Shown here: positions 1 through 64,000 of the stretch, in pieces | Layout of the letters: each line of letters begins with the position of its first letter | Position numbering within the stretch: the first letter of the stretch is position 1 | NCBI GenBank assembly: GCA_009904015.1 | Contig: WYEQ01000012.1 | Coordinates: 1-64,000 of the forward strand | Source of the DNA: Desulfurococcales archaeon | GTDB lineage: Archaea; Thermoproteota; Thermoprotei_A; Sulfolobales; Fervidicoccaceae | Length of the DNA stretch: 64,000 nucleotides | Reading direction: 5' to 3' | The notes under the pieces: generated by a model | What the model was told of the DNA's origin: nothing | Database searches by the model: none | Seen by the model: only the letters and a program-made list of their open reading frames with translations | Made by a program: the position numbers and the translations under genes

Positions 1-37
1 CCGGTGTCGGACATGGTTGTTCACAATAATAATAAGA

Positions 38-1894
38 GTTAAAAACAAGCAAGACTAAGAGAAATTTACAAGACACTGGAGGATGAAGAACTAAGTTAAA
101 AACAAGCAAGACTAAGAGAGAGGTGATCCGTGAATGGTAACCAAAATATCAGTCTTTGGTTAAAAACAAGCAAGACTAAGAGTAAAACAAATATGTTTAG
201 TAGGGAGGACAAATTAGTTAAAAACAAGCAAGACTAAGAGAGCAGCTCGTTTAGTATCTCCGCTTTGTTGGGTTAAAAACAAGCAAGACTAAGAGGGAAG
301 TAAAAATAGTTGATATAATTCCGTCGACCATGTTAAAAACAAGCAAGACTAAGAGGTATTAGTAATACTATTATTATTATTACCTTTAGTTAAAAACAAG
401 CAAGACTAAGAGTCTCTTGAACCCATTGAGGCATCTCACCTTTCCGTTAAAAACAAGCAAGACTAAGAGCCCTCATGCCGTTTGTCAACTGCAGTATTGC
501 AAGTTAAAAACAAGCAAGACTAAGAGAGTAGCTCATAACCAACCCCTCACTACGTTTGTTAAAAACAAGCAAGACTAAGAGAAGCCTGCCATTAAGGCTG
601 AGGAATGGAAATCATCTGTTAAAAACAAGCAAGACTAAGAGAAAAATATAGTTAATATACCAATATAGTTTTCAGGTTAAAAACAAGCAAGACTAAGAGA
701 CAACTTTTTCGACTGGGTATAGCTCTACGCTCTCGTTAAAAACAAGCAAGACTAAGAGGGGCGATTAGTTTTCCTTCTAGTTCTCTTAAAGCTAGTTAAA
801 AACAAGCAAGACTAAGAGACTTTATGTATGAGCAAGACAATGGCGAACCTGCGGGTTAAAAACAAGCAAGACTAAGAGACGTCTTCGCTCAATGTGTGCC
901 TAAAATAAAAAAGTTAAAAACAAGCAAGACTAAGAGTAGCTCACTATGTCCCGTTATCCTAGCTATAATCATTGGGTTAAAAACAAGCAAGACTAAGAGA
1001 AAGTCTTCTCGTCGCGGCTCTCTACGGGACTATCAGGTTAAAAACAAGCAAGACTAAGAGTAAATTTCTGCTCCTGTGGGAATCTGTATTACGTTAAAAA
1101 CAAGCAAGACTAAGAGTTACGAACCTTAAACGTAACAATTACAATGTGTTAAAAACAAGCAAGACTAAGAGGAAACCTCTCAGTGTATTCGGCTTCCTTC
1201 TTGCTCAGGTTAAAAACAAGCAAGACTAAGAGCCGCTAGTCTCATTATTCTTAGCCAGTCATACATGTTAAAAACAAGCAAGACTAAGAGCGATATTGAG
1301 CTACTGATTCTTAGCAGAAGGGTTAGGTTCAGTTAAAAACAAGCAAGACTAAGAGCGAGGCAGTAGCTCCTCTTATTCCTTATTTAAAGAGTTAAAAACA
1401 AGCAAGACTAAGAGAGTTCAACATTAATCCAGAGGTATCAGAAGCCATGTTAAAAACAAGCAAGACTAAGAGTGAGCGTGGATCCGCTACACGTCTTGCC
1501 TTGGTTTGTTAAAAACAAGCAAGACTAAGAGGACCAGAGGAGCCCACACCATACATCATCACACCCGTTAAAAACAAGCAAGACTAAGAGTTCGCATCTG
1601 TTCGCTGCATATCGTACTTTACGCGTTAAAAACAAGCAAGACTAAGAGCAAATAATTTTTCAACCACTTCCTCGATCGGGTATAGCTCGTTAAAAACAAG
1701 CAAGACTAAGAGTTATCTTCTCAATCACTTCCGGGTTTCTTGTTCTTCTGTTAAAAACAAGCAAGACTAAGAGAAACCAGATACACGGGCACAGTAACCC
1801 CATCAGCTCGTTAAAAACAAGCAAGACTAAGAGTGAAGAATGGTGTTAGACCAAAGATAACGGTAAGTAGGTTAAAAATAAGCAAGACTAAGAG
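38..1894 (+). CRISPR. CRISPR array, 32 repeats in window, truncated by left edge
   Basis: A 24-bp direct repeat beginning GTTAAAAAC and ending GACTAAGAG occurs 32 times, from 38-61 to 1871-1894, separated by unique spacers of 31-41 bp. The first 37 bases look like the end of another spacer, so the array continues to the left. Thirty-one repeats are identical; the last one (1871-1894) has a C-to-T change at its ninth position. More decayed repeats lie further right (2651-2729). Decay usually marks the trailer end, so I infer that the leader is left of the window and that transcription is on the plus strand; the 8-nt crRNA tag would then be ACTAAGAG. No cas gene is present, so the type cannot be stated. 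Confidence 0.99.
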
Positions 1895-1970
1895 AGCATA
1901 GTGATTGATGAGAAACTTAGGGCAAAGAGGTGTTAGAGTAAAGCGTTGTTCTTTGAATCGTGAATAAAAA

Positions 1971-2591
1971 TTACTCGGGCGGGGGTATCGATCTTCTGAG
2001 GAGGTCCACGTGCTCATCGGTTAGCAGTGCTTCTCTGTAGGGTGTCAGCGCTGGCTTGCCGTTAGTTATCTTTAGTTTGTTGAAGAGGAGCTTCTTCGCG
2101 TTGAGGTCAGCGGTGAGCACCCTTATCTCCGGCAGGCCTGAGAGCCACCTCGACAAAGCCTCGTCCTGAAGCACGGTTGACAGCTGCTTCGTGGCTAGCC
2201 ACGCCCTGACGTGTATTATCAGCGCCTTGTCGTAGCCGGCCTCCATGAGGGCTCTGAGAGTAGCCTTGAAGGCCTCGTTAACAAAGCTCAGCTTCTGCTC
2301 ACCGCCATAGGCTATGAAGACAGCGTCTAAGCCCCCCGCAGTAATCCTACGCGCAGTCTCACCGATGTTCTCGTCATAAGCGAAGACAGCCCCAACGCCA
2401 TCCCTGTACCCAGAGTAATACGTGAAGGACGACAGCGCGGCGGCGGCGAGCGCTGAGCATATCCTGTCGGGAAGAATAATAACAGCCACTCTCCTAAAGC
2501 CATCGAAGAGATGCTCGCCCACAAGCCTGCCAGTGAGGCTCCTGAGGTAAACCTCATCTGCCAACGGAAGAAGAGAAGCACTAACGCTCAT
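1971..2591 (-). CDS. unrecognised 206-aa protein inside the CRISPR trailer region
   Basis: I do not recognise the family. The ATG at 2591 is preceded by GGTGA at a good Shine-Dalgarno distance; an in-frame GTG nine bases upstream overlaps that site and is less likely. The protein alternates hydrophobic strands (VAVIILPD near residue 37, AVFIAYGG near 94, KALIIHVR near 122, EIRVLTADL near 155) with helices, suggesting a soluble alpha/beta fold. It ends in a proline-rich PPPE. There is no signal peptide and no obvious nuclease or nucleotide-binding motif. It lies between the last clear CRISPR repeat and two eroded repeats, so it either inserted into the array or the array decayed around it. A CRISPR-linked role is possible but unsupported by any motif I can name. 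Confidence 0.75.
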   Translation of the reverse strand: MSVSASLLPLADEVYLRSLTGRLVGEHLFDGFRRVAVIILPDRICSALAAAALSSFTYYSGYRDGVGAVFAYDENIGETARRITAGGLDAVFIAYGGEQKLSFVNEAFKATLRALMEAGYDKALIIHVRAWLATKQLSTVLQDEALSRWLSGLPEIRVLTADLNAKKLLFNKLKITNGKPALTPYREALLTDEHVDLLRRSIPPPE

Positions 2592-2650
2592 ATATATCAC
2601 CTACATAAAAATTATACACGCTAAGAAGTAATAACCTTATGTATATATAT

Positions 2651-2729
2651 AAAACACACATACAAGACTAAGAGTTGTTTAAATAAGTAGAGGAAGACAA
2701 GATGAGTTAAAAATAAACAAGATTAAAGT
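2651..2729 (+). repeat. two eroded CRISPR repeats
   Basis: Positions 2651-2674 end in the exact 12-base repeat terminus CAAGACTAAGAG but have a degraded first half. Positions 2706-2729 read like the repeat with about five substitutions. The 31 bases between them have the length of a spacer. They lie about 760 bp beyond the last clear repeat, on the other side of an unrelated gene, and look like old trailer-end repeats. Confidence 0.7.
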
Positions 2730-2916
2730 CGGGAGCTTATCGGACAACTTTACTCATCCTCAACAGTAAAAATCAGGAGATAATGCATGCATATACGCGA
2801 AAAGAGAAATGCCAAGCCCTTAATTACTTATGTATTTCTATGTTTTCCGAATAAAAGCGATAAAGATAGGGAGAGATTCTTGATTTACCATTAAATAGTC
2901 TTCTTTGTAGACTACT

Positions 2917-3051
2917 GGGGTAGAGCCTGTGGCCGCTCCTCCTTTGTGTGGGGATGCTGGCCGAGAGCATGGCTATCGGTGGGAGGAGGGTGGTCAGCAG
3001 GTGCTTCTCTGCTAGCCTCGCCGCGCGGGGGCGTGACTGGCGCCCTAGACA
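2917..3051 (+). ncRNA. candidate structured RNA (GC-rich, two stem-loops)
   Basis: The 437-base gap between the genes at 1971-2591 and 3167-4153 is AT-rich except for an abrupt GC-rich island at about 2917-3045. In it, 2926-2942 can pair with 2982-3001 in a long, imperfect helix (CCTG/CAGG and CTCCTCC/GGAGGAG blocks) capped by an ATGCT/AGCAT hairpin. A second hairpin pairs GGGCG at 3028-3032 with CGCCC at 3041-3045 and is followed by ACA at 3049-3051, as in H/ACA guide RNAs. A TATA-like ATTAAATAG at 2890-2898 lies about 25 bp upstream. I saw no universal RNase P or SRP motif. GC islands in AT-rich archaeal spacers are often structured RNAs; the class here is a guess. Confidence 0.45.
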
Positions 3052-3166
3052 TAATTATTATGGTCTCTGCATAAATTATGGTTGAAGCCTACAGTGATTA
3101 ATTGGTTATTGTGGACCTGGTTCGGGAATACCGGTGGATTAGTGGGCAGCGCTGAGGGACCCGGCG

Positions 3167-4153
3167 GTGAGCGTCTTGGAGCCGTTGATTGGCTTGACGG
3201 CGGGTGGCGGGGGGCACACGGGCTACGCCGTGGCTATTGCTCAGAGGCTTGCTGGCAGGGCGAGGCTCTTCTTCTTCGTGTCAGCCGGTGATGAGTGGAG
3301 CATCGGTAGGGTCAAGGGCCTGGGAGGCTTCATCGAGGTCCCCCGGCTGAGGAGCCCCGACAAGCCAGTCCCAGCCATAATGACTCTCCACAGGCTCGCC
3401 GCCGCCTATTTGAGGTCCCTGAGAGGGATGCCCCGCGGCCTATCGCTCCTTGTGTCAACCGGGAGCAGCCAGGCAGTAGCGCCCTCGCTGGCCGCGAAAA
3501 CCCTCGGCAAGCGGCTCTTCAACCTGGAGTGTAGCGATAGGATAGCCACGCCGACCAGGACCGCGAGGCTGCTGTACAGGTTCGCGGATGAAACCCTCCT
3601 AGCGTGGGAGGAGCAGCTCAGGCTCTACCCGAGGGGAGTCGTGGTCGGCCCGGTCTACGAGAAAGCTGAGCACAAGCCATACAAGGGGGGCTACGTGCTC
3701 TTCACGATGGGCACCTACGGGTACAAGGAGCTCTTCGACCAGGTGGTAAAGCTGGGCCTTGAGAAAGCCGTTGTCCAGACAGGGAAAGTTGACCCAGAGC
3801 CATACAGGAAGGCCAGGCCAGGCTGGGTATTCTTCGACTTCGACCCAGACATAGGAAAGTGGATAGCGGGGGCAGACGTGGTAGTCACGCACCCCGGGGT
3901 AACAGCGCTGAGCGCCGCGCTGGCCTACGGCAAGCCAGTCGTCATAGTCCACAACCCGAGATGGGCTCTGGCCGGGACAAGGGAGGACGCGAGAATGCTG
4001 GCGGAGAAGCTTAACGGCGTCTTCCTCGAGGAGATGGATCCCCCCGGCATAATGAGCGCTATAAGGGAGGCGGAGTCCAGGCCCCCTCCAAGGTACCCGG
4101 ACGGGGCGGAGAACATAGCTAAGCTGATACTGAGCTACGCGCAGGAGCACTAA
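3167..4153 (+). CDS. Alg14/Alg13-type (MurG-like) glycosyltransferase
   Basis: Probable membrane-associated GT-B glycosyltransferase, perhaps adding the second HexNAc to a lipid-linked glycan for protein N-glycosylation (the job of Alg13/Alg14 in eukaryotes and Agl24 in Sulfolobus). The N-terminal half starts with a glycine-rich loop (LTAGGGGHTGYA, about residues 10-21) like Alg14/MurG. The C-terminal half carries an Alg13-like segment: VLFTMGTYGYKELF near residue 177 and ADVVVTHPGVTALSAALAYGKPVV near 237, the usual UDP-sugar/acceptor region. At 328 aa it is a single-chain fusion of both halves. The start is a GTG, since the strong glycine-loop homology begins just after it; a different-frame ORF overlapping it from 3082 is not convincing. 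The gene stands alone, divergent from the ECF cluster. Confidence 0.75.
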   Translation: MSVLEPLIGLTAGGGGHTGYAVAIAQRLAGRARLFFFVSAGDEWSIGRVKGLGGFIEVPRLRSPDKPVPAIMTLHRLAAAYLRSLRGMPRGLSLLVSTGSSQAVAPSLAAKTLGKRLFNLECSDRIATPTRTARLLYRFADETLLAWEEQLRLYPRGVVVGPVYEKAEHKPYKGGYVLFTMGTYGYKELFDQVVKLGLEKAVVQTGKVDPEPYRKARPGWVFFDFDPDIGKWIAGADVVVTHPGVTALSAALAYGKPVVIVHNPRWALAGTREDARMLAEKLNGVFLEEMDPPGIMSAIREAESRPPPRYPDGAENIAKLILSYAQEH

Positions 4154-4200
4154 TGATACCGCGCCCAGAGACCCAGGCTCAAGCATGGATGGGGGAGGGG

Positions 4201-4785
4201 CTATTCTCCGAGCTCAACCCCCCTCGCTGACAGCGAGTCCCTCAGCGCGTCAGCCCTGGTCAGGGCGGCGGCAACGCTCGCCACTATGACCCTCAGCCAG
4301 TACCTGAGACCCGATGAGCCCCTTGCCCTCAGAACAACCGATATATCGAGTATTTCCCTCAGCACGCCGCTGAAGATAACTGCTAGTATGTAGAGCGCGG
4401 GCCACCTCCTGAGCAATGATGGAGGCGTTGTGGATGCGATGATGATGAACGCCGAGAGCGTGGATGCAGCCGCCAGGCAGAACCTGGCCGCGCTGCCCAT
4501 ATCTCCATTAAAGATTATGGCTGAGAGCGCCATGGAAGCGTAGAGGAGGAGGGCCGAGAGAGCCACGTAAAGCGCGGATAGCCTCAGGCCCAGCAGAGCT
4601 AGGAACGCGAGCATCAGCGCCGCGAGGGCGAGGGAGACCCTTATGGGCGCGAAAAGCGGGGTAACCAGAGATATGGCGAGCAGCAACGCCTTGGCCGCCA
4701 CGAGCTCCCTTCGGAGAAGCACTCCGGGGGCCCTGCGCCTGTACTCAAGAACCTCTGCCAGAACAGAGAGAATCACAGACCACAC
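4201..4785 (-). CDS. ecfT: ECF transporter transmembrane component EcfT (CbiQ family)
   Basis: Membrane coupling protein of an energy-coupling-factor vitamin importer; it links the S-component to the ATPase. It has several hydrophobic segments and the two Ala-Arg-Gly coupling motifs typical of EcfT: RARG about 45 residues before the end and SARG near the C terminus. Length is near 194 aa with the GTG at 4785, which follows a GAGGGG stretch; a longer ORF extends to 4821 but would overlap the ATPase gene by 77 bp, so I prefer the shorter start. Its neighbours upstream on the same strand (EcfA, QueC-like, QueT) suggest a dedicated transporter for a deazapurine rather than a general ECF module. 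Confidence 0.8.
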   Translation of the reverse strand: MWSVILSVLAEVLEYRRRAPGVLLRRELVAAKALLLAISLVTPLFAPIRVSLALAALMLAFLALLGLRLSALYVALSALLLYASMALSAIIFNGDMGSAARFCLAAASTLSAFIIIASTTPPSLLRRWPALYILAVIFSGVLREILDISVVLRARGSSGLRYWLRVIVASVAAALTRADALRDSLSARGVELGE

Positions 4786-5473
4786 CCCTCGACGCAAGCC
4801 CGACCTTCTCCAGGGTCTCATCCGTCAGCTCCCCCCACCTGCCCCTGGAAACAACGGAGCCATCGCTCAGCGCCAGGTACGTGTCAGGCCTCACAATCTC
4901 AGCGTAGAAGGGCTCATGAAGAGTGATTATTATTGTCTTGCCCCTCCTCCTGCCATAATCAATAAGCCTGGCGACGGCCTCAACGCCATCCCAGTCTAGG
5001 TAGGCGAACGGCTCGTCTAGAAGCCAGACGGGTTGGCCGGCAATCAGTATTGATGCCAGCGAGACCCTCTTCGCCTCCCCGCCGCTAAGGGTGAGGGGAT
5101 CCCTCCCCATGAGCGCCAGCGGAACCATGACCTCAGCGACGACCCAGTCGCCCTCAACGCCCAGTATATCGAGTATGGCCCTCAGCTCCTCCTCCACGGT
5201 TGCCTCTATGAAGCCGTAGTAGGGGTTCTGCCAGCAGTAGCCCACGAGCCTGCTGAGCTCCCCTCTCCGGAGCTGCCTCACGCTCCTACCATCAATCCTT
5301 ATGTCTCCCTCGAAGCCCACGAGCCCCGCTATCGCTCTTAGCATGGTTGTCTTGCCGGCCCCGTTCCTCCCCAGGACAACGTGGACTCCCCGCTCAAACG
5401 AGGCGTTTATGCCCCTCAGCACTGGCTTCCCGTTGAACCTTACGAAAACGTCCCTTAGCTCAACGAGGACCAT
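4745..5473 (-). CDS. ecfA: ECF transporter ATPase EcfA
   Basis: ABC ATPase that powers the ECF importer. Visible motifs: Walker [10 protein letters not shown] near residue 35, Q-loop, signature LSGGEAKR near 132, Walker [12 protein letters not shown] and the switch histidine in IITLHEP. The start is set at the ATG giving [11 protein letters not shown], which overlaps the 3' end of the QueC-like gene by 14 bp; the downstream EcfT gene overlaps its own end. Only one ATPase is present, so it would act as a homodimer unless a partner is encoded elsewhere. Confidence 0.9.
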
Positions 5474-6248
5474 CCCGCCCAGCACCACTCCACACTGGCT
5501 TGTTAATATATACTGTCTTGTCCGGCAGGCCTGCCTCCCTGAAGGCCCTGGCCCTGTTCAGGCAGCTCTCGCACCTGCCGCAGTGAGCCTCCCCGCTGAG
5601 GTAGCAACTCCACGTCTCGTAGACAAGGTCGCCTATAAGCCCGTGGCACGCCCTGAGAAGCGCTGGCTTTCCCAGGCCCTCCCTCGAGGGCGACCACACC
5701 TCTATGCCTCTCCTCGCGCGGAAGTGGCACAGCCGGAGCGCGTGTTCAAGCGCAAGCGCGCACTCAGGAGTGCAGTCAGGGTACCTGAAGTCCCCCATGG
5801 ACTCATCGTAGCTCGCGTCGCTCATCTGCGCGCCGTAAATAACGTATGTGCTCAGGCCCGTGCTCTCCATAACCGTGTACGCGTAGGCAGCGGCGATTGA
5901 GAGCATAACGACGTTTCTGACAGGCACAACCACGGATGGCTTGTAGCTCTCCTCAACAGCAACGGAGCTGTCCGTTAGCTGCGTGCCTCTCCAGAGCTCA
6001 GCGAGGAAGCCCGCATCGATGACCCTGTGCTCGAGGATCCTCCCCCACCCCCTCTCAAGAGCTATTGAGGCAAGCCTGCCTATCACTCTGCCCGCGACCT
6101 CGATTTCCCTCGAGGCCTTCTGGCCATAATTGAATGTCAGGACGTGTGCGTCGCATCCCCTGCTGAGCCATGTGGCTAGGTAACAGAGGCTGTCGGGCCC
6201 TCCGCTGACTATAGCCACTACTCTGCATGGCTTCTGTACAGCTGGCAT
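5460..6248 (-). CDS. queC: QueC-like 7-cyano-7-deazaguanine synthase
   Basis: Probable ATP-dependent enzyme converting 7-carboxy-7-deazaguanine to preQ0, the precursor of archaeosine in tRNA. A PP-loop ([11 protein letters not shown]) lies near the N terminus, followed by [28 protein letters not shown] and a C-terminal zinc site with four Cys ([15 protein letters not shown]), all as in QueC. The ATG at 6248 is preferred (AGGTG nine bases upstream). It has no fused glutamine amidotransferase domain, unlike the GAT-QueC fusions known in Crenarchaeota. Its position between a QueT-type transporter and an ECF ATPase argues for deazaguanine salvage. A diverged PP-loop enzyme making another deazaguanine derivative is the main alternative. 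Confidence 0.8.
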
Positions 6249-6310
6249 CAACGTGTTGCACCTAGAATGGTTATTTGTGTTCAGCACTAATTAATAAGCG
6301 GTTCCCCCCG

Positions 6311-6838
6311 CTAGCCCCCCCTAGCGATGTACCTCCTAATCGCTGGCACCAAAACGAAGCTGCCAATGCTCATGGGGACAAGGCTCTCGGCCGCGAGGAC
6401 GAGGAAGAGCATCGGGGGATCCCCTCCCCCCGCCATTACTCCTATGAGCAGCGCGCCTATGTAGAGGCCCACCACAACGGAGTTGATTACAGCTACGAGC
6501 ACTAAGCCAAGCCTCCTGTAGCCAACCAGCCTTCCAATCGCCCAGTCAACAAGCGTGTAGGTAAACGTGCAGAGAGTCCCTATAGCCATGTCCCAGACAC
6601 CGTATGGGGAGAAGACGTTGGCCACGAGGGTTCCCAGCGTGAGGCCAACAACGCTCTCAAGGCCCATGACGTAGGGCAGAGGCGAGAGAACATCAGCTAT
6701 CCTCACCTGGAAGGGGCCGTAGCTAACCCCCGGGAGAACGAGGACGAGGCCAGCGTAAGTCGCGGCCAGAACCACGGCCGTGACCATGCGGCGCGACAAC
6801 CCACCTATACTGATTTTTCCCGTCAATCCCATCACCAA
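6311..6838 (-). CDS. queT: QueT family substrate-binding (S) component
   Basis: Integral membrane protein of about 175 aa with five or six hydrophobic segments. The motif GPFQVRIADVLSPLPYVMG near residue 40 and the following GLTLGTLVANVFSPYG match the QueT family, the ECF S-components for queuosine/archaeosine precursors. It is the first gene of the minus-strand group QueT - QueC-like - EcfA - EcfT, so the whole transporter is encoded together. Substrate specificity (preQ0, preQ1 or another 7-deazaguanine) is inferred from the family and from the QueC neighbour. Confidence 0.85.
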   Translation of the reverse strand: MVMGLTGKISIGGLSRRMVTAVVLAATYAGLVLVLPGVSYGPFQVRIADVLSPLPYVMGLESVVGLTLGTLVANVFSPYGVWDMAIGTLCTFTYTLVDWAIGRLVGYRRLGLVLVAVINSVVVGLYIGALLIGVMAGGGDPPMLFLVLAAESLVPMSIGSFVLVPAIRRYIARGG

Positions 6839-6983
6839 AGAACCAGCAAGTCATGTCTAGGAAAACACTTGTGAATAAAGATGTATGTCTCGTTATTATG
6901 CTTTGCTATGCGCTAAGACAGTTTTTTATTAGAGCGAAAGTAGAGTAAAACAATGAGTAAACCCAGCGTAAAGCAGTGGTATC

Positions 6984-7391
6984 ATGTCCAAGCTGGATGA
7001 GTACAGGCTACTAATCGAGAGGTCCAGGAGGTTCCTCGAGACAGCCAGAATGCAGATGGATAAAGGATTCTACGATTTAGCGGTCTTCAGCCTCGAGCAG
7101 TCACTGCAACTGTACTTGAAGGCCTCTCTGCTCAAGCTCGGGGCTGATTATCCCAGAACGCACAGCGTGAGGAAGCTTCTGGAGCTGCTGAGCGAGCTCG
7201 CGGAGTCGGAGGAGGTTAGGGAACTGTTGTCTGAGTACGCCGTTGAGCTGGGGGCGCTGGAGGACGCCTACATAACATCAAGGTACATACCGAGGGAGTA
7301 CGCCCTGGAGGAGGCGTCAAGGCTTTTCCAAGCGGTTGTGAGGATGATGGAGGTTGTGGAGAGAGCTGTTGGTAAGAGAGGCCAGGTATAG
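6984..7391 (+). CDS. HEPN domain protein
   Basis: All-helical HEPN-domain protein of 135 aa, characteristically paired with a minimal nucleotidyltransferase. FYDLAVFSLEQSLQLYLKASLLKLGADYPRTHSV (about residues 29-62; key features are the LEQ, the KA and the PRTH) is the family core. The gene overlaps the following MNT gene by 38 bp, so the two are cotranscribed and probably form a complex. Such pairs act as toxin-antitoxin modules in some organisms; in others the role is unknown. The classical RX4-6H RNase motif is not clear here. Confidence 0.85.
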   Translation: MSKLDEYRLLIERSRRFLETARMQMDKGFYDLAVFSLEQSLQLYLKASLLKLGADYPRTHSVRKLLELLSELAESEEVRELLSEYAVELGALEDAYITSRYIPREYALEEASRLFQAVVRMMEVVERAVGKRGQV

Positions 7392-7674
7392 GGCCGAGGT
7401 ATTCAAGAACCTGGACAAGCATCTCAGAAGACTCGTCGAGGTAGTCAAGAGCATGGACCCAGAGGCCGAGGTATACATGTTCGGCAGCGCCGCTGAGGGG
7501 AGGGCTCTTCTCGCCAGCGATATCGATGTGCTGGTCGTAACTGATTTGAAGCCATCCATGGTCATGGCGAGGCTGTGGCTATCCGGCTTCAAGGAGCCCT
7601 TCGAGATTCATGTTGCCGGGAGGGAGGAGGCGGAGCTCTACAAGAAGAGAGCGAGGCTCCTCAGGCTTGGTTGA
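7354..7674 (+). CDS. MNT-type minimal nucleotidyltransferase
   Basis: Small nucleotidyltransferase (106 aa) with the pol-beta superfamily signature GSAAEGRALLASDIDVLVV near residues 46-64; the Asp pair of SDID would bind metal. It starts at a GTG inside the end of the HEPN gene. In characterised pairs the MNT protein modifies (AMPylates) or neutralises its HEPN partner; that role is inferred here from the arrangement. Confidence 0.85.
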   Translation: MWRELLVREARYRAEVFKNLDKHLRRLVEVVKSMDPEAEVYMFGSAAEGRALLASDIDVLVVTDLKPSMVMARLWLSGFKEPFEIHVAGREEAELYKKRARLLRLG

Positions 7675-7706
7675 TTGGTTAAGGGAGAGGTCTTTCTAAT
7701 AATGCT

Positions 7707-9152
7707 TCAGGAGTACACGTTTAGTGTTACGGGATAGTAGACGCAGGCGCCCATCTCGTCCGGGGCTGAGCAGTACTGTAGTAATAGGCTGAGGGTTGAT
7801 GAGCTGGGAGCAGATGAGTGGTAGCCCGAGAGGTAGATGTATGCTGTCTGACCGGGGCTTATGGTGACCCATCCCGTCGCCCAGGTTGTTGGGGCGCCAC
7901 TGACTATCTGTATGGGTGGGGAGGCGCTTTCCGTGGGAGACAAAGATATGGTAACGTTCAGCGTGAGGCTAGCTGATATTGTCGATGAGCTGTCGAGGAT
8001 GAGGCGCGCGTAGTAGGGCTTAGCATCAGCGTTGCTGATTCTGAGCGCAAGAGCGTGGCTAGCAGTTGTGCCTGAGCCCGATACAGGAACGCTAGCGGTG
8101 GCTGAGGTGGAGTTGGGCCCAACGCTGCTCGCGACGCTCCCCGTGCTCAGAGTATACGAGTCCCCGCCGAGAATCGAGTCGGGGGAAGCGTAGCTCAGGC
8201 AGCCGTACCCGCTTGGGCGATAAATGTTTATTCGCCCATCCGTGCCGGTGCCAACCACTATATCCGGCACAACGCCCAGTGAGGCGCTTGCCGAATAGGA
8301 CACAGTGGAGTTAACCACGATGCCGAGGTTATCCACAACCTCGATCCCGTAGCCAGCGCCGGGCAGGCCGGAGAAGAGCAAGCTCCTAGGGTCACCCGTT
8401 GAGATGATGAAGTCATCGAACCAAGCGGTAGGACCGTCGACCTCGAGACCTATGTAAGCAGGGTTAAACCTATTAGTTGATGTGCTGCTGGCGGTGACGT
8501 ACGCAACCTGGTTACCATTAGTATCGTACACCCATACATAGAAATTAACGGCCGTGTTGCTAACAACGTAGTTCAGAACAATGACGTACCAGTTAGCGGA
8601 GTTATATCCGGTTATTGTTGCTCTAGCCAGTCGGCTCCAGCTTGATGATGTAACGTTGTAGCTCCAAACATCTATGGTCCCTCGAGTATTGATTGAGACT
8701 CTATATAATTGGTTTAATCCTGAGTTAATCAATGCGAAACCGTAATAACCTCTACGTGAATCAAGCTTTGTCTTGAGCGAGGCCCACAGAGACGAGTAGC
8801 TAGTTAGATTCGTGTTGTAGTAGTACTGGGATGCACCACCGATGCCTCCGTCGTTGTCCGATCCTTGAACGGAGCTGCCCTTGTAGCCTGTCTGAGAGCT
8901 CCATGTTCCACCCCTATCTGTCCATCCAGGCACTGGGTAGGACTCGAAGTCCGTGTAGTAAAGAGCAACGCGGCTTCTCGCGAGGCCCGTGCACACAAGC
9001 GTGTCGTTCGTCTGCACCAGCACTACCGGAGGGGGGGTTGGAGCAATACTGGTGCTGAGCGGGTAGTAGGTGAACACCGATGCGTACGCAATAGATGTTG
9101 CCAGCAGACCCAGCAGAGCCGTCAGGACAATCAACTCAATATCTCTACTCAT
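7707..9152 (-). CDS. exported beta-rich surface protein (possible AbpX/TasA-like minor pilin)
   Basis: Secreted protein of 481 aa. The N terminus has a charged start, a hydrophobic stretch (ELIVLTALLGLLATSIAYA) and then YYPLSTSIAPTPPPV, which is nearly the same as the mature start of the exported protein at 10854-11420 (YYPLSITVSPTTPPV). A Ser/Thr/Tyr-rich central part (about residues 50-250) reads like a concanavalin/LamG-type jelly roll (DFESYPVPGW, WFDDFIIST). The C-terminal part (LRISNADAKPYYARLIL) resembles the TasA-like core of the smaller protein (LRITNNDFKAYNVYIRV). The start is the ATG at 9152; a TTG lies 15 bp upstream. I infer a larger partner of the same filament system; an adhesin is an alternative. 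Confidence 0.7.
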   Translation of the reverse strand: MSRDIELIVLTALLGLLATSIAYASVFTYYPLSTSIAPTPPPVVLVQTNDTLVCTGLARSRVALYYTDFESYPVPGWTDRGGTWSSQTGYKGSSVQGSDNDGGIGGASQYYYNTNLTSYSSLWASLKTKLDSRRGYYGFALINSGLNQLYRVSINTRGTIDVWSYNVTSSSWSRLARATITGYNSANWYVIVLNYVVSNTAVNFYVWVYDTNGNQVAYVTASSTSTNRFNPAYIGLEVDGPTAWFDDFIISTGDPRSLLFSGLPGAGYGIEVVDNLGIVVNSTVSYSASASLGVVPDIVVGTGTDGRINIYRPSGYGCLSYASPDSILGGDSYTLSTGSVASSVGPNSTSATASVPVSGSGTTASHALALRISNADAKPYYARLILDSSSTISASLTLNVTISLSPTESASPPIQIVSGAPTTWATGWVTISPGQTAYIYLSGYHSSAPSSSTLSLLLQYCSAPDEMGACVYYPVTLNVYS

Positions 9153-9496
9153 AGTCGCTTTTCCCAACGTTTAGTTGCTACCCATGCTTCTGTTTCTCTA
9201 AGGAAACAATTGTGTCTATGATTGTTTAAAAACCTTCTTACAGACGTTTTCCGCAAACAGTAAATAAATATAGTCTGCCATGATTCTGAAAAACGCTGGG
9301 GCGTCTTAGCGTAATTGTTGCTCGCGGCTAGATGTCTATGAAGATTTCCCTCATGTACTTGAGTAGCACTTATAGAGCCACTCATAGTTCTTGTTACGGA
9401 TCCCTCTACGATGAATACCGGGGATTCCGTGCTTCCGAAACTCGATTTCCCCGTTAAGGATATAATCAGTTACTCATTGTAACTGTCATGAGTATC
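9153..9496. other. 344-bp intergenic region
   Basis: This gap separates the surface-protein gene from the radical SAM gene, both on the minus strand. A TATA-like GATTGTTTAAAAACC at 9218-9232 (minus-strand reading GGTTTTTAAAC) lies about 25 bp upstream of a plausible start of transcription for the surface-protein gene. I see no other gene, repeat or convincing RNA structure. Confidence 0.5.
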
Positions 9497-10636
9497 CTAG
9501 CTTACGGGTTTGTACACTATTCCGAGCTCCTCGGCGTACCTGTAGGCCTTCTCTACCTCCTCTCTCGTGGGCCTTCTCGCTATCTCCCTGTACTTCTCGG
9601 GGTGCCTGAGCACGAGGTGCTCCGGTCTGTACTGGTCCATGATGTTAACGAGGGCTCTTGGCGTGTTCCTCGCTATCCACTCCAGCACGGGCTTCGTGCA
9701 GCACTCGACGTGGCCTGGCATGACTAGGTGCCTTATGATGATGTCCCCCGCATCGTGCGCTAGCTTGATGTTCCTGGTCGCGACCTCCCAGTACCTATCA
9801 ACGAGGCTTAGCCTCCTCGCGCAGCTGTTGTTCCCGTACTTCAGGTCGGGGAGCCATATATCAATTACGTCGAGGAGGAGCCTCGTGGCCTCTAGCGACA
9901 TGTACATGTTGCTGTTCCAGAGCTGGGGGACATTCACGTTGAGGTGCCTAAGGCTATCAAGTATGAAGGGCAGATGAGGAATAGGGTCACCGCCAACGTG
10001 GTTTATGTTCCTGGCGCCCGTGAGCCTCAGCTCCTCCTGTATCCTCGCGAGCTGCACAGGCGTCACGGCTTCCCCCCAGTCAACCCTCTCCTGGCTTATA
10101 TCGTGGTTCTGGCAGAAAACGCACTTGAAGGGGCAACCCCCATAGAAAATGGTGCCGCTCGGGACGAGGGGGGCCTCCTCGCCTATGTGGTGGAAGTAGC
10201 TGTGGACAATGCACTTGCCATTAACCAAGCAGACCCCCTTCTCGCCAGACATCCTCCGAGCGCCGCACCTCCTCTCGCACATCCTGCAGGGCTCGGCGAG
10301 CCTGTAGGCTATGGCGACCTTGACGTCAAGGTAGCTCCACCTGGGCTTATCAAGCTCGTTAGCCCCTATCTCCTCTCTTCTAACCCTGCCGTAGAGCTCG
10401 GAGAACTTCTCGCTCAGCTCATCATGTATTTCCCACAGCTCATCGAGCGACAGCGAGCTTTCATACGGGTTGACGGGGGACTCAACGGACCTGGCTATCA
10501 GGAACCTCGCCGGCCTCTCATCCCTCATAACGGAGTAGTACCAGGAAAGCCTCTCCTTAACAACAGGGTCTTTCCACACGAGCAGAGCGTCGGGCCTGTA
10601 CAAATAGGCAGGCGAGGCCGAGTAATCCCTCATCAC
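9497..10636 (-). CDS. PflX-type radical SAM protein (COG1313 family)
   Basis: Radical SAM enzyme of 379 aa. The cluster-binding motif is CPFKCVFC near residue 168, preceded by GTIFYGG. The N-terminal third has an extra cysteine group (CRMCERRCGARRMSGEKGVC), typical of the PflX family, and the loop around HVGGDPIPHLPFILDSL is also characteristic. The biochemical role of the family is unsettled; pyruvate formate-lyase activation is an old annotation that would not apply without a glycyl radical partner, none of which is visible here. It lies between the two exported-protein genes but is transcribed from its own side, and I see no reason to tie it to them. Confidence 0.85.
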   Translation of the reverse strand: MMRDYSASPAYLYRPDALLVWKDPVVKERLSWYYSVMRDERPARFLIARSVESPVNPYESSLSLDELWEIHDELSEKFSELYGRVRREEIGANELDKPRWSYLDVKVAIAYRLAEPCRMCERRCGARRMSGEKGVCLVNGKCIVHSYFHHIGEEAPLVPSGTIFYGGCPFKCVFCQNHDISQERVDWGEAVTPVQLARIQEELRLTGARNINHVGGDPIPHLPFILDSLRHLNVNVPQLWNSNMYMSLEATRLLLDVIDIWLPDLKYGNNSCARRLSLVDRYWEVATRNIKLAHDAGDIIIRHLVMPGHVECCTKPVLEWIARNTPRALVNIMDQYRPEHLVLRHPEKYREIARRPTREEVEKAYRYAEELGIVYKPVS

Positions 10637-10757
10637 TGGCTACCGGGGTGGATTTACTACATTAAGAAATAATGATGAAACCAGCTCATAAACATTCTTT
10701 CCCAGAAAAAGCCCATGGTTGAAATAATTCGAAGATGGAAAAATGATATATAGAAAA

Positions 10758-10770
10758 CTTTATAAATCAA
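10758..10770 (+). promoter_or_regulatory. TATA box for the pilin-like gene
   Basis: ACTTTATAAATC at 10758-10769 is a strong archaeal TATA box. The start codon is about 90 bp downstream, so the mRNA should have a leader of about 60 bases. GAGGTGGAG just before the ATG at 10854 is a strong ribosome-binding site. A long leader with strong signals fits a highly expressed structural protein. Confidence 0.6.
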
Positions 10771-10853
10771 ACATTCTAAGAAAACATTAATGGCCCATGG
10801 CTTAAAAACCATAAACAAAGTAGGTAAATAAGAAGAAAGAGAGGTGGAGAGAT

Positions 10854-11420
10854 ATGAACAACAAGAACACACTAATACTCGTGGCAGGCCTCATGGCAAT
10901 GGTGTTCGTTGCGGCGAGCGTGTTCGCGTACTACCCACTAAGCATTACAGTGAGCCCGACTACGCCGCCGGTAACATTCGCTACTGGTAGCAACTCCAAC
11001 CAGAACGACCTCGGTCCAGGCAACACCATTACTGTTAGCCTAGGTAGCAACAATGCGTCTGCAAGTGTCACCATCCACCCAACGTACCAGACGACATACT
11101 ACAAAGACGTGCTTAGAATCACCAATAATGACTTCAAGGCGTACAACGTCTACATAAGGGTTGATACAGCCATAACGAGCTTCCCAGCAGGCTCAACCAT
11201 TTTGCTGAAAATATATGCTAGCGGCGCAAGCAGACCGGGCACACCTATAGCGACGGTTCCCCTGACCTCCACTGGCACGGTGAGCATAGACAGCCTCAGT
11301 GGTGGAGGTACCTGGGAGGTAGATGTTGAGGTCTACATACCAGAGGGATACACGCTGCCATCACCCGCTACAGCAAATCTACATCTGATATACACGCCGT
11401 CGAGTGAGACGCCTCCGTAA
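10854..11420 (+). CDS. exported TasA/AbpA-like filament subunit candidate
   Basis: Secreted protein of 188 aa with a clear signal peptide (TLILVAGLMAMVFVAASVFA) followed by the mature start YYPLSITVSPTTPPV. The rest is beta-rich and Ser/Thr/Asn-rich. The segment YYKDVLRITNNDFKAYNVYI resembles the conserved core of TasA/camelysin proteins and their archaeal relatives, in which a signal peptidase exposes an N-terminal donor strand. The gene overlaps the 3' neighbour, a SipW/Sec11-type signal peptidase, by 17 bp. That pairing and the strong promoter make a bundling pilus or filament subunit the best inference. I cannot confirm the fold without a structural comparison. Confidence 0.65.
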   Translation: MNNKNTLILVAGLMAMVFVAASVFAYYPLSITVSPTTPPVTFATGSNSNQNDLGPGNTITVSLGSNNASASVTIHPTYQTTYYKDVLRITNNDFKAYNVYIRVDTAITSFPAGSTILLKIYASGASRPGTPIATVPLTSTGTVSIDSLSGGGTWEVDVEVYIPEGYTLPSPATANLHLIYTPSSETPP

Positions 11421-12576
11421 GCGGCTTCCCAGCGTGGCTTCAAGGGTCAGTTTCCTTGACCAAAAACCTTTTTTTAGGTTTCCTCATTCTAATCTACTAC
11501 GTTTGTTGTCTAGGCTGGTCTCTCTTCTCTCGAGCGCTATTCTGTTTGTCCTCCTCTTACTCTTCATTCTGACCGTTCTGGCTAGAATGGGCGTTTTCTC
11601 GTTCTTGGGAGTAGCTGTTGTTTACTCGGGTAGCATGGAGCCGAGTATTAACAGATGGGACCTTGTTGTGTGGGCAAACAAGGATTACTCAAGGGGGGAC
11701 GTTGTCCTGTGTTGCCTGACGAGGACCTTCTGCTACACGCACAGATACATTGATGACTGCCCGGGCGGCACGTGCATTATAACCAAGGGCGACGCGAACC
11801 CGGCGCCTGACCCCATGCCCGTGAGCAGGGATATGGTTAGGGGCGCCGTGATAGCGGTTGTCCCGAGGGAGCTTTGGATACCCCTCTTCCTCTTCGCTGT
11901 TGCTGTCCCCCTCCTATCAGTAGCTAGGACGCCCGTCATAGGCCTCAGCTTCTCCCTCACGATACTAACCGTTTTCTTCTTCGTCTTCACGGTCTACGGC
12001 TTAACCCAGCCCCCAATCCAGCCAACAGACATCGAGCCCCCCATCCTCTATTTATCTAGAAGCTACTTCGACGAGGGCTCTTGTAGCTTCGTTATAAGCT
12101 ACACTGGGAACCTCGGGTTAACGGAGGCGCAGGGGTTTGTCAACAACGTTTCCTCGACAACGCTCTTCAACGCCACGCACGTCATAGTGCATCCGCCGGG
12201 GGAGTTGCTGGCAGATATATATCGGGGGTCAGGCAACGCGGTAGTAGCGGTTAACGCAACTTTCAGCAACGTTGGCAGGCTCAGCGGGAGCTACGTCATC
12301 AAGGTTTTCGGGGAGGAGCCACAGATAAGGCCGGTTAACGGGAGCCTCGTTATCTATAACCCCAACTGCTTCCCACTCAGCCTGAACGTCTCGTTTCAGT
12401 ACGCCTACAGGGCGGGGGAGGCCTGGAGGTTCACGGATAACACGACCATTACTCTTGTGGGCAGGGGGGAGGCCGTTCTAAGCCCTCCTGAGGGCAGCGC
12501 CTACGCCTACGCTGATGTTTACTACTATGCACATGGTGCTCAGAGGCACCAAAAGGTCCTGCTGAGGTACGGGTAG
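11404..12576 (+). CDS. SipW/Sec11-type signal peptidase I with extracellular extension
   Basis: Membrane serine protease of the S26B (ER/archaeal) class. A hydrophobic anchor at about residues 40-60 precedes YSGSMEPSI (catalytic Ser near residue 77), a His in YTHRYI near 113 and TKGDANPAPDP near 128-136 (catalytic Asp region). A second hydrophobic hairpin follows at about 155-200. The last ~190 residues form an extra extracellular beta-rich domain (N-glycosylation sequons, paired Cys) not found in minimal signal peptidases. The GTG start overlaps the upstream exported-protein gene, so the pair is translationally coupled; the real start could lie a few codons in. It probably processes that protein specifically, as SipW does for TasA. 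Confidence 0.85.
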   Translation: MRRLRKRLPSVASRVSFLDQKPFFRFPHSNLLRLLSRLVSLLSSAILFVLLLLFILTVLARMGVFSFLGVAVVYSGSMEPSINRWDLVVWANKDYSRGDVVLCCLTRTFCYTHRYIDDCPGGTCIITKGDANPAPDPMPVSRDMVRGAVIAVVPRELWIPLFLFAVAVPLLSVARTPVIGLSFSLTILTVFFFVFTVYGLTQPPIQPTDIEPPILYLSRSYFDEGSCSFVISYTGNLGLTEAQGFVNNVSSTTLFNATHVIVHPPGELLADIYRGSGNAVVAVNATFSNVGRLSGSYVIKVFGEEPQIRPVNGSLVIYNPNCFPLSLNVSFQYAYRAGEAWRFTDNTTITLVGRGEAVLSPPEGSAYAYADVYYYAHGAQRHQKVLLRYG

Positions 12577-12577
12577 C

Positions 12578-13273
12578 ATGAGCAGTGTAGCAGATTCTGC
12601 ATCGGCATATCCACCTAGACTGAGGATGCTGGTTCTTGCGAGCGGCTTGGCAAGCCTCACCGTCGCGTCGCTGTACCTCTACGTTCTGCTTTACCCACAG
12701 TACTTCTTCTCAGGCTATATCCAGGGCTACGCTTCTCTCAATGGCTACGAGTTGTGGTACAGCACGAGCGGTAAGGCCATATATCTGTCTAACCTAAGCG
12801 TCGTCAAGATAGTCTCCCTCCTAACCTACTTATACGTGGCATCCCTGCTCGGGATCTCAGCTGCTTCCATTTTCTTCCTCCTGCTCCTCAGGAGGCTTGT
12901 CCTCTCAGCATCTCTTGCCTACGGCTCAGCCCTCTCCCTCGTTGTGGCCATGGGTGTTCTGAGGTTTCTCGCTCAGGCCTTCCAGGCAGATGTGAACAGG
13001 ATACTGAGCCTAGCGCGGGGGCCGGGGGAGCCCCTGGTTTATAGGACAACGGCTGGAGTGGTTGAGTTCATAGGCGTTGAGGCGAGGGAAACCCTTGCTC
13101 ACAGCCTGCTTTTCAAGCAGGGCATACTCCTGCAGGGAGCCCTTGCAGCAGCCCTAGCCCTGTCAATGTCATCCATCGTATGGATTCTCTACATACAGGG
13201 GAGACAAGCACACGAGACACCTAAGCTTAAGTCAAGCGAGGATAGCTCCCAGAGGCCTTTAAACAACAATTAA
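12578..13273 (+). CDS. membrane protein of the secretion/filament locus
   Basis: I do not recognise a family. The 231-aa protein has about four hydrophobic segments (near residues 17-38, 75-95, 100-125 and 187-207), an extracytoplasmic loop rich in Tyr/Ser after the first, and a hydrophilic C-terminal tail. It starts at an ATG one base after the signal peptidase stop, so it belongs to the same operon. It may help assemble or anchor the filament; that is inference from position only. Confidence 0.75.
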   Translation: MSSVADSASAYPPRLRMLVLASGLASLTVASLYLYVLLYPQYFFSGYIQGYASLNGYELWYSTSGKAIYLSNLSVVKIVSLLTYLYVASLLGISAASIFFLLLLRRLVLSASLAYGSALSLVVAMGVLRFLAQAFQADVNRILSLARGPGEPLVYRTTAGVVEFIGVEARETLAHSLLFKQGILLQGALAAALALSMSSIVWILYIQGRQAHETPKLKSSEDSSQRPLNNN

Positions 13274-13332
13274 CGAACAGAAGACATATCTCTAGCCTTC
13301 ATCATAATATATAATTGAGAGTGCACATACCC

Positions 13333-14832
13333 ATGAGCAGCGTGGCATCAAGGCACTACAAGAACCCACAGGTCCAAAACGAGATTTACAGGTTCACGAG
13401 GAACAGGTGGGTAGCCCTCGAGGGAGCAGTCGGCGGGGGAAGAGTGTTCATCAGGTACCACGAGGATCGGCCCCTTACTATCAACTCGCCCGTAGACGTT
13501 GAGAAGCTCGTGAACAAGTACAGCAGGCTCGGGGCAAGGACCTTCTACGCGACCATCCATACCTACAGAAGCCTGGCAAGCAGCGAGGATCCCGATGACC
13601 TCGGGAACATAGCGTCGACCACTGTTTTTCTCGATATAGATTCATCCCTTGAGAAATGGGAGCTGACGATAAGTGCTGCTGAGGAGATTGTCTCCTTTCT
13701 CGAGAAGAACGGCGTGGATAAGAGCGTCTATGTCCTGTGGAGCGGCGAGGGAGCTCATGTCAGGATTCATGAGGGAGCTTTCTCCAGGGAGCTTCTCAGC
13801 AGGTATCACCCGCTTGATATAGCGTTCGTGGTCGCGGAGTTCGTTGTTAACAGCTTGAAGGATAAGCTGGAAAGCCTGAGCGAGAGAGCAGGAGGAGAGC
13901 TTAGGGTTGAGAACTTGATAGATATCAAGCGGGTGTTCACGGCGCCTTTATCCCTGCATAGGAGGAGGGATGTGGTTGCTGTCTGTTTGAAGCCGAATGA
14001 CCTGGCATCATTCGATTTGACCTGGGTAAGCACTGATAACTTCAGGCACAACCCAGCGTGGAGCAACTACGAGGAAGGGGAGGCCGACGAGCTCGCGCTC
14101 AAAGCGTTCACGACAATCAATAAAGCAAAGACGAGCATGTTGCTAGCCAGGGCTACAAGAATAGGCACAGTCGAGGAGAGAAGGCCTAAGACGAAAAGAC
14201 CAGCGGTCACGATAGGCAGGTTCCAGGTAATGGGTCTTCTACAAGCAGCCAGGCACTACCTCCTCACGGGCGACCTGGATAAAGCCAAGTCCTTCGGCCT
14301 CAACAGAGCGATATTCTATGCGTGGGCAAAGCACTACGGAAAAGGCTATGTGCCCAGGAGCTACAGGCCCGAACCCACATCGACCCAGGCGTTAACGCAG
14401 GAGACCGATAGAAGGCTCGTCGAGGTTCTCGGGGAGCCGGTCTATGTGTCAAGTAATGGATACTACATTATCGGAGATAAAGAGCAGACCCCCGGGGACT
14501 TCGACAAAAACATAAAGAGCAAGATAGAGGGGGTCATGCCATTCGAGCTCGCATGGGAGGCGGCTCTAAAGTACGTATCCATGTTCCCCGATACCGTGCT
14601 AAGGGACCCAAGGAGGTTCTACGAGGAGGTATACGAGAAGGTTCGTGACAGCTTTATTGAAAAGGTTGTGAGGGAGTTTGGCGGTGGAGAGCAGGAGAAG
14701 ACCCCGGCCAATATCCCGGAGAGCCGTGTACGAGCAGCGACGAGCGAGAAGCCGCCTGGGGAGAGAAAAACATTGATGTATTGGCTATCACGTAGCGAGG
14801 AGGAGGGAGAAAGAAGCGGAAGCAAGGACTAA
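13333..14832 (+). CDS. archaeo-eukaryotic primase (AEP) superfamily protein, PriS-like
   Basis: The first ~220 residues carry the AEP motifs in order: FLDIDSS (metal-binding Asp pair near 101/103), WSGEGAHVRIHEGAF (sGxGxHxRIH near 137-150) and TAPLSLHRRRD (SLH near 207). These match the catalytic centre of the primase small subunit PriS, but the protein is 499 aa with a long C-terminal extension of charged helices and lacks an obvious zinc-stem Cys cluster. A TATA box (ATATATAATT, near 13305-13314) lies about 20-25 bp before the ATG at 13333, implying a leaderless mRNA; a TTG at 13315 is in frame but too close to the TATA. It is followed by the Mre11-HerA operon, so a repair-linked primase or polymerase is plausible. 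Confidence 0.75.
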   Translation: MSSVASRHYKNPQVQNEIYRFTRNRWVALEGAVGGGRVFIRYHEDRPLTINSPVDVEKLVNKYSRLGARTFYATIHTYRSLASSEDPDDLGNIASTTVFLDIDSSLEKWELTISAAEEIVSFLEKNGVDKSVYVLWSGEGAHVRIHEGAFSRELLSRYHPLDIAFVVAEFVVNSLKDKLESLSERAGGELRVENLIDIKRVFTAPLSLHRRRDVVAVCLKPNDLASFDLTWVSTDNFRHNPAWSNYEEGEADELALKAFTTINKAKTSMLLARATRIGTVEERRPKTKRPAVTIGRFQVMGLLQAARHYLLTGDLDKAKSFGLNRAIFYAWAKHYGKGYVPRSYRPEPTSTQALTQETDRRLVEVLGEPVYVSSNGYYIIGDKEQTPGDFDKNIKSKIEGVMPFELAWEAALKYVSMFPDTVLRDPRRFYEEVYEKVRDSFIEKVVREFGGGEQEKTPANIPESRVRAATSEKPPGERKTLMYWLSRSEEEGERSGSKD

Positions 14833-14948
14833 ACACCACTTCAACTAAAACCACTACTCATATGCTCTTTCCTTGGAGAAACGGTATTAGTTTCGATGTG
14901 CTTTTTTTATATAGTGGTTAAGACCAAACTCCACGTGGCTGTGGTTAT

Positions 14949-16148
14949 ATGGTTCTCGCTGCTCACTTGGCTGATACTCACCTTGGTTACGCTCAGTACA
15001 GGCTTGGGGAGAGGGAGGATGATTTATACGAGCTTTTCTCCACTGCTTACGAGGAGGCCTTGAGGGAGAGGGTCAACGTAATCGTGATTTCAGGGGACGT
15101 CTTCCATACCCCCAGGCCCCCGAACAGGGCTATCCTCACTTTTTATCAACAGGTCAGGAGAGCTGGCGAGAAGGGAGTAAAAACGCTTGTCGTGGCAGGA
15201 GAGCACGACCAGCTCAAGAGGAGGGGCGACGTCCACCCACTGCTAATGCTATCACAGATAACCAGCGACGTAGTGTTCATAGGCGGGACGGATGCAAACA
15301 CCGTTATATCGCAGAGATACGTGGTTGAGTCCAACGGCTCTAGAGCACTCTTCTACGGGGTGAGCGCGTTCCCCAGGGTTATGGATAGAGTTGAGAGATA
15401 CAAAGCTATCTTCGAGCAGGTTCAGGCGGCCGTTGCCAGGGAGAGCGGTAGAAAGGTGCTTGTCGCTCATCTACCAATCGAAGGGCTTATGTCAACAAAC
15501 ATTGAGCCGAGCGTCCCCGTGGACAGCCTGCCCTCAGGATTCGATTACTACGCGCTAGGCCACCTGCACATAAGGCATGTCTCGAGGAATAAAGGTGTTC
15601 TAGGCTACCCCGGTAGCCTGGATATACTGTCAAGGCAAGAGGTAGATGAGTGGAGGAGAAACGGTAAGGGCTTCTACATAGTTGATTTAAGCAGGGAGGA
15701 GCCCGATGTAAAGAAAGTAGACCTGGACGTCAGGCCTCAGTTCGTTGTGGAGGGAGGAAAAAACGATGTCCTGAGAGAGCTGGGCGAGCTACTGAGAGCA
15801 GCGTACAGGAAGCAGCCGATAGTGCATATCAAGGTTAGCCTGAAGAAAAACGAGGAACCAGAGTTCAGGGATAAACTGGAGAATCTCCTGAGAAAAAAGG
15901 TCCTCGACTACCGCCTAGAGGTCCGCAGGGAGGACCCAAAGCTCGGAGTAGCTCATGTCCCAGGCGAGAGCTGGAGCGAGGCGGGCGTTATATCCAGGGT
16001 GTACGGGATAAGCGAGAAGGCCGCTCTTGCCTTGATAAGGCTTAAGGACTGCTTATCCAGTCGCTCCCAGCCGGATGAGTGCGAGAACGAGATTAGGGAT
16101 GTTCTTCTCGTAAAGGATGAGATTCAGAAAGCACAGGGCGAGGCATGA
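14949..16148 (+). CDS. mre11: Mre11 double-strand break repair nuclease
   Basis: Calcineurin-like nuclease of the Mre11-Rad50 complex, which processes DNA ends. Motifs in order: ADTHLGYAQYR (near 8), GDVFHTPRPPNRA (near 48), VVAGEHDQLKRRGD (near 79), VAHLPIEG (near 173) and YYALGHLHIRH (near 200). The usual GNHD in the third motif reads GEHD. The mRNA is probably leaderless, with a TATA (TTTTTTTATATAG) about 30 bp upstream. It opens the mre11-rad50-nurA-herA operon, whose junctions all overlap or lie within a few bases. Confidence 0.95.
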   Translation: MVLAAHLADTHLGYAQYRLGEREDDLYELFSTAYEEALRERVNVIVISGDVFHTPRPPNRAILTFYQQVRRAGEKGVKTLVVAGEHDQLKRRGDVHPLLMLSQITSDVVFIGGTDANTVISQRYVVESNGSRALFYGVSAFPRVMDRVERYKAIFEQVQAAVARESGRKVLVAHLPIEGLMSTNIEPSVPVDSLPSGFDYYALGHLHIRHVSRNKGVLGYPGSLDILSRQEVDEWRRNGKGFYIVDLSREEPDVKKVDLDVRPQFVVEGGKNDVLRELGELLRAAYRKQPIVHIKVSLKKNEEPEFRDKLENLLRKKVLDYRLEVRREDPKLGVAHVPGESWSEAGVISRVYGISEKAALALIRLKDCLSSRSQPDECENEIRDVLLVKDEIQKAQGEA

Positions 16149-18889
16149 TGGCTAACATAAGGCTGAGGGAGCTCGAGGTAGAGGGGTTCAGGAGCTATCA
16201 CGATAAATGCAGGGTCGTGTTTAGCGATGGAGTGAACGTCATTGTTGGGAGAAACGGGGCTGGCAAGACAACGCTCGTGGAAGCAATATACTTCGCTTTA
16301 TCAAGCAAGACGATGAGAGGCAACATAGAGGACCTCTACAACGCCAGGAGCAGAAAGCCGATACACGTGAGGCTAGTGCTTGAGAGCGATAAGGGAGAAA
16401 TAAAGATTGAGAGGGAAAGGCCAAACACGATGGGTGATAAGCTCATCCTCAACAACGGTGTTCAGGCAATAGGCGCTAGGAGCGTTGACTCTCGCATAGC
16501 CGAGGTGCTGGGCCTGGGAAGAATCGCTGAGCTGAGCGGCGGTTTACCGAAGATATTGAAGACAGCGTTTGTTTCTCAGGGAGAGCTGCTCGAGTACGCC
16601 GATATGCTGTCCAGCGGCGGTAAGGATAAGAAGGAGTGGATTGACACGCAGCTCGGGCTAAGAGACTATGAGGAGGCGTACAGAAAGCTGGGGGAGTACT
16701 CAGTGAAGGCAAGGGTGGATAACCGGGAGAGGAGATACAAGGTATCAGAGGACGACTACAAACTACTGCTAGATGACATAAGCTCAACTGAAACCAAGCT
16801 CAGGGAGAAGGAGAGGGAGCTTAAGGAGAAGGAAAACGAGCTCGCAGCAACGAAGTCTGAGCTAGCAAAGAAACAAAGCCAGAAAGAAGAGTTGGAGAAA
16901 AAGATAGCCGAAATAAAGGAAAGCCTCAAGCGCATTGAGGACAAAAAGAGAAGATTCGATGAGCTCAGTAGCACCAAGAGAACGCTTGGGGAGGAGCTCA
17001 GCAGAAAGAAAAGCATGCTTAAGGAAAAAGAAGCCATGCTTAGCGAGCTCACGCGGAAAGGAGTAAACGACGAGCTGGCCAAAGCTTTACTTGTAATAAA
17101 AGAAGCGGTATCGCTGAGAATGGAGACTGAAGCCACAATGAATGCTTTGGAGGAGTCAATGAAGCTCCTAGAGGAGGGCCTAGCCCTAATTGACGAGCTA
17201 AGAAAAATGAACGTATCCTTGGAGCCAGGGCTCACAGCTCTGAGAGAAGAGTACACAAAGGCTCTTCACTCAATGAAGAGGTCTATTCAAGATGTGGGAA
17301 AGCTGAAAGAGCGCCTCGAGAAAGAGAAGCTGGAGCTTGAGGAGCTGTTGAGCCAAGCAATACAGCTAATCTCCAGCACTATAGGAGGGGTGGCTAGCCC
17401 AAGCAGCATCGAGGAGGCAGCCATCATTATTGACAACGCGTACAGAAACGTGCTGAGCACCCTAACTAGAAGCGAGTTCGAGGCAAAGCAGCTCGAGGAC
17501 AAAATAGCGAGCTTATCCAAAGCCTCCGGTTTCTGTCCAGTATGTGGTGCACCATTAACCGAGGAGCACAGGGCAAAGCTGGTGGAAGAGGCTAAAGCCC
17601 AGCTACAGAGGGTCCTCAAAGCCCTTGATGAGTCAAGAAGAGTTAGAAGCCAGCTTGAAGAAATAACTGTGAGAATCAACAGCAAGATAAATACAGTGAA
17701 AAATCTGATGGAGAGGCTGGATGAGCTTAGCGCCGAGCAAGCGAGGATAAAGGAGAGGTACGGGGACCTCGAGCGGATGGAGAAGATAGCCTCAGTTATA
17801 GATGGATTGCTAAGCGCTCAAAGCAAGCTTAAGGGGCTACTAAGGGTAGATGTTTTGAAGCAGCTTGGCCTGGATGAAGCGAGCATTAGCGCCGAGAGAT
17901 TCCCCGAGGTCCACAGGGCGGTATCAGCAGCTATGGATGAACTAGCTGGGAAGCTCAGCGAGGCCTCTAGGAAGCTTGAAGAAGCCTTGGCTACTCTTAG
18001 CGGAGACCTCTCTCTCACAATAAGGGAGAAGCTATCAACAAGAGAGGCCTCGAAGGCCTTGATAAGCTCTCTTGAGCAATTAGTTAATGAGTACTTGAGG
18101 CTGAGAAGCGAGCTCGCAGGACTGAGCGAGGAAGTCGTATACATGGAGCAGAAGCTGGCGAGCATCGAGCAGGAGCTGGCTCAGCTACACTATGATGAAA
18201 AGGAGTACGATGAGGCTAGGAAAGCCTTCGAAGAGGAGCAAAGAAGATACACCCAGGTGCACGGGGATATACAGAGGCTGGAGGAGAGAGCACGTAACCT
18301 GGAGGCTCTTATCGCTGATAAGAAAACGGAGATTGAGAGCCTGAGGAAAAGCCTCAGCGAGCTCACGGAGGCGAGAACTAAGCTTTCGGTGCTACTCAAG
18401 GCTAGAAGCATGTATCACAGGGACGGCATACCATCAAAGCTGAGGGCATATGCTCTGGGCAAAATAAACGAGGAGTTCAACTCTCTATTACAGATGTTTA
18501 ACCTAGGCTTCAGGGAGGCACTGATAGACGAGGACCTAAACATTGTTCTCAGGAGCAGCTCGGCCTCTCTCCCAGCCTCGCAACTCAGCGGCGGCGAGAA
18601 AATAGTCGTGGCCCTCTCATTCCTCCTAGCGCTCAGGAAGACAGTTGAGGAGCTGCTGGTTGGCAGAAGAATCTTCGGGTTCCTAGTGCTGGATGAACCA
18701 ACAATACACCTCGACGAGGATAGGAGAACTGGCTTGATCGAGCTTCTAAAGGAGTTTCAGGGAGGCAGAGTTATTCCACAGCTAATTATAGTCACGCATG
18801 AGGAAGATTTGAAGGAGAGCGCTGATAACACAATTCATGTTGAGAACAACGGCTTGACCTCGACAGCCAAGATACTAATGGAGGATTAG
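16145..18889 (+). CDS. rad50: Rad50 SMC-like ATPase
   Basis: 914-aa ATPase partner of Mre11. Walker [10 protein letters not shown] is near residues 35-43, followed by two long coiled coils joined by the zinc hook CPVC (near 464-467), then the signature LSGGEK (near 814) and Walker B FLVLDEPTIHLD (near 850). Length and arrangement are complete. The start ATGATG overlaps the mre11 stop codon. Long open frames on the opposite strand across the coiled coils are a by-product of Lys/Glu/Leu-rich codons. Confidence 0.97.
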   Translation: MMANIRLRELEVEGFRSYHDKCRVVFSDGVNVIVGRNGAGKTTLVEAIYFALSSKTMRGNIEDLYNARSRKPIHVRLVLESDKGEIKIERERPNTMGDKLILNNGVQAIGARSVDSRIAEVLGLGRIAELSGGLPKILKTAFVSQGELLEYADMLSSGGKDKKEWIDTQLGLRDYEEAYRKLGEYSVKARVDNRERRYKVSEDDYKLLLDDISSTETKLREKERELKEKENELAATKSELAKKQSQKEELEKKIAEIKESLKRIEDKKRRFDELSSTKRTLGEELSRKKSMLKEKEAMLSELTRKGVNDELAKALLVIKEAVSLRMETEATMNALEESMKLLEEGLALIDELRKMNVSLEPGLTALREEYTKALHSMKRSIQDVGKLKERLEKEKLELEELLSQAIQLISSTIGGVASPSSIEEAAIIIDNAYRNVLSTLTRSEFEAKQLEDKIASLSKASGFCPVCGAPLTEEHRAKLVEEAKAQLQRVLKALDESRRVRSQLEEITVRINSKINTVKNLMERLDELSAEQARIKERYGDLERMEKIASVIDGLLSAQSKLKGLLRVDVLKQLGLDEASISAERFPEVHRAVSAAMDELAGKLSEASRKLEEALATLSGDLSLTIREKLSTREASKALISSLEQLVNEYLRLRSELAGLSEEVVYMEQKLASIEQELAQLHYDEKEYDEARKAFEEEQRRYTQVHGDIQRLEERARNLEALIADKKTEIESLRKSLSELTEARTKLSVLLKARSMYHRDGIPSKLRAYALGKINEEFNSLLQMFNLGFREALIDEDLNIVLRSSSASLPASQLSGGEKIVVALSFLLALRKTVEELLVGRRIFGFLVLDEPTIHLDEDRRTGLIELLKEFQGGRVIPQLIIVTHEEDLKESADNTIHVENNGLTSTAKILMED

Positions 18890-18891
18890 CC

Positions 18892-20070
18892 ATGAGCGAG
18901 ACCCTTGAGACGGTAGCAGTGAAGTACGAGGTACTCAGGAAGAAGCTCGCCAAGCTACTCGAGGAGCACGGAGTTCAGGACAAGCTCGAGAAGGGATGGT
19001 TTAGGCTCAGCGGCGATGAGCCCTGCCTCGAAGTTGCCGGAAGGCCTCCCATAGTTTTATCAGCTGTTGATGGAGGCAACAACAAGAGAAGCTCTCTATC
19101 CTTTGACTTATACGTAATAAAGGCGAGCGCCCAGGGCTTCACCCTGGGCATTAATGGCTCGCTGAGAAAGGCTTTCTCCAAGAAAATAGTTGATGTAGAC
19201 GTAATCATACCCACCGAGGGCTCGGGCGATAGGTTAACACTGTACAGGCAGGTGGCGGAGACCAAGATGCTGTACTACTCCTTGGCAAAGTCCAGCCTGG
19301 TACTCGGCGATGGAAGCGTGGAGTCCCTTGTGACAAGGCCCATACACGCTAAACTCGAGCTCCTGGACATGGAGGGCGGCGGGGAGATACACGTTGACTG
19401 CGAGGAGCTGGAGAAAATGGTTCTCAGGGATATAGATGAAAACCCGTACCAAGCGATGAGCGTGAAGAGCATTGTGGAGGAGGTGTCGATGGATAAATCG
19501 CTCAGCCAGGACAAGGCTTGGAGAAGAATACTTTATCTCGAGATACTGGAGAAAGCAGTTGTTCTCAAGCTCCTCTTCGACAAGATTCTCAACTCATCAT
19601 CACTAATGGTTTTCCTAACTAAGACCGGGAGGTCGAGGAGGTTCTTCAACGCGCCCGTATCCGACCAGTACGTCCTAAGCGCGACGACCAGGGAGGCGGG
19701 CTACTACCTAAACAGCGATGTATCATTCGATAAGCCTAGAGAAATGATAAAGGAGCTTCCAAGGAAATGCGGCCTCAGAGAGCTTGTGGAGAGGCTCACG
19801 TTCGTGAGAGGCCTGGTAAGGCTCGAAAACAACGCGCCCGTCATCGGGATGGAGGTCATATACAACGCTGATAGAATCCCATACTCTCAGAGAGAGGTCT
19901 TCACAGGCGTTATGTGTATACTAAGGTTGATTTCGCCCGGAGGGTACCCTCAGCCTCTATACATAGTTGATAGGGATACGCACATAGATAACAGGGAGGT
20001 CGAGGAGGTGGTCTTAGCTCTGGGATTATCAATGGCCCCAACAGGTAGGGAGGTGCTTGAGTATGAGTAG
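18892..20070 (+). CDS. nurA: NurA 5'-3' nuclease
   Basis: Nuclease that works with the HerA translocase in end resection. The protein is 392 aa, in the family range. The N-terminal VLSAVDGGNNKRSS (Asp near residue 57) and the C-terminal YIVDRDTHIDNREVEEV contain the acidic metal ligands expected of NurA's RNase H-like fold. It begins two bases after the rad50 stop and its end overlaps herA (ATGAGTAG). The operon context makes the call secure even though NurA sequences diverge widely. Confidence 0.92.
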   Translation: MSETLETVAVKYEVLRKKLAKLLEEHGVQDKLEKGWFRLSGDEPCLEVAGRPPIVLSAVDGGNNKRSSLSFDLYVIKASAQGFTLGINGSLRKAFSKKIVDVDVIIPTEGSGDRLTLYRQVAETKMLYYSLAKSSLVLGDGSVESLVTRPIHAKLELLDMEGGGEIHVDCEELEKMVLRDIDENPYQAMSVKSIVEEVSMDKSLSQDKAWRRILYLEILEKAVVLKLLFDKILNSSSLMVFLTKTGRSRRFFNAPVSDQYVLSATTREAGYYLNSDVSFDKPREMIKELPRKCGLRELVERLTFVRGLVRLENNAPVIGMEVIYNADRIPYSQREVFTGVMCILRLISPGGYPQPLYIVDRDTHIDNREVEEVVLALGLSMAPTGREVLEYE

Positions 20071-21778
20071 AGAGCCTGGAAAAGAAGTAGGAATCGTGAT
20101 TGGGGAGACAACCCCCGCGTATGCGATATACTTATCATATGAGCCTCCAAGGCTCGGGGAGTACGTCGTGATAGAGCATCCGGAGGGACCGGTCCTCGGG
20201 ATGGTTGAGGAATCGCTTATAGGGAACGCGTTTTTGACCGAGGACGCAAAGGACATCAGAGCAGCGATGAAAACGATAGAGATGATAGGCGAGGAGAGGC
20301 TTTACCTAAAAGGCAAGGTTAGGATACTCTCTCGGCTAGAAGACCTAGTACACAAGCAGAAGGTGAGGCCAGTTAAAACTCCGCCGAAGCCGGGCGCAAA
20401 AGTCTTCCTAGCAGATACCGATACATTAACAAAGATTTTTGTCCCCAGAGGAGCATCGGTGCTTAACGGTGAGGCCATATACGATGAGGAGAGCGGGAGA
20501 GGCTACATAAGGATAGGAACGCTTGCCAACAACCCAGGCGTGCCCGTATACGTTGATGTGACCCGCATGGTCGCTAGGCACACAGCCATACTCGCGATGA
20601 CGGGCGCGGGTAAATCCAACACGGTTGCAGTCATAGCTGATAGGGTTTCAAGAGCCTTTAAGGGAACGCTGGTTCTATTCGATTTTCATGGAGAGTACCT
20701 CGACGCGTTCCCCGACGCTGATTACAACATAGTGGTTCCACGCATAAACCCAAACGCTCTGAAGCTAAGCGAAATAGCCACCCTAGCCAACATATCTCCA
20801 TCATACCACAAGCAGTACAGAGTTCTGCGCCTTCTCTACGAGGTTGTTTATAAAAAGCTGAGCCAGAGCATCGAGTTCAGGAACAGGAATTTCATAGAGG
20901 TAATGATTGATATAGTGGATGACCTTGAGTCCATGGAGGAGGAAATAAAATCAAAGCGGCCCCCACAGCAACCCAACAAGAGGAGGAAGATAAGCAAGGA
21001 GCAGGTGAGACAAATAGCTAAGGAGAAGTATGGGGACGTCGCTGACCTGGTGGCAAGGCTAAGCGACCTGAAGAAGGATTATCTTTACGAGGTTGTGGGT
21101 AAACTCGAGGACCTAATGCTGAGGTATAAGGCTTTCCTGGACATAAATGCCCCGCAGTACATCGGTAACCTTATTGTTCCAGGCAAACTCAACGTCGTTG
21201 ATTTATCACAGGTTGATAGAGAGGGAAGCGACGTCTTCGTAGCGTATGTCGCGAGAACCCTGCTGGAGGAGAGGAAGAGGTATGTCACGAAAGGAGAGGG
21301 CTACGGCACGCCCGTGTTCCTCGTGCTGGAGGAGGCACACATACTTGTTCCCAAAGACGAGGATACAAACACGAAGAGAGTTTTCTCACAGGTAGCCAGG
21401 GAAGGAAGAAAGTTCGGTGTGGGAATATGCCTGGTTAGCCAGCGGCCAAAGAACATCGATGAGAACAGCTTGAGCCAAACCAACAACAAGATTATTCTCA
21501 GGCTAATCGAGCCGGAGGACCAGAGGTACGTGCAGAAAACCAGCGAGCAGCTGAGCAATGAGCTTTTAGGCCTGCTTACAAGCCTTGACACAGGTGAGGC
21601 CGTGGTTCTGGGAGACTTCACAATACTTCCAACAATAGTGAAGATCGATGAGCATAAGCACAAGACTATGGGCAGGGACCCCGACGTCGTGAGGGAGTGG
21701 ATGGCGCGCTCATCTAAGAAGAAAAGCGGAGAGCCTGACCTCTTCGACGAGTTCGCGAAGATGCAGTACGGTCTCTGA
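20063..21778 (+). CDS. herA: HerA DNA translocase/helicase
   Basis: Hexameric FtsK-like ATPase that drives DNA into NurA. An N-terminal HAS-barrel (about 1-100) is followed by Walker A AMTGAGKSNT near 180, Walker B VFLVLEEAHIL near 420 and the C-terminal VSQRPKNID and LRLIEPEDQRYV motifs. Length (571 aa) is complete. The ATG at 20063 overlaps the nurA stop; an in-frame TTG lies six bases upstream. Its stop overlaps the start of the following membrane gene. Confidence 0.95.
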   Translation: MSREPGKEVGIVIGETTPAYAIYLSYEPPRLGEYVVIEHPEGPVLGMVEESLIGNAFLTEDAKDIRAAMKTIEMIGEERLYLKGKVRILSRLEDLVHKQKVRPVKTPPKPGAKVFLADTDTLTKIFVPRGASVLNGEAIYDEESGRGYIRIGTLANNPGVPVYVDVTRMVARHTAILAMTGAGKSNTVAVIADRVSRAFKGTLVLFDFHGEYLDAFPDADYNIVVPRINPNALKLSEIATLANISPSYHKQYRVLRLLYEVVYKKLSQSIEFRNRNFIEVMIDIVDDLESMEEEIKSKRPPQQPNKRRKISKEQVRQIAKEKYGDVADLVARLSDLKKDYLYEVVGKLEDLMLRYKAFLDINAPQYIGNLIVPGKLNVVDLSQVDREGSDVFVAYVARTLLEERKRYVTKGEGYGTPVFLVLEEAHILVPKDEDTNTKRVFSQVAREGRKFGVGICLVSQRPKNIDENSLSQTNNKIILRLIEPEDQRYVQKTSEQLSNELLGLLTSLDTGEAVVLGDFTILPTIVKIDEHKHKTMGRDPDVVREWMARSSKKKSGEPDLFDEFAKMQYGL

Positions 21779-22224
21779 TGGGAGACTATTTGAGGAGAGA
21801 AACCCATATCCTGTTCGGCGTTGGGACAACGCTTTTTTTCTTCAGGTTTCTCCGGGGAAGCCTAGCGGAGCTTCTATTCATGGCTATTCTGGGAAGCCTA
21901 TTCCCAGACCTGGATGTCAGGCTTAAACACAGGGTTCTGCTCCACAACATCTTCTCCATGCTTGTTTTTCTATTAGCCACAGCAATCCTTCTTGTTTACC
22001 TGGGATACACATATAGCACAGCGCTGGAGCTCTCGTTAGCCGGAACATACTCATACACTACTCATTTACTCCTGGACTCATTCACCAGCAGAGGAGTAAG
22101 GCTTATGTGGCCCTTCAGCAATAAGTGGTTTGGGGCAAGGTCAGCCAGGTATGACAACCCCCTGATGAACATCACCTTCTCCATGATAGGAGCTCTCCTA
22201 ATACTCCTCGAGATAATACGATAA
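21778..22224 (+). CDS. YdjM/COG1988-type membrane protein
   Basis: Small membrane protein (148 aa) with three or four hydrophobic segments and conserved polar residues of the LexA-induced YdjM/predicted metal-dependent hydrolase group: RETHILFG near 6, GSLFPDLDVR near 38, HRVLLHN and HLLLDSFTSRGVRLMWPF near 95. It overlaps the herA stop by one base and so is the fifth gene of the repair operon. Enzymatic activity is not proven for the family. Confidence 0.8.
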   Translation: MGDYLRRETHILFGVGTTLFFFRFLRGSLAELLFMAILGSLFPDLDVRLKHRVLLHNIFSMLVFLLATAILLVYLGYTYSTALELSLAGTYSYTTHLLLDSFTSRGVRLMWPFSNKWFGARSARYDNPLMNITFSMIGALLILLEIIR

Positions 22225-22238
22225 GCAGGAGAACACAC

Positions 22239-22365
22239 AGTTTGTCTTTACCCCGGGTCCCGTCTGGGATAGGGATAATGAGCCGAAGACCCGGCCCGGG
22301 ATTGAACCCCCAGGTGGGGATATGTAATCCCAAACACTCGCCCTTCGGGGCGGGGAGGAGGTCAG
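22239..22365 (+). mobile_element. tnpB 3'-end/omega-RNA-like relic
   Basis: The 314-base gap before the ABC operon contains GC-rich hairpins (for example CCCGGGTC pairing with GACCCGG) ending in CGCCCTTCGGGGCG followed by GGGAGGAGGTCAG at 22339-22365. The same terminal block recurs in several other gaps of the window. The preceding ~70 bases can be read as a short peptide tail ending in a stop, as in tnpB 3' ends. I call it a relic of an IS200/IS605-type tnpB element that keeps the right end; no intact transposase is nearby. The gap also holds an AT-rich promoter region (22430-22500) for the next gene. Confidence 0.55.
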
Positions 22366-22538
22366 CGAGAGGAAAGCGTCAGTATATCCAGGTTTAATAT
22401 ACAAGAAAAGGTCTCCGCAACTCGATATCTGTAATTATTTATAACTTTTTTATAACATCAATTAAGTAGATTTGATAGTAAAATTTTTAAACTTATTTCC
22501 CACTAAAAGATTCTATCACTAATGGGGAGGATGTAAAA

Positions 22539-23840
22539 ATGAGAGGCTTATCCACAGCGTTGGTGGTGGGAATAATAGTCGCATTGATCGTGGGATTCGC
22601 CGCTGGCTATGTTCTGAAGCCATCGGGCACAGCCAGTACGGTGACCTCAACCGTTACTCGTACGGTCACTGCCCCCTCGGCTGGTACGGGGCTTCCAAGC
22701 GTGATCGAGGTGGGGGCCCTGCTGCCTCTTACTGGTAGGCTAGCGACTGTTGGTGAGGATATTCGAGTTGCACTGGAGGTCGCTCAGGACGATATAAACG
22801 CCTTCTTGAAGCAGGCAGGTCTCCCGGTCACGTTCAAAATCACCTTCGAGGATACCCAGACATCGCCTGACGTTGCGTTGCAGAAGCTGCAGGCCATGCA
22901 CTCAAGAGGCGTGCAGCTCTTCATAGGTCCAGCCTCAAGCGCTGAGGTCAGAAACGTCAAGACCTATGCTGATAGCAACAAGCTCGTGATAGTTAGCCCT
23001 TCAAGCACGGCTCCGGAACTAGCGATTCCGGGCGATATGGTCTTCAGGTTCGTCACCGATGACAGAGCGCAGGGGAGAGTCATAGCAGGGCTAGCCAAGC
23101 AGCTTGGTCTAACGCACATAGTGATTGTGTGGGCCGGTGACGCCTGGGGCGATGGTCTCCACGATGCAGTGGCTAATAGCGCAAAGGCTTTCGGCATAAA
23201 CGTCGTTGATGGTCCACGCTACGCGCCTGAAACAAAAGACTTCTCAAGCGAGGTCCAGCAGCTCAACAACATCGTGACTAACCTTATTAATCAGGCAGGA
23301 GCTTCAAAGGTAGGAGTAGTTCTGATTAGCTTTGAGGAGGGCACACAGTTCCTCATACAGGCTAGCAGGTACGAGAACCTAGGAAAGGTCGTGTGGCTTG
23401 GAACAGACGGCATAGCGAACGCTGCAAGCGTTGTCCAGGACCCGGTAGCCTCGAGCTTCGCTAGCAAAGTCAAGCTGTTTTCACCAATAATGGCTCCCAC
23501 CGAGTCAACAAAATTCAAGGAAGTTAAGAGCAAAGTTGTCGCTAAGCTAGGGAGAGAGCCGATACCTTACGCCTATAACGCGTACGATATTGCATGGGCC
23601 TTGTTCCTATCCGTGCTGGCAACAGGCAAGACTGACGGTGCATCAGTGGCTAAGATACTACCCTCAGTAGCTGATAGCTTCTTCGGAGCTTCTGGTTGGA
23701 CCAAGCTAAACGAGGCCGGGGACAGGGCGTTCGCTGACTACGTTGTGTACAAGGTTGTGACTGAGGGAGGCACGGCTAAGTGGGTAGCGGTAGGAATTTA
23801 CAGCATGGCGACAGATTCATTCACTGGCTCTCTAAGCTGA
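22539..23840 (+). CDS. branched-chain amino acid-type ABC substrate-binding protein
   Basis: Extracellular receptor of a LivJ/LivK-type ABC importer, 433 aa. An N-terminal membrane anchor (ALVVGIIVALIVGFAAGYVL) is followed by a Thr/Ser-rich linker and a type I periplasmic-binding domain starting EVGALLPLTGRLATVGEDI. The conserved IGPASSAEV and PSSTAPELA loops and the later AYNAYDIAWAL are typical. A ribosome-binding site (GGGGAGG) precedes the ATG. The ATPase and permease genes follow on the same strand after a short gap with its own AT-rich promoter-like stretch. Confidence 0.92.
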   Translation: MRGLSTALVVGIIVALIVGFAAGYVLKPSGTASTVTSTVTRTVTAPSAGTGLPSVIEVGALLPLTGRLATVGEDIRVALEVAQDDINAFLKQAGLPVTFKITFEDTQTSPDVALQKLQAMHSRGVQLFIGPASSAEVRNVKTYADSNKLVIVSPSSTAPELAIPGDMVFRFVTDDRAQGRVIAGLAKQLGLTHIVIVWAGDAWGDGLHDAVANSAKAFGINVVDGPRYAPETKDFSSEVQQLNNIVTNLINQAGASKVGVVLISFEEGTQFLIQASRYENLGKVVWLGTDGIANAASVVQDPVASSFASKVKLFSPIMAPTESTKFKEVKSKVVAKLGREPIPYAYNAYDIAWALFLSVLATGKTDGASVAKILPSVADSFFGASGWTKLNEAGDRAFADYVVYKVVTEGGTAKWVAVGIYSMATDSFTGSLS

Positions 23841-23867
23841 GATTAAGCGGAGAGCGCCACTTAACGG

Positions 23868-23905
23868 GCGAAATATATTTTATTTTTTTATAACCACAAT
23901 TTGAT
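23868..23905 (+). promoter_or_regulatory. AT-rich terminator/promoter stretch between receptor and ATPase genes
   Basis: AAATATATTTTATTTTTTTAT at 23870-23890 combines a T-run suited to archaeal termination with TATA-like sequence about 60-75 bp before the ATG at 23951. This would let the receptor be made in excess over the transporter core, as is common for ABC importers. It is a reading of base composition only. Confidence 0.4.
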
Positions 23906-23950
23906 TTATCGCTTCTTAAAGAAAAAAAGAGCTAGCTAAGATGATGTGCC

Positions 23951-24736
23951 ATGGCTGTAAGCGAGAGAGTAGTAGAGAAGGCTGTTGAGGTCAGAGTAGA
24001 TAGGGTCACCAAGTACTTCGGTGGACTAGTGGCAGTTGATAACGTATCAATGGATATTGAGCCCAGAAAGGTAACGCTGATTATCGGTCCAAATGGCAGT
24101 GGTAAAACGACGCTGCTTAACATAATCAGTGGGTACTACAAGCCTGATAAAGGAAGAGTTTTCTACAGGGGAGCTGATATAACTGGTTTGCCTCCGCACA
24201 AGATTAACAGTCTTGGGCTAGCTAGAACCTTTCAAATCCCTAAGCCCTTCCAGAACCTAACGGTGCTTGAAAACATGCTGGTTGCAGCTAGGTTCAACCC
24301 CGGCGAGAGAATGACCGCCTCGCTCTTCAAGGCTAGATGGATAAAAACGGAGGAAGCGCTTGTAGAGAAGGCCTTCACTATACTGAGAGAACTGAACCTG
24401 GATAAGGTTTGGGACCAGAGAGCGTCCTCCCTCAGTGGAGGACAGATGAAGCTCCTGGAGATAGGCAGGGTTCTGATGAACGATGCATCCACGATTCTTA
24501 TGGATGAGCCCGTAGCAGGGGTTCTCCCGTCCCTCGCAATAGATATATTCAAGATGATTCGAGAGCTGGTGGAGAAGAGGAACATTACATTCATCATTAT
24601 AGAGCATCGGCTCGACGTAGCCCTTGGCTTTGTTGATTACGTCTATGCCATGGCACGAGGAAAAGTGATATCTCAGGGCACGCCTGAAAAAGTTATTAAT
24701 GACCCCCTAGTACAGGAAAGCTACCTACAGGGGTGA
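23951..24736 (+). CDS. livG: LivG-type ABC transporter ATPase
   Basis: One of two ATPases of the amino-acid importer. Walker A IIGPNGSGKTT near residue 44, the LivG-specific GLARTFQIPKPFQNLTVLENM near 92, signature SLSGGQMKLLEIGR near 160 and Walker B TILMDEPVAGVLP near 180 are all present. At 261 aa it has the usual length. It is followed seven bases later by livF. Confidence 0.93.
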   Translation: MAVSERVVEKAVEVRVDRVTKYFGGLVAVDNVSMDIEPRKVTLIIGPNGSGKTTLLNIISGYYKPDKGRVFYRGADITGLPPHKINSLGLARTFQIPKPFQNLTVLENMLVAARFNPGERMTASLFKARWIKTEEALVEKAFTILRELNLDKVWDQRASSLSGGQMKLLEIGRVLMNDASTILMDEPVAGVLPSLAIDIFKMIRELVEKRNITFIIIEHRLDVALGFVDYVYAMARGKVISQGTPEKVINDPLVQESYLQG

Positions 24737-24743
24737 TTATAAA

Positions 24744-25463
24744 GTGCTGAAAGTAGAAAATCTAAACGCTGGATACGGCAAGCTCCAGGTTCTACACGAA
24801 GTTTCCCTCTTCTTCCCGGAGAGAAAGATATCCGTTGTTATAGGGCCAAACGGCAGCGGGAAGAGCACTCTTCTGAAAACAATTTTCGGTTTAACCAAGA
24901 TATATTCTGGCAAAATAATATTCGAGAACAACGATATCACTTTCCTTCCTCCTCACAAAATAGCTAGCATGGGCATAGCGTATCTGCCTCAGACGAACAA
25001 CGTTTTTGAAAACTTAACCGTCGAGGAAAACCTAAGAATGGCTGGGTACAACCTAAGCAAAGAGGAGCTGGAGGCAAGATTAGCGAGCTCTCTTGAGTTT
25101 TTCCCGCAACTAAAGTTGTACATGAAAAGAAAAGCCAGACAACTCAGCGGTGGGGAAAGACAAATGCTCGCCATAGCTATGTCCCTGATAAGGAAACCAA
25201 GGCTCATGATGTTTGATGAGCCCACCGCAGCGCTGGCCCCCAAGATCGCTCATCAAGTATTAAGAAGCATAGTTAAACTTAGAGATGAACTGGGCATAAC
25301 GATCATACTAGTAGAGCAGAACGCGAGAGCAGCATTGGAGATAGCTGATAAGGCATCGCTACTTGTCAGCGGAAGAGTAATTTTCGATGGATTGCCAAAA
25401 GACCTGCTAGAGAACCCGGAGCTAGGCAGGATGTACCTGGGAGTCACATCAAGTCAGGTGTGA
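24744..25463 (+). CDS. livF: LivF-type ABC transporter ATPase
   Basis: Second ATPase of the importer, 239 aa. Walker A VIGPNGSGKSTLLKTIFG near 31, LPQTNNVFENLTVEENL near 80, signature LSGGERQMLAIA near 131 and Walker B MMFDEPTAALAP near 153 are clear. It starts at a GTG with GGTGA upstream, and the permease gene begins six bases after its stop. Confidence 0.93.
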   Translation: MLKVENLNAGYGKLQVLHEVSLFFPERKISVVIGPNGSGKSTLLKTIFGLTKIYSGKIIFENNDITFLPPHKIASMGIAYLPQTNNVFENLTVEENLRMAGYNLSKEELEARLASSLEFFPQLKLYMKRKARQLSGGERQMLAIAMSLIRKPRLMMFDEPTAALAPKIAHQVLRSIVKLRDELGITIILVEQNARAALEIADKASLLVSGRVIFDGLPKDLLENPELGRMYLGVTSSQV

Positions 25464-25469
25464 GAACCG

Positions 25470-26525
25470 GTGATTCCCCCCATAGTTGAGGACACGATTG
25501 TCTACTCCTCAGTACTTATTTTGCTTAGCCTAGGATTAACCCTTACCTACATGACCACTAAGGTCCCAAACTTCGCTCACGCGACGATTAGCATTGTGGG
25601 CTCTTATGTAACCCTGACAGTGCTTGTGCTCTCATTAATATCCCTAGCAAGGGAGGCTTTGATTAGTCAAGCTGATTCACAGAGCTTCTATAGACTAATC
25701 AAGAGTTTCTCGTTCGCCCCTCTTCACTACGCTTTATTCATGGCTCTAGGCTTTCTTCTCGGGTCACTCATAGGCGTTGCTCAGTACAAGCTGGTGCTTA
25801 AGCCCTTATCCCAAAGAGGCGCCAACGTGGTTCAGTTAATGATAGCCACGATAGCTGTGGACATGTTTCTTCTCTCCATGCTTAACATATACGCGGATAA
25901 GCTTCTAGAATACGTTGTCTCAAAGGCGAACGAGCTATCAAGCATCGCTGGATTCAAGGTTAACCTGGGAGTGCAGACAAGGGACTTCATTCTCTATAGC
26001 TATGATTACTCAAAGACCCTAGGCACGCAGAGGCTAGTCATGATTGCCCCCGTCATGGCGGCAGACCTGTTAGTTGCCCTCAGCTTTGTTCTCTACAGAA
26101 CCAAGCTGGGCGTTGCTCTGAGAGCATCGATAGAAAACCCAAGCTTAGCATCAACGCTTGGGGTAAATGTAGATAAGATGTACACCCTTGCATGGGCGCT
26201 CTCCCTCGGTCTAGCTGGGCTCGCGGGCTCCCTTATTCCATTGAAGTACTTGGTTAACCCCTCAACGGGGCAGCTCTTCGTGCTGAGTATATTCGCTGCA
26301 AGCATACTTGGGGGGCTGAACAGCCTCGCAGGCGCGGTTATAGGAGGGGTGCTAATAGCCTGCTTCGAGATACCCGTCTTCAACTACTTATCAAGCCACC
26401 TAGGCATAAGCTCTGCTTACAGAACCGTCATCCCCCTCCTAGCAATGGCGCTGACGCTTCTGTTCATCCCCAGGGGAGTCGCTGGGCTTAACTGGAAAAA
26501 GCTTTTCTCAAGGGTGAGGAGGTAA
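25470..26525 (+). CDS. livH: LivH-type ABC permease
   Basis: Inner-membrane permease of 351 aa with about eight hydrophobic segments. GLTLTYMTTKVPNFAHATISIVG near the N terminus and SLASTLGVNVDKMYTLAWALSLGLAGLAG (EAA-like loop) are diagnostic of LivH. It starts at a GTG, and its TAA overlaps the ATG of the next permease gene. Confidence 0.9.
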   Translation: MIPPIVEDTIVYSSVLILLSLGLTLTYMTTKVPNFAHATISIVGSYVTLTVLVLSLISLAREALISQADSQSFYRLIKSFSFAPLHYALFMALGFLLGSLIGVAQYKLVLKPLSQRGANVVQLMIATIAVDMFLLSMLNIYADKLLEYVVSKANELSSIAGFKVNLGVQTRDFILYSYDYSKTLGTQRLVMIAPVMAADLLVALSFVLYRTKLGVALRASIENPSLASTLGVNVDKMYTLAWALSLGLAGLAGSLIPLKYLVNPSTGQLFVLSIFAASILGGLNSLAGAVIGGVLIACFEIPVFNYLSSHLGISSAYRTVIPLLAMALTLLFIPRGVAGLNWKKLFSRVRR

Positions 26526-27580
26526 TGCCGGTGGAGCAAGCGTACAGCTTTCTGCTTAGCATCCTTTTCTATATGGGTATATATACTATCGTTGTTATTA
26601 GCCTAAATATGGAAGCAGGCTACATGGGGCTTCCGAACTTCGGTAAAATGATGGGTGTAGCCGCGGGTGCCTTTACAACATCGTTCTTCACTTGGAGGCT
26701 TGCTATGTACCTCCACAACAGGCTAACGGGTGAGCCCATTGTTTACAGCGACTACGTAAGGGAGAACGCGATGATTGTATCCAGGATTAACGAGTGGCTA
26801 TCCGCCTCCCCGGGCATCTCACTGTTTCTCTTGCTGGTCACGCTGATCGCTAGCTTAGCTATAGGAGCAGTAATAGGGTACATAGCGTCGTACCCTGCTA
26901 TAAGGCTGAGGGAGGACTACCTAGGCATAACTCTTCTCGCTATGGCGGAGGTAATAAGAGTCATAGGTTATAACTACAAGCCCATAGCCGGCGGCACGCT
27001 TGGAATGCAGGTGCCTGACCTGTTCAGGTGGGCAGGACAACACAGGTTCTCTGCCTCCGTATTGATAATAGTTGCTATAGCGTTAATTGTTTACTTGGTG
27101 TACCAGAGAATGCTTAGCACCCCCTTCGGAAGAGTGCTAAGAGCTATAAGGGATGACGAGGAGGCTGTATCCTCTCTGGGGAGAGATATTGTTGCGTATA
27201 GAAAGAGGGTTATTTCTGCTGGAACAGCGACAGCTGCATTAGCCGGTGCGCTATACGCGCTGTACACGGGGAGCGTTATTGCCACAGCTTATGACAGAGT
27301 CACGTGGACTTTCTGGCCATGGGTCATGATGATGCTGGGAGGAGCGGGGAACAACGTGGGCGTGCTCCTAGGAGTCGGGGTCTTCGTTATCGCGAGAACA
27401 ACCATCTATACATACAAAAACATGCTTGAGGCGTACGTACCATTCAACGTTGTCTGGCTCGACTACCTCTTGCTAAGCGTTACAATCATAGCCATACTGA
27501 TGCTCAGGCCACAGGGTATTCTACCGGAGAAGCCCATTAGAACCGTCAAGCCATTAATAAGGCAAAACGAAAGTACCTGA
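26525..27580 (+). CDS. livM: LivM-type ABC permease
   Basis: Second permease, 351 aa, pairing with LivH. NMEAGYMGLPNFGKMMGVAAGA near residue 28, LREDYLGITLLAMAEVIRVI near 128 and GRVLRAIRDDEEAVSSLGRDIVAYRKRVI near 200 are family landmarks. An insertion after the third segment (MYLHNRLTGEPIVYSDY region) enlarges an outer loop. It is the last gene of the operon. Confidence 0.9.
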   Translation: MPVEQAYSFLLSILFYMGIYTIVVISLNMEAGYMGLPNFGKMMGVAAGAFTTSFFTWRLAMYLHNRLTGEPIVYSDYVRENAMIVSRINEWLSASPGISLFLLLVTLIASLAIGAVIGYIASYPAIRLREDYLGITLLAMAEVIRVIGYNYKPIAGGTLGMQVPDLFRWAGQHRFSASVLIIVAIALIVYLVYQRMLSTPFGRVLRAIRDDEEAVSSLGRDIVAYRKRVISAGTATAALAGALYALYTGSVIATAYDRVTWTFWPWVMMMLGGAGNNVGVLLGVGVFVIARTTIYTYKNMLEAYVPFNVVWLDYLLLSVTIIAILMLRPQGILPEKPIRTVKPLIRQNEST

Positions 27581-27662
27581 ATAGCACGGTTTAAGCAACC
27601 AGCTCTCTTAGCCTAGCATTTATAATAACAAGCAATGATGCATCATATAGTGATGATTAGGT

Positions 27663-28478
27663 ATGGATAATCCCAGCGATGCGTGTAGGGGAGAGCTGTA
27701 TATAGTTGGGATTGGGCTACACCCAAAGATGCTAACCTTGGAGGCACTTGAAGCTATAAACAAGGCTGATAGCGTCTACCTCGAGACATATACCTCGCCG
27801 GGCGTTGATGAGATGACGTCTTTTCTAGAAAAAATCAGGTTTGGGGAAAAAATCACTAGGTTGACGAGAAAGGACATAGAGGAGCAGGGGGCAAGGGAAA
27901 TCATAAACAAACTGCGGAATGGCGAGAAGGTATGCTTCCTTGTCTATGGGGATCCCTTCGTTGCAACAACGCATAATGCCCTGAGGCTTGAGGCCCTGAG
28001 GCTTGGCTGCAGGGTTAACTATGTGCCGGGCATAAGCGTGTACCATTACTCGATTTCCGCGACAGGCTTGTTCAACTACAAGTTTGGTCCCAGCGTGACT
28101 GTTGTTTACCCGAGGTGGGGGATTAAGTTCACGTCTCCCTACATGACTATAAACGAGAACCTGGAGAGAGGTTTACACACTTTTGTTTTCCTAGACATAG
28201 ATGAAAAGCTCGGGCCAATGACCCCTGACATAGCCGCTAAACTACTACTAGAGGCCTCAACTGAGTTTGAGAAGCGGAACTTAAATGAAAACAGCGTTGT
28301 CTTAGTTCTAGAGAGAATGGGTGGCCCAAACGAGAAAATATACTGCGAGAAGCTTGGAGGTTTACCAAATAAGAGATGGGGCGCTCCGCCCTACTCCCTG
28401 GTTATTCCCTCAAAGCTTCACTTCATGGAGAAGGACGTTCTGCTCAGCATAGGGTTAGGATGCAACAAGTTATTCTGA
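27663..28478 (+). CDS. dphB: diphthine synthase DphB
   Basis: SAM-dependent methyltransferase that modifies the conserved histidine of elongation factor 2 toward diphthamide. The tetrapyrrole-methylase fold is recognisable from LYIVGIGLHPKMLTLEALEAI at the N terminus, VCFLVYGDPFVATTHNALRLEA near 88 and YVPGISVYHYSISATGLFNYKFG near 120. The length of 271 aa is normal. A promoter-like TTTATAATAAC lies about 45 bp upstream. Its stop codon overlaps the outer end of the mobile-element relic that follows. Confidence 0.92.
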   Translation: MDNPSDACRGELYIVGIGLHPKMLTLEALEAINKADSVYLETYTSPGVDEMTSFLEKIRFGEKITRLTRKDIEEQGAREIINKLRNGEKVCFLVYGDPFVATTHNALRLEALRLGCRVNYVPGISVYHYSISATGLFNYKFGPSVTVVYPRWGIKFTSPYMTINENLERGLHTFVFLDIDEKLGPMTPDIAAKLLLEASTEFEKRNLNENSVVLVLERMGGPNEKIYCEKLGGLPNKRWGAPPYSLVIPSKLHFMEKDVLLSIGLGCNKLF

Positions 28479-28663
28479 TCTCCTCCCCGCCCTAAAGGGC
28501 GAGGGTTCCCTTAGGGGCTTTCATTGTTCCCCGCATCTATTCGGGGCTACATCTGTCATCTGCGGGGCAGTCGGGGTGGCCAGAGATCCCCCCACAGTGT
28601 ATTTGCCTAGTGGTTGCGCTCCCCGCATCCAAGTGCTTAGGGGCAACCACAGCTCACGATTAA
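28477..28663 (-). mobile_element. tnpB 3'-end/omega-RNA-like relic, longer copy
   Basis: Read on the minus strand, this 187-base block begins GAGCTGTGGTTGCCCC, runs through GGATGCGGGGAGCG and GATGCGGGGAACAATGA, and ends CGCCCTTTAGGGCG then GGGAGGAGATCA. The block at 48932-49103 (plus strand) is clearly related throughout. One frame reads VAPKHLDAGSATTRQI, close to VAPKHVDAGSEATHTS in the other copy, so both look like tnpB C-terminal ends plus the structured right end. No recombinase is attached. It fills most of the 384-base gap between dphB and the RibL-like gene. Confidence 0.6.
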
Positions 28664-28723
28664 CTCATCATCAAGGAAGTAATTAAATTAAAATGAGAGA
28701 GCTTATAAGCCTTATATGTTTCA

Positions 28724-28746
28724 TCCCCGCCTTAAAAGGCGAGGCT
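28724..28746 (-). repeat. short palindromic relic
   Basis: On the minus strand this reads GCCTCGCCTTTTAAGGCGGGG, the core palindrome of the relic family without the GGAGGTCAG tail. It lies about 120 bp upstream of the RibL-like gene. Confidence 0.5.
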
Positions 28747-28862
28747 TTCAATTGTAAATAGCGCTTCTCTACAGTAAAAAATCAATTATATAGCCTGAGA
28801 AATACAAGAAAACTCGGTGAACAGCGCTGTCAAAGAACACGGAGCACAGCGAGCAATCAGCA

Positions 28863-29549
28863 ATGGAGGATAGAGTCAAGCTGTACATACGCATGGTTGA
28901 GAACGCGCTTGAGCAGGCGAGGGGCCAGCTGAACAGCTTGAACGAAAATGACAAAAAGCTAGTTGAGCTTGCAGAGCTATATCTTCAAGACAGCAAGTAC
29001 TACCTAGAGAAAAAGGACTACGCGACGGCCCTAGCAACAGTATCCTATGCAGAGGGGCTGCTAGACTCTCTTAACTTAACTGGAAAAATAAAGATCGAGT
29101 GGAAAAGGGAAAAGCCCAGAAAAGTCTTGGTAGCGGGGACATTCGATCTTCTACATCCAGGGCATATCAGGTTCTTTGAGGAAGCGAGCAAGCTTGGGGA
29201 CCTCTACGTTATCGTGGCCCGTGACGTCAACTCGGAGAAGACGAAGAAAAGGCCAGTCGTGGTCCCTGAGGTCTCGAGAGTATACATGGTTGGCTCTGTC
29301 CGATTCGTGAAAAAAGCTGTTCTAGGCGATGAGCAGGATATATTGAAGAGGGTTCTGGAGATAAAGCCAGATATAATTATACTGGGGCCTGACCAAGGAG
29401 TCGATGAAGCATGGCTTAAAAAAGAGCTCGCTGAGAGAGGCTTGCCAGGAGTCGAGGTTTTAAGGCTAAGCAAGAGATTTAATGACTTGAGGCCAAGTAG
29501 TAGCAAAGAGATAATAGAAACCGTGAAGAAATTGTTCTGCGGGGATTGA
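28863..29549 (+). CDS. DUF357-RibL-type nucleotidyltransferase fusion
   Basis: The N-terminal ~75 residues are a helical DUF357 domain (RVKLYIRMVENALEQARGQL, KDYATALATVSYAEGLLDSL). The C-terminal ~145 residues are a cytidylyltransferase-like domain with AGTFDLLHPGH (near 91-101) and PDIIILGPDQ, as in archaeal FAD synthase RibL. The likely reaction is FMN + ATP to FAD, by homology to RibL; CTP-dependent chemistry is an alternative. The stop codon overlaps the next gene. Confidence 0.8.
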   Translation: MEDRVKLYIRMVENALEQARGQLNSLNENDKKLVELAELYLQDSKYYLEKKDYATALATVSYAEGLLDSLNLTGKIKIEWKREKPRKVLVAGTFDLLHPGHIRFFEEASKLGDLYVIVARDVNSEKTKKRPVVVPEVSRVYMVGSVRFVKKAVLGDEQDILKRVLEIKPDIIILGPDQGVDEAWLKKELAERGLPGVEVLRLSKRFNDLRPSSSKEIIETVKKLFCGD

Positions 29550-29992
29550 TGATAGAGTTGAGGCTTAGCAGCCTAGGAGCCACGGTATCCCTCCTGCTTT
29601 ATGGATTGGTGGTTGCAATTGTCTACAGAATAGTTGGTGGGGAGCCCCCGAGCTCGTGGAGCGAGCTTTTCTCCATTATATTAACGATAGTCTTCACCGT
29701 CCTCTTGTTATGGATTCCCGCAACAATGCTCATGATAATCTCCGTGATTTTCGGCTACCCATACAACACGTACGTGGGTGTATCCTCAGTCATCGTTGGT
29801 CTTCTCCACATCGTATTCGCTGCTTGGACTTACTTTGCTTTTTCCGATAAGACCTTCACATGGTTTATGTTGGCATTAGTAAGCGTGATCGTGGGCTTTG
29901 TTCTCACATATCTAGGCGTGAGGCTACTCATTGCTTACAAGAGAAAAAAGCTGGTTGAGCTAGAGGTACTGTACGATTTCGAGGTTAGATAG
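29549..29992 (+). CDS. small integral membrane protein
   Basis: Unrecognised protein of 147 aa with four hydrophobic segments (near residues 10-28, 42-66, 75-95 and 103-127) and a basic C-terminal tail (YKRKK). It starts at an ATG overlapping the RibL-like stop (TGATG); a TTG three bases earlier is also in frame. It is followed four bases later by the tgtA gene, so all three are probably cotranscribed. No function can be assigned. Confidence 0.75.
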   Translation: MIELRLSSLGATVSLLLYGLVVAIVYRIVGGEPPSSWSELFSIILTIVFTVLLLWIPATMLMIISVIFGYPYNTYVGVSSVIVGLLHIVFAAWTYFAFSDKTFTWFMLALVSVIVGFVLTYLGVRLLIAYKRKKLVELEVLYDFEVR

Positions 29993-29996
29993 CGCT

Positions 29997-31532
29997 ATGC
30001 CGAGAGCCGAGTTTAGAGTCAGGGAGAGGGATCTTGCAGGAAGAATAGGGGAGCTCAGGCTGAAGAGAGGCATTATTGAGACGCCCTATCTTTTTCCAGT
30101 GATAGACCTTTCCAGGCAGGAGCTTCCCGTCTCCGAGATAAGGGAGATCGGCTTTAACGCGGTTATCACAAACGCCTATCTGCTGTACAAACGCGGGTTC
30201 AGCCAGGCATTAAGGGATGTTTTAGGAAGCGGTGTTATCGCGATGACTGATAGCGGCGCGTACCAGCTAATGGAGTATGGAAGCATAGATATCGACAATG
30301 AAACCATCATTGAGTACCAGAAGAGAATTGATAGCGATATAGCGGTTATTCTCGACTACCCAACAGGGGATAGCCTGGACAGAGCATTTGCTGAGAAAAC
30401 CGTGGAAATCACGCTTAGCAGAGCAAAAGATTCTCTGCCGAAACTGGATTTCGAGAATAGAGCATGGGTTCTTCCAATTCAGGGGGGAGTTCACCTAGAC
30501 CTCCTCGATAAAAGCGCTGAGTTATCAGCCAGCCTCGATTATGATATATACGCGCTGGGTAGCCCCACCGTAATGATGGAGTCCTACAACTACGAGGTAG
30601 TAGCCGATATGCTAGTCACCGTTAAGAACAAGCTGCCATACCTGAAGCCTCTGCACCTGTTCGGTGGAGGCCACCCTATGCTAATCCCCTTCGCAGTGGC
30701 GCTGGGAGCAGACCTCTTCGACTCCGCGTCCTATATGCTCTTCGCACGTGATAACAGGTATATGACGGAGAAGGGGACAAAAAGACTAGAGGACCTTGAT
30801 TACCTCCCGTGTAGTTGCCCTGTCTGCTCTAGGTTCACTGCTAAGGAACTGATGGAGATGGAGCAGAAAGAGAGAACAAGGCTCCTGGCAAAGCACAACT
30901 TGTACATAGTGATGAGTGTTCTCAGAAAAACTAAGCAAGCTATAGTTGAAGGCAGGCTTTGGGAGCTGCTCGAGGAGTTCTCAAGAGGTCATCCAAGCCT
31001 TTACTCCCTCTTAACCTACATTTCAAAGAGGCATTATTTATACATAGAGAACAGAACGCCATCGTTGCCGATGAGGCCTAGCTCTGTTTTCGCTTTCGGT
31101 GAGGAATCGCTAAGCAACCCCTATATATACAGGTCAAGAAAGTTTCTACTAGAGCGGTATGCTCCTCCCCCCTCGAGAAAAGAGCTTGTTCTCAGGCCAA
31201 GGCTCAGTCTAACAATCACGGATGAGGCTGTACCTGATAAGGAAGAAGTGCACCTGGTTTACTACGACCATATCATGAGTGTTCCAGTAGATGTTGCAAG
31301 GCTTTACCCAGAGGGACACGTTGTTGTTCCAAAGGCATTCTTATACGAGGAGGAGCTCTACATGAAGGCAATTAGGAATGCCGTTGAGTATGCATTGAGG
31401 AAAAAGATGTTTTATCAGAAAATAACGTTGGAGGTATGCTACGAGTGGCTCGGCGCATCACTAAAAGCTCTGCGTGAATACCAGTTCTTTAATATAAAGC
31501 CAGTAATGTGCTTGAATCGAGTAGAAAGCTGA
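29997..31532 (+). CDS. tgtA: archaeosine tRNA-guanine transglycosylase
   Basis: Exchanges guanine-15 of tRNA for preQ0 as the first step of archaeosine formation. The catalytic-face motif TDSGAYQLMEYG (nucleophile region, Asp near 85) and the zinc site PCSCPVC (near 270-276) are visible, with LPIQGGVHLDLL and LHLFGGGHPMLIPFAVALGADLFDSASY between them. At 511 aa it has the catalytic barrel and a C-terminal ArcTGT-specific region, but I see no typical PUA domain at the end, so the PUA part may be missing or encoded separately. It completes a deazaguanine theme with the QueT/QueC cluster at 4.2-6.8 kb. Confidence 0.93.
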   Translation: MPRAEFRVRERDLAGRIGELRLKRGIIETPYLFPVIDLSRQELPVSEIREIGFNAVITNAYLLYKRGFSQALRDVLGSGVIAMTDSGAYQLMEYGSIDIDNETIIEYQKRIDSDIAVILDYPTGDSLDRAFAEKTVEITLSRAKDSLPKLDFENRAWVLPIQGGVHLDLLDKSAELSASLDYDIYALGSPTVMMESYNYEVVADMLVTVKNKLPYLKPLHLFGGGHPMLIPFAVALGADLFDSASYMLFARDNRYMTEKGTKRLEDLDYLPCSCPVCSRFTAKELMEMEQKERTRLLAKHNLYIVMSVLRKTKQAIVEGRLWELLEEFSRGHPSLYSLLTYISKRHYLYIENRTPSLPMRPSSVFAFGEESLSNPYIYRSRKFLLERYAPPPSRKELVLRPRLSLTITDEAVPDKEEVHLVYYDHIMSVPVDVARLYPEGHVVVPKAFLYEEELYMKAIRNAVEYALRKKMFYQKITLEVCYEWLGASLKALREYQFFNIKPVMCLNRVES

Positions 31533-31553
31533 TATAGAGACTCTGAATTAAGC

Positions 31554-32045
31554 TTAAACCTTCAAACCGATTTTATCCAAAGGCTTGGTAACCAAGACTA
31601 CGCGTTCTAGACCGATGATTTCCTCGAATATGCTGAATAGCTTTCTGCCAAGCCACCTGGACTCTGGGTCAGCATCTACTGGTGCCAAGTAAACAAGGAT
31701 ATCGGGCTTTTTCAGAGCCTTTATTTCATCATAGGCCCTTGCTAGTAATTGTTGTACAGCAGCCCTGGATAAGGGGTCCAGTCTTAGAAGCTTTAATTCC
31801 ACGATTGAAAGCTGCTCAGCTGGGTGGTAAGGGATAACCGCGTTCTCTCTCTGAGAATCTTGTTTATAAGCACTAATCGCGTTGCCAATAACAATGCTTG
31901 CTTCTTCATAAAAATCCATTTTCCCAAAGAATTGTTTGTCCAAAGCAGGCTTGCTCTCAGCGATAACAAGGCCCCTCTCACTAGCTATTTTCTCAACAAT
32001 ATCTTTTTTGTATGGGTTGCCAAAACCTGATACAACTACTAGAAT
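31554..32045 (-). CDS. unrecognised alpha/beta protein, probable ATT start
   Basis: No family recognised. The frame encodes a conserved-looking N terminus, LVVVSGFGNPYKKDIVEKIA, upstream of the first TTG at 31943. The frame closes with TGA just upstream of codon ATT at 32045, and AGGTGA lies six bases before that ATT. I therefore propose ATT as the start, giving 163 aa. The body contains ENAVIPYHPAEQLSIVELKLLRLD and KPDILVYLAPVDADPESRWLGRKLF, suggesting a Rossmann-like or P-loop-like fold without a true Walker A. It converges with tgtA (stops 21 bases apart). Confidence 0.65.
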   Translation of the reverse strand: MLVVVSGFGNPYKKDIVEKIASERGLVIAESKPALDKQFFGKMDFYEEASIVIGNAISAYKQDSQRENAVIPYHPAEQLSIVELKLLRLDPLSRAAVQQLLARAYDEIKALKKPDILVYLAPVDADPESRWLGRKLFSIFEEIIGLERVVLVTKPLDKIGLKV

Positions 32046-32124
32046 ACGGCTTCACCTTATATTGTCTAGAGGAATCACGTAAGAATAGCGTTTTTAAGTT
32101 ATAAAAAATAGGTATGTACAGTGG

Positions 32125-33477
32125 TTATTTGAGGAATTTCTCCTCAAACTTAGAGACATACTCTACGCTTGTCTTGACTTCAACGAATAGCTTGGACGCC
32201 TCCATAATGTCTTCGGCTGTCACCTTTGTTTTACCCTTACGCTCGGATATTATCTTCGCAGGCTCCATGAGCTGTACGGCGTATCTCAGGCTTTTCTCGC
32301 TTCCAATTTTCGTTAGGAGCTCCAAAGCATCCTCGCCGAGAGGTATCTCCTCCTCATCAGACCTTATTCTTATTATCTCTCTAATTTCATCCTCGGTGTA
32401 GGGCCTCGTGGGTATTATTAATAGCCTGTCCAACAGGTCCAGGGGTATACCATGGGGGGATTCTATGTCTGTTCCTCTTATCTTGGTTAGCCCTCTGTTT
32501 GTAGCAAGTATTATTATGGGAGCTAGCTCGCTCTCCATCGCTCTGCTGAGGAAGCTGTACGTCTCTAGGTCAAGCATGTGTGCATCATCAATGAACAGTA
32601 CTCCTGGCACTATCTCCGCTTTTCCTTGATTAACAAGTTTCTTTACTTCCTCATCAACAGCCTTTCTCACATCACTGCTTATCTCTCTCGAGGCGGCGAA
32701 CCCTAACAGCAACTCTAGCCCCATCCTCCTGCTGGCAAACAAAATGTCCAGGTCGTGGAGAGTTACTGTATGAACAATCTCTTTCTCCTTCTTAACGGGG
32801 CCAGCAGGCACCTCCAGCTGCTTCTCCGTTGTCAGGTCGAGCTGTGAGGCTCCCTTAAGCCTGCCCTCCTTGAATACTCTCCCAGTCTCCGCGTCTATCC
32901 AGACTACATCGTTATTTCTCACTCCGAGCTGTATGAACTGCTCAGCTATCTCCTGGCTGACGGTCAGCGTCACGTTGTCGTCCTTTGTCTCCAGCGTTAT
33001 CTTTGCTTCCCTGGGTACCAGTACATAAGGGTTGTATGGATGCCTCACCCTCTTTATCTTGAGGTCCTTGACTACTCCTTCGTAAACTAATCTTTTTTCC
33101 TTTATCCGAACACCTATGGACTTCCTCAGTGTTTGCATTAGTAGCTCTGTTTTCTTCAGCTCAGTTGAGTATATCTCGGAACCGCTCATCTCGACGAAAG
33201 GCGTGTCCTCACCGAGCTCCCGGGCTATAGCTACTGCTATGGCTGTTTTGCCCGTCCCAGTAGGACCTACCAGTAGCACCCCCCTCCCAGCCATCTTCCC
33301 CTCCTTTATCATGGAGACAACTATGCCTGCGGCTTTCCTGGCTTCCTCTTGGCCAACCATGCCATCAGCTATTTTTCTAGGCTCCCCCTTCTCATCGAGC
33401 CCGAGGCCTCTGATGTGGCTATGACTCCCTATTCTCTTGGGGAGACCAAGTGTTTTTGCCTCTTCGATTATTGACAT
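32125..33477 (-). CDS. TIP49/RuvB-like AAA+ ATPase
   Basis: 450-aa homologue of eukaryotic RuvBL1/RuvBL2 (TIP49). MVGQEEARKAAGIVV near 40, Walker A LLVGPTGTGKT near 70, a ~150-residue insertion with an OB-like domain II (about 125-270), Walker B VLFIDDAHMLD near 295 and sensor ATNRG near 330 are all as expected. Role in Crenarchaeota is uncertain; in eukaryotes the family assembles large nucleoprotein complexes. It is a single gene, with a relic repeat in its promoter-side gap. Confidence 0.92.
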   Translation of the reverse strand: MSIIEEAKTLGLPKRIGSHSHIRGLGLDEKGEPRKIADGMVGQEEARKAAGIVVSMIKEGKMAGRGVLLVGPTGTGKTAIAVAIARELGEDTPFVEMSGSEIYSTELKKTELLMQTLRKSIGVRIKEKRLVYEGVVKDLKIKRVRHPYNPYVLVPREAKITLETKDDNVTLTVSQEIAEQFIQLGVRNNDVVWIDAETGRVFKEGRLKGASQLDLTTEKQLEVPAGPVKKEKEIVHTVTLHDLDILFASRRMGLELLLGFAASREISSDVRKAVDEEVKKLVNQGKAEIVPGVLFIDDAHMLDLETYSFLSRAMESELAPIIILATNRGLTKIRGTDIESPHGIPLDLLDRLLIIPTRPYTEDEIREIIRIRSDEEEIPLGEDALELLTKIGSEKSLRYAVQLMEPAKIISERKGKTKVTAEDIMEASKLFVEVKTSVEYVSKFEEKFLK

Positions 33478-33575
33478 AATGTATTAATCACCCCACTGGG
33501 AGCTTGATTAAGAACTATATCCTGAATTATTATTCTTTGGGAACCAAATAATAGAGTTTACGACAGAGAACTTAG

Positions 33576-33599
33576 CCATTTAGGGCGGGGAGAGGTCAG
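33576..33599 (+). repeat. short palindromic relic (right half)
   Basis: CCATTTAGGGCGGGGAGAGGTCAG lies between the TIP49 and GcvT genes; its parts TTTAGGGCGGGG and GAGGTCAG match the conserved end of the relic family, while the left arm of the palindrome has decayed. Confidence 0.5.
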
Positions 33600-33621
33600 C
33601 TGTTACTATGAAGAAGCTCAA

Positions 33622-34707
33622 TCATTTATTTATGAAGGGGAAATCAACTATTTTTGCTTCGAGCTGTTTTCCTCTTACCTCAACCGTGACGCTTAGCCCC
33701 ATCAAGGCGTGTGAAGGCTTTAGGTAGGCAATGGCTATTGGTCTTTCGAGAAGAGGCGAGTATCCACCGCTCGTTACCCTGCCTATACCCTCGCCTAGCA
33801 GCGTCACACATGCTCCTGTCCTAGGTATTGTTCTCTCTCCCTTCTTCAGCTTAAGACCCACCCTGACCTCTCTGGCTCCTTCCCTCAATTTTTTATGAAG
33901 AGCTTCACATCCTACGCAGTTCTTTTTGTCCTGATCGAAGACAATCCAGTATCTGGCCTCTATGGGGGAGGTATCCTCATTCATATCTTGCCCGTAGAGA
34001 AGGAAGCCCATCTCGAGCCTCAGGGTATCACGCGCGGCCAGCCCGCATGGCTTAACTCCTCTATTAACGAAGTACATGAAGAGCCTCTCAGCAACGTTGT
34101 TCTCCGCCAAAAACTCGAAGCCATCCTCGCCTGTCCACCCACTGCGGCTGACAAGCCTGATTGTGCCTAAGCTTGTCTCGACGTTCTCCAGGAAGCTCAT
34201 CCTGCCCAGCTCTTGGGCCTGGGGAACTAGGTCCTTCACGAGCTCCGGTGAGCGCGGTCCTTGGAGAGCCAGCAAGCTGTGCTCCGTGTTAAGCAAGGTG
34301 ACCTTTGACCCGGGCGGGGAGTGCTGCTCAAGCCACTCCAAATCCTTAGCCAGGTTAACAGCGTTTCCAACAACCAGGTAATCACCGCTCAGCAAGGGGT
34401 AGACGAGAACATCGTCCTTTATGCCGGCTTCCTCGTTCAGGAAAACCGTTGGGCCCAGAATAAAGCCTTTCCTGAGCTTATCAAGCTTTTTTGGAACAAG
34501 CCTATCAATAACCTCCAGCAAACCCTGGCCTGAAAGGAGGATCATCGTCATATGGCTTATATCGAATATCCCGGCCTCCCTCCTAACGCTCAGGTGCTCG
34601 TCTATCACGCTTCCATAGGAAATAGCGGTTTGATATCCAGCGAACTCGCCTATACTTGCTCCAAGACTCCTGTGCAAATCGAGCAGAGGAACTCTCCTTA
34701 GAGACAA
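33622..34707 (-). CDS. gcvT: aminomethyltransferase, glycine cleavage T protein family
   Basis: Folate-binding protein of 361 aa. LRREAGIFDISHMTMILLSG near 42, SGWTGEDGFEFLAENN near 190 and LAARDTLRLEMGFLLYGQDM near 223 are typical of GcvT, which transfers the methylene group from the H-protein to a folate or pterin carrier. No gcvH or gcvP is in the window, so a stand-alone folate-dependent enzyme of the same family is possible. The start ATG is followed by MSLRRVPLLDLHRSLGA, which fits the family's N terminus. Confidence 0.88.
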   Translation of the reverse strand: MSLRRVPLLDLHRSLGASIGEFAGYQTAISYGSVIDEHLSVRREAGIFDISHMTMILLSGQGLLEVIDRLVPKKLDKLRKGFILGPTVFLNEEAGIKDDVLVYPLLSGDYLVVGNAVNLAKDLEWLEQHSPPGSKVTLLNTEHSLLALQGPRSPELVKDLVPQAQELGRMSFLENVETSLGTIRLVSRSGWTGEDGFEFLAENNVAERLFMYFVNRGVKPCGLAARDTLRLEMGFLLYGQDMNEDTSPIEARYWIVFDQDKKNCVGCEALHKKLREGAREVRVGLKLKKGERTIPRTGACVTLLGEGIGRVTSGGYSPLLERPIAIAYLKPSHALMGLSVTVEVRGKQLEAKIVDFPFINK

Positions 34708-34785
34708 GGTGGAGTTACACCGGTTAGAAATGATTGTGCAAGCTCAAAAAAACTTTGTTGTATAAATAGCCAGTCTAACTCAACG

Positions 34786-34923
34786 TTCCAAGCCCATGAG
34801 GCTGGAAGCAAGATTCGCTGGTCAAAGGCGCTCCCATTATCCCAGTGGACCATCGTTGCCAATAGCCCTGGTGATACGAGCATGCAGATTCAGGGGGGTC
34901 GGGAGCAGCGGTCAACCCCTTTT
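34786..34923 (+). ncRNA. candidate structured RNA upstream of cdvA
   Basis: The 263-bp gap between the divergent gcvT and cdvA genes has TATA-like GTATAAATAGC at 34760-34770. About 25 bp downstream starts a near-perfect hairpin (TTCC-AGCC pairing with GGCT-GGAA, 34786-34807). GCTCCC at 34830-34835 can pair with GGGAGC at 34901-34906 to close a larger structured region, and a T-run at 34920-34923 could end the transcript. That T-run also forms the TATA of cdvA. The class is unknown; an unusual leader for cdvA is the alternative. Confidence 0.3.
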
Positions 34924-34970
34924 AAACATATCTGTATTGAGGATTAGCTTAGAATGGGAGGGTGTACAGG

Positions 34971-35702
34971 ATGATAATATACACCGTCGATATGCTTGAT
35001 AAATACATTGGTCAGAAGGTTAAGGATCCATATGGCAGGGTGCTAGGCACTCTGGCGAGCCTTTACAGCGAGGTTGACGGGACCGTCAAGGCGGTTGAGG
35101 TTGTATTTGGGGAAAGCGTTTTCAAGACCATTGAGATAGGCAGAATAAGCATTAGTAACGGGGAAATAGTGATTATACCCGAGTGGAAGCACGCTTCATC
35201 AAGAGTCATTGAGAAGCTGGAGAGAGCCAGAAAAAGAGCGAAGGCCCTGGAAGAGCTTTACTCAAAAGGCGAGATACCAAAGCACGCGTACGATGAGTTT
35301 AAAGCAAAGCTAAGCAAAGACCTCGATGCATTAAAGGAAGAAGCTAAAACAGCCAAGGAGCTCATCAGGAAGAGGATAAACGAGATTGAGGACCAGGTCG
35401 TCGAGATAGAGAAAGCGCTTACATCACTAAAGATGAGCTACATAGCAGGGGAGATAGGGGAGAGAGGATACAAGCAGGCAGCCGATATACTCAGGTCACA
35501 CAGAGACAGAAACATCGATGAAAAGAACGATGCAAAGAAGGTCCTCGATCTCATAGGAAGGCTAGAGTCAGCGGATATATCCACGGTAGAGTTGCCCAAG
35601 CCAGCCACGGAAGCAGCGGCACCACCGACAGCCACCCCTCAGCAGGGGTCAGGCCAAAACATAGTGGTTGAGCTGGTGGGCGCCGAGGAGGCGCCGGCCT
35701 AG
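34971..35702 (+). CDS. cdvA: CdvA, crenarchaeal division protein
   Basis: Membrane- and DNA-associated protein that recruits ESCRT-III to midcell. It has an N-terminal PRC-like barrel (DKYIGQKVKDPYGRVLGTLASLY near residue 9), a central coiled coil (about 75-205) and a low-complexity Ala/Pro/Thr linker followed by the C-terminal peptide NIVVELVGAEEAP, which corresponds to the E3B peptide that binds the CdvB winged helix. The ATG at 34971 is preferred over the GTG at 34962 because GGGAGG lies at the proper distance. A TATA (TTTTAAAC) is about 48 bp upstream. Confidence 0.93.
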   Translation: MIIYTVDMLDKYIGQKVKDPYGRVLGTLASLYSEVDGTVKAVEVVFGESVFKTIEIGRISISNGEIVIIPEWKHASSRVIEKLERARKRAKALEELYSKGEIPKHAYDEFKAKLSKDLDALKEEAKTAKELIRKRINEIEDQVVEIEKALTSLKMSYIAGEIGERGYKQAADILRSHRDRNIDEKNDAKKVLDLIGRLESADISTVELPKPATEAAAPPTATPQQGSGQNIVVELVGAEEAPA

Positions 35703-35749
35703 GAGGATCCCCCCAATCTAGGGGGCAAGAGTGGTGTTGAATCTTGAGC

Positions 35750-36679
35750 ATGGCTGAGAAGAAAACAGGCATCCTAGGTTGGCTTAAGGGCTTATTCGCT
35801 CAGACCTCACTGGAGGATAGCCTCGAGGACAGGATACAGTCGGTCATAATAAAGATAAGGGAGCACCAGGATAGCATAAACGAGTTCGCTTTCAGGATGC
35901 AGAGAAGAGCCGAGGAACTATACGCTAAGGTAACTGAGCACCTTAGAAAAAGCCAGTCACCACTGCTGACCGATGATGAGAGGAGAGCTCACTATAACCT
36001 AGCCAGGACATTCGCGGAGGAAATAGTCGAGATAAAGAAGTTCACCAAGGCAGTGAGGTTCGTCGCTATAGGCCTAGAAAAAGTGGCGCAGAGATTGCAA
36101 ACCGTGAAGGACGTGAAAGACCTGCAGGAACAGCTAGGGCCTATCAGGATGTTGCTTATCGGCCTCAAGCAAGAGGTTGAGAGTGTCTTCCCAGCTGTTG
36201 GAACAACAATCGATGACATCAACAGAGCCATAGCAGAGCTGATGATTCACTCATCGTCAGGGCTACATGAGCTAAACAGCCTTGACTCCTACACAAAGGA
36301 CGAGGAGGTCAACAAGATAATAAAGGATGCATGGAGCTTAGCGACAGCCACCGTAGAAAGCGTTATACCAGAGCCAACAACACTGATTCAGAATAAGCAG
36401 CCAGCGCCGAGCACAGCCAAGAAGTCTCCCGAGCCCATAGACGTGACTCTGAGCAAAAGCAAGTCAGAGCAAGTGGCTCTGCCAAGCTCACCGGCTGGGA
36501 AGGAAAAGCCAAAGCTGGAGGAAATAGAGAAAATAGTGCTCGAGGAAGCGAAGATAAATAAAGGAAGAATAAACGTTGATGAAATATCCAGTAAGTACAA
36601 GCTCAGGAAAGATGACGTCTTCGAGGCGCTTGAGAGCCTTAGAAGAAAAGGCAAGATTAGAATAGTTGGCACAGCTTAG
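35750..36679 (+). CDS. cdvB: CdvB, ESCRT-III homologue
   Basis: Filament-forming Snf7-family protein. Residues 1-200 hold the helical ESCRT-III core (LEDRIQSVIIKIREHQDSIN, FAEEIVEIKKFTKAVRFVAIGLEKVAQRL). A Pro/Ser-rich linker near 215-245 probably carries the Vps4-binding motif. The last ~55 residues form the CdvA-binding winged helix (IEKIVLEEAKINKGRINVDE, VFEALESLRRKGKIRIVG). The ATG at 35750 is used; a TTG six bases earlier is in frame. It lies 47 bp after cdvA. Confidence 0.95.
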   Translation: MAEKKTGILGWLKGLFAQTSLEDSLEDRIQSVIIKIREHQDSINEFAFRMQRRAEELYAKVTEHLRKSQSPLLTDDERRAHYNLARTFAEEIVEIKKFTKAVRFVAIGLEKVAQRLQTVKDVKDLQEQLGPIRMLLIGLKQEVESVFPAVGTTIDDINRAIAELMIHSSSGLHELNSLDSYTKDEEVNKIIKDAWSLATATVESVIPEPTTLIQNKQPAPSTAKKSPEPIDVTLSKSKSEQVALPSSPAGKEKPKLEEIEKIVLEEAKINKGRINVDEISSKYKLRKDDVFEALESLRRKGKIRIVGTA

Positions 36680-36755
36680 GCTATACAACGTTTTTTGCAA
36701 ACCATAATGCTTAGATAAGTGATGGGTAGATTTATCGCTCAACTGGTGATTATGG

Positions 36756-37919
36756 TTGTCAGGCCTGGCTTTCCCCCAGCTAAAGGATATGGCAAGCGCG
36801 TACGCTAGAAAAGCTGTTCAGCTCGATAGAGCTGGCCAATACGAAGAAGCCATGACTTACTACAAAAGAGCTATAGAGGTAATGGAGAAGGTCATAAGGC
36901 TTTACCCAGAGTCCGGCGTCTCACAGATATACGCTGAAATGATAAAGATGTACAGGAAAAGGCTTAAAGCGCTTGAGTCAAAACTCCTCGCATCAAGCGT
37001 TAGCTCCGGTGACAGTGAGGAAAAAACGGGTAGCGAGCAGGTGGGCACAGCGGATGACCCATTCTTCAAAGAAATAGTGCTCGAGCAGAAGCCTAACATA
37101 ACATTTGATGACATAGCTGATTTGGAGCACGCTAAGAGAGCAATAAGGGAAGCGATAATCTATCCTGTTAAAAGACCTGATTTATTCCCTCTAGGCTGGC
37201 CGAGAGGAATACTGCTTTTCGGCCCTCCTGGATGTGGGAAAACAATGATTGCGGCGGCGGTGGCTAACGAGGTGGACGGCATATTCATATACGCTGATGC
37301 CAGCAACATAATGTCTAAATGGCTTGGTGAAGCGGAGAAAAACGTCGCTAAGCTCTTCAAGTTCGCTAGAGCGAAGAGCACGGAGGGCAAGCCCGTCATA
37401 ATATTCATCGATGAGATAGATGCTTTGCTTGGAAGATTCAGCAGCGAGGTAGGAGGTGAAGCGAGGGTCAGGAACCAGTTCCTAAAGGAAATGGACGGTC
37501 TGCAGGACAAGGACAGCAAGTACCACGTGTACGTTATCGGGGCAACAAACAAGCCATGGCTACTAGATGATGGCTTCATCAGGAGGTTTAACAAGAGAAT
37601 CTACATACCGTTGCCAAACGAGGAGGCAAGATTAGAAATGCTGAAGATATACACAAAGAGCCTCAAGCTCGACCCCTCAGTCGATTTAGTTGAGCTGGCC
37701 AAGAGAACCGAGGGTTACAGTGGAAGCGATATAAAAGACCTAGTTATAGAGGCTCACAACAGGGTGGTGAGAGAGTACTTCGAGGCTCAAAGAGGAGAGG
37801 GGGAGCCAAGGCCTATAACAATGGATGACTTCCTGCAGGTCCTCAAGGAGCGTAAGCCGAGCGTTGACAAGCTGATGCTTACAAGAATAGAGAGCTGGGC
37901 AAAGGACCACGGTGCCTAG
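36756..37919 (+). CDS. cdvC: CdvC, Vps4-type AAA ATPase
   Basis: ATPase that remodels CdvB filaments. The N-terminal MIT domain (AYARKAVQLDRAGQYEEAMT near 13-32) is followed by a AAA domain with Walker A GPPGCGKT near 155, Walker B IIFIDEIDAL near 207 and the arginine-finger region near FIRRFNKRIY. Length 387 aa. The frame starts at a TTG; an internal ATG at residue 12 would cut into the MIT domain. It is 76 bp after cdvB, completing cdvABC in the standard order. Confidence 0.95.
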   Translation: MSGLAFPQLKDMASAYARKAVQLDRAGQYEEAMTYYKRAIEVMEKVIRLYPESGVSQIYAEMIKMYRKRLKALESKLLASSVSSGDSEEKTGSEQVGTADDPFFKEIVLEQKPNITFDDIADLEHAKRAIREAIIYPVKRPDLFPLGWPRGILLFGPPGCGKTMIAAAVANEVDGIFIYADASNIMSKWLGEAEKNVAKLFKFARAKSTEGKPVIIFIDEIDALLGRFSSEVGGEARVRNQFLKEMDGLQDKDSKYHVYVIGATNKPWLLDDGFIRRFNKRIYIPLPNEEARLEMLKIYTKSLKLDPSVDLVELAKRTEGYSGSDIKDLVIEAHNRVVREYFEAQRGEGEPRPITMDDFLQVLKERKPSVDKLMLTRIESWAKDHGA

Positions 37920-38016
37920 CAATATAATCTTAAAGCTAAAAAGCTCGCCCGACAAAGATAAAGAGCACTTGATTTTCGAGGGCGGCGAGGAAACTTCCAA
38001 GTAACTGATGAAAAAT

Positions 38017-38025
38017 CTTTATAAA
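38017..38025 (+). promoter_or_regulatory. TATA box of the tRNA-Lys 3' half transcript
   Basis: CTTTATAAA at 38017-38025 lies about 27 bp before GTGGAGGCACCGG (from 38048), where the GC-rich leader of the tRNA 3' half begins. The spacing fits a dedicated start of transcription just ahead of the leader. Confidence 0.6.
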
Positions 38026-38078
38026 CTTTCTAGCGCGAACCAATTAAGTGGAGGCACCGGAGCGCCTAGACCGCCGAG

Positions 38079-38124
38079 GCTCTTAACCCGTAGGTCCCGG
38101 GTTCAAATCCCGGCGGGCCCGCCA
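38079..38124 (+). tRNA. 3' half of a split tRNA-Lys(CUU)
   Basis: From 38080 the sequence gives the anticodon loop CTCTTAA (anticodon CTT), anticodon-stem strand CCCGT, a variable region AGGTC, T stem-loop CCGGG TTCAAAT CCCGG, acceptor strand CGGGCCC, G73 and encoded CCA (38122-38124). The expected 5' acceptor GGGCCCG and the D arm are absent within 300 bp on either side. Instead, 38048-38078 is a GC-rich leader; its CCGCCG could pair with the end of a typical Lys 5' exon (CGGCGG), as in bulge-helix-bulge precursors. Split tRNA-Lys(CUU) genes are known in Staphylothermus. The alternative is an attachment-site remnant left by an integrated element. The exact junction (near positions 29-31 of the tRNA) is uncertain by one or two bases. 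Confidence 0.75.
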
Positions 38125-38353
38125 CAGCGATGAGAAAGGGCTCCTAAACCCTCTCTAATCATGATGACCCCGGTTATACTCCCTGATGACAGCGTGAAGA
38201 AACCTCGCATCGCTGAGGAGAATCATCACGTGTTACTGTTTTTTCCTTGAGAACAGGATTGAATGTAGCGTTTTTCTGCGAATTGCTTAATATTTATTAC
38301 CTTTATTTTGCTTTATTTCTCATGTCGAATTTACCTAAGGGGGATGCAAGGAG

Positions 38354-39307
38354 ATGAATGGTAAACTAATAGTTATAGCTCTAGGGGGGAACGCCTTCTT
38401 ACAGAAAGATGAGAAAGGAACAGTTGAGGAACAGTGGAGGAACGTCTATGCTGCGGCTAAGACCATTGTTGAGCTAATCAAGATGGGCAACAAGGTAGTT
38501 GTTACCCACGGCAACGGCCCGCAGGTAGGAAACGTGATGGAATGGATGGAGGCCCTCAAACACAAGATACCGCCGCTCACCATGGATATCGCGGGCGCCA
38601 TGACTCAGGGATGGATTGGCTACATGTTGCAGCAGGCAATACAAAACGTTCTTATCGAAGAAGGCCTTGACCACAGATACAGAGTTGCAACGATAGTTAA
38701 CCAAGTCGTGGTTAGATCGGATGACCCAGCGTGGAACAACCCAACAAAGTACGTTGGCCCCTACTACACTGAGGAGGAGGCAAAGAAGCTCGCAGCCGAA
38801 AAGGGATGGGTGGTTAAGCCTGACCCTAGGGGCGGGTGGAGAAGGGTTGTACCATCGCCTGACGTGGTTGACAACGTGGAGAAGGAGGCCATCAAGACAC
38901 TTCTCGAGAACAACTTCATCGTTATCGCCAGCGGTGGTGGGGGAATACCGGTTGTGAGGGACGAGAAGGGGAGGCACAGGGGTGTAGAGGCAGTCATAGA
39001 CAAGGACCTAGCTGGCCAGCTACTAGCGAGGCTCGTGGGAGCGGACCACTTCATTATCCTAACGGATGTTGATGGCGCATACATAAACTATGGTAAGCCG
39101 AATCAGCAGCTCCTCAAAGTACTCACTGTGAGCGAGGCAAAGAAGCTACTGGAGCAGGGAGTCTTCGGCGCTGGTAGCATGGGCCCGAAGGTAAAGGCAT
39201 GCGTCAGGTTCACTGAAGCTACAGGCAAGGAATCCTTCATAGGGCATCTCTACAAGGCGATATCCACACTGAGAGGAGAAACCGGCACCAAGTTCATACC
39301 TGGCTAA
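38354..39307 (+). CDS. arcC: carbamate kinase
   Basis: Interconverts carbamoyl phosphate + ADP with carbamate + ATP. The 317-aa protein has the amino-acid kinase signature: IALGGNAFLQKDEKGT at the N terminus, VVTHGNGPQVGNVMEWMEA near 50, VASGGGGIPVVRD near 210 and DADHFIILTDVDGAY-like LTDVDGAYINYG near 237. A TATA-like AATATTTATTAC lies about 60 bp upstream. It is a single gene; no arginine deiminase genes are nearby. Confidence 0.95.
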   Translation: MNGKLIVIALGGNAFLQKDEKGTVEEQWRNVYAAAKTIVELIKMGNKVVVTHGNGPQVGNVMEWMEALKHKIPPLTMDIAGAMTQGWIGYMLQQAIQNVLIEEGLDHRYRVATIVNQVVVRSDDPAWNNPTKYVGPYYTEEEAKKLAAEKGWVVKPDPRGGWRRVVPSPDVVDNVEKEAIKTLLENNFIVIASGGGGIPVVRDEKGRHRGVEAVIDKDLAGQLLARLVGADHFIILTDVDGAYINYGKPNQQLLKVLTVSEAKKLLEQGVFGAGSMGPKVKACVRFTEATGKESFIGHLYKAISTLRGETGTKFIPG

Positions 39308-39384
39308 AACAGCGAGGAGGAAAACTTCTTCAAGAATTTTTAAGAATTATTTTTAAAAAGATTATAGCTGGAAACCTCGCCTTG

Positions 39385-41427
39385 TCAGCTAAGCTCTTCT
39401 TGAGCAATCATTTTATCGTTTAGCCAAACCCTAACCAGACTTCTCGAAACGCTCACAACATAATCATTGATAAAGAAGCCTCTATCGCACCAATCATGCC
39501 TTAACTTGTAGAGCAGGCTTATCTTTCCGTTATCGATCTTTAGTACGACCAGGCCTACCAAGCCTTTATCCATATCCACGATTGGTACCAGCGCTCGCCA
39601 GGTCCTCGCATCATAGTTAAACGCCTTGTGGTCATACATAACCGGTGAGGAGTACCCAATCTCCAGGGCATCAACTTCTCTTGGCTCAGCAGGGTTCGAG
39701 ACATCGAACAACGAGACCTTAGCCGTCAAGCCATCACTGTAACCCACGCCTATGAGCATAGTGGAGTTAACCGGGTGGAGGTACTCGCTGAAGCCCGGCA
39801 CCTTTAGGTAACCGAGAATCCTCGGGTTACTTGGGTCGCTGAGGTCAACGGCGAACAGCGGGTCAATCTGCCTGTATGTAACTAGGTATAGCATGTTGTT
39901 TATGAACCTTGAGCTGTAGATAACCTCTCCGGGGGCCAGGTCCTCTAAGCTACCTAGAACCCTCAGGTCCTTATCGCTGATAACGACCCTGTTAACGCTC
40001 TGTACCTCGGGGTATATGTAGGGGAGGCCTCCGGGAACATACTCTGTTCTTATAGATGTAATCTTCTCGGCTGTCAGCGCTAATATGAGGTTGCCTTTGC
40101 TATCCTCGTTTATAGCGAACTGGTCGAGCAACCTTCCCCAGTACTTGTTTCTTGATGAGGGCTGAAGCTTGTCGAGGCTTATTTTCAGAGCATGCGTGAG
40201 AGGGCCTATAAAGCCTCCTTGCTCAGCGTAGAACTTTTCTATCTCTCTGGCCATGGCCTTTAATTGCTCATTGCCCATTTTGCTCATTGCTTCCTGCAGA
40301 ACAGACGATATCATCTGTGCTCTGAGCTCATCGCTTATTCCAGTCATCTCGAGTATCTTGTCTACCGCTTGCCTATACTCGTCGGGCAAATAGGGCTTAA
40401 TCCTCTCTATGAGCTTGCCTACATCGATGTTTACCCACTCGTAGCTGGTGGAGAACAAGTAGAGATTAACTCCGCTCATGTAGACTCTCTCGACGGGGGG
40501 CGCGAAGACAACGCTGTAATCCATCATGCCTGTCCCAGCATCTATTCTTAGTAACACGACGGGAATTCCGTAGTTCTCCCCGGGAGCATAGAAGGTTTTA
40601 CTAGGCAATGGGGGCTCGTTGTTTATTAAGGGGAAAGTGCCCGTGGTTCCTGAGGAGCCTACCACCATTATCCTGTAAATCGGCTCCTGGAGCACTACGT
40701 AAACTGAGCTTCCAATACTCCTTGTAGCTATAGGTAGACCTGTTGAGTTGAAGCTCCAGAGCATCGCCGGCAACTTCGGGTTGGATACATCGTATACGCT
40801 AATTATCGTTAGCGGTCTTCCAATCCTTACTGGCAATATTCTGACCTCGCTCCCCGGGGCGGTTGTAGTGGCTTTCTCCTCGGGCAACGATGCCTCCGTC
40901 TCAAGCGTGGATTGGCTAATGATAACTAGCTTTGAGTTGCCTATCAGGAATAGCTGGTCGGCATACGCGTTGCTAGTTAAATTAATTACTGAGGCCAGAG
41001 AGAGCTGCTCAGGCGGGTTTATGGTAAGCACGTAGACCTGGCTCCCCTTCGCAACCACAACTAGCTTGTCACTTATCTTGACGTAGTCTCCTTCATCTAT
41101 TCCTTCCACCTGGATGTTTGTCCCTACAACATATGTGGATTTAGCCTCAGTTGATGCTAGCTGTATTGGGGCTGTCGCCGCGGGCATGGTTGTTGCTACT
41201 CGGTACAGGCTGGTTGTTGATGCTTGGTGCTTGTTTAAGAAGTCCAGGAGCTCATCCATGCTGCTGAACGTCTTGAATAAAGCTGTGTTACCGGTTCCGT
41301 TGCTTATAGGCGTTGTTGTGCTTGTATGTTGATTGGATAGCGAGTAATCCCTTATAACAAGAAACGCTATGCTTGAAGCTATGACTATGAACACGAGTAC
41401 CGTTACGTAAAGGCTGTTTCTACTCAT
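39385..41427 (-). CDS. membrane-anchored beta-propeller surface protein
   Basis: Extracellular protein of 680 aa belonging to the secreted beta-propeller (COG4880-type) family. A single N-terminal anchor (SLYVTVLVFIVIASSIAFLVI) is followed by a Thr-rich linker, then repeated blades such as VVVAKGSQVYVLTINPPEQLSL, ISVYDVSNPKLPAMLWSF and LFAVDLSDPSNPRILGYLKVPGFSEYLHPV. A helical insertion (about 350-430) lies within the propeller. The start ATG at 41427 follows GGGAGGGT; the frame continues upstream but without a signal. Function unknown; it is divergent from the pilin-like pair. Confidence 0.88.
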   Translation of the reverse strand: MSRNSLYVTVLVFIVIASSIAFLVIRDYSLSNQHTSTTTPISNGTGNTALFKTFSSMDELLDFLNKHQASTTSLYRVATTMPAATAPIQLASTEAKSTYVVGTNIQVEGIDEGDYVKISDKLVVVAKGSQVYVLTINPPEQLSLASVINLTSNAYADQLFLIGNSKLVIISQSTLETEASLPEEKATTTAPGSEVRILPVRIGRPLTIISVYDVSNPKLPAMLWSFNSTGLPIATRSIGSSVYVVLQEPIYRIMVVGSSGTTGTFPLINNEPPLPSKTFYAPGENYGIPVVLLRIDAGTGMMDYSVVFAPPVERVYMSGVNLYLFSTSYEWVNIDVGKLIERIKPYLPDEYRQAVDKILEMTGISDELRAQMISSVLQEAMSKMGNEQLKAMAREIEKFYAEQGGFIGPLTHALKISLDKLQPSSRNKYWGRLLDQFAINEDSKGNLILALTAEKITSIRTEYVPGGLPYIYPEVQSVNRVVISDKDLRVLGSLEDLAPGEVIYSSRFINNMLYLVTYRQIDPLFAVDLSDPSNPRILGYLKVPGFSEYLHPVNSTMLIGVGYSDGLTAKVSLFDVSNPAEPREVDALEIGYSSPVMYDHKAFNYDARTWRALVPIVDMDKGLVGLVVLKIDNGKISLLYKLRHDWCDRGFFINDYVVSVSRSLVRVWLNDKMIAQEELS

Positions 41428-41592
41428 ATGCTTTTTACCCTCCCATTTATCTTGGGGAACCTCTCTCTTAACTCTATGCCGTGGAACACCCTGTTCGAAC
41501 ACTTGGTAAAAGCGATTATCGACGCGGCCCCCAATAACTGTTTTATACCAAACATTTACTATTACTTTAATGAATGGTGCCCATAGAGAGAC

Positions 41593-42075
41593 ATGACTAG
41601 CAGGGTAAGCAGAGGCGTCTCAGAGCTAACGGCCACGGTTCTCCTAGCTCTAATCATAATAGCCGCTGGGGGCCTGGTCCTAATCAACTACTATTCATCC
41701 TGGTCATCCGAGTGGCATCTATACGCCTCATCGTACCAAAAAGCGCTGAGCATGGTTAACGAAGCCGTAGTAGACCTTGTCTACGGGTACTATAATGTAA
41801 GTGAAGGAGCCCTACACCTGGTCCTCTCGGTAGGCAACGGAGGCGTAACCATAGATGCTGTATACATAAATGAATCTATATACTGGCGCAGGGGGGATCC
41901 CGGGCTAACCGTGAACGGGGTTCAGAGAAGCGATGGATCCCTCCCGTCAAGCGCAGCTTTAGTCGAGCTGGTCATAAGCAGGGGGATAAGCGTGGCGCCG
42001 GGGAGTGAGTTATCAGTGAAAATAGTCACTCAGGCAGGTAACACCTATGTGTTCAAGGTGGTAGCTAGGGGATGA
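41593..42075 (+). CDS. type IV pilin-like protein (class III signal peptide)
   Basis: 160-aa exported protein whose N terminus, SRVSRGVSELTATVLLALIIIAAGGLVLI, has a short basic leader, a prepilin-type cleavage context after RG and then a 20-residue hydrophobic helix, as in archaeal pilins/archaellins processed by PibD. The rest is a beta-rich domain. Its stop overlaps the start of the following larger pilin-like gene, so both are translated together. Confidence 0.8.
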   Translation: MTSRVSRGVSELTATVLLALIIIAAGGLVLINYYSSWSSEWHLYASSYQKALSMVNEAVVDLVYGYYNVSEGALHLVLSVGNGGVTIDAVYINESIYWRRGDPGLTVNGVQRSDGSLPSSAALVELVISRGISVAPGSELSVKIVTQAGNTYVFKVVARG

Positions 42076-43853
42076 GGAGGGCTGAGCTGGGCGTTAGTGG
42101 AGTACTAGCGATGGTGCTTATATCATTAATGATAATTATATTTTTGATTAGCTACGCCTACGTAACTGAGCAGAGCCGGAGAATCCAGGCCCTGATGGAG
42201 GAGAGGTACAGAACGTTATCGGAGTCTCGCGAGATAGCTAGAAGCGTTTCTTCAAACTGGATGTACGATGAGGCGGCGAGGATGCTTGTGCTCGAGGTGA
42301 CAAATTGGTACAGAGAACCACTAGTGATAACGGGAGTAGTAACGGTGGATAATGCAGGCGGCTACAATGTGATAAGTCTGAACACAACCATTACGCCCGG
42401 GGAGAACAGGACGTTGCAACTCGCGATGAGCTACTCGCCGAAAGCAGTGTTCTTAAGCCTAGCCGGAAAAGGGCCAGTATCAACAGCCATAGCTTCACAG
42501 AAGAAAACAGGGGAGGCATCAGCGGGAATAAAGACGTGGAGCGGGGGACTCCTGGACAAAATATACAGTGGTTACGTGAAAACGCAGTACGGCTACATAA
42601 CTATAGTTAACTCAAGCCAGACAAGAATCATCGGTGACCTTTTGAGAGGTGAATTGGCAGGCACTAACCTTAGCGACTCAGACCTGCAGAAAATCAGGGA
42701 AAGAGACAACGTAAGCATAACAAAAGTAATCAACATCAAGGGAAGAACAACAATAAATATGACGGTTGAAGGAACGCTTAATACAACAGCTTGTGTTGAG
42801 GGCGTGGAGGCCTACCTGGATGTGAGTGCATCAGTTAGCTTGGTTGGAGGCGGGAATATATTTAGCTTTCAGCTATACCTATACAACTATACGACAGGGA
42901 GTTTTGACCTAATAGTCAGCAATACTACCAGTATAAATAATACTATCAGTATAAATTACACTGGGCGAATACAGCTCAGCAATGGAGGCTACATAATAAG
43001 GTTGTCCGTAGACGCAAGCCAAGATGTAAATTTAACCGTAGACGTTGCTAACGTCTATGCTTATTGTCGATTTAATAGAACTATTTACGAAGGCTATGCT
43101 CTGCTTATCGGTGATAGCCAGGTGGCAGCTTTCTACGGCGTTGCTAACGGCTCTCTGGGAGCCAGGCTCTATAGTGTTGCCTTCAATGTAACTGGCTACT
43201 CGCTGGGTGCTAATTCATCCTTCTCGTTGCTTGGCAATCAGCTTTTCCACGCCTATTCCGATGGCAGCGACGTAGTTGTCCGCTTATTTGACCTTGGGAA
43301 CGTTACTGGGGGCTGGGCTTACCTCGCAAGATGCGCTGGCTTCGGCCCAACAGATGTTCTCGCCATCGAGCCCCTCATGAAGGATGGTAAGCCGTACCTT
43401 CTAGTGGCTGGTAGCCAGAGGTACTGCTTGGTGGATGCATCCAACACCACTGCTTCCAGCGTAAACAGCACGCCAACGGGGATAATGATTGGCACGTATG
43501 ACGGATTTGTGGCTGGCGCGAGCGATTACCTAAGGGTTTATCTCACGGGTATCAACATCTCGAGCAACAAGCCAAGCATATTTGTTTTCGATGGACAAAG
43601 CTTCAGCGAGAGCGTAGAGATACCTGTAGCCAGGCCCGTGGGACTAGCAATAGGCGGTGGGGCATTATGGTTGATGGGAGACTCAGGCACGCTATACATG
43701 ATTAATACTGCGACAAAACAGGTCTCAATATACGAGGTTGTGCTAAGCTTCATACCCAGAGAGAAAGGAGATAAACTAGAGAGAATAGACAACAAACTGA
43801 TTTTCATCCGGGGAGACTCGACGAGCGAGTACTGGGTACTGGAGCTCGGATAA
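42072..43853 (+). CDS. large type IV pilin-like surface protein
   Basis: 593-aa protein with an archaeal prepilin-like N terminus (RRAELGVSGVLAMVLISLMIIIFLISYAYV) and a long extracellular part rich in Asn/Ser/Thr sequons. Middle and C-terminal portions read like beta-sandwich and propeller-type repeats (VAAFYGVANGSLGARLYSV, NQLFHAYSDGSDVVVRLFDLG, YDGFVAGASDYLRVYL). The size is far above a normal pilin, which suggests a tip adhesin or surface-anchored receptor. It overlaps the small pilin-like gene by four bases (ATGA). Confidence 0.8.
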   Translation: MRRAELGVSGVLAMVLISLMIIIFLISYAYVTEQSRRIQALMEERYRTLSESREIARSVSSNWMYDEAARMLVLEVTNWYREPLVITGVVTVDNAGGYNVISLNTTITPGENRTLQLAMSYSPKAVFLSLAGKGPVSTAIASQKKTGEASAGIKTWSGGLLDKIYSGYVKTQYGYITIVNSSQTRIIGDLLRGELAGTNLSDSDLQKIRERDNVSITKVINIKGRTTINMTVEGTLNTTACVEGVEAYLDVSASVSLVGGGNIFSFQLYLYNYTTGSFDLIVSNTTSINNTISINYTGRIQLSNGGYIIRLSVDASQDVNLTVDVANVYAYCRFNRTIYEGYALLIGDSQVAAFYGVANGSLGARLYSVAFNVTGYSLGANSSFSLLGNQLFHAYSDGSDVVVRLFDLGNVTGGWAYLARCAGFGPTDVLAIEPLMKDGKPYLLVAGSQRYCLVDASNTTASSVNSTPTGIMIGTYDGFVAGASDYLRVYLTGINISSNKPSIFVFDGQSFSESVEIPVARPVGLAIGGGALWLMGDSGTLYMINTATKQVSIYEVVLSFIPREKGDKLERIDNKLIFIRGDSTSEYWVLELG

Positions 43854-43888
43854 ACCAAGTGGCAATAGAAATCGAAAACTAGCTTTCG

Positions 43889-43962
<74 letters not shown>

Positions 43963-44030
43963 AAAAGAAAGCATTCAATATAAATGGATTATACAAAAGG
44001 TTTATAAATAAAACGAGGATACAGCCCCAA

Positions 44031-44082
44031 ACCTCGCCGTAATAGCGGGAACCCTCGCATTTTAGGGGCAGGAGGAGGTCAG
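44031..44082 (+). repeat. decayed relic palindromes
   Basis: Two degraded copies of the relic family stand in tandem: ACCTCGCCGTAATAGCGGG at 44031-44049 and CTCGCATTTTAGGGGC followed by GGAGGAGGTCAG at 44055-44082. They separate the tRNA from the translin gene's 3' end. Confidence 0.5.
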
Positions 44083-44093
44083 TCTCAAACAAA

Positions 44094-44723
44094 CTATTTA
44101 TTGGTTCCTCGGGACTCAAGGGTTTTCCTTAGCTTCGTTCTATTCTCTACATCAACAAGCATTGCTCGTGTGTCATCTATAACTCTTCTCATGGTGTCTA
44201 CCTTGTGTCTTAGCCCTGGGACGAGGGGGTCGGGGTAATCCAGCTCTCTGAGAGCGAGGTAAATCTCATCCATTAGGTCCAGCAACTCGAAGGCCCCATC
44301 AATATCGTCTAGCCTGACTTTATCTAGGCATAACCTGCGGAGCTCGCCAATCAAATCGGCTACTCCGAGCAGAAAGGCTGATGGATGAACGTTTAGCTCG
44401 GATGGCCTTGGTAGATGCTTTTTGCTAAGTATATGGTGCAGAGCTACTGCCTCAACGTATTCTGCGTATGCTGACTGCGCGAAGCCGCTGTACATGAGCT
44501 CTGGGTATCCTTTTAGAGCCTCGTCTAGTTTTCTCCTGGACTCCTCCATTCTGCTTAGCTCAAGCTCGGCTTCGCCATGCCTGCCAGAGAGCAAGTACGT
44601 AATGGCTTTCCCGGAGCTGGATATAACGTCCCTGACAATCTTGAGGGCTTCATCCCTCGATTTCTCAAGCTCATCCAGCTTTGCTCTCGCTTCGTTAATT
44701 GCTTCTCTAATCTTTGCTTGCAA
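44094..44723 (-). CDS. translin family protein
   Basis: All-helical nucleic-acid-binding protein of 209 aa related to translin/TRAX. SGFAQSAYAEYVEAVALHHIL (near 80-100) and PSAFLLGVADLIGELRRLCLDKVRLDDIDGAFELLDLMDEIYLAL (segments near 113-157; key acidic residues in EYVEA and LIGELRR) match the family. Archaeal members form octameric RNA-binding barrels and some cleave RNA. It begins one base after the ahcY stop, so it is translated from the same message. Confidence 0.88.
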   Translation of the reverse strand: MQAKIREAINEARAKLDELEKSRDEALKIVRDVISSSGKAITYLLSGRHGEAELELSRMEESRRKLDEALKGYPELMYSGFAQSAYAEYVEAVALHHILSKKHLPRPSELNVHPSAFLLGVADLIGELRRLCLDKVRLDDIDGAFELLDLMDEIYLALRELDYPDPLVPGLRHKVDTMRRVIDDTRAMLVDVENRTKLRKTLESRGTNK

Positions 44724-45968
44724 TCAACCTCGCCATGACTCCAGGTATTTTCTCTGCTCTTCGGTTAAAACATCTATCTCTATCCCCATGCTTCTAAGCT
44801 TCTCCATAGCCACTGCCTCATCGATTTCTCTCGGGACATCATGGACCTTGACGGGTAGCCTTGGGCCTCCCCATATTCTGATGACTGCTAAAGCCTGGTT
44901 AGCGAAGCTCATATCCATAACCTCGCTTGGATGCCCCTCAGCGGCGACCAGGTTGACGAGCCTCCCCTCAGCCAGCAGTATGATTGTTTTTCCGCTTGGA
45001 AGCCTGTACTCAACGGCGTTTCGCCTAATCTCCCTCTTGGATACAGCTACCCTCTCCAGCTGCTCCACGCTGACCTCGACGTTGAAGTGGCCGGCGTTAG
45101 CCAATATGGCCCCACTCTTCATTTTCTCTATATGCCTTAGCGTAATTACGTCCTTGTTCCCCGTGGCGGTTATGAATATATCGCCGATCTCGGAGGCCTT
45201 ATTCATGGTCATTACTTCGTATCCATCCATCACTGCCTCTAGAGCTTTTACTGGGTCAACCTCAGTTATTACTACCCTGGCCCCCATCCCCCTGGCTCTT
45301 GCCGCTATTCCTTTCCCAACCCAGCCGTATCCAGCTACAACCACGGTTTTACCAGCCAGCAAAATGTTTGTTGCTCTCAGTATACCATCAATGGTGCTTT
45401 GACCTGTCCCGTATCTGTTATCAAACATGTGCTTGGTTAAGGCGTTGTTAACAGCTATTACTGGGTAGAGCAGTGTTCCATCTCTCTCCATTGCCCTCAG
45501 CCTTATCACCCCTGTCGTGGTTTCCTCTGTTCCACCCCTAACTCTCCGCGCGTTTGCGCTGTACTCGGTGTGCATAATGACGTGCAGGTCAGCTCCATCA
45601 TCAATAACTATATCGGGCCCAGCAGAGGCCAGGTACCTCAGAGCATCGAAGTACTGCTGCGGCGTCTCTCCCCTAATAGCTCTGACAATGATGCCTTCCT
45701 CAGCAAGAGCTGCTGCAACGTCATCCTGTGTTGATAGAGGGTTGCTCGCGGCCAACATGACCTTTGCCCCCAGGTCCCTTAGAACTCTGACAAGCACTCC
45801 TGTCTCCTTGGTTACGTGGAGGCAAGCAGCTATTAGTGCTCCCTCAAGAGGCTTTTTATCCCTGTACTTCTCCCTTATTCTAACTAGAACAGGCATGTTT
45901 CTCTCAGCCCACTCTAGCTGAAGCCTTCCCTGAGGAGCTAGCTCGGGGTTCTTTATCCAGCTTTCCAT
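44724..45968 (-). CDS. ahcY: S-adenosylhomocysteine hydrolase
   Basis: Hydrolyses S-adenosylhomocysteine to adenosine and homocysteine using bound NAD. The 414-aa protein has [22 protein letters not shown] near 55, [18 protein letters not shown] near 180 and the NAD-binding [21 protein letters not shown] near 205. The ATG at 45968 is chosen because [22 protein letters not shown] is the family start and GGTGG lies upstream; the open frame extends 33 codons further without similarity. It is followed directly by the translin gene. Confidence 0.95.
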
Positions 45969-46217
45969 GATTACCACCACTAAGCACTCGCTGAGACAAT
46001 ATTTGTATTCACGAAGTTTTATGCTTAGAGGTGTTTTTGCTAACAGGTCCCAGCAATGTTTCCTCAAGCTTACTTCTAAAAAGCACTTGAGATGCGCTTG
46101 CTTCTTGGATTTTGGAGCTGTATCGTAATGCCTTTTTTTTATCAGAGGCTACGTGTTGCCAGACACATGCTTTTTTCGGTGCTTTGTTTTTAATCTCTGC
46201 ACAAAAGATTATGTCCA

Positions 46218-47450
46218 TTGAACTTAATTTATCATTGCTGTAAAGGCGACCTAAACGTGGCTTTCTGGCTGAGGATAGGGGTGGTTTACAACGGCGCCCT
46301 CTCGTTCATGGATATAGCTTTGTTTAGCTACTATGCATTTGTTTTTAAGGGCTCGGCGCTTGAGCTAGGGGTGATTAGCGCCGCCTGGAGCGTTGTCTAC
46401 ATACTGGCTAATTTAACGCTGGGCGGACTAACTGACAGGGGAAGCAACAAGACCTTGGCTTTTATTTCTATGGCTTCATCAATACTGATGATGATTGCTT
46501 TCAGCATGCACACGAAGCTCTGGGTATCGATAGCCTACATGCTCCATGCCCTAGCGACTACATCGATAAGCCTCGCATTATCCGTATCTGTTCTCGAGCT
46601 TATTGATAGCTACTCTTGGAACACTGCTAACGCAATGCTCAGGATAGGCACGTATGCTTCTAGGGGACTGTTGCTAATAGCGTTCTCCTACACACTGGGT
46701 ACTAAGGGGCTCAGCCCCTACATGTACCTATCAGTAGCCATGGGAATACTGACCTTCATCTCTCTCCCCTCAATAGGCCTGGCGATCGAGCGTAAGCTCT
46801 ACAGCTTCACGAGAGCCATCGACGAGCTCGTGCACAGAGCATCAAGCTGGGCTCTATTCTCGGTCTCATCGATGAATCCATCAGCAATACAGTTAATTGA
46901 GAAAACAGGGCGCGAAAGCAGGAACGGCGTGAGCCCAGGGAGGATCCTCCTCGCCATACTCCTCGTCGTGGCGCTTGGGGACTACGTCTTTGTTGTCTTC
47001 ACCTCCCTGTTAGCAACGAAGTTAGCTTACACATCTTATCTCATGTTCATGGGTGCGGTTGCTTTCATAATTGGGCCTCTCATGTACCTTATAGGAAAGC
47101 TATCGATGGGGAGCAGGGTCCCCGTTGCTTTATTGCTCATGTTCAGAGGATTGTTCTTCATCTTGTTTCTGGAGAGGGTTGATACCCCGCTCGAGGGAGC
47201 GGTCTTTATGCTGGTCTCAAGCACGCTGTACGCGGTTATAGAGCTCTTCCTTTACAGCATGTATATACAGGAAACAACCGGGTACAGAACAAACATGTTC
47301 TTTGTCTCGAGGGAAACTGGCAGCATAATTGGTAGCCTACTGGGAGGATACCTATGGAGAAACGCGCAAGATCTATATATTCCATTAGCGGTGATTATCT
47401 TAGTTGCAACGCTACTATCATTAGTCGGCGGAAGAAAGGCTGAGCTCTGA
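46218..47450 (+). CDS. MFS transporter
   Basis: Multidrug/sugar-type major facilitator of about 400 aa with twelve hydrophobic segments. The loop between segments 2 and 3 reads LTLGGLTDRGSNKTLAF, the MFS motif A. A central hydrophilic loop (SSWALFSVSSMNPSAIQLIEKTGRESRNGVSPGR region) separates the halves. Possible starts are the TTG at 46218 and the GTG at 46257 (NVAFWLRIGVV follows; AAGGCGA upstream); the later one is attractive. Substrate unknown. Confidence 0.88.
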   Translation: MNLIYHCCKGDLNVAFWLRIGVVYNGALSFMDIALFSYYAFVFKGSALELGVISAAWSVVYILANLTLGGLTDRGSNKTLAFISMASSILMMIAFSMHTKLWVSIAYMLHALATTSISLALSVSVLELIDSYSWNTANAMLRIGTYASRGLLLIAFSYTLGTKGLSPYMYLSVAMGILTFISLPSIGLAIERKLYSFTRAIDELVHRASSWALFSVSSMNPSAIQLIEKTGRESRNGVSPGRILLAILLVVALGDYVFVVFTSLLATKLAYTSYLMFMGAVAFIIGPLMYLIGKLSMGSRVPVALLLMFRGLFFILFLERVDTPLEGAVFMLVSSTLYAVIELFLYSMYIQETTGYRTNMFFVSRETGSIIGSLLGGYLWRNAQDLYIPLAVIILVATLLSLVGGRKAEL

Positions 47451-47510
47451 ATCAAAAAATATAATGCCTGTGTGTTAGTATAGAATCAAAAAGGATGGAA
47501 GTAGTTTATC

Positions 47511-47584
47511 GGGCCCGTCGTCTAGCTGGTTAGGACGCCGCCCTCACACGGCGGAGGTCCGGGGTTCAAGTCCCCGCGGGCCCA
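47511..47584 (+). tRNA. tRNA-Val(CAC)
   Basis: A full 74-base cloverleaf runs GGGCCCGTCGTCTAGC ... GCGGGCCCA. The anticodon stem-loop is GCCGC-CCTCACAC-GGCGG-like with anticodon CAC, T loop TTCAAGT and A73; CCA is not encoded and there is no intron. Confidence 0.96.
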
Positions 47585-47749
47585 CTTTACCAATGATTTT
47601 GTACTGGACTTAGCGCGCACAAGGCCCGATTTTTTAGCCCGCAGGCTAAATACTTTCCGTCAGTATGTGGGTTTCGCTGGGCACTATGTACACTGGCCTG
47701 AACCTTGGCGTGTTTTTCCTCTTTGCTATGCAAAGAGAATCACAACTTA

Positions 47750-47775
47750 AAGCCTCGTCATTTGTGGCGGGAAAA
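47750..47775 (+). repeat. weak relic palindrome
   Basis: AAAGCCTCGTCATTTGTGGCGGG at 47750-47772 resembles the left part of the relic family consensus (AAAGCCTCGCCCTTTAGGGCGGG) with several changes; it lies in the 216-base gap between tRNA-Val and mobA. Confidence 0.35.
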
Positions 47776-47800
47776 TTTATGCGATACTTGGCTCTAAAAA

Positions 47801-48664
47801 CTATTTTTCTCTAGTTATGATTCCACGAAGGATTATTTCTCCTAGCAGACGCTCGTAGCTGTTATTCGAGTCAAGCAGAGCTTTTGCTGCTAACAGGAAT
47901 AATCCCTTGCTGGAGTAAAGCTTGAACTCAGCTGTTGGATCGCCTGTCCTGAGCGTATACCATATAGACTCCCTAACCTGCCCCTCCAGGAAATCGTTTA
48001 GATTGTTAGAGTTGCTCATTCTCCTAATCTCCACGTCCCCCGCGATATGGCCTCTGAGGACTGATTCATCAATGCTGAGGACTGGCTCATTAAGGTTGAG
48101 AACAGCGTTTCTCCACTCCTCTCTACGTGCCAGGTTAACGTAGTATAAGTCAGGGTAACCCCTATGAAAATCAGTTAACCTATGCCTACCAGCCTTGAGC
48201 AGAGCACCAGCTACACGTAGCCCAGCCTCCCTCGGCAAAGCCATCAAAACCGGGTACAAATTACTGTTAGGAGCAACAACAGAGGCCAGGAAGCCATCCC
48301 TAGCCCTGAAGACAAGCTCCCACAAAAGACTGCCTGTTACAAAAGGCATATCCACAGGGATAACCAACGCAGTCTTCCCAGCGCAACGCATAAGCGATGC
48401 ATAAACCCCCGCTAAAGGCCCTCTTAACCCGGGGGGATCCTCGACCAGCTCAGCTACTCTGCCCACCAGCTCCCTGTACAAGTAGGTTTTTTCGGGCGTG
48501 CCAGCAGAGATGATTACATGGTCAGATATTTTCTCCAGCAACTCAACGGACCGTTGCAACAACGTCTCGCCCTCGTATACATACAGAGCTTTATCAACGA
48601 TGCCCGGGACAAACTCCCTGAACCTCTTGGACTCCCCGCCTGATAGGACAATGCCGCAAATCAA
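47801..48664 (-). CDS. mobA: MobA-like molybdopterin guanylyltransferase
   Basis: Nucleotidyltransferase that attaches GMP to molybdopterin. GIVLSGGESKRFREFVPGIVDKAL at the N terminus is the family nucleotide loop and LVIPVDMPFVTGSLL near 95 is its metal site. The protein is 287 aa, longer than minimal MobA (about 200 aa); the last ~90 residues are a helical extension of unknown role. A molybdenum- or tungsten-enzyme cofactor role fits the many tungsten enzymes of hyperthermophiles, but none is in this window. Confidence 0.85.
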   Translation of the reverse strand: MICGIVLSGGESKRFREFVPGIVDKALYVYEGETLLQRSVELLEKISDHVIISAGTPEKTYLYRELVGRVAELVEDPPGLRGPLAGVYASLMRCAGKTALVIPVDMPFVTGSLLWELVFRARDGFLASVVAPNSNLYPVLMALPREAGLRVAGALLKAGRHRLTDFHRGYPDLYYVNLARREEWRNAVLNLNEPVLSIDESVLRGHIAGDVEIRRMSNSNNLNDFLEGQVRESIWYTLRTGDPTAEFKLYSSKGLFLLAAKALLDSNNSYERLLGEIILRGIITREK

Positions 48665-48784
48665 TTTCTATCACCAAAATAAATAACTAGGATAAACGAT
48701 TAGATAAAGAACTCTAGCACGCTTTTTTATTATAGCGTTGCAACGAAACTATTTAGCAACCTACCAGCCAGACGAGCTTCACTA

Positions 48785-48890
48785 CTTAAAGCCTCGTCTT
48801 TAAGGGTGAAGACTCTTTCATTGTGGAATAGGTTAATCCGAATCTAAGCTAAGAGCTTCGCAACGGAAAGCCTCGCTTTTCAGGGCGGGG
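48785..48890 (+). repeat. two short relic palindromes
   Basis: AAGCCTCGTCTTTAAGGGTG at 48789-48808 and AAGCCTCGCTTTTCAGGGCG at 48868-48887 (continuing GGG) are variants of the relic core. They lie at the start of the 502-base gap between mobA and the aldo/keto reductase gene, which otherwise holds only the longer relic at 48932-49103. Confidence 0.5.
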
Positions 48891-48931
48891 ATAAAATGTA
48901 AATGCTTTTTTCCTGTTTTTAATCAAGAACT

Positions 48932-49103
48932 GTGGTTGCCCCTAAGCATGTGGATGCGGGGAGCGAAGCCACCCATACAAGCTGTGATTGGGGGCCTATG
49001 GCCACACCGATTGCCCTCAAACGACAGCTACAGACTCGAGCAGATGAGGGGAACCAATGAACTGCTCAAAAGAAACTTTCGCCCTTCATGGGAAGAGGTC
49101 AGA
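48932..49103 (+). mobile_element. tnpB 3'-end/omega-RNA-like relic, longer copy
   Basis: The block starts GTGGTTGCCCCTAAGCA, contains GGATGCGGGGAGCG and GATGAGGGGAACCAATGAA and ends CGCCCTTCATGGGAAGAGGTCAG. It aligns over its whole length with the minus-strand block at 28477-28663. A readable frame (VAPKHVDAGSEATHTS) matches that copy, ending at a stop before the terminal hairpin. The terminal palindrome is already degraded here. Confidence 0.6.
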
Positions 49104-49166
49104 ACTAGGACCCTATGTATCAGTCTATGTGAGTTTATCTCGTTAGCCTAAGACAATGAGAAACTA

Positions 49167-49979
49167 TCACAGTGAGCGAAGCTCATCAATTATGTCTCTC
49201 GGCAACCTCCAGCCCATCGTGCCGATTATCTCTTTTACATGCTCTAAGCTCTCTGTTTTTGGAATAGCAATGACGTTCGGCTTCGATATTAGGTAATTAA
49301 GTGCAACTTGTATGGGCGTTTTGTTTACTTTCCTGGATATCTGCATAATCACCGGGTGTCTAGCTACTTCGCCTCTTTCAAGCGGTGTGTAAGCTTGAAT
49401 AGTTATTCTATTTTCAAGGCAGAATGGAAGCAACTCTGACTCCACCACGTGCTTGTGCAAGACACTGTAGTGAACTTGATTAACAACTATTTCTGTTGAC
49501 CTTGGTGCTTGGATTGCTTCCTCGAGCTGGTTTTTAGTGAAGTTGCTGACCCCTATGTACCTGGCGAGCCCCTCGGTGACAAGGCTTTCGAAGACCTTGA
49601 TTTGATGCTCTATAGAGTGCTTGTGGCTTGGCCAGTGAATCAGGAACAAGTCAACGCTCCTCAGGCCAAGCCTGTTTAATGATGCCCTGGCAGCCTTGAG
49701 CACAGAATCGCGGGACTCGAGGTGATAAGGCAACATTTTCGTTGTAACGAAGACCCTCTCTTTTCCAACGCTCCTGATGACTTCGCCGATGAACCTCTCG
49801 GCCTCTCCATTATCATACATCTCGGCGGTGTCAACGTTGTCAATCCCGTTGTTCAAGGCGTAGATAAAAGCCTCCTTTGCTCTTCCGTAGTTTCTTATGC
49901 TCCATGTACCAAGGCCCAGTGAGGAAACATATTCATTCGTTTTCCCAATTGGTTTTTTATCGATCATGAGTTTTCTCAT
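49167..49979 (-). CDS. aldo/keto reductase
   Basis: NADPH-dependent reductase with a TIM barrel, 270 aa. The catalytic tetrad is visible: Asp and Tyr in DNVDTAEMYDNGEAERF, Lys in VFVTTKMLPYH and His in LFLIHWPSH. YIGVSNFTKNQLEEAI and IPIPKTESLEHVKE-like AIPKTESLEHVKEIIGT bind the cofactor. Substrate unknown. The ATG at 49979 is used, with a GTG directly before it. Confidence 0.92.
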   Translation of the reverse strand: MRKLMIDKKPIGKTNEYVSSLGLGTWSIRNYGRAKEAFIYALNNGIDNVDTAEMYDNGEAERFIGEVIRSVGKERVFVTTKMLPYHLESRDSVLKAARASLNRLGLRSVDLFLIHWPSHKHSIEHQIKVFESLVTEGLARYIGVSNFTKNQLEEAIQAPRSTEIVVNQVHYSVLHKHVVESELLPFCLENRITIQAYTPLERGEVARHPVIMQISRKVNKTPIQVALNYLISKPNVIAIPKTESLEHVKEIIGTMGWRLPRDIIDELRSL

Positions 49980-50124
49980 CACGGATAGACTTGATTTAGC
50001 TACCTAATAAGCTCATCAATACGCATATTATGCATAGAACCATCAAAAACCCCGGGTCTGCGAAATCTTTTTATAATCATCAAGCATAATATTTATAGTG
50101 AAGCAAACATAAGAGGGATAAACC

Positions 50125-50304
50125 ATGCCCGAGAAACTAAAGTTCTTTGACATAAAGGAGAAGAAGCCCTTCGAGACAGACAAGTACGAGGTAGTAGTAA
50201 AGGAGACCAAGAGAGGAAAGATAAGAATCGCATTCGCAGTAAGCCCATTCACAGGCAAGAAGGTTGCAAGAATACTAGGACCAGTCAAGGAGGAGAAGAA
50301 GTAA
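50125..50304 (+). CDS. small basic protein, CC1-like chromatin protein
   Basis: A 59-aa protein starting PEKLKFFDIKEKKPFETDKY and continuing VKETKRGKIRIAFAVSPFTG, with 19 Lys/Arg residues and a basic, beta-rich core. As I remember it, this matches CC1, a small crenarchaeal DNA-binding protein with a KFYD...FETD...RG...AVSPYTG pattern. GAGGGAT precedes the ATG, and TATA-like AATATTTATAG is about 40 bp upstream. Codon use is strongly biased (AAG, AGA, GTA), suggesting high expression. It would bind DNA and RNA without sequence specificity. The family name is from memory. Confidence 0.75.
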   Translation: MPEKLKFFDIKEKKPFETDKYEVVVKETKRGKIRIAFAVSPFTGKKVARILGPVKEEKK

Positions 50305-50335
50305 ACAAGTAATCCTACAAGAAAAACTAAATACA

Positions 50336-50346
50336 CTTTTTTTAAA
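50336..50346 (+). terminator. T-run terminator after the CC1-like gene
   Basis: CACTTTTTTTAAA places seven T residues at 50338-50344, 34 bases after the stop codon. Archaeal termination occurs at such T-runs without a hairpin. Confidence 0.55.
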
Positions 50347-50496
50347 ACACCTTCACTACTTCTTGGGCCACATAACAAGAAAAAATAACGGTTGCATTGT
50401 CTTTATCTATACTAAAAACCACTAACCTTCTTGTTTCAGACTACAGGTAACTTAAATGACTACGTGGAAAGCGATTTCCAGAACAAAATTCGTACA

Positions 50497-50560
50497 TGAA
50501 TGATGAGTCGCATCAGGCAGGGAGACCTGTTGTCCTCATCGAGTCGGGCGAGGTCCCCTT
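50497..50560 (+). ncRNA. possible small structured RNA
   Basis: Inside the 328-base gap between the CC1-like gene and the hexulose-phosphate synthase gene, GATGAG at 50502-50507 can pair with CTCATC at 50535-50540 around an inner CAGG/CCTG hairpin, and a GGG/CCC hairpin follows at 50545-50557. ATGATGA at 50499-50505 resembles a C box, but there is no matching CUGA D box. A separate TGGAAA/TTTCCA hairpin is at 50465-50480. No gene or strong promoter supports it, so confidence is low. Confidence 0.2.
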
Positions 50561-50632
50561 TCTTCATCTGCAAGAAATTTAAGTTGGAAATCACGGCTAA
50601 AATCATTATTCTTTAATTCCACTTAGTGAGAC

Positions 50633-51329
50633 TTACTTTGGCCTCCGGATATCTAGATTTCTGAGTGCCTCGAGGAGTGATTCGCGTGGTGATGGGCTAC
50701 TCGTTATTGCTCCTCCTATAACTATTATGTCCGCTCCTTTTTCGGCCAGTATTCTCGTCTCGCTTGGCTTTACTCCTCCAGCTACGGATACCAACGCTTT
50801 GTTCACTGTTTTTTTCTTTACTCCCTCTATGGTGTCTAGGAGGTCGATTGCTCTTAGCTTTTTTCCTCTCTGAGTATCTATGCCTGCGTGAAGCCCTATT
50901 ATGTGTGCTCCCATCTCGACTAGTTGCTCGGCTCTTCTTATTGGGTCGGGGTGATTAATCAAATCAACCTGGACAAGCCCCCCGTACTTGCTGGCCGCTC
51001 TTAGGGCCTCCTTTATTGTCTCATCATCAGCAACTCCAAGAACCGTGGTTATGTTGCCACCAGACGAAAATGCTAGTTCCGCCTCTAGGTATCCCGTATC
51101 CATGGTTTTCATGTCAACGAGAATGACCGCTTCTTTGCCGACGGCCTCTCTTATAGCACTGACTGATTCATATACCCCGAAGCTCTTTACGAGCGGCGTC
51201 CCAACCTCTATTATAACGCTTTGCCCCAGGAGGTCGGAAACCTGCTTGACGAGGCTAACTGCCTTACCTAAATCGGTATAGTCAAGAGCTATCTGCAGGA
51301 ACTTTCTATTTTCACCAAACAATAGCAAA
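50633..51329 (-). CDS. hps: 3-hexulose-6-phosphate synthase
   Basis: OMP decarboxylase-like TIM barrel condensing ribulose 5-phosphate with formaldehyde; in Archaea the reverse reaction supplies pentose phosphate. FLQIALDYTDLGKAV near residue 10, ILVDMKTMDTGYLEAE near 80 and VDLINHPDPIRRAEQLVEMGAHIIGLHAGID near 125 (key DLI, LH.GID) are typical. The predicted transcript start from the shared TATA lies near 51333, so the TTG at 51329 (or 51323) is the likely leaderless start; a longer frame to 51379 would begin upstream of the promoter. No phosphohexuloisomerase gene is adjacent. Confidence 0.9.
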
Positions 51330-51353
51330 GCGGAGCACCGGTTCCTCGCTTTC

Positions 51354-51364
51354 AAGATATATAA
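51354..51364. promoter_or_regulatory. shared bidirectional TATA element
   Basis: GATATATAAAG at 51354-51364 reads as a TATA box on both strands. It is about 25 bp from the inferred start of the hexulose-phosphate synthase gene (minus) and about 40 bp from the glmM ATG (plus). No other TATA lies in this 74-bp gap. Confidence 0.5.
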
Positions 51365-51403
51365 AGAGTGAAAATACAATCAAATAAAGGTGCGTGCTCG
51401 CTT

Positions 51404-52777
51404 ATGTCTAGAAGATTGTTCGGCACTGATGGGGTAAGAGGCATTCTCAACGAATCCATAGACCCAGTAATGGCCATGAAACTATCAATGTCAGTATGCA
51501 CGGTTATAGGCGAGGGCTCAAACATATTATTAGGGAGAGACGTTAGGCTCGGCGGAGAAATACTGGAGCTAGCAGTAGCGACGGGCCTTCTTAACAGTGG
51601 GTGCAGACCATACATTGCTGGTTTAACGCCCACACCTGCACTGCAACTATATATTTCGAGGTCCGGGGGATTTGAGGCTGGCTTAATGATAACAGCCAGT
51701 CATAATCCACCTGAGTATAATGGTATAAAGCTCATTATGAATGATGGCATTGAGGCTCCAAGAGAAGTTGAGGAAGAAGTAGAGGAGGTTTTCTTCGATG
51801 AGAAGTACAAGAAGGTGAGCTGGAATAAAGCCTCAACGTCTACCCGTAGCGTTAGCGGCGTGAACGAGTTCTATGTTAACGAGGTAGTTAGGCTGGTTGA
51901 CGCTGAGAAAATAAGGAGAAAAGGCCTGAAAGTAGTGATTGACGCGGCTAACAGCGTTGGCTCATTAACGCTACCGGAAATAGTTAGAAGGCTTGGAGGA
52001 AAGCCCATCGTCATTAATGGTAATCTCGACCCATTTATGAGTGGAAGAGAGCCTGAGCCAACCGTGGATTCCCTTAAAGAAGCTTCAAGCGTGGTTAGAG
52101 AGCTTAGAGCTGATGTAGGTGTAGGCGTTGACGGAGATGCGGATAGAGCTGTCGTTATTGATGAGAAGGGCACAGTTCAATGGGGCGACAGAACAGCTGT
52201 GGTGATAGCTCCTTTCCTGCGTGAGAAGCACCCGGAGCTGCCTCCACGAGTATACACAGGTATAAGCTCAAGTTCTTTTATCGAGCCTTTACTCAAGAAG
52301 CATGGAATAAGCGTAGTGTGGCTAAAGGTTGGGAGCCCAATCATAGCTAGAGCTCTGAAAAACGAGGGAGGCCTGCTGGGCTTTGAGGAGAACGGCGGAA
52401 TAATGTACCCTGTTCACCAGCCTGTAAGAGACTCTGGAGCGGCTCTAGCCCTAATGATGGAGCTTTTGGCCATGACTAACAAGAACGCATCAGAGCTGTA
52501 CTCGATTTATCCACGGACATTTATGGTTAAAACCAAGGTTCCAAGAGGAAACCTTGACCTCTCGAAGCTGTACATGGAGCTTGAACAGCGATTTGAGCAT
52601 GGCCAGTACATAAGGGTAGATGGGTTAAAAATAGTTATGGACGATACATGGGTGCTTATCAGGCCTAGCGGAACAGAACCGGTTATAAGAATAATGGTTG
52701 AGTCCCTGAGTAAGGAGAAAGCGGAGGAAACCCTAAAAATGGTGAAAAGCATCATAGAGAAGGTGAGTAAGAATTAA
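51404..52777 (+). CDS. glmM: phosphoglucosamine/phosphomanno-mutase
   Basis: Alpha-D-phosphohexomutase of 457 aa. RRLFGTDGVRGILNE opens the protein, the active-site serine lies in MITASHNPPEYNGIK (Ser near 100), the metal loop is VGVDGDADRAVVID near 245, and the sugar-binding GFEENGGIMYP and phosphate-binding RPSGTEPVIRIMVE motifs follow. Archaeal members may use glucosamine 6-phosphate, mannose 6-phosphate or glucose 6-phosphate, so the substrate is not fixed by sequence. The ATG at 51404 follows an AGGTG. Confidence 0.93.
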   Translation: MSRRLFGTDGVRGILNESIDPVMAMKLSMSVCTVIGEGSNILLGRDVRLGGEILELAVATGLLNSGCRPYIAGLTPTPALQLYISRSGGFEAGLMITASHNPPEYNGIKLIMNDGIEAPREVEEEVEEVFFDEKYKKVSWNKASTSTRSVSGVNEFYVNEVVRLVDAEKIRRKGLKVVIDAANSVGSLTLPEIVRRLGGKPIVINGNLDPFMSGREPEPTVDSLKEASSVVRELRADVGVGVDGDADRAVVIDEKGTVQWGDRTAVVIAPFLREKHPELPPRVYTGISSSSFIEPLLKKHGISVVWLKVGSPIIARALKNEGGLLGFEENGGIMYPVHQPVRDSGAALALMMELLAMTNKNASELYSIYPRTFMVKTKVPRGNLDLSKLYMELEQRFEHGQYIRVDGLKIVMDDTWVLIRPSGTEPVIRIMVESLSKEKAEETLKMVKSIIEKVSKN

Positions 52778-52815
52778 GCGACTCAAACCCCGGCCGTTTT
52801 ATCAACTTCAACCAA

Positions 52816-52846
52816 GCCTCGCCCTTCAGGGCGGGGAGGAGGTCAG
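52816..52846 (+). repeat. complete relic terminal palindrome
   Basis: GCCTCGCCCTTCAGGGCGGG at 52816-52835 followed by GAGGAGGTCAG is the best-preserved short copy of the relic family. It lies between glmM and the Trm112-like gene. Confidence 0.65.
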
Positions 52847-52970
52847 TTTTTATAACTAAATCTCTGTGTTATGAATACGCATTATTTATATAAAAGAAAA
52901 GAGATTGGTATAATAATTGTTCTAGCCTCATTGTAGAACGATTTTTTCCACTGAGAACAGGTGTTTGGGA

Positions 52971-53372
52971 ATGAAGTATAGATTGATGGATTTACTGGCA
53001 TGCCCTATGTGCAGGCACTTCCCATTGGAGTTGCATATTATAAGTAAAAAGGAGTATCCAAGCAGAAAGCTCCCAAGCGAGCCTCCACTATGCGAGCTTT
53101 ACTGCGCATATCAGAACAAGTACATAAAGGAGTTATCCTCAAGGCCCCCATGTGAGGAGTGCATTAAGTGGGAGGTGGAAGAGGGAGCTATTTACTGTCC
53201 ATCATGTGGTAGATGGTACCCCATTATTGATTCAATACCTCACATGCTACCTGACTATATAAGGGAAAAAGAAAAGCAAGACGAGTTGGATTTTCTTGAG
53301 AGGAACAAGGATAGGTTGCCCGAGAAAATAGTGTATAAGGGGAAGCCTCACAGTCTTCTACAGAAAGTTTAA
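52971..53372 (+). CDS. Trm112-like zinc-binding protein
   Basis: 133-aa protein. [19 protein letters not shown] at the N terminus and [25 protein letters not shown] near 83-107 are the zinc-ribbon halves of Trm112/UPF0434-type proteins, which activate RNA and protein methyltransferases. A middle insertion adds a second group of cysteines ([21 protein letters not shown]). The ATG at 52971 is preferred to an in-frame TTG because AGGTG lies eight bases upstream. A partner methyltransferase is not adjacent. Confidence 0.82.
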
Positions 53373-53423
53373 TGATAAAAACCTAGTAATTAGAAAAGCA
53401 AAATTGTACTTTCAACTCCAGAG

Positions 53424-53864
53424 TCATGAGCTTTTCTTCTTACTCTCCATGTACTCCGTGAATAATCCATATATCTTGTGGGCAAGCGGCCCGCTTCCCT
53501 CAACTCCCTTTTCAGATATCTTTATTGAATTAAGCACGACCACTATTCCTGCCTCTGGGTATACCTTTACGTCGGCCTCTCTTAAGTTAAGCTTTCCAAT
53601 AACGATTTGCGCGAACTCATCTGGATTGAATAATGGCGTTTCAGCAGCGGAGATGTACGCTATATAATCCGACATTATTATCATCAAGGGATAATCATTG
53701 TGTCCATCGTTAGCGTTTTTCAGCATTATGTTGAACGTTTTGTCATCAAAGCCGAATAGCTCTCCCTTCACTGTTGTTCCGTCTTTAAGCTTGATTATCA
53801 CTTTTTTGTCTAGAAGGGAGTTTAGCTCACTCATCATTCTCCTTGTGGCACTCACCACGCTCAT
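53424..53864 (-). CDS. SmAP3-type Lsm protein
   Basis: 146-aa protein. The Sm fold is in the first ~75 residues: LLDKKVIIKLKDGTTVKGELFGFDDKTFNIML (Sm1; key KDG and GFD) and MIIMSDYIAYI (Sm2-like). The C-terminal ~70 residues (FAQIVIGKLNLREADVKVYPE, VVLNSIKISEKGVEG) are the extra domain that marks SmAP3. Such proteins form rings that bind oligoU RNA. The mRNA is probably leaderless or has a very short leader. Confidence 0.88.
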   Translation of the reverse strand: MSVVSATRRMMSELNSLLDKKVIIKLKDGTTVKGELFGFDDKTFNIMLKNANDGHNDYPLMIIMSDYIAYISAAETPLFNPDEFAQIVIGKLNLREADVKVYPEAGIVVVLNSIKISEKGVEGSGPLAHKIYGLFTEYMESKKKSS

Positions 53865-53972
53865 GTGAATCACGCTTTTTATTTTGTCTTAACACTTAAA
53901 AAAGCTAATAGCTGTTATTAAAATATTAATGTGTTGATTCTCCATATCTCATGTAGTAGCTAGGTGCTCGGT

Positions 53973-54335
53973 ATGATGAAGAGGTTTAACTGCACTGTGA
54001 AAAACGTTGAGAAGCATGTGCTTCCAAGGTTATTCAAGGTTACATGCGAGGTTAGCGGTGGTGGCTCATTAATATTTGAGTTTCATGAGGACCTTGAGCT
54101 GAGCTACTCGATTAATGAGAGCTTAACGGTTACTCTCGCTGATGAGAAGATTCAGCCTGGAAGCAACGTTGATTACTGCGGCAAGGCCTTTCTATACAAG
54201 GTAATTGACCAGGAGAAGGAGAAAATATACCTGTTCTCAATGGGTGGTTATATCTTTAGGTTCTCGCTTCCAAGCAACATTGATGAGCTTAAAGTAGCTG
54301 AATCATATTACATCTGTGTATCCAAGCAGCAGTAA
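53973..54335 (+). CDS. rpoG: RpoG/Rpb8-like RNA polymerase subunit
   Basis: 120-aa beta-rich protein. CTVKNVEKHVLPRLFKVTCEV at the start, LIFEFHEDLELSYSINESLTV and YCGKAFLYKVIDQEKEKIYLF followed by SMGGYIFRFSLP are consistent with the OB fold of Rpb8, which crenarchaeal RNA polymerases contain as RpoG. The identification is by pattern memory of a weakly conserved family. TAGGTG precedes the ATG at 53973. The following MFS gene overlaps its end by 20 bp. Confidence 0.6.
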   Translation: MMKRFNCTVKNVEKHVLPRLFKVTCEVSGGGSLIFEFHEDLELSYSINESLTVTLADEKIQPGSNVDYCGKAFLYKVIDQEKEKIYLFSMGGYIFRFSLPSNIDELKVAESYYICVSKQQ

Positions 54336-55106
54336 ATACTGGCGAGAGTATACGAAAAAAAGCAACGTCTACATAGTTCTTTCTCTGATTCTAGCAAGCT
54401 ATTTTCTAGCCTATTTTCATAGGACGATGAGCGGAATTCTCAAGCCAGAGATAACCGCTATTGCCATTAAGAATGGGTGGGACCCTGTTAAGCTACTAAG
54501 CATTTTTTCAGGAACCTACTTCTACACGTACGCCTTAGCCCAGCTTATCGTCGGCCCAATAGTAGATTCTCTTGGTGTTAGGAGAGCGGGCTTTATTTTT
54601 CTTCTAGTCATGACCTTTGGGACATTAATGATGAGCGTTGATGACGCGTGGGTCCTAGTTATCGGTAGATTGCTCGTTGGTTTCGCTGCCTCGGTCGCCT
54701 ACTTATCTTTTCATAGGGCATCGTCATACTACTACCCAAAGGAGAGCCAGGGCCTACTGACAGCGGTGGCCATAGTTGCGGGCAACGCAGGCTCCCTCGC
54801 ATCTACATACCCTCTAAGGCTAATGCTTCTCAAAGTAGGGATGAAGTCAACGATGATTTTCTTCGCGGCAATAACGCTACTAATAGCTATAATGCTGTTC
54901 AGAACAGATACGCGCGATTCGCGAGGAACGTTCAAAACTAACCTCAAGACAACCATGAATGGAATAAAACATGTTCTCAGAGACACGCATATATATGGGA
55001 TAGGGGTCTCAGGCATCATCACTTATGCCATGGTCGTGTCTTTTCAGTCAAGCTGGGATGTTTGATGATTAGAGGTTAGATTTATAAGTTTTGATTTTGT
55101 TTATTA

Positions 55107-55769
55107 TTGTTGGTGTTAGTTATTTCAGTGTTTTCAGAGAGGTTGTTGAGACCTAAGGAGGTTTGTCAGAGGCTCGGCATTAGCTATTCTACTCTTGCTA
55201 GATGGGTTAGAGAGGGAAGGATCAAGGCTATTAGAACTGCCGGCGGCAAGTATAGAGTTCCTGAGAGCGAGGTTAGGAGAATTGCTGAGGGACTCCCAAT
55301 AAGCAAAGAGGTCAGGGCAATCATATATGCTCGTGTAAGCTCAATCGATCAAAAGAGCGATTTGGAGAGACAGATAGAATACTTGACACAGTACTGCTCA
55401 TCTAAGGGCTACAAAATAATAGATATAGTTACCGATGTAGCGAGTGGGCTGAAGACTGATAGAAATGGCTTACTAAAGCTCTTCAACAATGTTATCAATA
55501 GACAGGTAGACGTAGTTGTAGTGACGTATAGAGATAGATTGACGAGATTTGGCTACGAATACCTAGAGTACTTCTTCAAACAATATGGCGTTAGAACTGA
55601 GGTTGTATTCGGAGAAGAACCTAAAGACGCCTATCAGGAGCTTGTAGAGGACTTAATAGAGATTGTAACTTCCTTCGCTGGGAGGCTCTATGGGATGAGG
55701 AGCCATAAGAAGAAGAGGCTTGTTGAGGGATTCAAAAAGTTGCTAGAAAAGGTTGAGAAGAGTGATTGA
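55107..55769 (+). CDS. tnpA: IS607-type serine recombinase TnpA
   Basis: Site-specific recombinase of up to 220 aa. An N-terminal MerR-like helix-turn-helix (RPKEVCQRLGISYSTLARWV, then GGKYRVPESEV) precedes the catalytic domain, whose serine lies in AIIYARVSSIDQKSDLERQ. LVVTYRDRLTRFGYEYLE-like VVVTYRDRLTRFGYEYLE near 145 holds catalytic arginines. A GTG at 55128 (protein starting FSERLLRPKE) is a likelier start than the TTG at 55107. It overlaps tnpB by 17 bp and looks intact. Confidence 0.93.
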   Translation: MLVLVISVFSERLLRPKEVCQRLGISYSTLARWVREGRIKAIRTAGGKYRVPESEVRRIAEGLPISKEVRAIIYARVSSIDQKSDLERQIEYLTQYCSSKGYKIIDIVTDVASGLKTDRNGLLKLFNNVINRQVDVVVVTYRDRLTRFGYEYLEYFFKQYGVRTEVVFGEEPKDAYQELVEDLIEIVTSFAGRLYGMRSHKKKRLVEGFKKLLEKVEKSD

Positions 55770-57058
55770 AGCTACTAGGACAGTTATTGTTAAGTCTACT
55801 CCTCTACCCAGGAAGTTGTTTAGGGTCTTTGTCGAGCTTGAGGGCATGTATAGGAACATGGTTGAGCAACTAGTTCTTCACGCCGTGAGAAATGGAGTAG
55901 CGAGCTTCACAAGACTCAAAGCATTGAAGTATAGGGAGCTCAGGTCTCAGTACCCACAGCTGCCTTCGCACTATGCATACACGTCGTGTAAAGACGCATC
56001 CGCGAGAGCTAAGAGCTTCTTGAGGTTGAAGAAGAAGGGTTTAGCGGAGAGTGATTACCCAGAGGTTAACAGGGTCTCAATATGGCTAGACGACCACTTG
56101 TGGAAGATGAGGAGCTTAACGAGCATTGAGATAGCGACCCACAGAGGCTGGATTGCTATTGGGTTAGAGCCTCATAAGCAGTTCTGGAGGTACGTGAATA
56201 CTGGCTGGAAACCAGCATCCGAAGCTAGGATAAGGCTCAATAAGAAGACCAGGCAACTATTTGTTTACTTAACATTTAAAAAGAATATTGAGTTGTTCGA
56301 GCCGAGAGGATTCATAGCTGTTGACGTTAATGAGAGCCATGAAGTGGTACTGATTGACAACGGAGTTTACCTCTTTGAGACCGGCTTTAAAGACATAGTC
56401 CTGGGCTACTACTACCGTAGGAAGAGGATACAGGAGAAGTATGATAAGCTCTATGGGGGTAAATCTAGGGCAAAAAAGAAAGCACTCAAAAAGCTTAATG
56501 AGAGGAAGAGGAAAAAATGATCTGAGGTCAAAGCTAGCAAACATAATTGTTAGAGTCGCTAGCGAGAAACAGTACGCCATTGTCTTAGAGAGGCTCGGCA
56601 AGCACCCAGCCAGGAACATGATTAACCATATCAAGGATGACCAGCTCAGGCATAGAATATACCAAGCATCCTTCAAAGGAGTTCAAAAAGCCATAGAGGA
56701 GAAGGCTAAAGAGCGTGGCGTCACAGTAGTCTACGTAAACCCAGGGAACACGTCTAGGGCGTGTCCAATTCATAACTCTCTCATTGTTTATGAGAATGGA
56801 AGCAGAATTGGCATATGCTCTAGGGGCGGGGAGCTATGGCACAGAGACGTAGTAGCCTGCTACAACCTGCTCTTCAGAGCCCGCCTAGGCAATGGGAGCA
56901 ATGCTCCAAGCCTAGGCGAGTCGAAAGTAGATGGGAGCCCCGTGCCGTTGGGCTCGACCGCCACCCATGAACCCATGCTAATTGCCCGTGAAGCATGGGC
57001 AAGGCGGAAGTCCCTAGATGCAACGAACAAACATGAATTAATGAAAATGAATATCTAG
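55753..57058 (+). pseudogene. tnpB: tnpB (RNA-guided nuclease family), frameshifted
   Basis: The first frame (55753-56520) contains the N-terminal helical part and the RuvC-I motif FIAVDVNESHEVVLID. It stops at a TGA directly after a run of six A (56512-56517). The sequence continues one frame over: NDLRSKLANIIVRVASEKQYAIVLERLGK (RuvC-II Glu), NTSRACPIHNS ... GICSRGG (degenerate zinc site) and HRDVVACYNLL (RuvC-III Asp). Removing one A restores a continuous protein of about 434 aa. Transcriptional slippage on the A-run could yield some full protein, otherwise it is dead. The zinc site has CPIH and CSRG in place of two CxxC pairs. Confidence 0.88.
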
Positions 57059-57060
57059 GG

Positions 57061-57164
57061 ACGAACGGCATGAGCACTAGTGGTATTAGTAATAAGCGCT
57101 TGCTAGTCTCATCAGCGCTTAGGCCCAGAGTCTCATAGAACATTTGACCCACAAGCATAATCGT
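57061..57164 (-). other. inverted 104-bp MFS gene segment
   Basis: On the minus strand this block reads TIMLVGQMFYETLGLSADET and on through KRLLLIPLVLMPF, exactly the piece missing from the MFS gene. It is 34 codons plus two bases, and flipping it restores the frame at both joints. Short inverted repeats GACGA (57060-57064) and TCGTC (57161-57165) bound it. Confidence 0.9.
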
Positions 57165-57610
57165 CGGATACATAAGTGATGATATCCTCAGAATAAGGAA
57201 GCCCTTTCTTCTAGTAGCAGGGTGTTTATCTATTTCGTCGTGGATCCTCCTCTTACTAGCATACATGAAATCAAGCAGTATTCTCGCATTAGTTGGAACA
57301 ATATCTCTTGGATTAACGGTTGGGTTCCACATAGTCCAGCCAGCGGCTGCCAAGGAGCTTTACCCACCGGAGATCTCAGCCTCAACAATTGCATTAATGA
57401 ATGTTATGACTTTTAGCGGAATCTCTGTTTTCAACACGATATCACCAGTTATAGGTATTAGAAGCACTCTTCTTCTTATGCTAGGAGTATCATTAATTGG
57501 CTTTCCACTCATTAAGCTATGGGTCAAGGAGACACTTAGAACTAGCTGAAGACCTATTGCTTTAATCCTGCTTCAGTGGCTCAGAGAAGCTATAAAGAAT
57601 TTTATAATAG

Positions 57611-57979
57611 TCAGTGAGATTCAAGTTCCTCGGCTACTTTGATGGGTATGGCGACGAGTTCCTCGTGAATTACGGCGGGGCTCCTCTCCTTGTAGCAAGA
57701 TAGGGGAGCTTCGCTTATAACTGCAAGGAAGCCTTCACTATCGATGGATAGCTTGACTCCATACCTGAAGAAGTTTAGCTTCAAGATTTTTTCAAGCTCG
57801 TTTTGTCGTGGCTCTATCTCCGTTAGGACCGTAACCCTAATAACCGTGTTGTCCGGCGAAATCTCGATAACAAATGGTCTTTCCCCCTTCACAAGCAGAT
57901 AATTGTTCTTCGTGGCTACCGGGTATCCCATTGAGCGATAAAAAGACTCCATCTTCTCAAGCAGTGATGTAGAGCTCAT
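57611..57979 (-). CDS. unrecognised 122-aa protein
   Basis: No family recognised. The sequence suggests an alpha-beta-beta-beta-alpha arrangement: MESFYRSMGYPVATKNNYLLV, then FVIEISPDNTVIRVTVLTEIEP, FFRYGVKLSIDSEGFLAVISEAPL and a C-terminal helix. This resembles small chaperone-like (CesT/YbjN) folds, but that is only a guess. It stands alone, convergent with the end of the MFS pseudogene. Confidence 0.7.
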   Translation of the reverse strand: MSSTSLLEKMESFYRSMGYPVATKNNYLLVKGERPFVIEISPDNTVIRVTVLTEIEPRQNELEKILKLNFFRYGVKLSIDSEGFLAVISEAPLSCYKERSPAVIHEELVAIPIKVAEELESH

Positions 57980-58161
57980 CGCGTGGAACCAATTAAAACA
58001 TTGTTGTCTGGCATTAATGAATTAGATTTTAGCTTGTCTCTCATTTATCTCACGGGAAATCACGTGAACTTATCTCGAGGAATCTTGGAATTCATCATCA
58101 TTATTCATTAACTTATTTGCGGCTGTGTCTGAGAAACTCGTTTTTGGGAGCCCGGAGAAGC

Positions 58162-58629
58162 TTAGAGAAATTCATCCTTGATTCTCTTACCTAGCTTCTT
58201 TGATACGAGGTTCTTGGTTTTCTCGTCGAGTAGGTCCCTAACAATAAACTCCTCTTCTGTTTCGCTTTCACTTATCTTTTTTTGTTTTACCCAAGCACAC
58301 GAGCCATCAGGCAACAGATAGTTGTTTCTGCAACTAGCGTACTGGCATGAGGCACCTATGCACTCGTCTCCTATCCATGTACAATAGACGTATTTCCTCC
58401 CAGTGGAGGGATCCCTCCTAATCTGGTACGCTCGCTTTCCGCACCAGAACAACGGGCAGAGAGGGTTGCAATTACCGTTTATTGGCGATGGTTCGGCCGG
58501 TCTTTCCTCATAGTGTGGTCTTTGAGGTTGGTGTTGATATTGTTTGAAATCCCCCTTTCTACCGTATTCTCTTTGTTCTTTCTTATCTCTCCACCCAGGG
58601 TTTCTTTCATATCTATTTTTGTCAAACAA
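58162..58629 (-). CDS. unrecognised cysteine-rich 155-aa protein
   Basis: No family recognised. The first ~50 residues are charged and disordered (Arg/Glu/Gln/His rich). The centre has nine cysteines, grouped as NCNPLCPLFWCGKR, YVYCTWIGDECIGASCQYASCRNN and GSCAWVKQ, probably binding zinc or an iron-sulfur cluster. The C-terminal ~40 residues are a charged helix (DLLDEKTKNLVSKKLGKRI). It lies upstream-adjacent to nothing obviously related, 90 bp from endA on the same strand. Confidence 0.75.
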   Translation of the reverse strand: MFDKNRYERNPGWRDKKEQREYGRKGDFKQYQHQPQRPHYEERPAEPSPINGNCNPLCPLFWCGKRAYQIRRDPSTGRKYVYCTWIGDECIGASCQYASCRNNYLLPDGSCAWVKQKKISESETEEEFIVRDLLDEKTKNLVSKKLGKRIKDEFL

Positions 58630-58719
58630 CTATGTATCACCGTTTTAGAACAAGTTTTTTATATTGGTTACCTCTCATGAAAAAGTTTGTCTTCATTCAA
58701 GAAGACCTTGCACCACTCA

Positions 58720-59295
58720 TTATGGCTTGTACCATTCCAGAAACGCGTATTTTACGTTATCTCCTAGATGAACAGCTATAATAAACTTTTTTCTAACACT
58801 ATGGCTAAGTCTTCCAGCTCTGATTAGCTCCACTGGGTCAATCTCGCTGTCTTTTTTGAAAACGCCTACTAGGTAAGGCGCATGCTCTATTCCAGGAGCG
58901 GTCTTGTAAAGGCTGAAGTCGCTTCCAAACTTCATTCCACTCCTAACTATGAACCCCTTCTTTCTAAAATCCCTGTAAACATCGTATAGCTCCTGAAAAT
59001 CCGGTATTCTCTCTAAGCTTATCTTTCTTAGCTCCTCGACACTCAGTTTCTTGCCATCAGCGTTCTCAATTGTAATGGAATCGTTCTCGAGCAAGTAAAG
59101 CGCCTCGAATAGGGATAACTCTAGTACATCGTTGTATTTCTGTAAGCCAGGCTTCTTAATTCCGAAGGGCTTTCCGTAAACTCCCTTTATATAAAGCTCA
59201 CTCGCTTCATCAGGGTTCGGAACTATTACCCTTATGCCTATTAGTACTCCGCGAGGCTTCTCATTTCCTGTAGAAGACGATGTACTTGAGGTCAT
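58720..59295 (-). CDS. endA: tRNA splicing endonuclease, catalytic subunit
   Basis: Cuts bulge-helix-bulge motifs in precursor tRNAs and rRNAs. The 191-aa protein has the C-terminal catalytic domain: VYRDFRKKGFIVRSGMKFG, catalytic Tyr in DFSLYKTAPG, His in GIEHAPYLVGVF and Lys in LSHSVRKKFIIAV, ending in FLEWYKP. The N-terminal ~100 residues match the family's regulatory domain. Crenarchaeal EndA normally pairs with a structural subunit in an alpha2beta2 enzyme with relaxed substrate range, which is what split tRNAs need. It overlaps the start-side end of the DUF47 gene by 35 bp. Confidence 0.93.
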   Translation of the reverse strand: MTSSTSSSTGNEKPRGVLIGIRVIVPNPDEASELYIKGVYGKPFGIKKPGLQKYNDVLELSLFEALYLLENDSITIENADGKKLSVEELRKISLERIPDFQELYDVYRDFRKKGFIVRSGMKFGSDFSLYKTAPGIEHAPYLVGVFKKDSEIDPVELIRAGRLSHSVRKKFIIAVHLGDNVKYAFLEWYKP

Positions 59296-59953
59296 ACGCT
59301 ATATCCCTCGCTAAATCAGCTGTGCCCTCAGCGAAGCTCAGCACTTCTCTCATCAGGGAGTAGGCAAGAAGGAACTCCCTTGACTGAGCCATTTTTTCAA
59401 TTATTCTTTGGTCTAATGACCTATAGACTATATCAACATCGTTTTCATAATTAATGACGCGGTTCGTGAGCTCAAGGGCTTTGGTTCTGTTTACGTTGAT
59501 GGATTTAGCGCCTGCAAGCAGGTAATCCAGCATTTCTTTTAGTTTCTGTACTACCCTTGTCGCCTCGAGGCAGATATCGCCATCTACCTTTGATAGCTCC
59601 GAGGCAGCTATGCTCAGTTTAAACGCTAACTCATCTAACTGTTGGGAGAGAGTATCAAGGTGATACAGAGCGAAGGTGTATATCTCTCTATTTAATAGAG
59701 AGGGGGCCACCCTCACCAAGTACTCCATAGTCTTTTCCTTTTTCAGTTGAGCATCCTCTTTCAAGCTTCTAATGTATTCGTAGCCTTTCTTTACTAGCTC
59801 GACTTTCCCCCCGCAAAGAGCGTTGAAGAGCTCGGTTAGCCTAAGGCCCTCCTTGGTTATTATGTCTATAATGCCAGCTATCTCCTCCGTCAAGTTCATT
59901 TCAGCTATGCTTTGATTAATCATCTCATCGGGCCTAAAGTACTCCTCAGCCAT
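59261..59953 (-). CDS. DUF47/PhoU-like helical protein
   Basis: 230-aa all-helical protein. EEIAGIIDIITKEGLRLTELFNALCGG near 23, QLDELAFKLSIAASELSKV near 106 and MREVLSFAEGTADLARDIAYDLKYI near the end are like DUF47 (PhoU-related) proteins, which often accompany phosphate permeases; no permease is next to this gene. It overlaps endA and is probably cotranscribed with it. Confidence 0.75.
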   Translation of the reverse strand: MAEEYFRPDEMINQSIAEMNLTEEIAGIIDIITKEGLRLTELFNALCGGKVELVKKGYEYIRSLKEDAQLKKEKTMEYLVRVAPSLLNREIYTFALYHLDTLSQQLDELAFKLSIAASELSKVDGDICLEATRVVQKLKEMLDYLLAGAKSINVNRTKALELTNRVINYENDVDIVYRSLDQRIIEKMAQSREFLLAYSLMREVLSFAEGTADLARDIAYDLKYIVFYRK

Positions 59954-60091
59954 TTCAGCTCCTCATCTATTCATGGATTTGTCTTGTCCTCTTATAAAAA
60001 GTTACGTTTAGTGTATGTACTACGTAATATATTTACTTATATTGACAATTTTTTATTGTTGCGATTAACCCTATAGCTCGGGTGCACGCAC

Positions 60092-60814
60092 TTGGATATT
60101 TCTTGGCGCAGGTATGACAGGCAACTCCATGACCTAGGCGTTGAGGGTCAGCTAAAGATTAGGTCCTCAACAGTACTTGTGGCTGGGCTGGGAGGCCTCG
60201 GCTCAATAGCATCCTTGTATTTGGTCGCGGCCGGCGTGGGAAAAGTAATACTTGTTGATAAGGATAAGGTCGAGGAGACGAACCTTAACAGGCAGGTCAT
60301 ATACATGCCTGAGGATATAGGCATGGAAAAAGCAGTAGTTGCGCAGAGAAGGCTTAAGAGCTTTAACCCCGAGGTCGAGGTAGAAGCGTACGTAATGGAT
60401 GTGTTCTCACCGGAGTTCGAGGAGATTGTAAAGAAATCCGATGTAGTTATTGATGGGATGGATGGCTGGAGGCAGAGGCTGAGGATAAACGAGCTGATAG
60501 TCAAGCATAAAAAACCACTTATACACGCGGCAGTCGAGTCATGGTACGGCCAGCTAATGGTCGTTGTGCCGGGGGAGACCCCCTGTCTTCATTGTTTGTT
60601 CTCATCTATCGGGAATCGATCATGCGTCAGGATAGTTGGCCCGGTCGCGGGAGTGCTGGGTTTAATGGAGGCTCTCGAGGCAATAAAGCTAATAGTTGGA
60701 AAAGGCAGCGTTGTTAAGAACAAGCTGCTTGTGGTTGATTTGAAGAACATGAGCTTCGACTTCATCAATGTAAAGAGAAACCCGAGATGTCCAGTTTGCG
60801 GTCAGCTAGGATGA
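60092..60814 (+). CDS. E1-like ThiF/MoeB family adenylyltransferase
   Basis: ATP-dependent activator of ubiquitin-like/sulfur-carrier proteins (MoaD, SAMP or ThiS type). YDRQLHDLGVEGQLKIRSSTVLVAGLGGLGS at the N terminus, RQVIYMPEDIGMEKAVVAQRRL near 68, DVVIDGMDGWRQRLRINE near 120 and two CxxC pairs (CLHC near 163, CPVC near the end) are diagnostic. At 240 aa it lacks a rhodanese domain. It may feed molybdopterin synthesis, fitting the MobA gene elsewhere in the window, or tRNA thiolation. Confidence 0.9.
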   Translation: MDISWRRYDRQLHDLGVEGQLKIRSSTVLVAGLGGLGSIASLYLVAAGVGKVILVDKDKVEETNLNRQVIYMPEDIGMEKAVVAQRRLKSFNPEVEVEAYVMDVFSPEFEEIVKKSDVVIDGMDGWRQRLRINELIVKHKKPLIHAAVESWYGQLMVVVPGETPCLHCLFSSIGNRSCVRIVGPVAGVLGLMEALEAIKLIVGKGSVVKNKLLVVDLKNMSFDFINVKRNPRCPVCGQLG

Positions 60815-60840
60815 TTAATTTGGTTTTTTAAGACAAAAAA

Positions 60841-61566
60841 TCATGTAGTTATTGGGGTTTTAATCATCGATCTAAACTCCTCTATTGTTTCTTCTAGTAT
60901 ATGGTATGCCTTTAGGGCTTGTTCCTTTGGTAGTATCAAGATAGTGTCTGTGTAGCTGCTGTTGAGTTGTGTGATGTTAACTCCATTTACGTATAAGAGC
61001 CTGGTTATGAAGCTAACAACGCCAGGAGTGTTAACTATCTCGTACGGGCTTATTATAATGATTGCTGACTGGTTATCCAGCTTGTCGAGCACTTCTTTCT
61101 TGTCGAACACCCTGAGTAGCTCGGGGACATCCTCGCTGCTTATGACTATTGTGTACACTTTTTTCCCCTGGTTCAGGTTGAAAAACCTGGTCTCTCCGGC
61201 GAGCTTGAAGAGCTGTTCAAATCTTCTCTCGACGACTTCTTTTTTCATCGTTATGACAGTGATATCGTTTTGTAGCTCTGTGGTACTTTTTGATATAACA
61301 TAGCCAACAGTTGTTCTCTGAGTTGTTTCTTCTTGTTGCAGGTCTTGCTGGAACCTTATAAGCGCTGCCTTAACAGCATCTATGTTGACTTTCTTCTTCT
61401 TCGTTATTCTCTCCACATCATTCATTATCTTCTCGGCCAGCCAGGTGTAGTTAACTACACCGTCTCTTAGGCACTCCAGATAAGATGCTCTGTTAGTGAC
61501 CGCTATTCTCACGGCGTCAGCCACAGTAATCTTCTCTTCATCCTCGCTTGTTTTTTTCCTGGGCAA
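60841..61566 (-). CDS. ACT-domain regulator (COG2150-type)
   Basis: 241-aa protein. The N-terminal half is helical and DNA-binding-like (ADAVRIAVTNRASYLECLRDGVVNYTWLAEKI). The C-terminal ~100 residues contain an ACT-like beta-alpha fold (QSAIIIISPYEIVNTPGVVSFITRLLYVNGVNITQLN). The combination matches archaeal predicted amino-acid-responsive regulators. Its targets are unknown. It converges with the E1-like gene. Confidence 0.78.
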   Translation of the reverse strand: MPRKKTSEDEEKITVADAVRIAVTNRASYLECLRDGVVNYTWLAEKIMNDVERITKKKKVNIDAVKAALIRFQQDLQQEETTQRTTVGYVISKSTTELQNDITVITMKKEVVERRFEQLFKLAGETRFFNLNQGKKVYTIVISSEDVPELLRVFDKKEVLDKLDNQSAIIIISPYEIVNTPGVVSFITRLLYVNGVNITQLNSSYTDTILILPKEQALKAYHILEETIEEFRSMIKTPITT

Positions 61567-61719
61567 TGTATATACCTCAAGAAGACTTTAGTGAAATATT
61601 GCCTATAAAGGATAATAAACCATGTCACGAAGAGAACAATTTTTGCCTCCTAACTATGCATTAAATAAAAACATATCACGACTGAGAACCTTATTTTCAA
61701 GGTCAGGAAAGAGGTCACT

Positions 61720-61752
61720 GACCTCCTCCACGCTTTGAAGGGCGAGGCTTTC
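61720..61752 (-). repeat. relic terminal palindrome
   Basis: On the minus strand this reads AAGCCTCGCCCTTCAAAGCG followed by TGGAGGAGGTCAG, a nearly complete copy of the relic end with a degraded right arm. A nearby GAGGTCA/TGACCTC pair gives an extra small inverted repeat. It lies in the upstream gap of glyS. Confidence 0.6.
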
Positions 61753-61829
61753 GGTTGTAAACATATGGGAGACTATATATAAGTCCATTATTTCATAAAA
61801 AGATTGTTGAGCTTTAATGGTGCGTATTT

Positions 61830-63593
61830 ATGGCTATTGACGACCTGGCTGACAAGGTGCTAGATATTGGTAGGAGAAGGGGCTTTTTCTGGCCAGCCTT
61901 CGAGATTTACGGAGGAGTGGCTGGGTTCTATGACCTAGGTCCCTACGGTGCTTTGCTTAAGCAGAATATCATTGAGGAGTGGAGAAGGCACTTCATAAAA
62001 CGTTACCCAGACTTAATAGTGGAGATAGAAACGCCGGTAATAACGCCTGAGAAGGTGTTCATAGCAAGCGGTCACGTAGAGAACTTTGTTGACCCAATAG
62101 TTGGCTGCAAGAAATGCGGCCGGTTCTTCAGGGCAGACCAGCTAATAGAGGAGAAGCTGGGCGTTAAGGCTGAGGGAAAAAGCGTTGAGGAACTAACAGA
62201 TATAATCAGTAAATCGGGGCTTAGATGCCCCGTGTGTGGTGGTGAGCTAGGAGAAGTCAGGTTATTCAACCTACTTTTCAGAACCCAGATAGGCCCGTAT
62301 CAAGGCTCCGTTGGATTCTTCAGGCCCGAGGCAGCTCAGGGGATGTTTATATCCTTCAAAAGAGTTCACCAGGTTATGAGAAACAAGCTTCCAATAGGGA
62401 TAGCGCAGATAGGAAGAGTGGCTAGAAATGAGATATCTCCAAGGCAAGGGCTGATAAGGCTAAGGGAATTCACAATCATGGAGTTCGAGTTTTTCTTCGA
62501 CCAAAATGAGCCGGGCGCTGACGAGTACATCGATAAGGTGAGGAATGAGAAGCTCTCCTTGATAACAGCTGATATGAGGAGGGAAAAAATAGAGGAGCCG
62601 CAGTCATTCACAATTGACGAGGCCCTTAGGCAAGGCGTGATAAAGACACCATGGATGGCCTTTTGGATGTATGAATCCACGTTATTCCTTGAAAAGATAG
62701 GTGTGCCCAGAACAAACATTGTCTTCGAGGAGAAACTGCCCGAGGAAAGAGCTCATTACTCGAGGCAGACATTCGATCAGCTAGTCAAAACTGCTAGGTG
62801 GGGGTGGATAGAGGTTGCTGGTCATGCCTATAGAGGTGACTACGACTTGTCGAGACACAAGCAGTTCAGCGGGGAGGACCTCACGGTTAGAAAACAGCTT
62901 AGAGAGCCGGTTGAGCGAAGAACGCTTGTCGTGAGGCTAAACAAAGCAGTTCTTGGAAGAGAGCTAAAAGATAAGCTTGATTCCATACAACAACAGATAA
63001 AAAGCATGAGCCCCGAGGTGCTTAAGCGAGAGTTAGATAATAAGGGATTCATAGAAGTGAGTGGGGTAAGGCTCTCCAGGAATCACCTGGTAATCGAGGA
63101 GGTAGTTGAGAAGGTAGTAACAATTAGCGTTACTCCACACGTCGTTGAGCCCTCGTTCGGTAGTGAGAGACTGCTTTATGTGGCGATGGAGTATGCTCTG
63201 AGAGAGAAGCAGGGAAGGCTGATACTTTCTTTCCCAAGAAGAATAGCGCCGGTGAAAGTAGCTGTTCTCCCATTGGTTGATAATGAAAAAATTGTTGGCA
63301 TGGCTAAAAGGATTTACGACATGCTTAAGGAAACAGACCTGATGGTTACATATGACGACTCGGGAAGCATAGGCAGAAGATACGCCAGGGCAGATGAGAT
63401 AGGCGTGCCCGTTTGCGTCACTATTGATTATCAATCCCTCACTGACGGCACGGTTACCCTCAGGGACAGGGACTCGTGGAAGCAGGTCAGGGTCCACGTA
63501 GACAAGCTTGTTGAATCCCTAAGGAGATTTATATATGATAACGTAGAGATTGAGGAGCTGGGGCCCATTTTCTTCTCCGAGGAGAAAGAATAG
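61830..63593 (+). CDS. glyS: glycyl-tRNA synthetase
   Basis: Class II alpha2-type synthetase of 587 aa. FFWPAFEIYGGVAGFYDLGPYGALLK near 20, the zinc-binding insertion CKKCGRFF ... CPVCGG (near 91-138), motif 2 RVARNEISPRQGLIRLREFTIMEFE near 190 and motif 3 PHVVEPSFGSERLLYVAMEYAL near 435 are present, ending with an anticodon-binding domain (IAPVKVAVLPLVDNE). TATA-like TATATATAAG is about 55 bp upstream of the ATG. Confidence 0.96.
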   Translation: MAIDDLADKVLDIGRRRGFFWPAFEIYGGVAGFYDLGPYGALLKQNIIEEWRRHFIKRYPDLIVEIETPVITPEKVFIASGHVENFVDPIVGCKKCGRFFRADQLIEEKLGVKAEGKSVEELTDIISKSGLRCPVCGGELGEVRLFNLLFRTQIGPYQGSVGFFRPEAAQGMFISFKRVHQVMRNKLPIGIAQIGRVARNEISPRQGLIRLREFTIMEFEFFFDQNEPGADEYIDKVRNEKLSLITADMRREKIEEPQSFTIDEALRQGVIKTPWMAFWMYESTLFLEKIGVPRTNIVFEEKLPEERAHYSRQTFDQLVKTARWGWIEVAGHAYRGDYDLSRHKQFSGEDLTVRKQLREPVERRTLVVRLNKAVLGRELKDKLDSIQQQIKSMSPEVLKRELDNKGFIEVSGVRLSRNHLVIEEVVEKVVTISVTPHVVEPSFGSERLLYVAMEYALREKQGRLILSFPRRIAPVKVAVLPLVDNEKIVGMAKRIYDMLKETDLMVTYDDSGSIGRRYARADEIGVPVCVTIDYQSLTDGTVTLRDRDSWKQVRVHVDKLVESLRRFIYDNVEIEELGPIFFSEEKE

Positions 63594-63679
63594 CTGGAGC
63601 GTATAAGGATAAACAATAATTGTTATTACCTATTTATTCTTATTGTTTGGTATTGAGTAATGTTTATGGGTGTTTACCT

Positions 63680-64000
63680 TTGAGCGAGGAACAAAAACAG
63701 GAGATTAAGTCAGAGCAGTCAAAGGAGGAGGAGGTTTACCCACAAAGAAAAATGGATGTGAAGGCACTAGCAGCGGTTGTTCCTCCAGCTACATCTCTGT
63801 TCTCGAGACAAAAAGTGCTTCAGGAAAAAAGAATAAGAGTTAGGTACGGGGAGGTCGAGGAGAACCAGATAAAAATTAACCCACAGCTAGCCTCGCAGCT
63901 TGGAATAACCGATACAGCCGTCCTGGTTGTTGCGGGCAAAAAGAGGTTCACGATGAATGTCATTATCGATGAGGATGTTCCGATGGACATCGTCATCGCA
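63680..64000 (+). CDS. unrecognised protein, cut by the window edge
   Basis: The TTG at 63680 follows GGGTG at a suitable distance and opens a frame that stays open to 64000 (107 codons). A charged Glu/Lys-rich N terminus is followed by MDVKALAAVVPPATSLFSRQ and then RVRYGEVEENQIKINPQLASQLGITDTAVLVVAGKKRFTMNVIID, whose pattern of strands and an LGI turn is like a double-psi or small beta barrel. The family is not recognised, and the 3' end is not in the window. Confidence 0.75.
   Translation, partial: MSEEQKQEIKSEQSKEEEVYPQRKMDVKALAAVVPPATSLFSRQKVLQEKRIRVRYGEVEENQIKINPQLASQLGITDTAVLVVAGKKRFTMNVIIDEDVPMDIVIA

What the first reader, a model, noticed from the sequence alone, without database searches (positions are those of the whole stretch)
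38017..38124. Separately transcribed 3' half of tRNA-Lys(CUU): a split tRNA gene
Seen: a perfect tRNA-Lys 3' half (anticodon loop CTCTTAA to G73-CCA) without any 5' half in the flanking 300 bp, a TATA box 27 bp ahead of a GC-rich leader, and leader bases CCGCCG able to pair with a standard Lys 5' exon end. Known: split tRNA-Lys(CUU) genes exist in Staphylothermus, and split tRNA-Asp in Aeropyrum and Thermosphaera. Inference: this genome trans-splices tRNA-Lys(CUU), and the endA gene in the same window encodes the catalytic subunit required. The leader can also fold on itself (AGGC/GCCT), which might regulate pairing.
Basis: partly seen in the sequence, partly recalled or inferred. Interest (0 to 1): 0.85.

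Follow-up and report, generated by a model that had tools for sequence, protein, structure and literature searches.

The report
Split lysine tRNA gene, both halves found
In this hot-spring archaeon one transfer RNA is encoded as two separate genes far apart, whose transcripts must find each other by base pairing and be spliced together; relatives carry the same gene whole, with an intron, or split, which suggests how such split genes arise.

Summary
The finding holds up. The window carries the 3' half of tRNA-Lys(CUU): TATA box 38017-38025, leader 38050-38078, exon 38079-38121 (G31-G73), CCA to 38124. The missing 5' half lies in the same genome on another contig (G000:C20:166686-166716, at least ~70 kb away), followed by trailer AGGCCTGGGGCTCACGGTGCCTCC and TTTTTT. 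Joined at 30/31 they give a complete tRNA-Lys(CUU) cloverleaf; no intact Lys(CUU) gene was found. Trailer and leader pair (10-bp perfect run, about -41 kcal/mol) and can form the bulge-helix-bulge cut by EndA, whose two subunit genes are present (one in this window). In the same family, genera g2 and g3 are split too, with four compensatory double changes in an 11-bp trans helix; g4 has a 26-nt intron at exactly 30/31; g5 has an uninterrupted gene. The same split is published for Staphylothermus, so this is a new member of a known kind, probably of separate origin. No RNA data were available. In passing I found nine genomes with initiator tRNA-Met split at 30/31, which I did not find described in the held papers.

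The parts
38017..38025 (+). TATA box CTTTATAAA of the 3'-half gene, about 24 nt ahead of the leader
   Evidence: only 1 of 35 tRNA upstream regions of this genome scores higher; 0.6% of random 75-mers score as high
38050..38078 (+). Leader of the 3' half; 38050-38059 GGAGGCACCG is the exact complement of the end of the 5'-half trailer at G000:C20:166731-166740
   Evidence: duplex -40.7 kcal/mol, none of 5000 shuffles reach it; best site for the trailer in the window scan
38073..38079 (+). 3' side of the bulge-helix-bulge: GCCG (38073-38076) pairs with C25-C28 of the 5' exon; bulge AG|G (38077-38079) holds the predicted cut between 38078 and 38079
   Evidence: Direct reading; the same ...CGAG|G (or CGAA|G) junction in relatives
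38079..38121 (+). 3' exon of tRNA-Lys(CUU), G31 to G73 (43 nt), anticodon CTT at 38082-38084
   Evidence: joined with the 5' half it is accepted by ARAGORN as tRNA-Lys(ctt)
38122..38124 (+). Genome-encoded CCA end
58720..59295 (-). endA, tRNA-splicing endonuclease subunit with the ...GSDFSLYKTAPGIEHAPYLV...SVRKKF catalytic-type motif; the second subunit gene is at G000:C37:82644(+)
   Evidence: reading of the motif as catalytic rests on general knowledge

Best explanation
This is a split tRNA-Lys(CUU) gene. Two promoters make two short RNAs: a 5' half with a 24-nt trailer (G000:C20:166686-166740) and a 3' half with a leader of about 29 nt (window 38050-38121). Trailer and leader base-pair in trans; 5' exon nucleotides 22-28 then face the leader and the start of the 3' exon and form a bulge-helix-bulge. 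The two-subunit EndA cuts both bulges (G30|A and G|G31), and the archaeal tRNA ligase (RtcB, general knowledge) joins G30 to G31. Shown by sequence: both halves, complementary tails, a joined cloverleaf, absence of an intact gene in the assembly, compensatory evolution in relatives. Inferred: transcription, cleavage, ligation. The split most likely arose from a cis intron at the same 30/31 site, after which the 3' half was moved away, probably independently of Staphylothermus.
For: 5' half with complementary trailer and T6 run. Joined cloverleaf. No other Lys(CTT) gene. Duplex -40.7 against a shuffle mean of -22.7, s.d. 4.0. Same-family genomes split with different but complementary tails, 4 double changes in 11 pairs between G003 and G004. 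Over eight split Lys genes each trailer prefers its own leader; only the observed 1 of 40,320 permutations reaches the observed total. Two endonuclease subunit genes. Intron at exactly 30/31 with the same junction in G005, uninterrupted gene in G007. The 5' half sits near tbp, where the intact gene of G007 and the 5' halves of g2 and g3 also lie.
Against: No transcript or protein data. The genome is 92% complete, so an intact copy in a gap cannot be fully excluded, though the 99%-complete G003 and G004 have none either. In plain energy folding a competing form is 5-7 kcal/mol below the canonical bulge-helix-bulge (the same holds for the Staphylothermus genes).
Confidence: 0.95

Rival explanations
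1. The 3' half is an attachment-site or integration remnant (tRNA fragment), and the functional tRNA-Lys(CUU) is elsewhere.
For: tRNA genes are common integration sites, and this genome holds at least one other tRNA fragment (C20:156119).
Against: No intact copy; no second attachment copy; flanking genes scanned are cdvABC, carbamate kinase, a beta-propeller protein, translin, SAH hydrolase and the like, without integrase. A remnant would not have a promoter-spaced leader complementary to the trailer of a lone 5' half, nor compensatory changes in relatives.
Confidence: 0.02
2. The two halves belong to one gene with a very long intron, or the assembly broke an intact locus.
For: In G003 the halves are only 156 nt apart on one strand, which could be read as a long intron. 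The window's genome is a draft of 37 contigs.
Against: In the window's genome both halves lie deep inside large contigs (38 kb and 33 kb from the nearest ends), and each is flanked by complete genes. In single-contig G004 they are 88 kb apart on opposite strands. The 5' half ends in T6 and the 3' half has its own TATA box.
Confidence: 0.01
3. Same split gene, but inherited from one ancient split ancestor shared with Staphylothermus and all split members of this family, with the intron and uninterrupted forms arising by fusion (split early).
For: Same 30/31 position and similar junction in both lineages. One clade of all split members within this family is not rejected, p-AU 0.233.
Against: Uninterrupted and intron forms occur inside the family and across most other families of the order. 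Trailers and leaders of G000, g2/g3 and Staphylothermus show no evident homology. In the tree G000 groups with the intron and uninterrupted genera, 83/89.
Confidence: 0.15

Closest known systems
Split tRNA-Lys(CUU) of Staphylothermus marinus and S. hellenicus (Chan, Cozen and Lowe 2011, PMC3218864)
   Same: Same tRNA, same 30/31 junction, same exon lengths (31 and 43 nt), separate promoters, bulge-helix-bulge plus GC-rich trans helix.
   Different: Halves 4.5 kb apart there, at least ~70 kb here; tails without evident homology; another family of the order; here 5' half near tbp and 3' half behind cdvC.
Split tRNA-Lys(CUU) of Nanoarchaeum equitans
   Same: Same tRNA and same 30/31 junction (PMC3218864 Table 1).
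   Different: Distant host; one of six split tRNAs there, here the only one found in this genome. Sequences not compared here.
[quoted passage not shown] PMC3218864)
   Same: Its arrangement resembles the relative G003, whose halves are 156 nt apart on one strand.
   Different: Another tRNA, split at 37/38.
Noncanonical tRNA intron at 30/31 of tRNA-Lys(CUU)
   Same: Same site and the same GCCGAG|G 3' junction in G005 of this family; short introns at the same site in 29 genomes of family f7.
   Different: One transcript, intron of roughly 10-26 nt, no separate promoters.

Membership tests
Archaeal split (trans-spliced) tRNA genes | 5' and 3' halves encoded at separate loci in one genome | tested here: met
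   C20:166686-166716 and C11:38079-38121
Archaeal split (trans-spliced) tRNA genes | Halves join to a complete tRNA and no intact copy exists | tested here: met
   for the joined cloverleaf; for absence in a 92%-complete assembly
Archaeal split (trans-spliced) tRNA genes | Complementary trailer and leader with a bulge-helix-bulge at the junction | tested here: met
   the canonical bulge-helix-bulge can form but is not the lowest-energy form, as also in Staphylothermus
Archaeal split (trans-spliced) tRNA genes | A promoter for each half | tested here: met
   3'-half box exceeded by 1 of 35 tRNA regions; the 5'-half box is weaker (8 of 35 higher; 5% of random stretches as good). Sequence signal only
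Archaeal split (trans-spliced) tRNA genes | Two-subunit splicing endonuclease in the genome | tested here: met
   two PF01974 genes, 102 and 52 bits; the assembly of the enzyme was not tested
Archaeal split (trans-spliced) tRNA genes | Both precursors expressed and spliced to a mature tRNA | not testable with these tools
   No RNA data available
tRNA attachment-site remnant | Intact copy elsewhere, with integrase or a second attachment copy nearby | tested here: not met

The most novel reading that the evidence does not exclude
A cis intron at position 30/31 is a recurrent precursor of split tRNA genes in this archaeal order. tRNA-Lys(CUU) was split separately in this family (perhaps twice) and in the Staphylothermus family, with intermediate states still alive, and the initiator tRNA-Met was split at the same 30/31 site in at least five families.
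Probability: 0.7. Interest if true: 0.75.

Novelty: new member of a known kind. Interest (0 to 1): 0.62.

Why it matters
Whether split tRNA genes are relics of early life or recent breakages of intron-containing genes is an old dispute. One small family here shows the uninterrupted, intron-bearing, adjacent-split and dispersed-split forms of the same gene, all disrupted forms at the same nucleotide with the same junction. This favours late breakage and makes the steps testable. It also extends split tRNA-Lys(CUU) beyond Staphylothermus and shows that standard tRNA annotation of such genomes will report a gene as missing that is there in two pieces.

Tried and rejected
Other starts GGGCCCGTAGCTCAGCC at C1:319-335 and C8:4899-4915 were read and rejected as the 5' half: C1 is tRNA-Trp(CCA) with a ~104-nt intron, and C8 a similar long-intron gene that ARAGORN called Arg(cct). 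The C20:43932 match leads into no tRNA-like sequence. A possible second split tRNA, an Arg(TCT)-like 3' piece at C20:156119, was followed up: no 5' partner (the GGGTCCG match at C11:187117 reads on into non-tRNA sequence) and an intact Arg(TCT) exists, so it is taken as a fragment. A TATA matrix trained on this genome did not recognise the 3'-half promoter of G003, which has AAATTATATAAT instead. One clade of all split members of the family could be neither supported nor rejected. A Pfam/NCBIfam call failed on a badly chosen reference and was repeated.

Full report
Observation. The stretch 38017-38124 is as described. CTTTATAAA lies at 38017-38025, a GC-rich leader at 38050-38078, and 38079-38121 is a tRNA-Lys(CUU) 3' half from G31 to G73, followed by CCA. 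tRNA finders report no gene there; the tRNA covariance model gives a 20-bit hit, below its cut-off of 29. Neighbours are the cdvA-cdvC cell-division genes upstream and carbamate kinase downstream.

The missing half. A search of the window's own genome (1.33 Mb, 37 contigs, 92% complete) for the expected 5' end found a lone 5' half at G000:C20:166686-166716, GGGCCCGTGGCTCAGCCTGGTAGAGCGGCGG, followed by AGGCCTGGGGCTCACGGTGCCTCC and TTTTTT. The last ten bases of this trailer are the exact complement of the first ten of the leader in the window. Joined at 30/31, the two exons are accepted by ARAGORN as tRNA-Lys(ctt), with all stems paired (one G-U in the anticodon stem) and CCA; neither half alone is accepted. 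No other Lys(CTT) gene was found in the assembly; Lys(TTT) is intact at C11:71426-71499. From their distances to the contig ends the halves cannot be closer than about 70 kb, if the assembly is right.

Trans pairing. The trailer-leader duplex is -40.7 kcal/mol; 5000 dinucleotide shuffles average -22.7 (s.d. 4.0) and none reaches it. In a 3-nt-step scan of both strands of the window the best site for the trailer is 38050. The canonical bulge-helix-bulge can form: helix C25-C28 with GCCG (38073-38076), bulges GG|A and AG|G, placing the cuts at 30/31. A competing form is 5-7 kcal/mol lower in plain cofolding, and the same is true of the Staphylothermus genes.

Relatives. The window's family holds 8 genomes in 5 genera. 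A contig of G001 matches POCB01000097.1, labelled Fervidicoccus sp., so the family is probably Fervidicoccaceae. tRNA-Lys(CUU) is uninterrupted in G007 (g5), has a 26-nt intron at 30/31 ending GCCGAG|G in G005 (g4), and is split in G002 and G003 (g2), G004 (g3) and G000 (g1). G001 shows the 5' half only, in a 79%-complete genome; G006 (61%) shows neither. In G003 the halves are 156 nt apart on one strand; in G004, a single contig, they are 88 kb apart on opposite strands. Between G003 and G004 the 11-bp trans helix has four double compensatory changes and no break.

Order-wide picture. Among 214 genomes, family f4 has many split copies, including genomes whose coordinates agree with those published for S. 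marinus and S. hellenicus (G083, G082). In f7, 29 genomes have a short cis intron at 30/31, and G072 (f4) and G212 (f11) one each. Most other listed Lys(CUU) genes have no interruption at 30/31 (listings were cut, so these are not full counts). For eight split Lys genes each trailer binds its own leader best, in rows and in columns, and of 40,320 permutations only the observed one reaches the observed total; some of these genomes are related, so this is not eight independent events.

Tree. A concatenation of CdvA, CdvB, CdvC, TBP and CTP synthase puts G000 with g4 and g5 (83/89) rather than with g2 and g3, suggesting two splits within the family, but one clade of all split members is not rejected (p-AU 0.233).

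Synteny. The uninterrupted gene of G007 starts 112 nt behind tbp, and the 5' halves of g2 and g3 lie about 50-420 nt behind tbp; the G005 intron gene is next to tbp in convergent orientation, 227 nt away. In G000 the 5' half is 4.6 kb from tbp. The 5' half thus marks the older site and the 3' half is the piece that moved. In G004, genes beside the 3' half have relatives beside the 5' half of G002 and near the uninterrupted gene of G007, as expected if a rearrangement broke the locus at the tRNA. This is inference from gene neighbourhood.

Enzymes. Two PF01974 endonuclease genes are present, 58720-59295(-) in the window and C37:82644(+), the two-subunit pattern associated with split tRNAs. Ligation by RtcB is assumed from general knowledge; its gene was not searched.

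Known or new. The same split at the same site is published for Staphylothermus and Nanoarchaeum equitans. In the held papers I found no split tRNA reported for Fervidicoccaceae; subscription papers and databases of tRNA predictions are not covered. It is a new member of a known kind. The added value is the graded series of states inside one family and, in passing, nine genomes with both halves of an initiator tRNA-Met split at 30/31, whereas the published N. equitans initiator is split at 37/38.

Noticed in passing
L213, L214, L215, L216, L217, L219, L220, L221, L222 (genomes G043, G056, G126, G140, G003, G142, G211, G145, G067; families f1, f3, f4, f7, f11): Initiator tRNA-Met(CAU) split at 30/31: separate 5' and 3' halves with complementary trailer and leader (cognate mean -38.8 against -25.3 kcal/mol non-cognate; 6 of 362,880 permutations as good), adjacent, kilobases apart, or on opposite strands. 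G003 thus has two split tRNAs. Not found described in the held papers.
   Followed up: partly
G000:C37:5200-5600 (L218): The window genome's own initiator tRNA-Met is contiguous but carries a long intron at 30/31 and what look like two more insertions (after the anticodon and in the T loop).
   Followed up: no
G000:C20:156119-156188 (L041, about 320-389): A tRNA-Arg(TCT)-like 3' piece with a repeated GCCGG and no 5' partner; an intact Arg(TCT) gene exists at C33:72569, so probably a tRNA fragment.
   Followed up: partly
G000:C1:155-335 and G000:C8:4712-4915: Two similar tRNA genes with introns of ~104 and ~129 nt, the first tRNA-Trp, of the kind that holds a C/D-box small RNA; C8 is a 5.9-kb contig and may be strain variation or contamination.
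   Followed up: no
Family f4 genomes G066-G071, G073, G077, G080, G082, G083, G099: Split tRNA-Lys(CUU) occurs in several genera of the Staphylothermus family besides Staphylothermus itself, with trans helices of very different sequence.
   Followed up: partly
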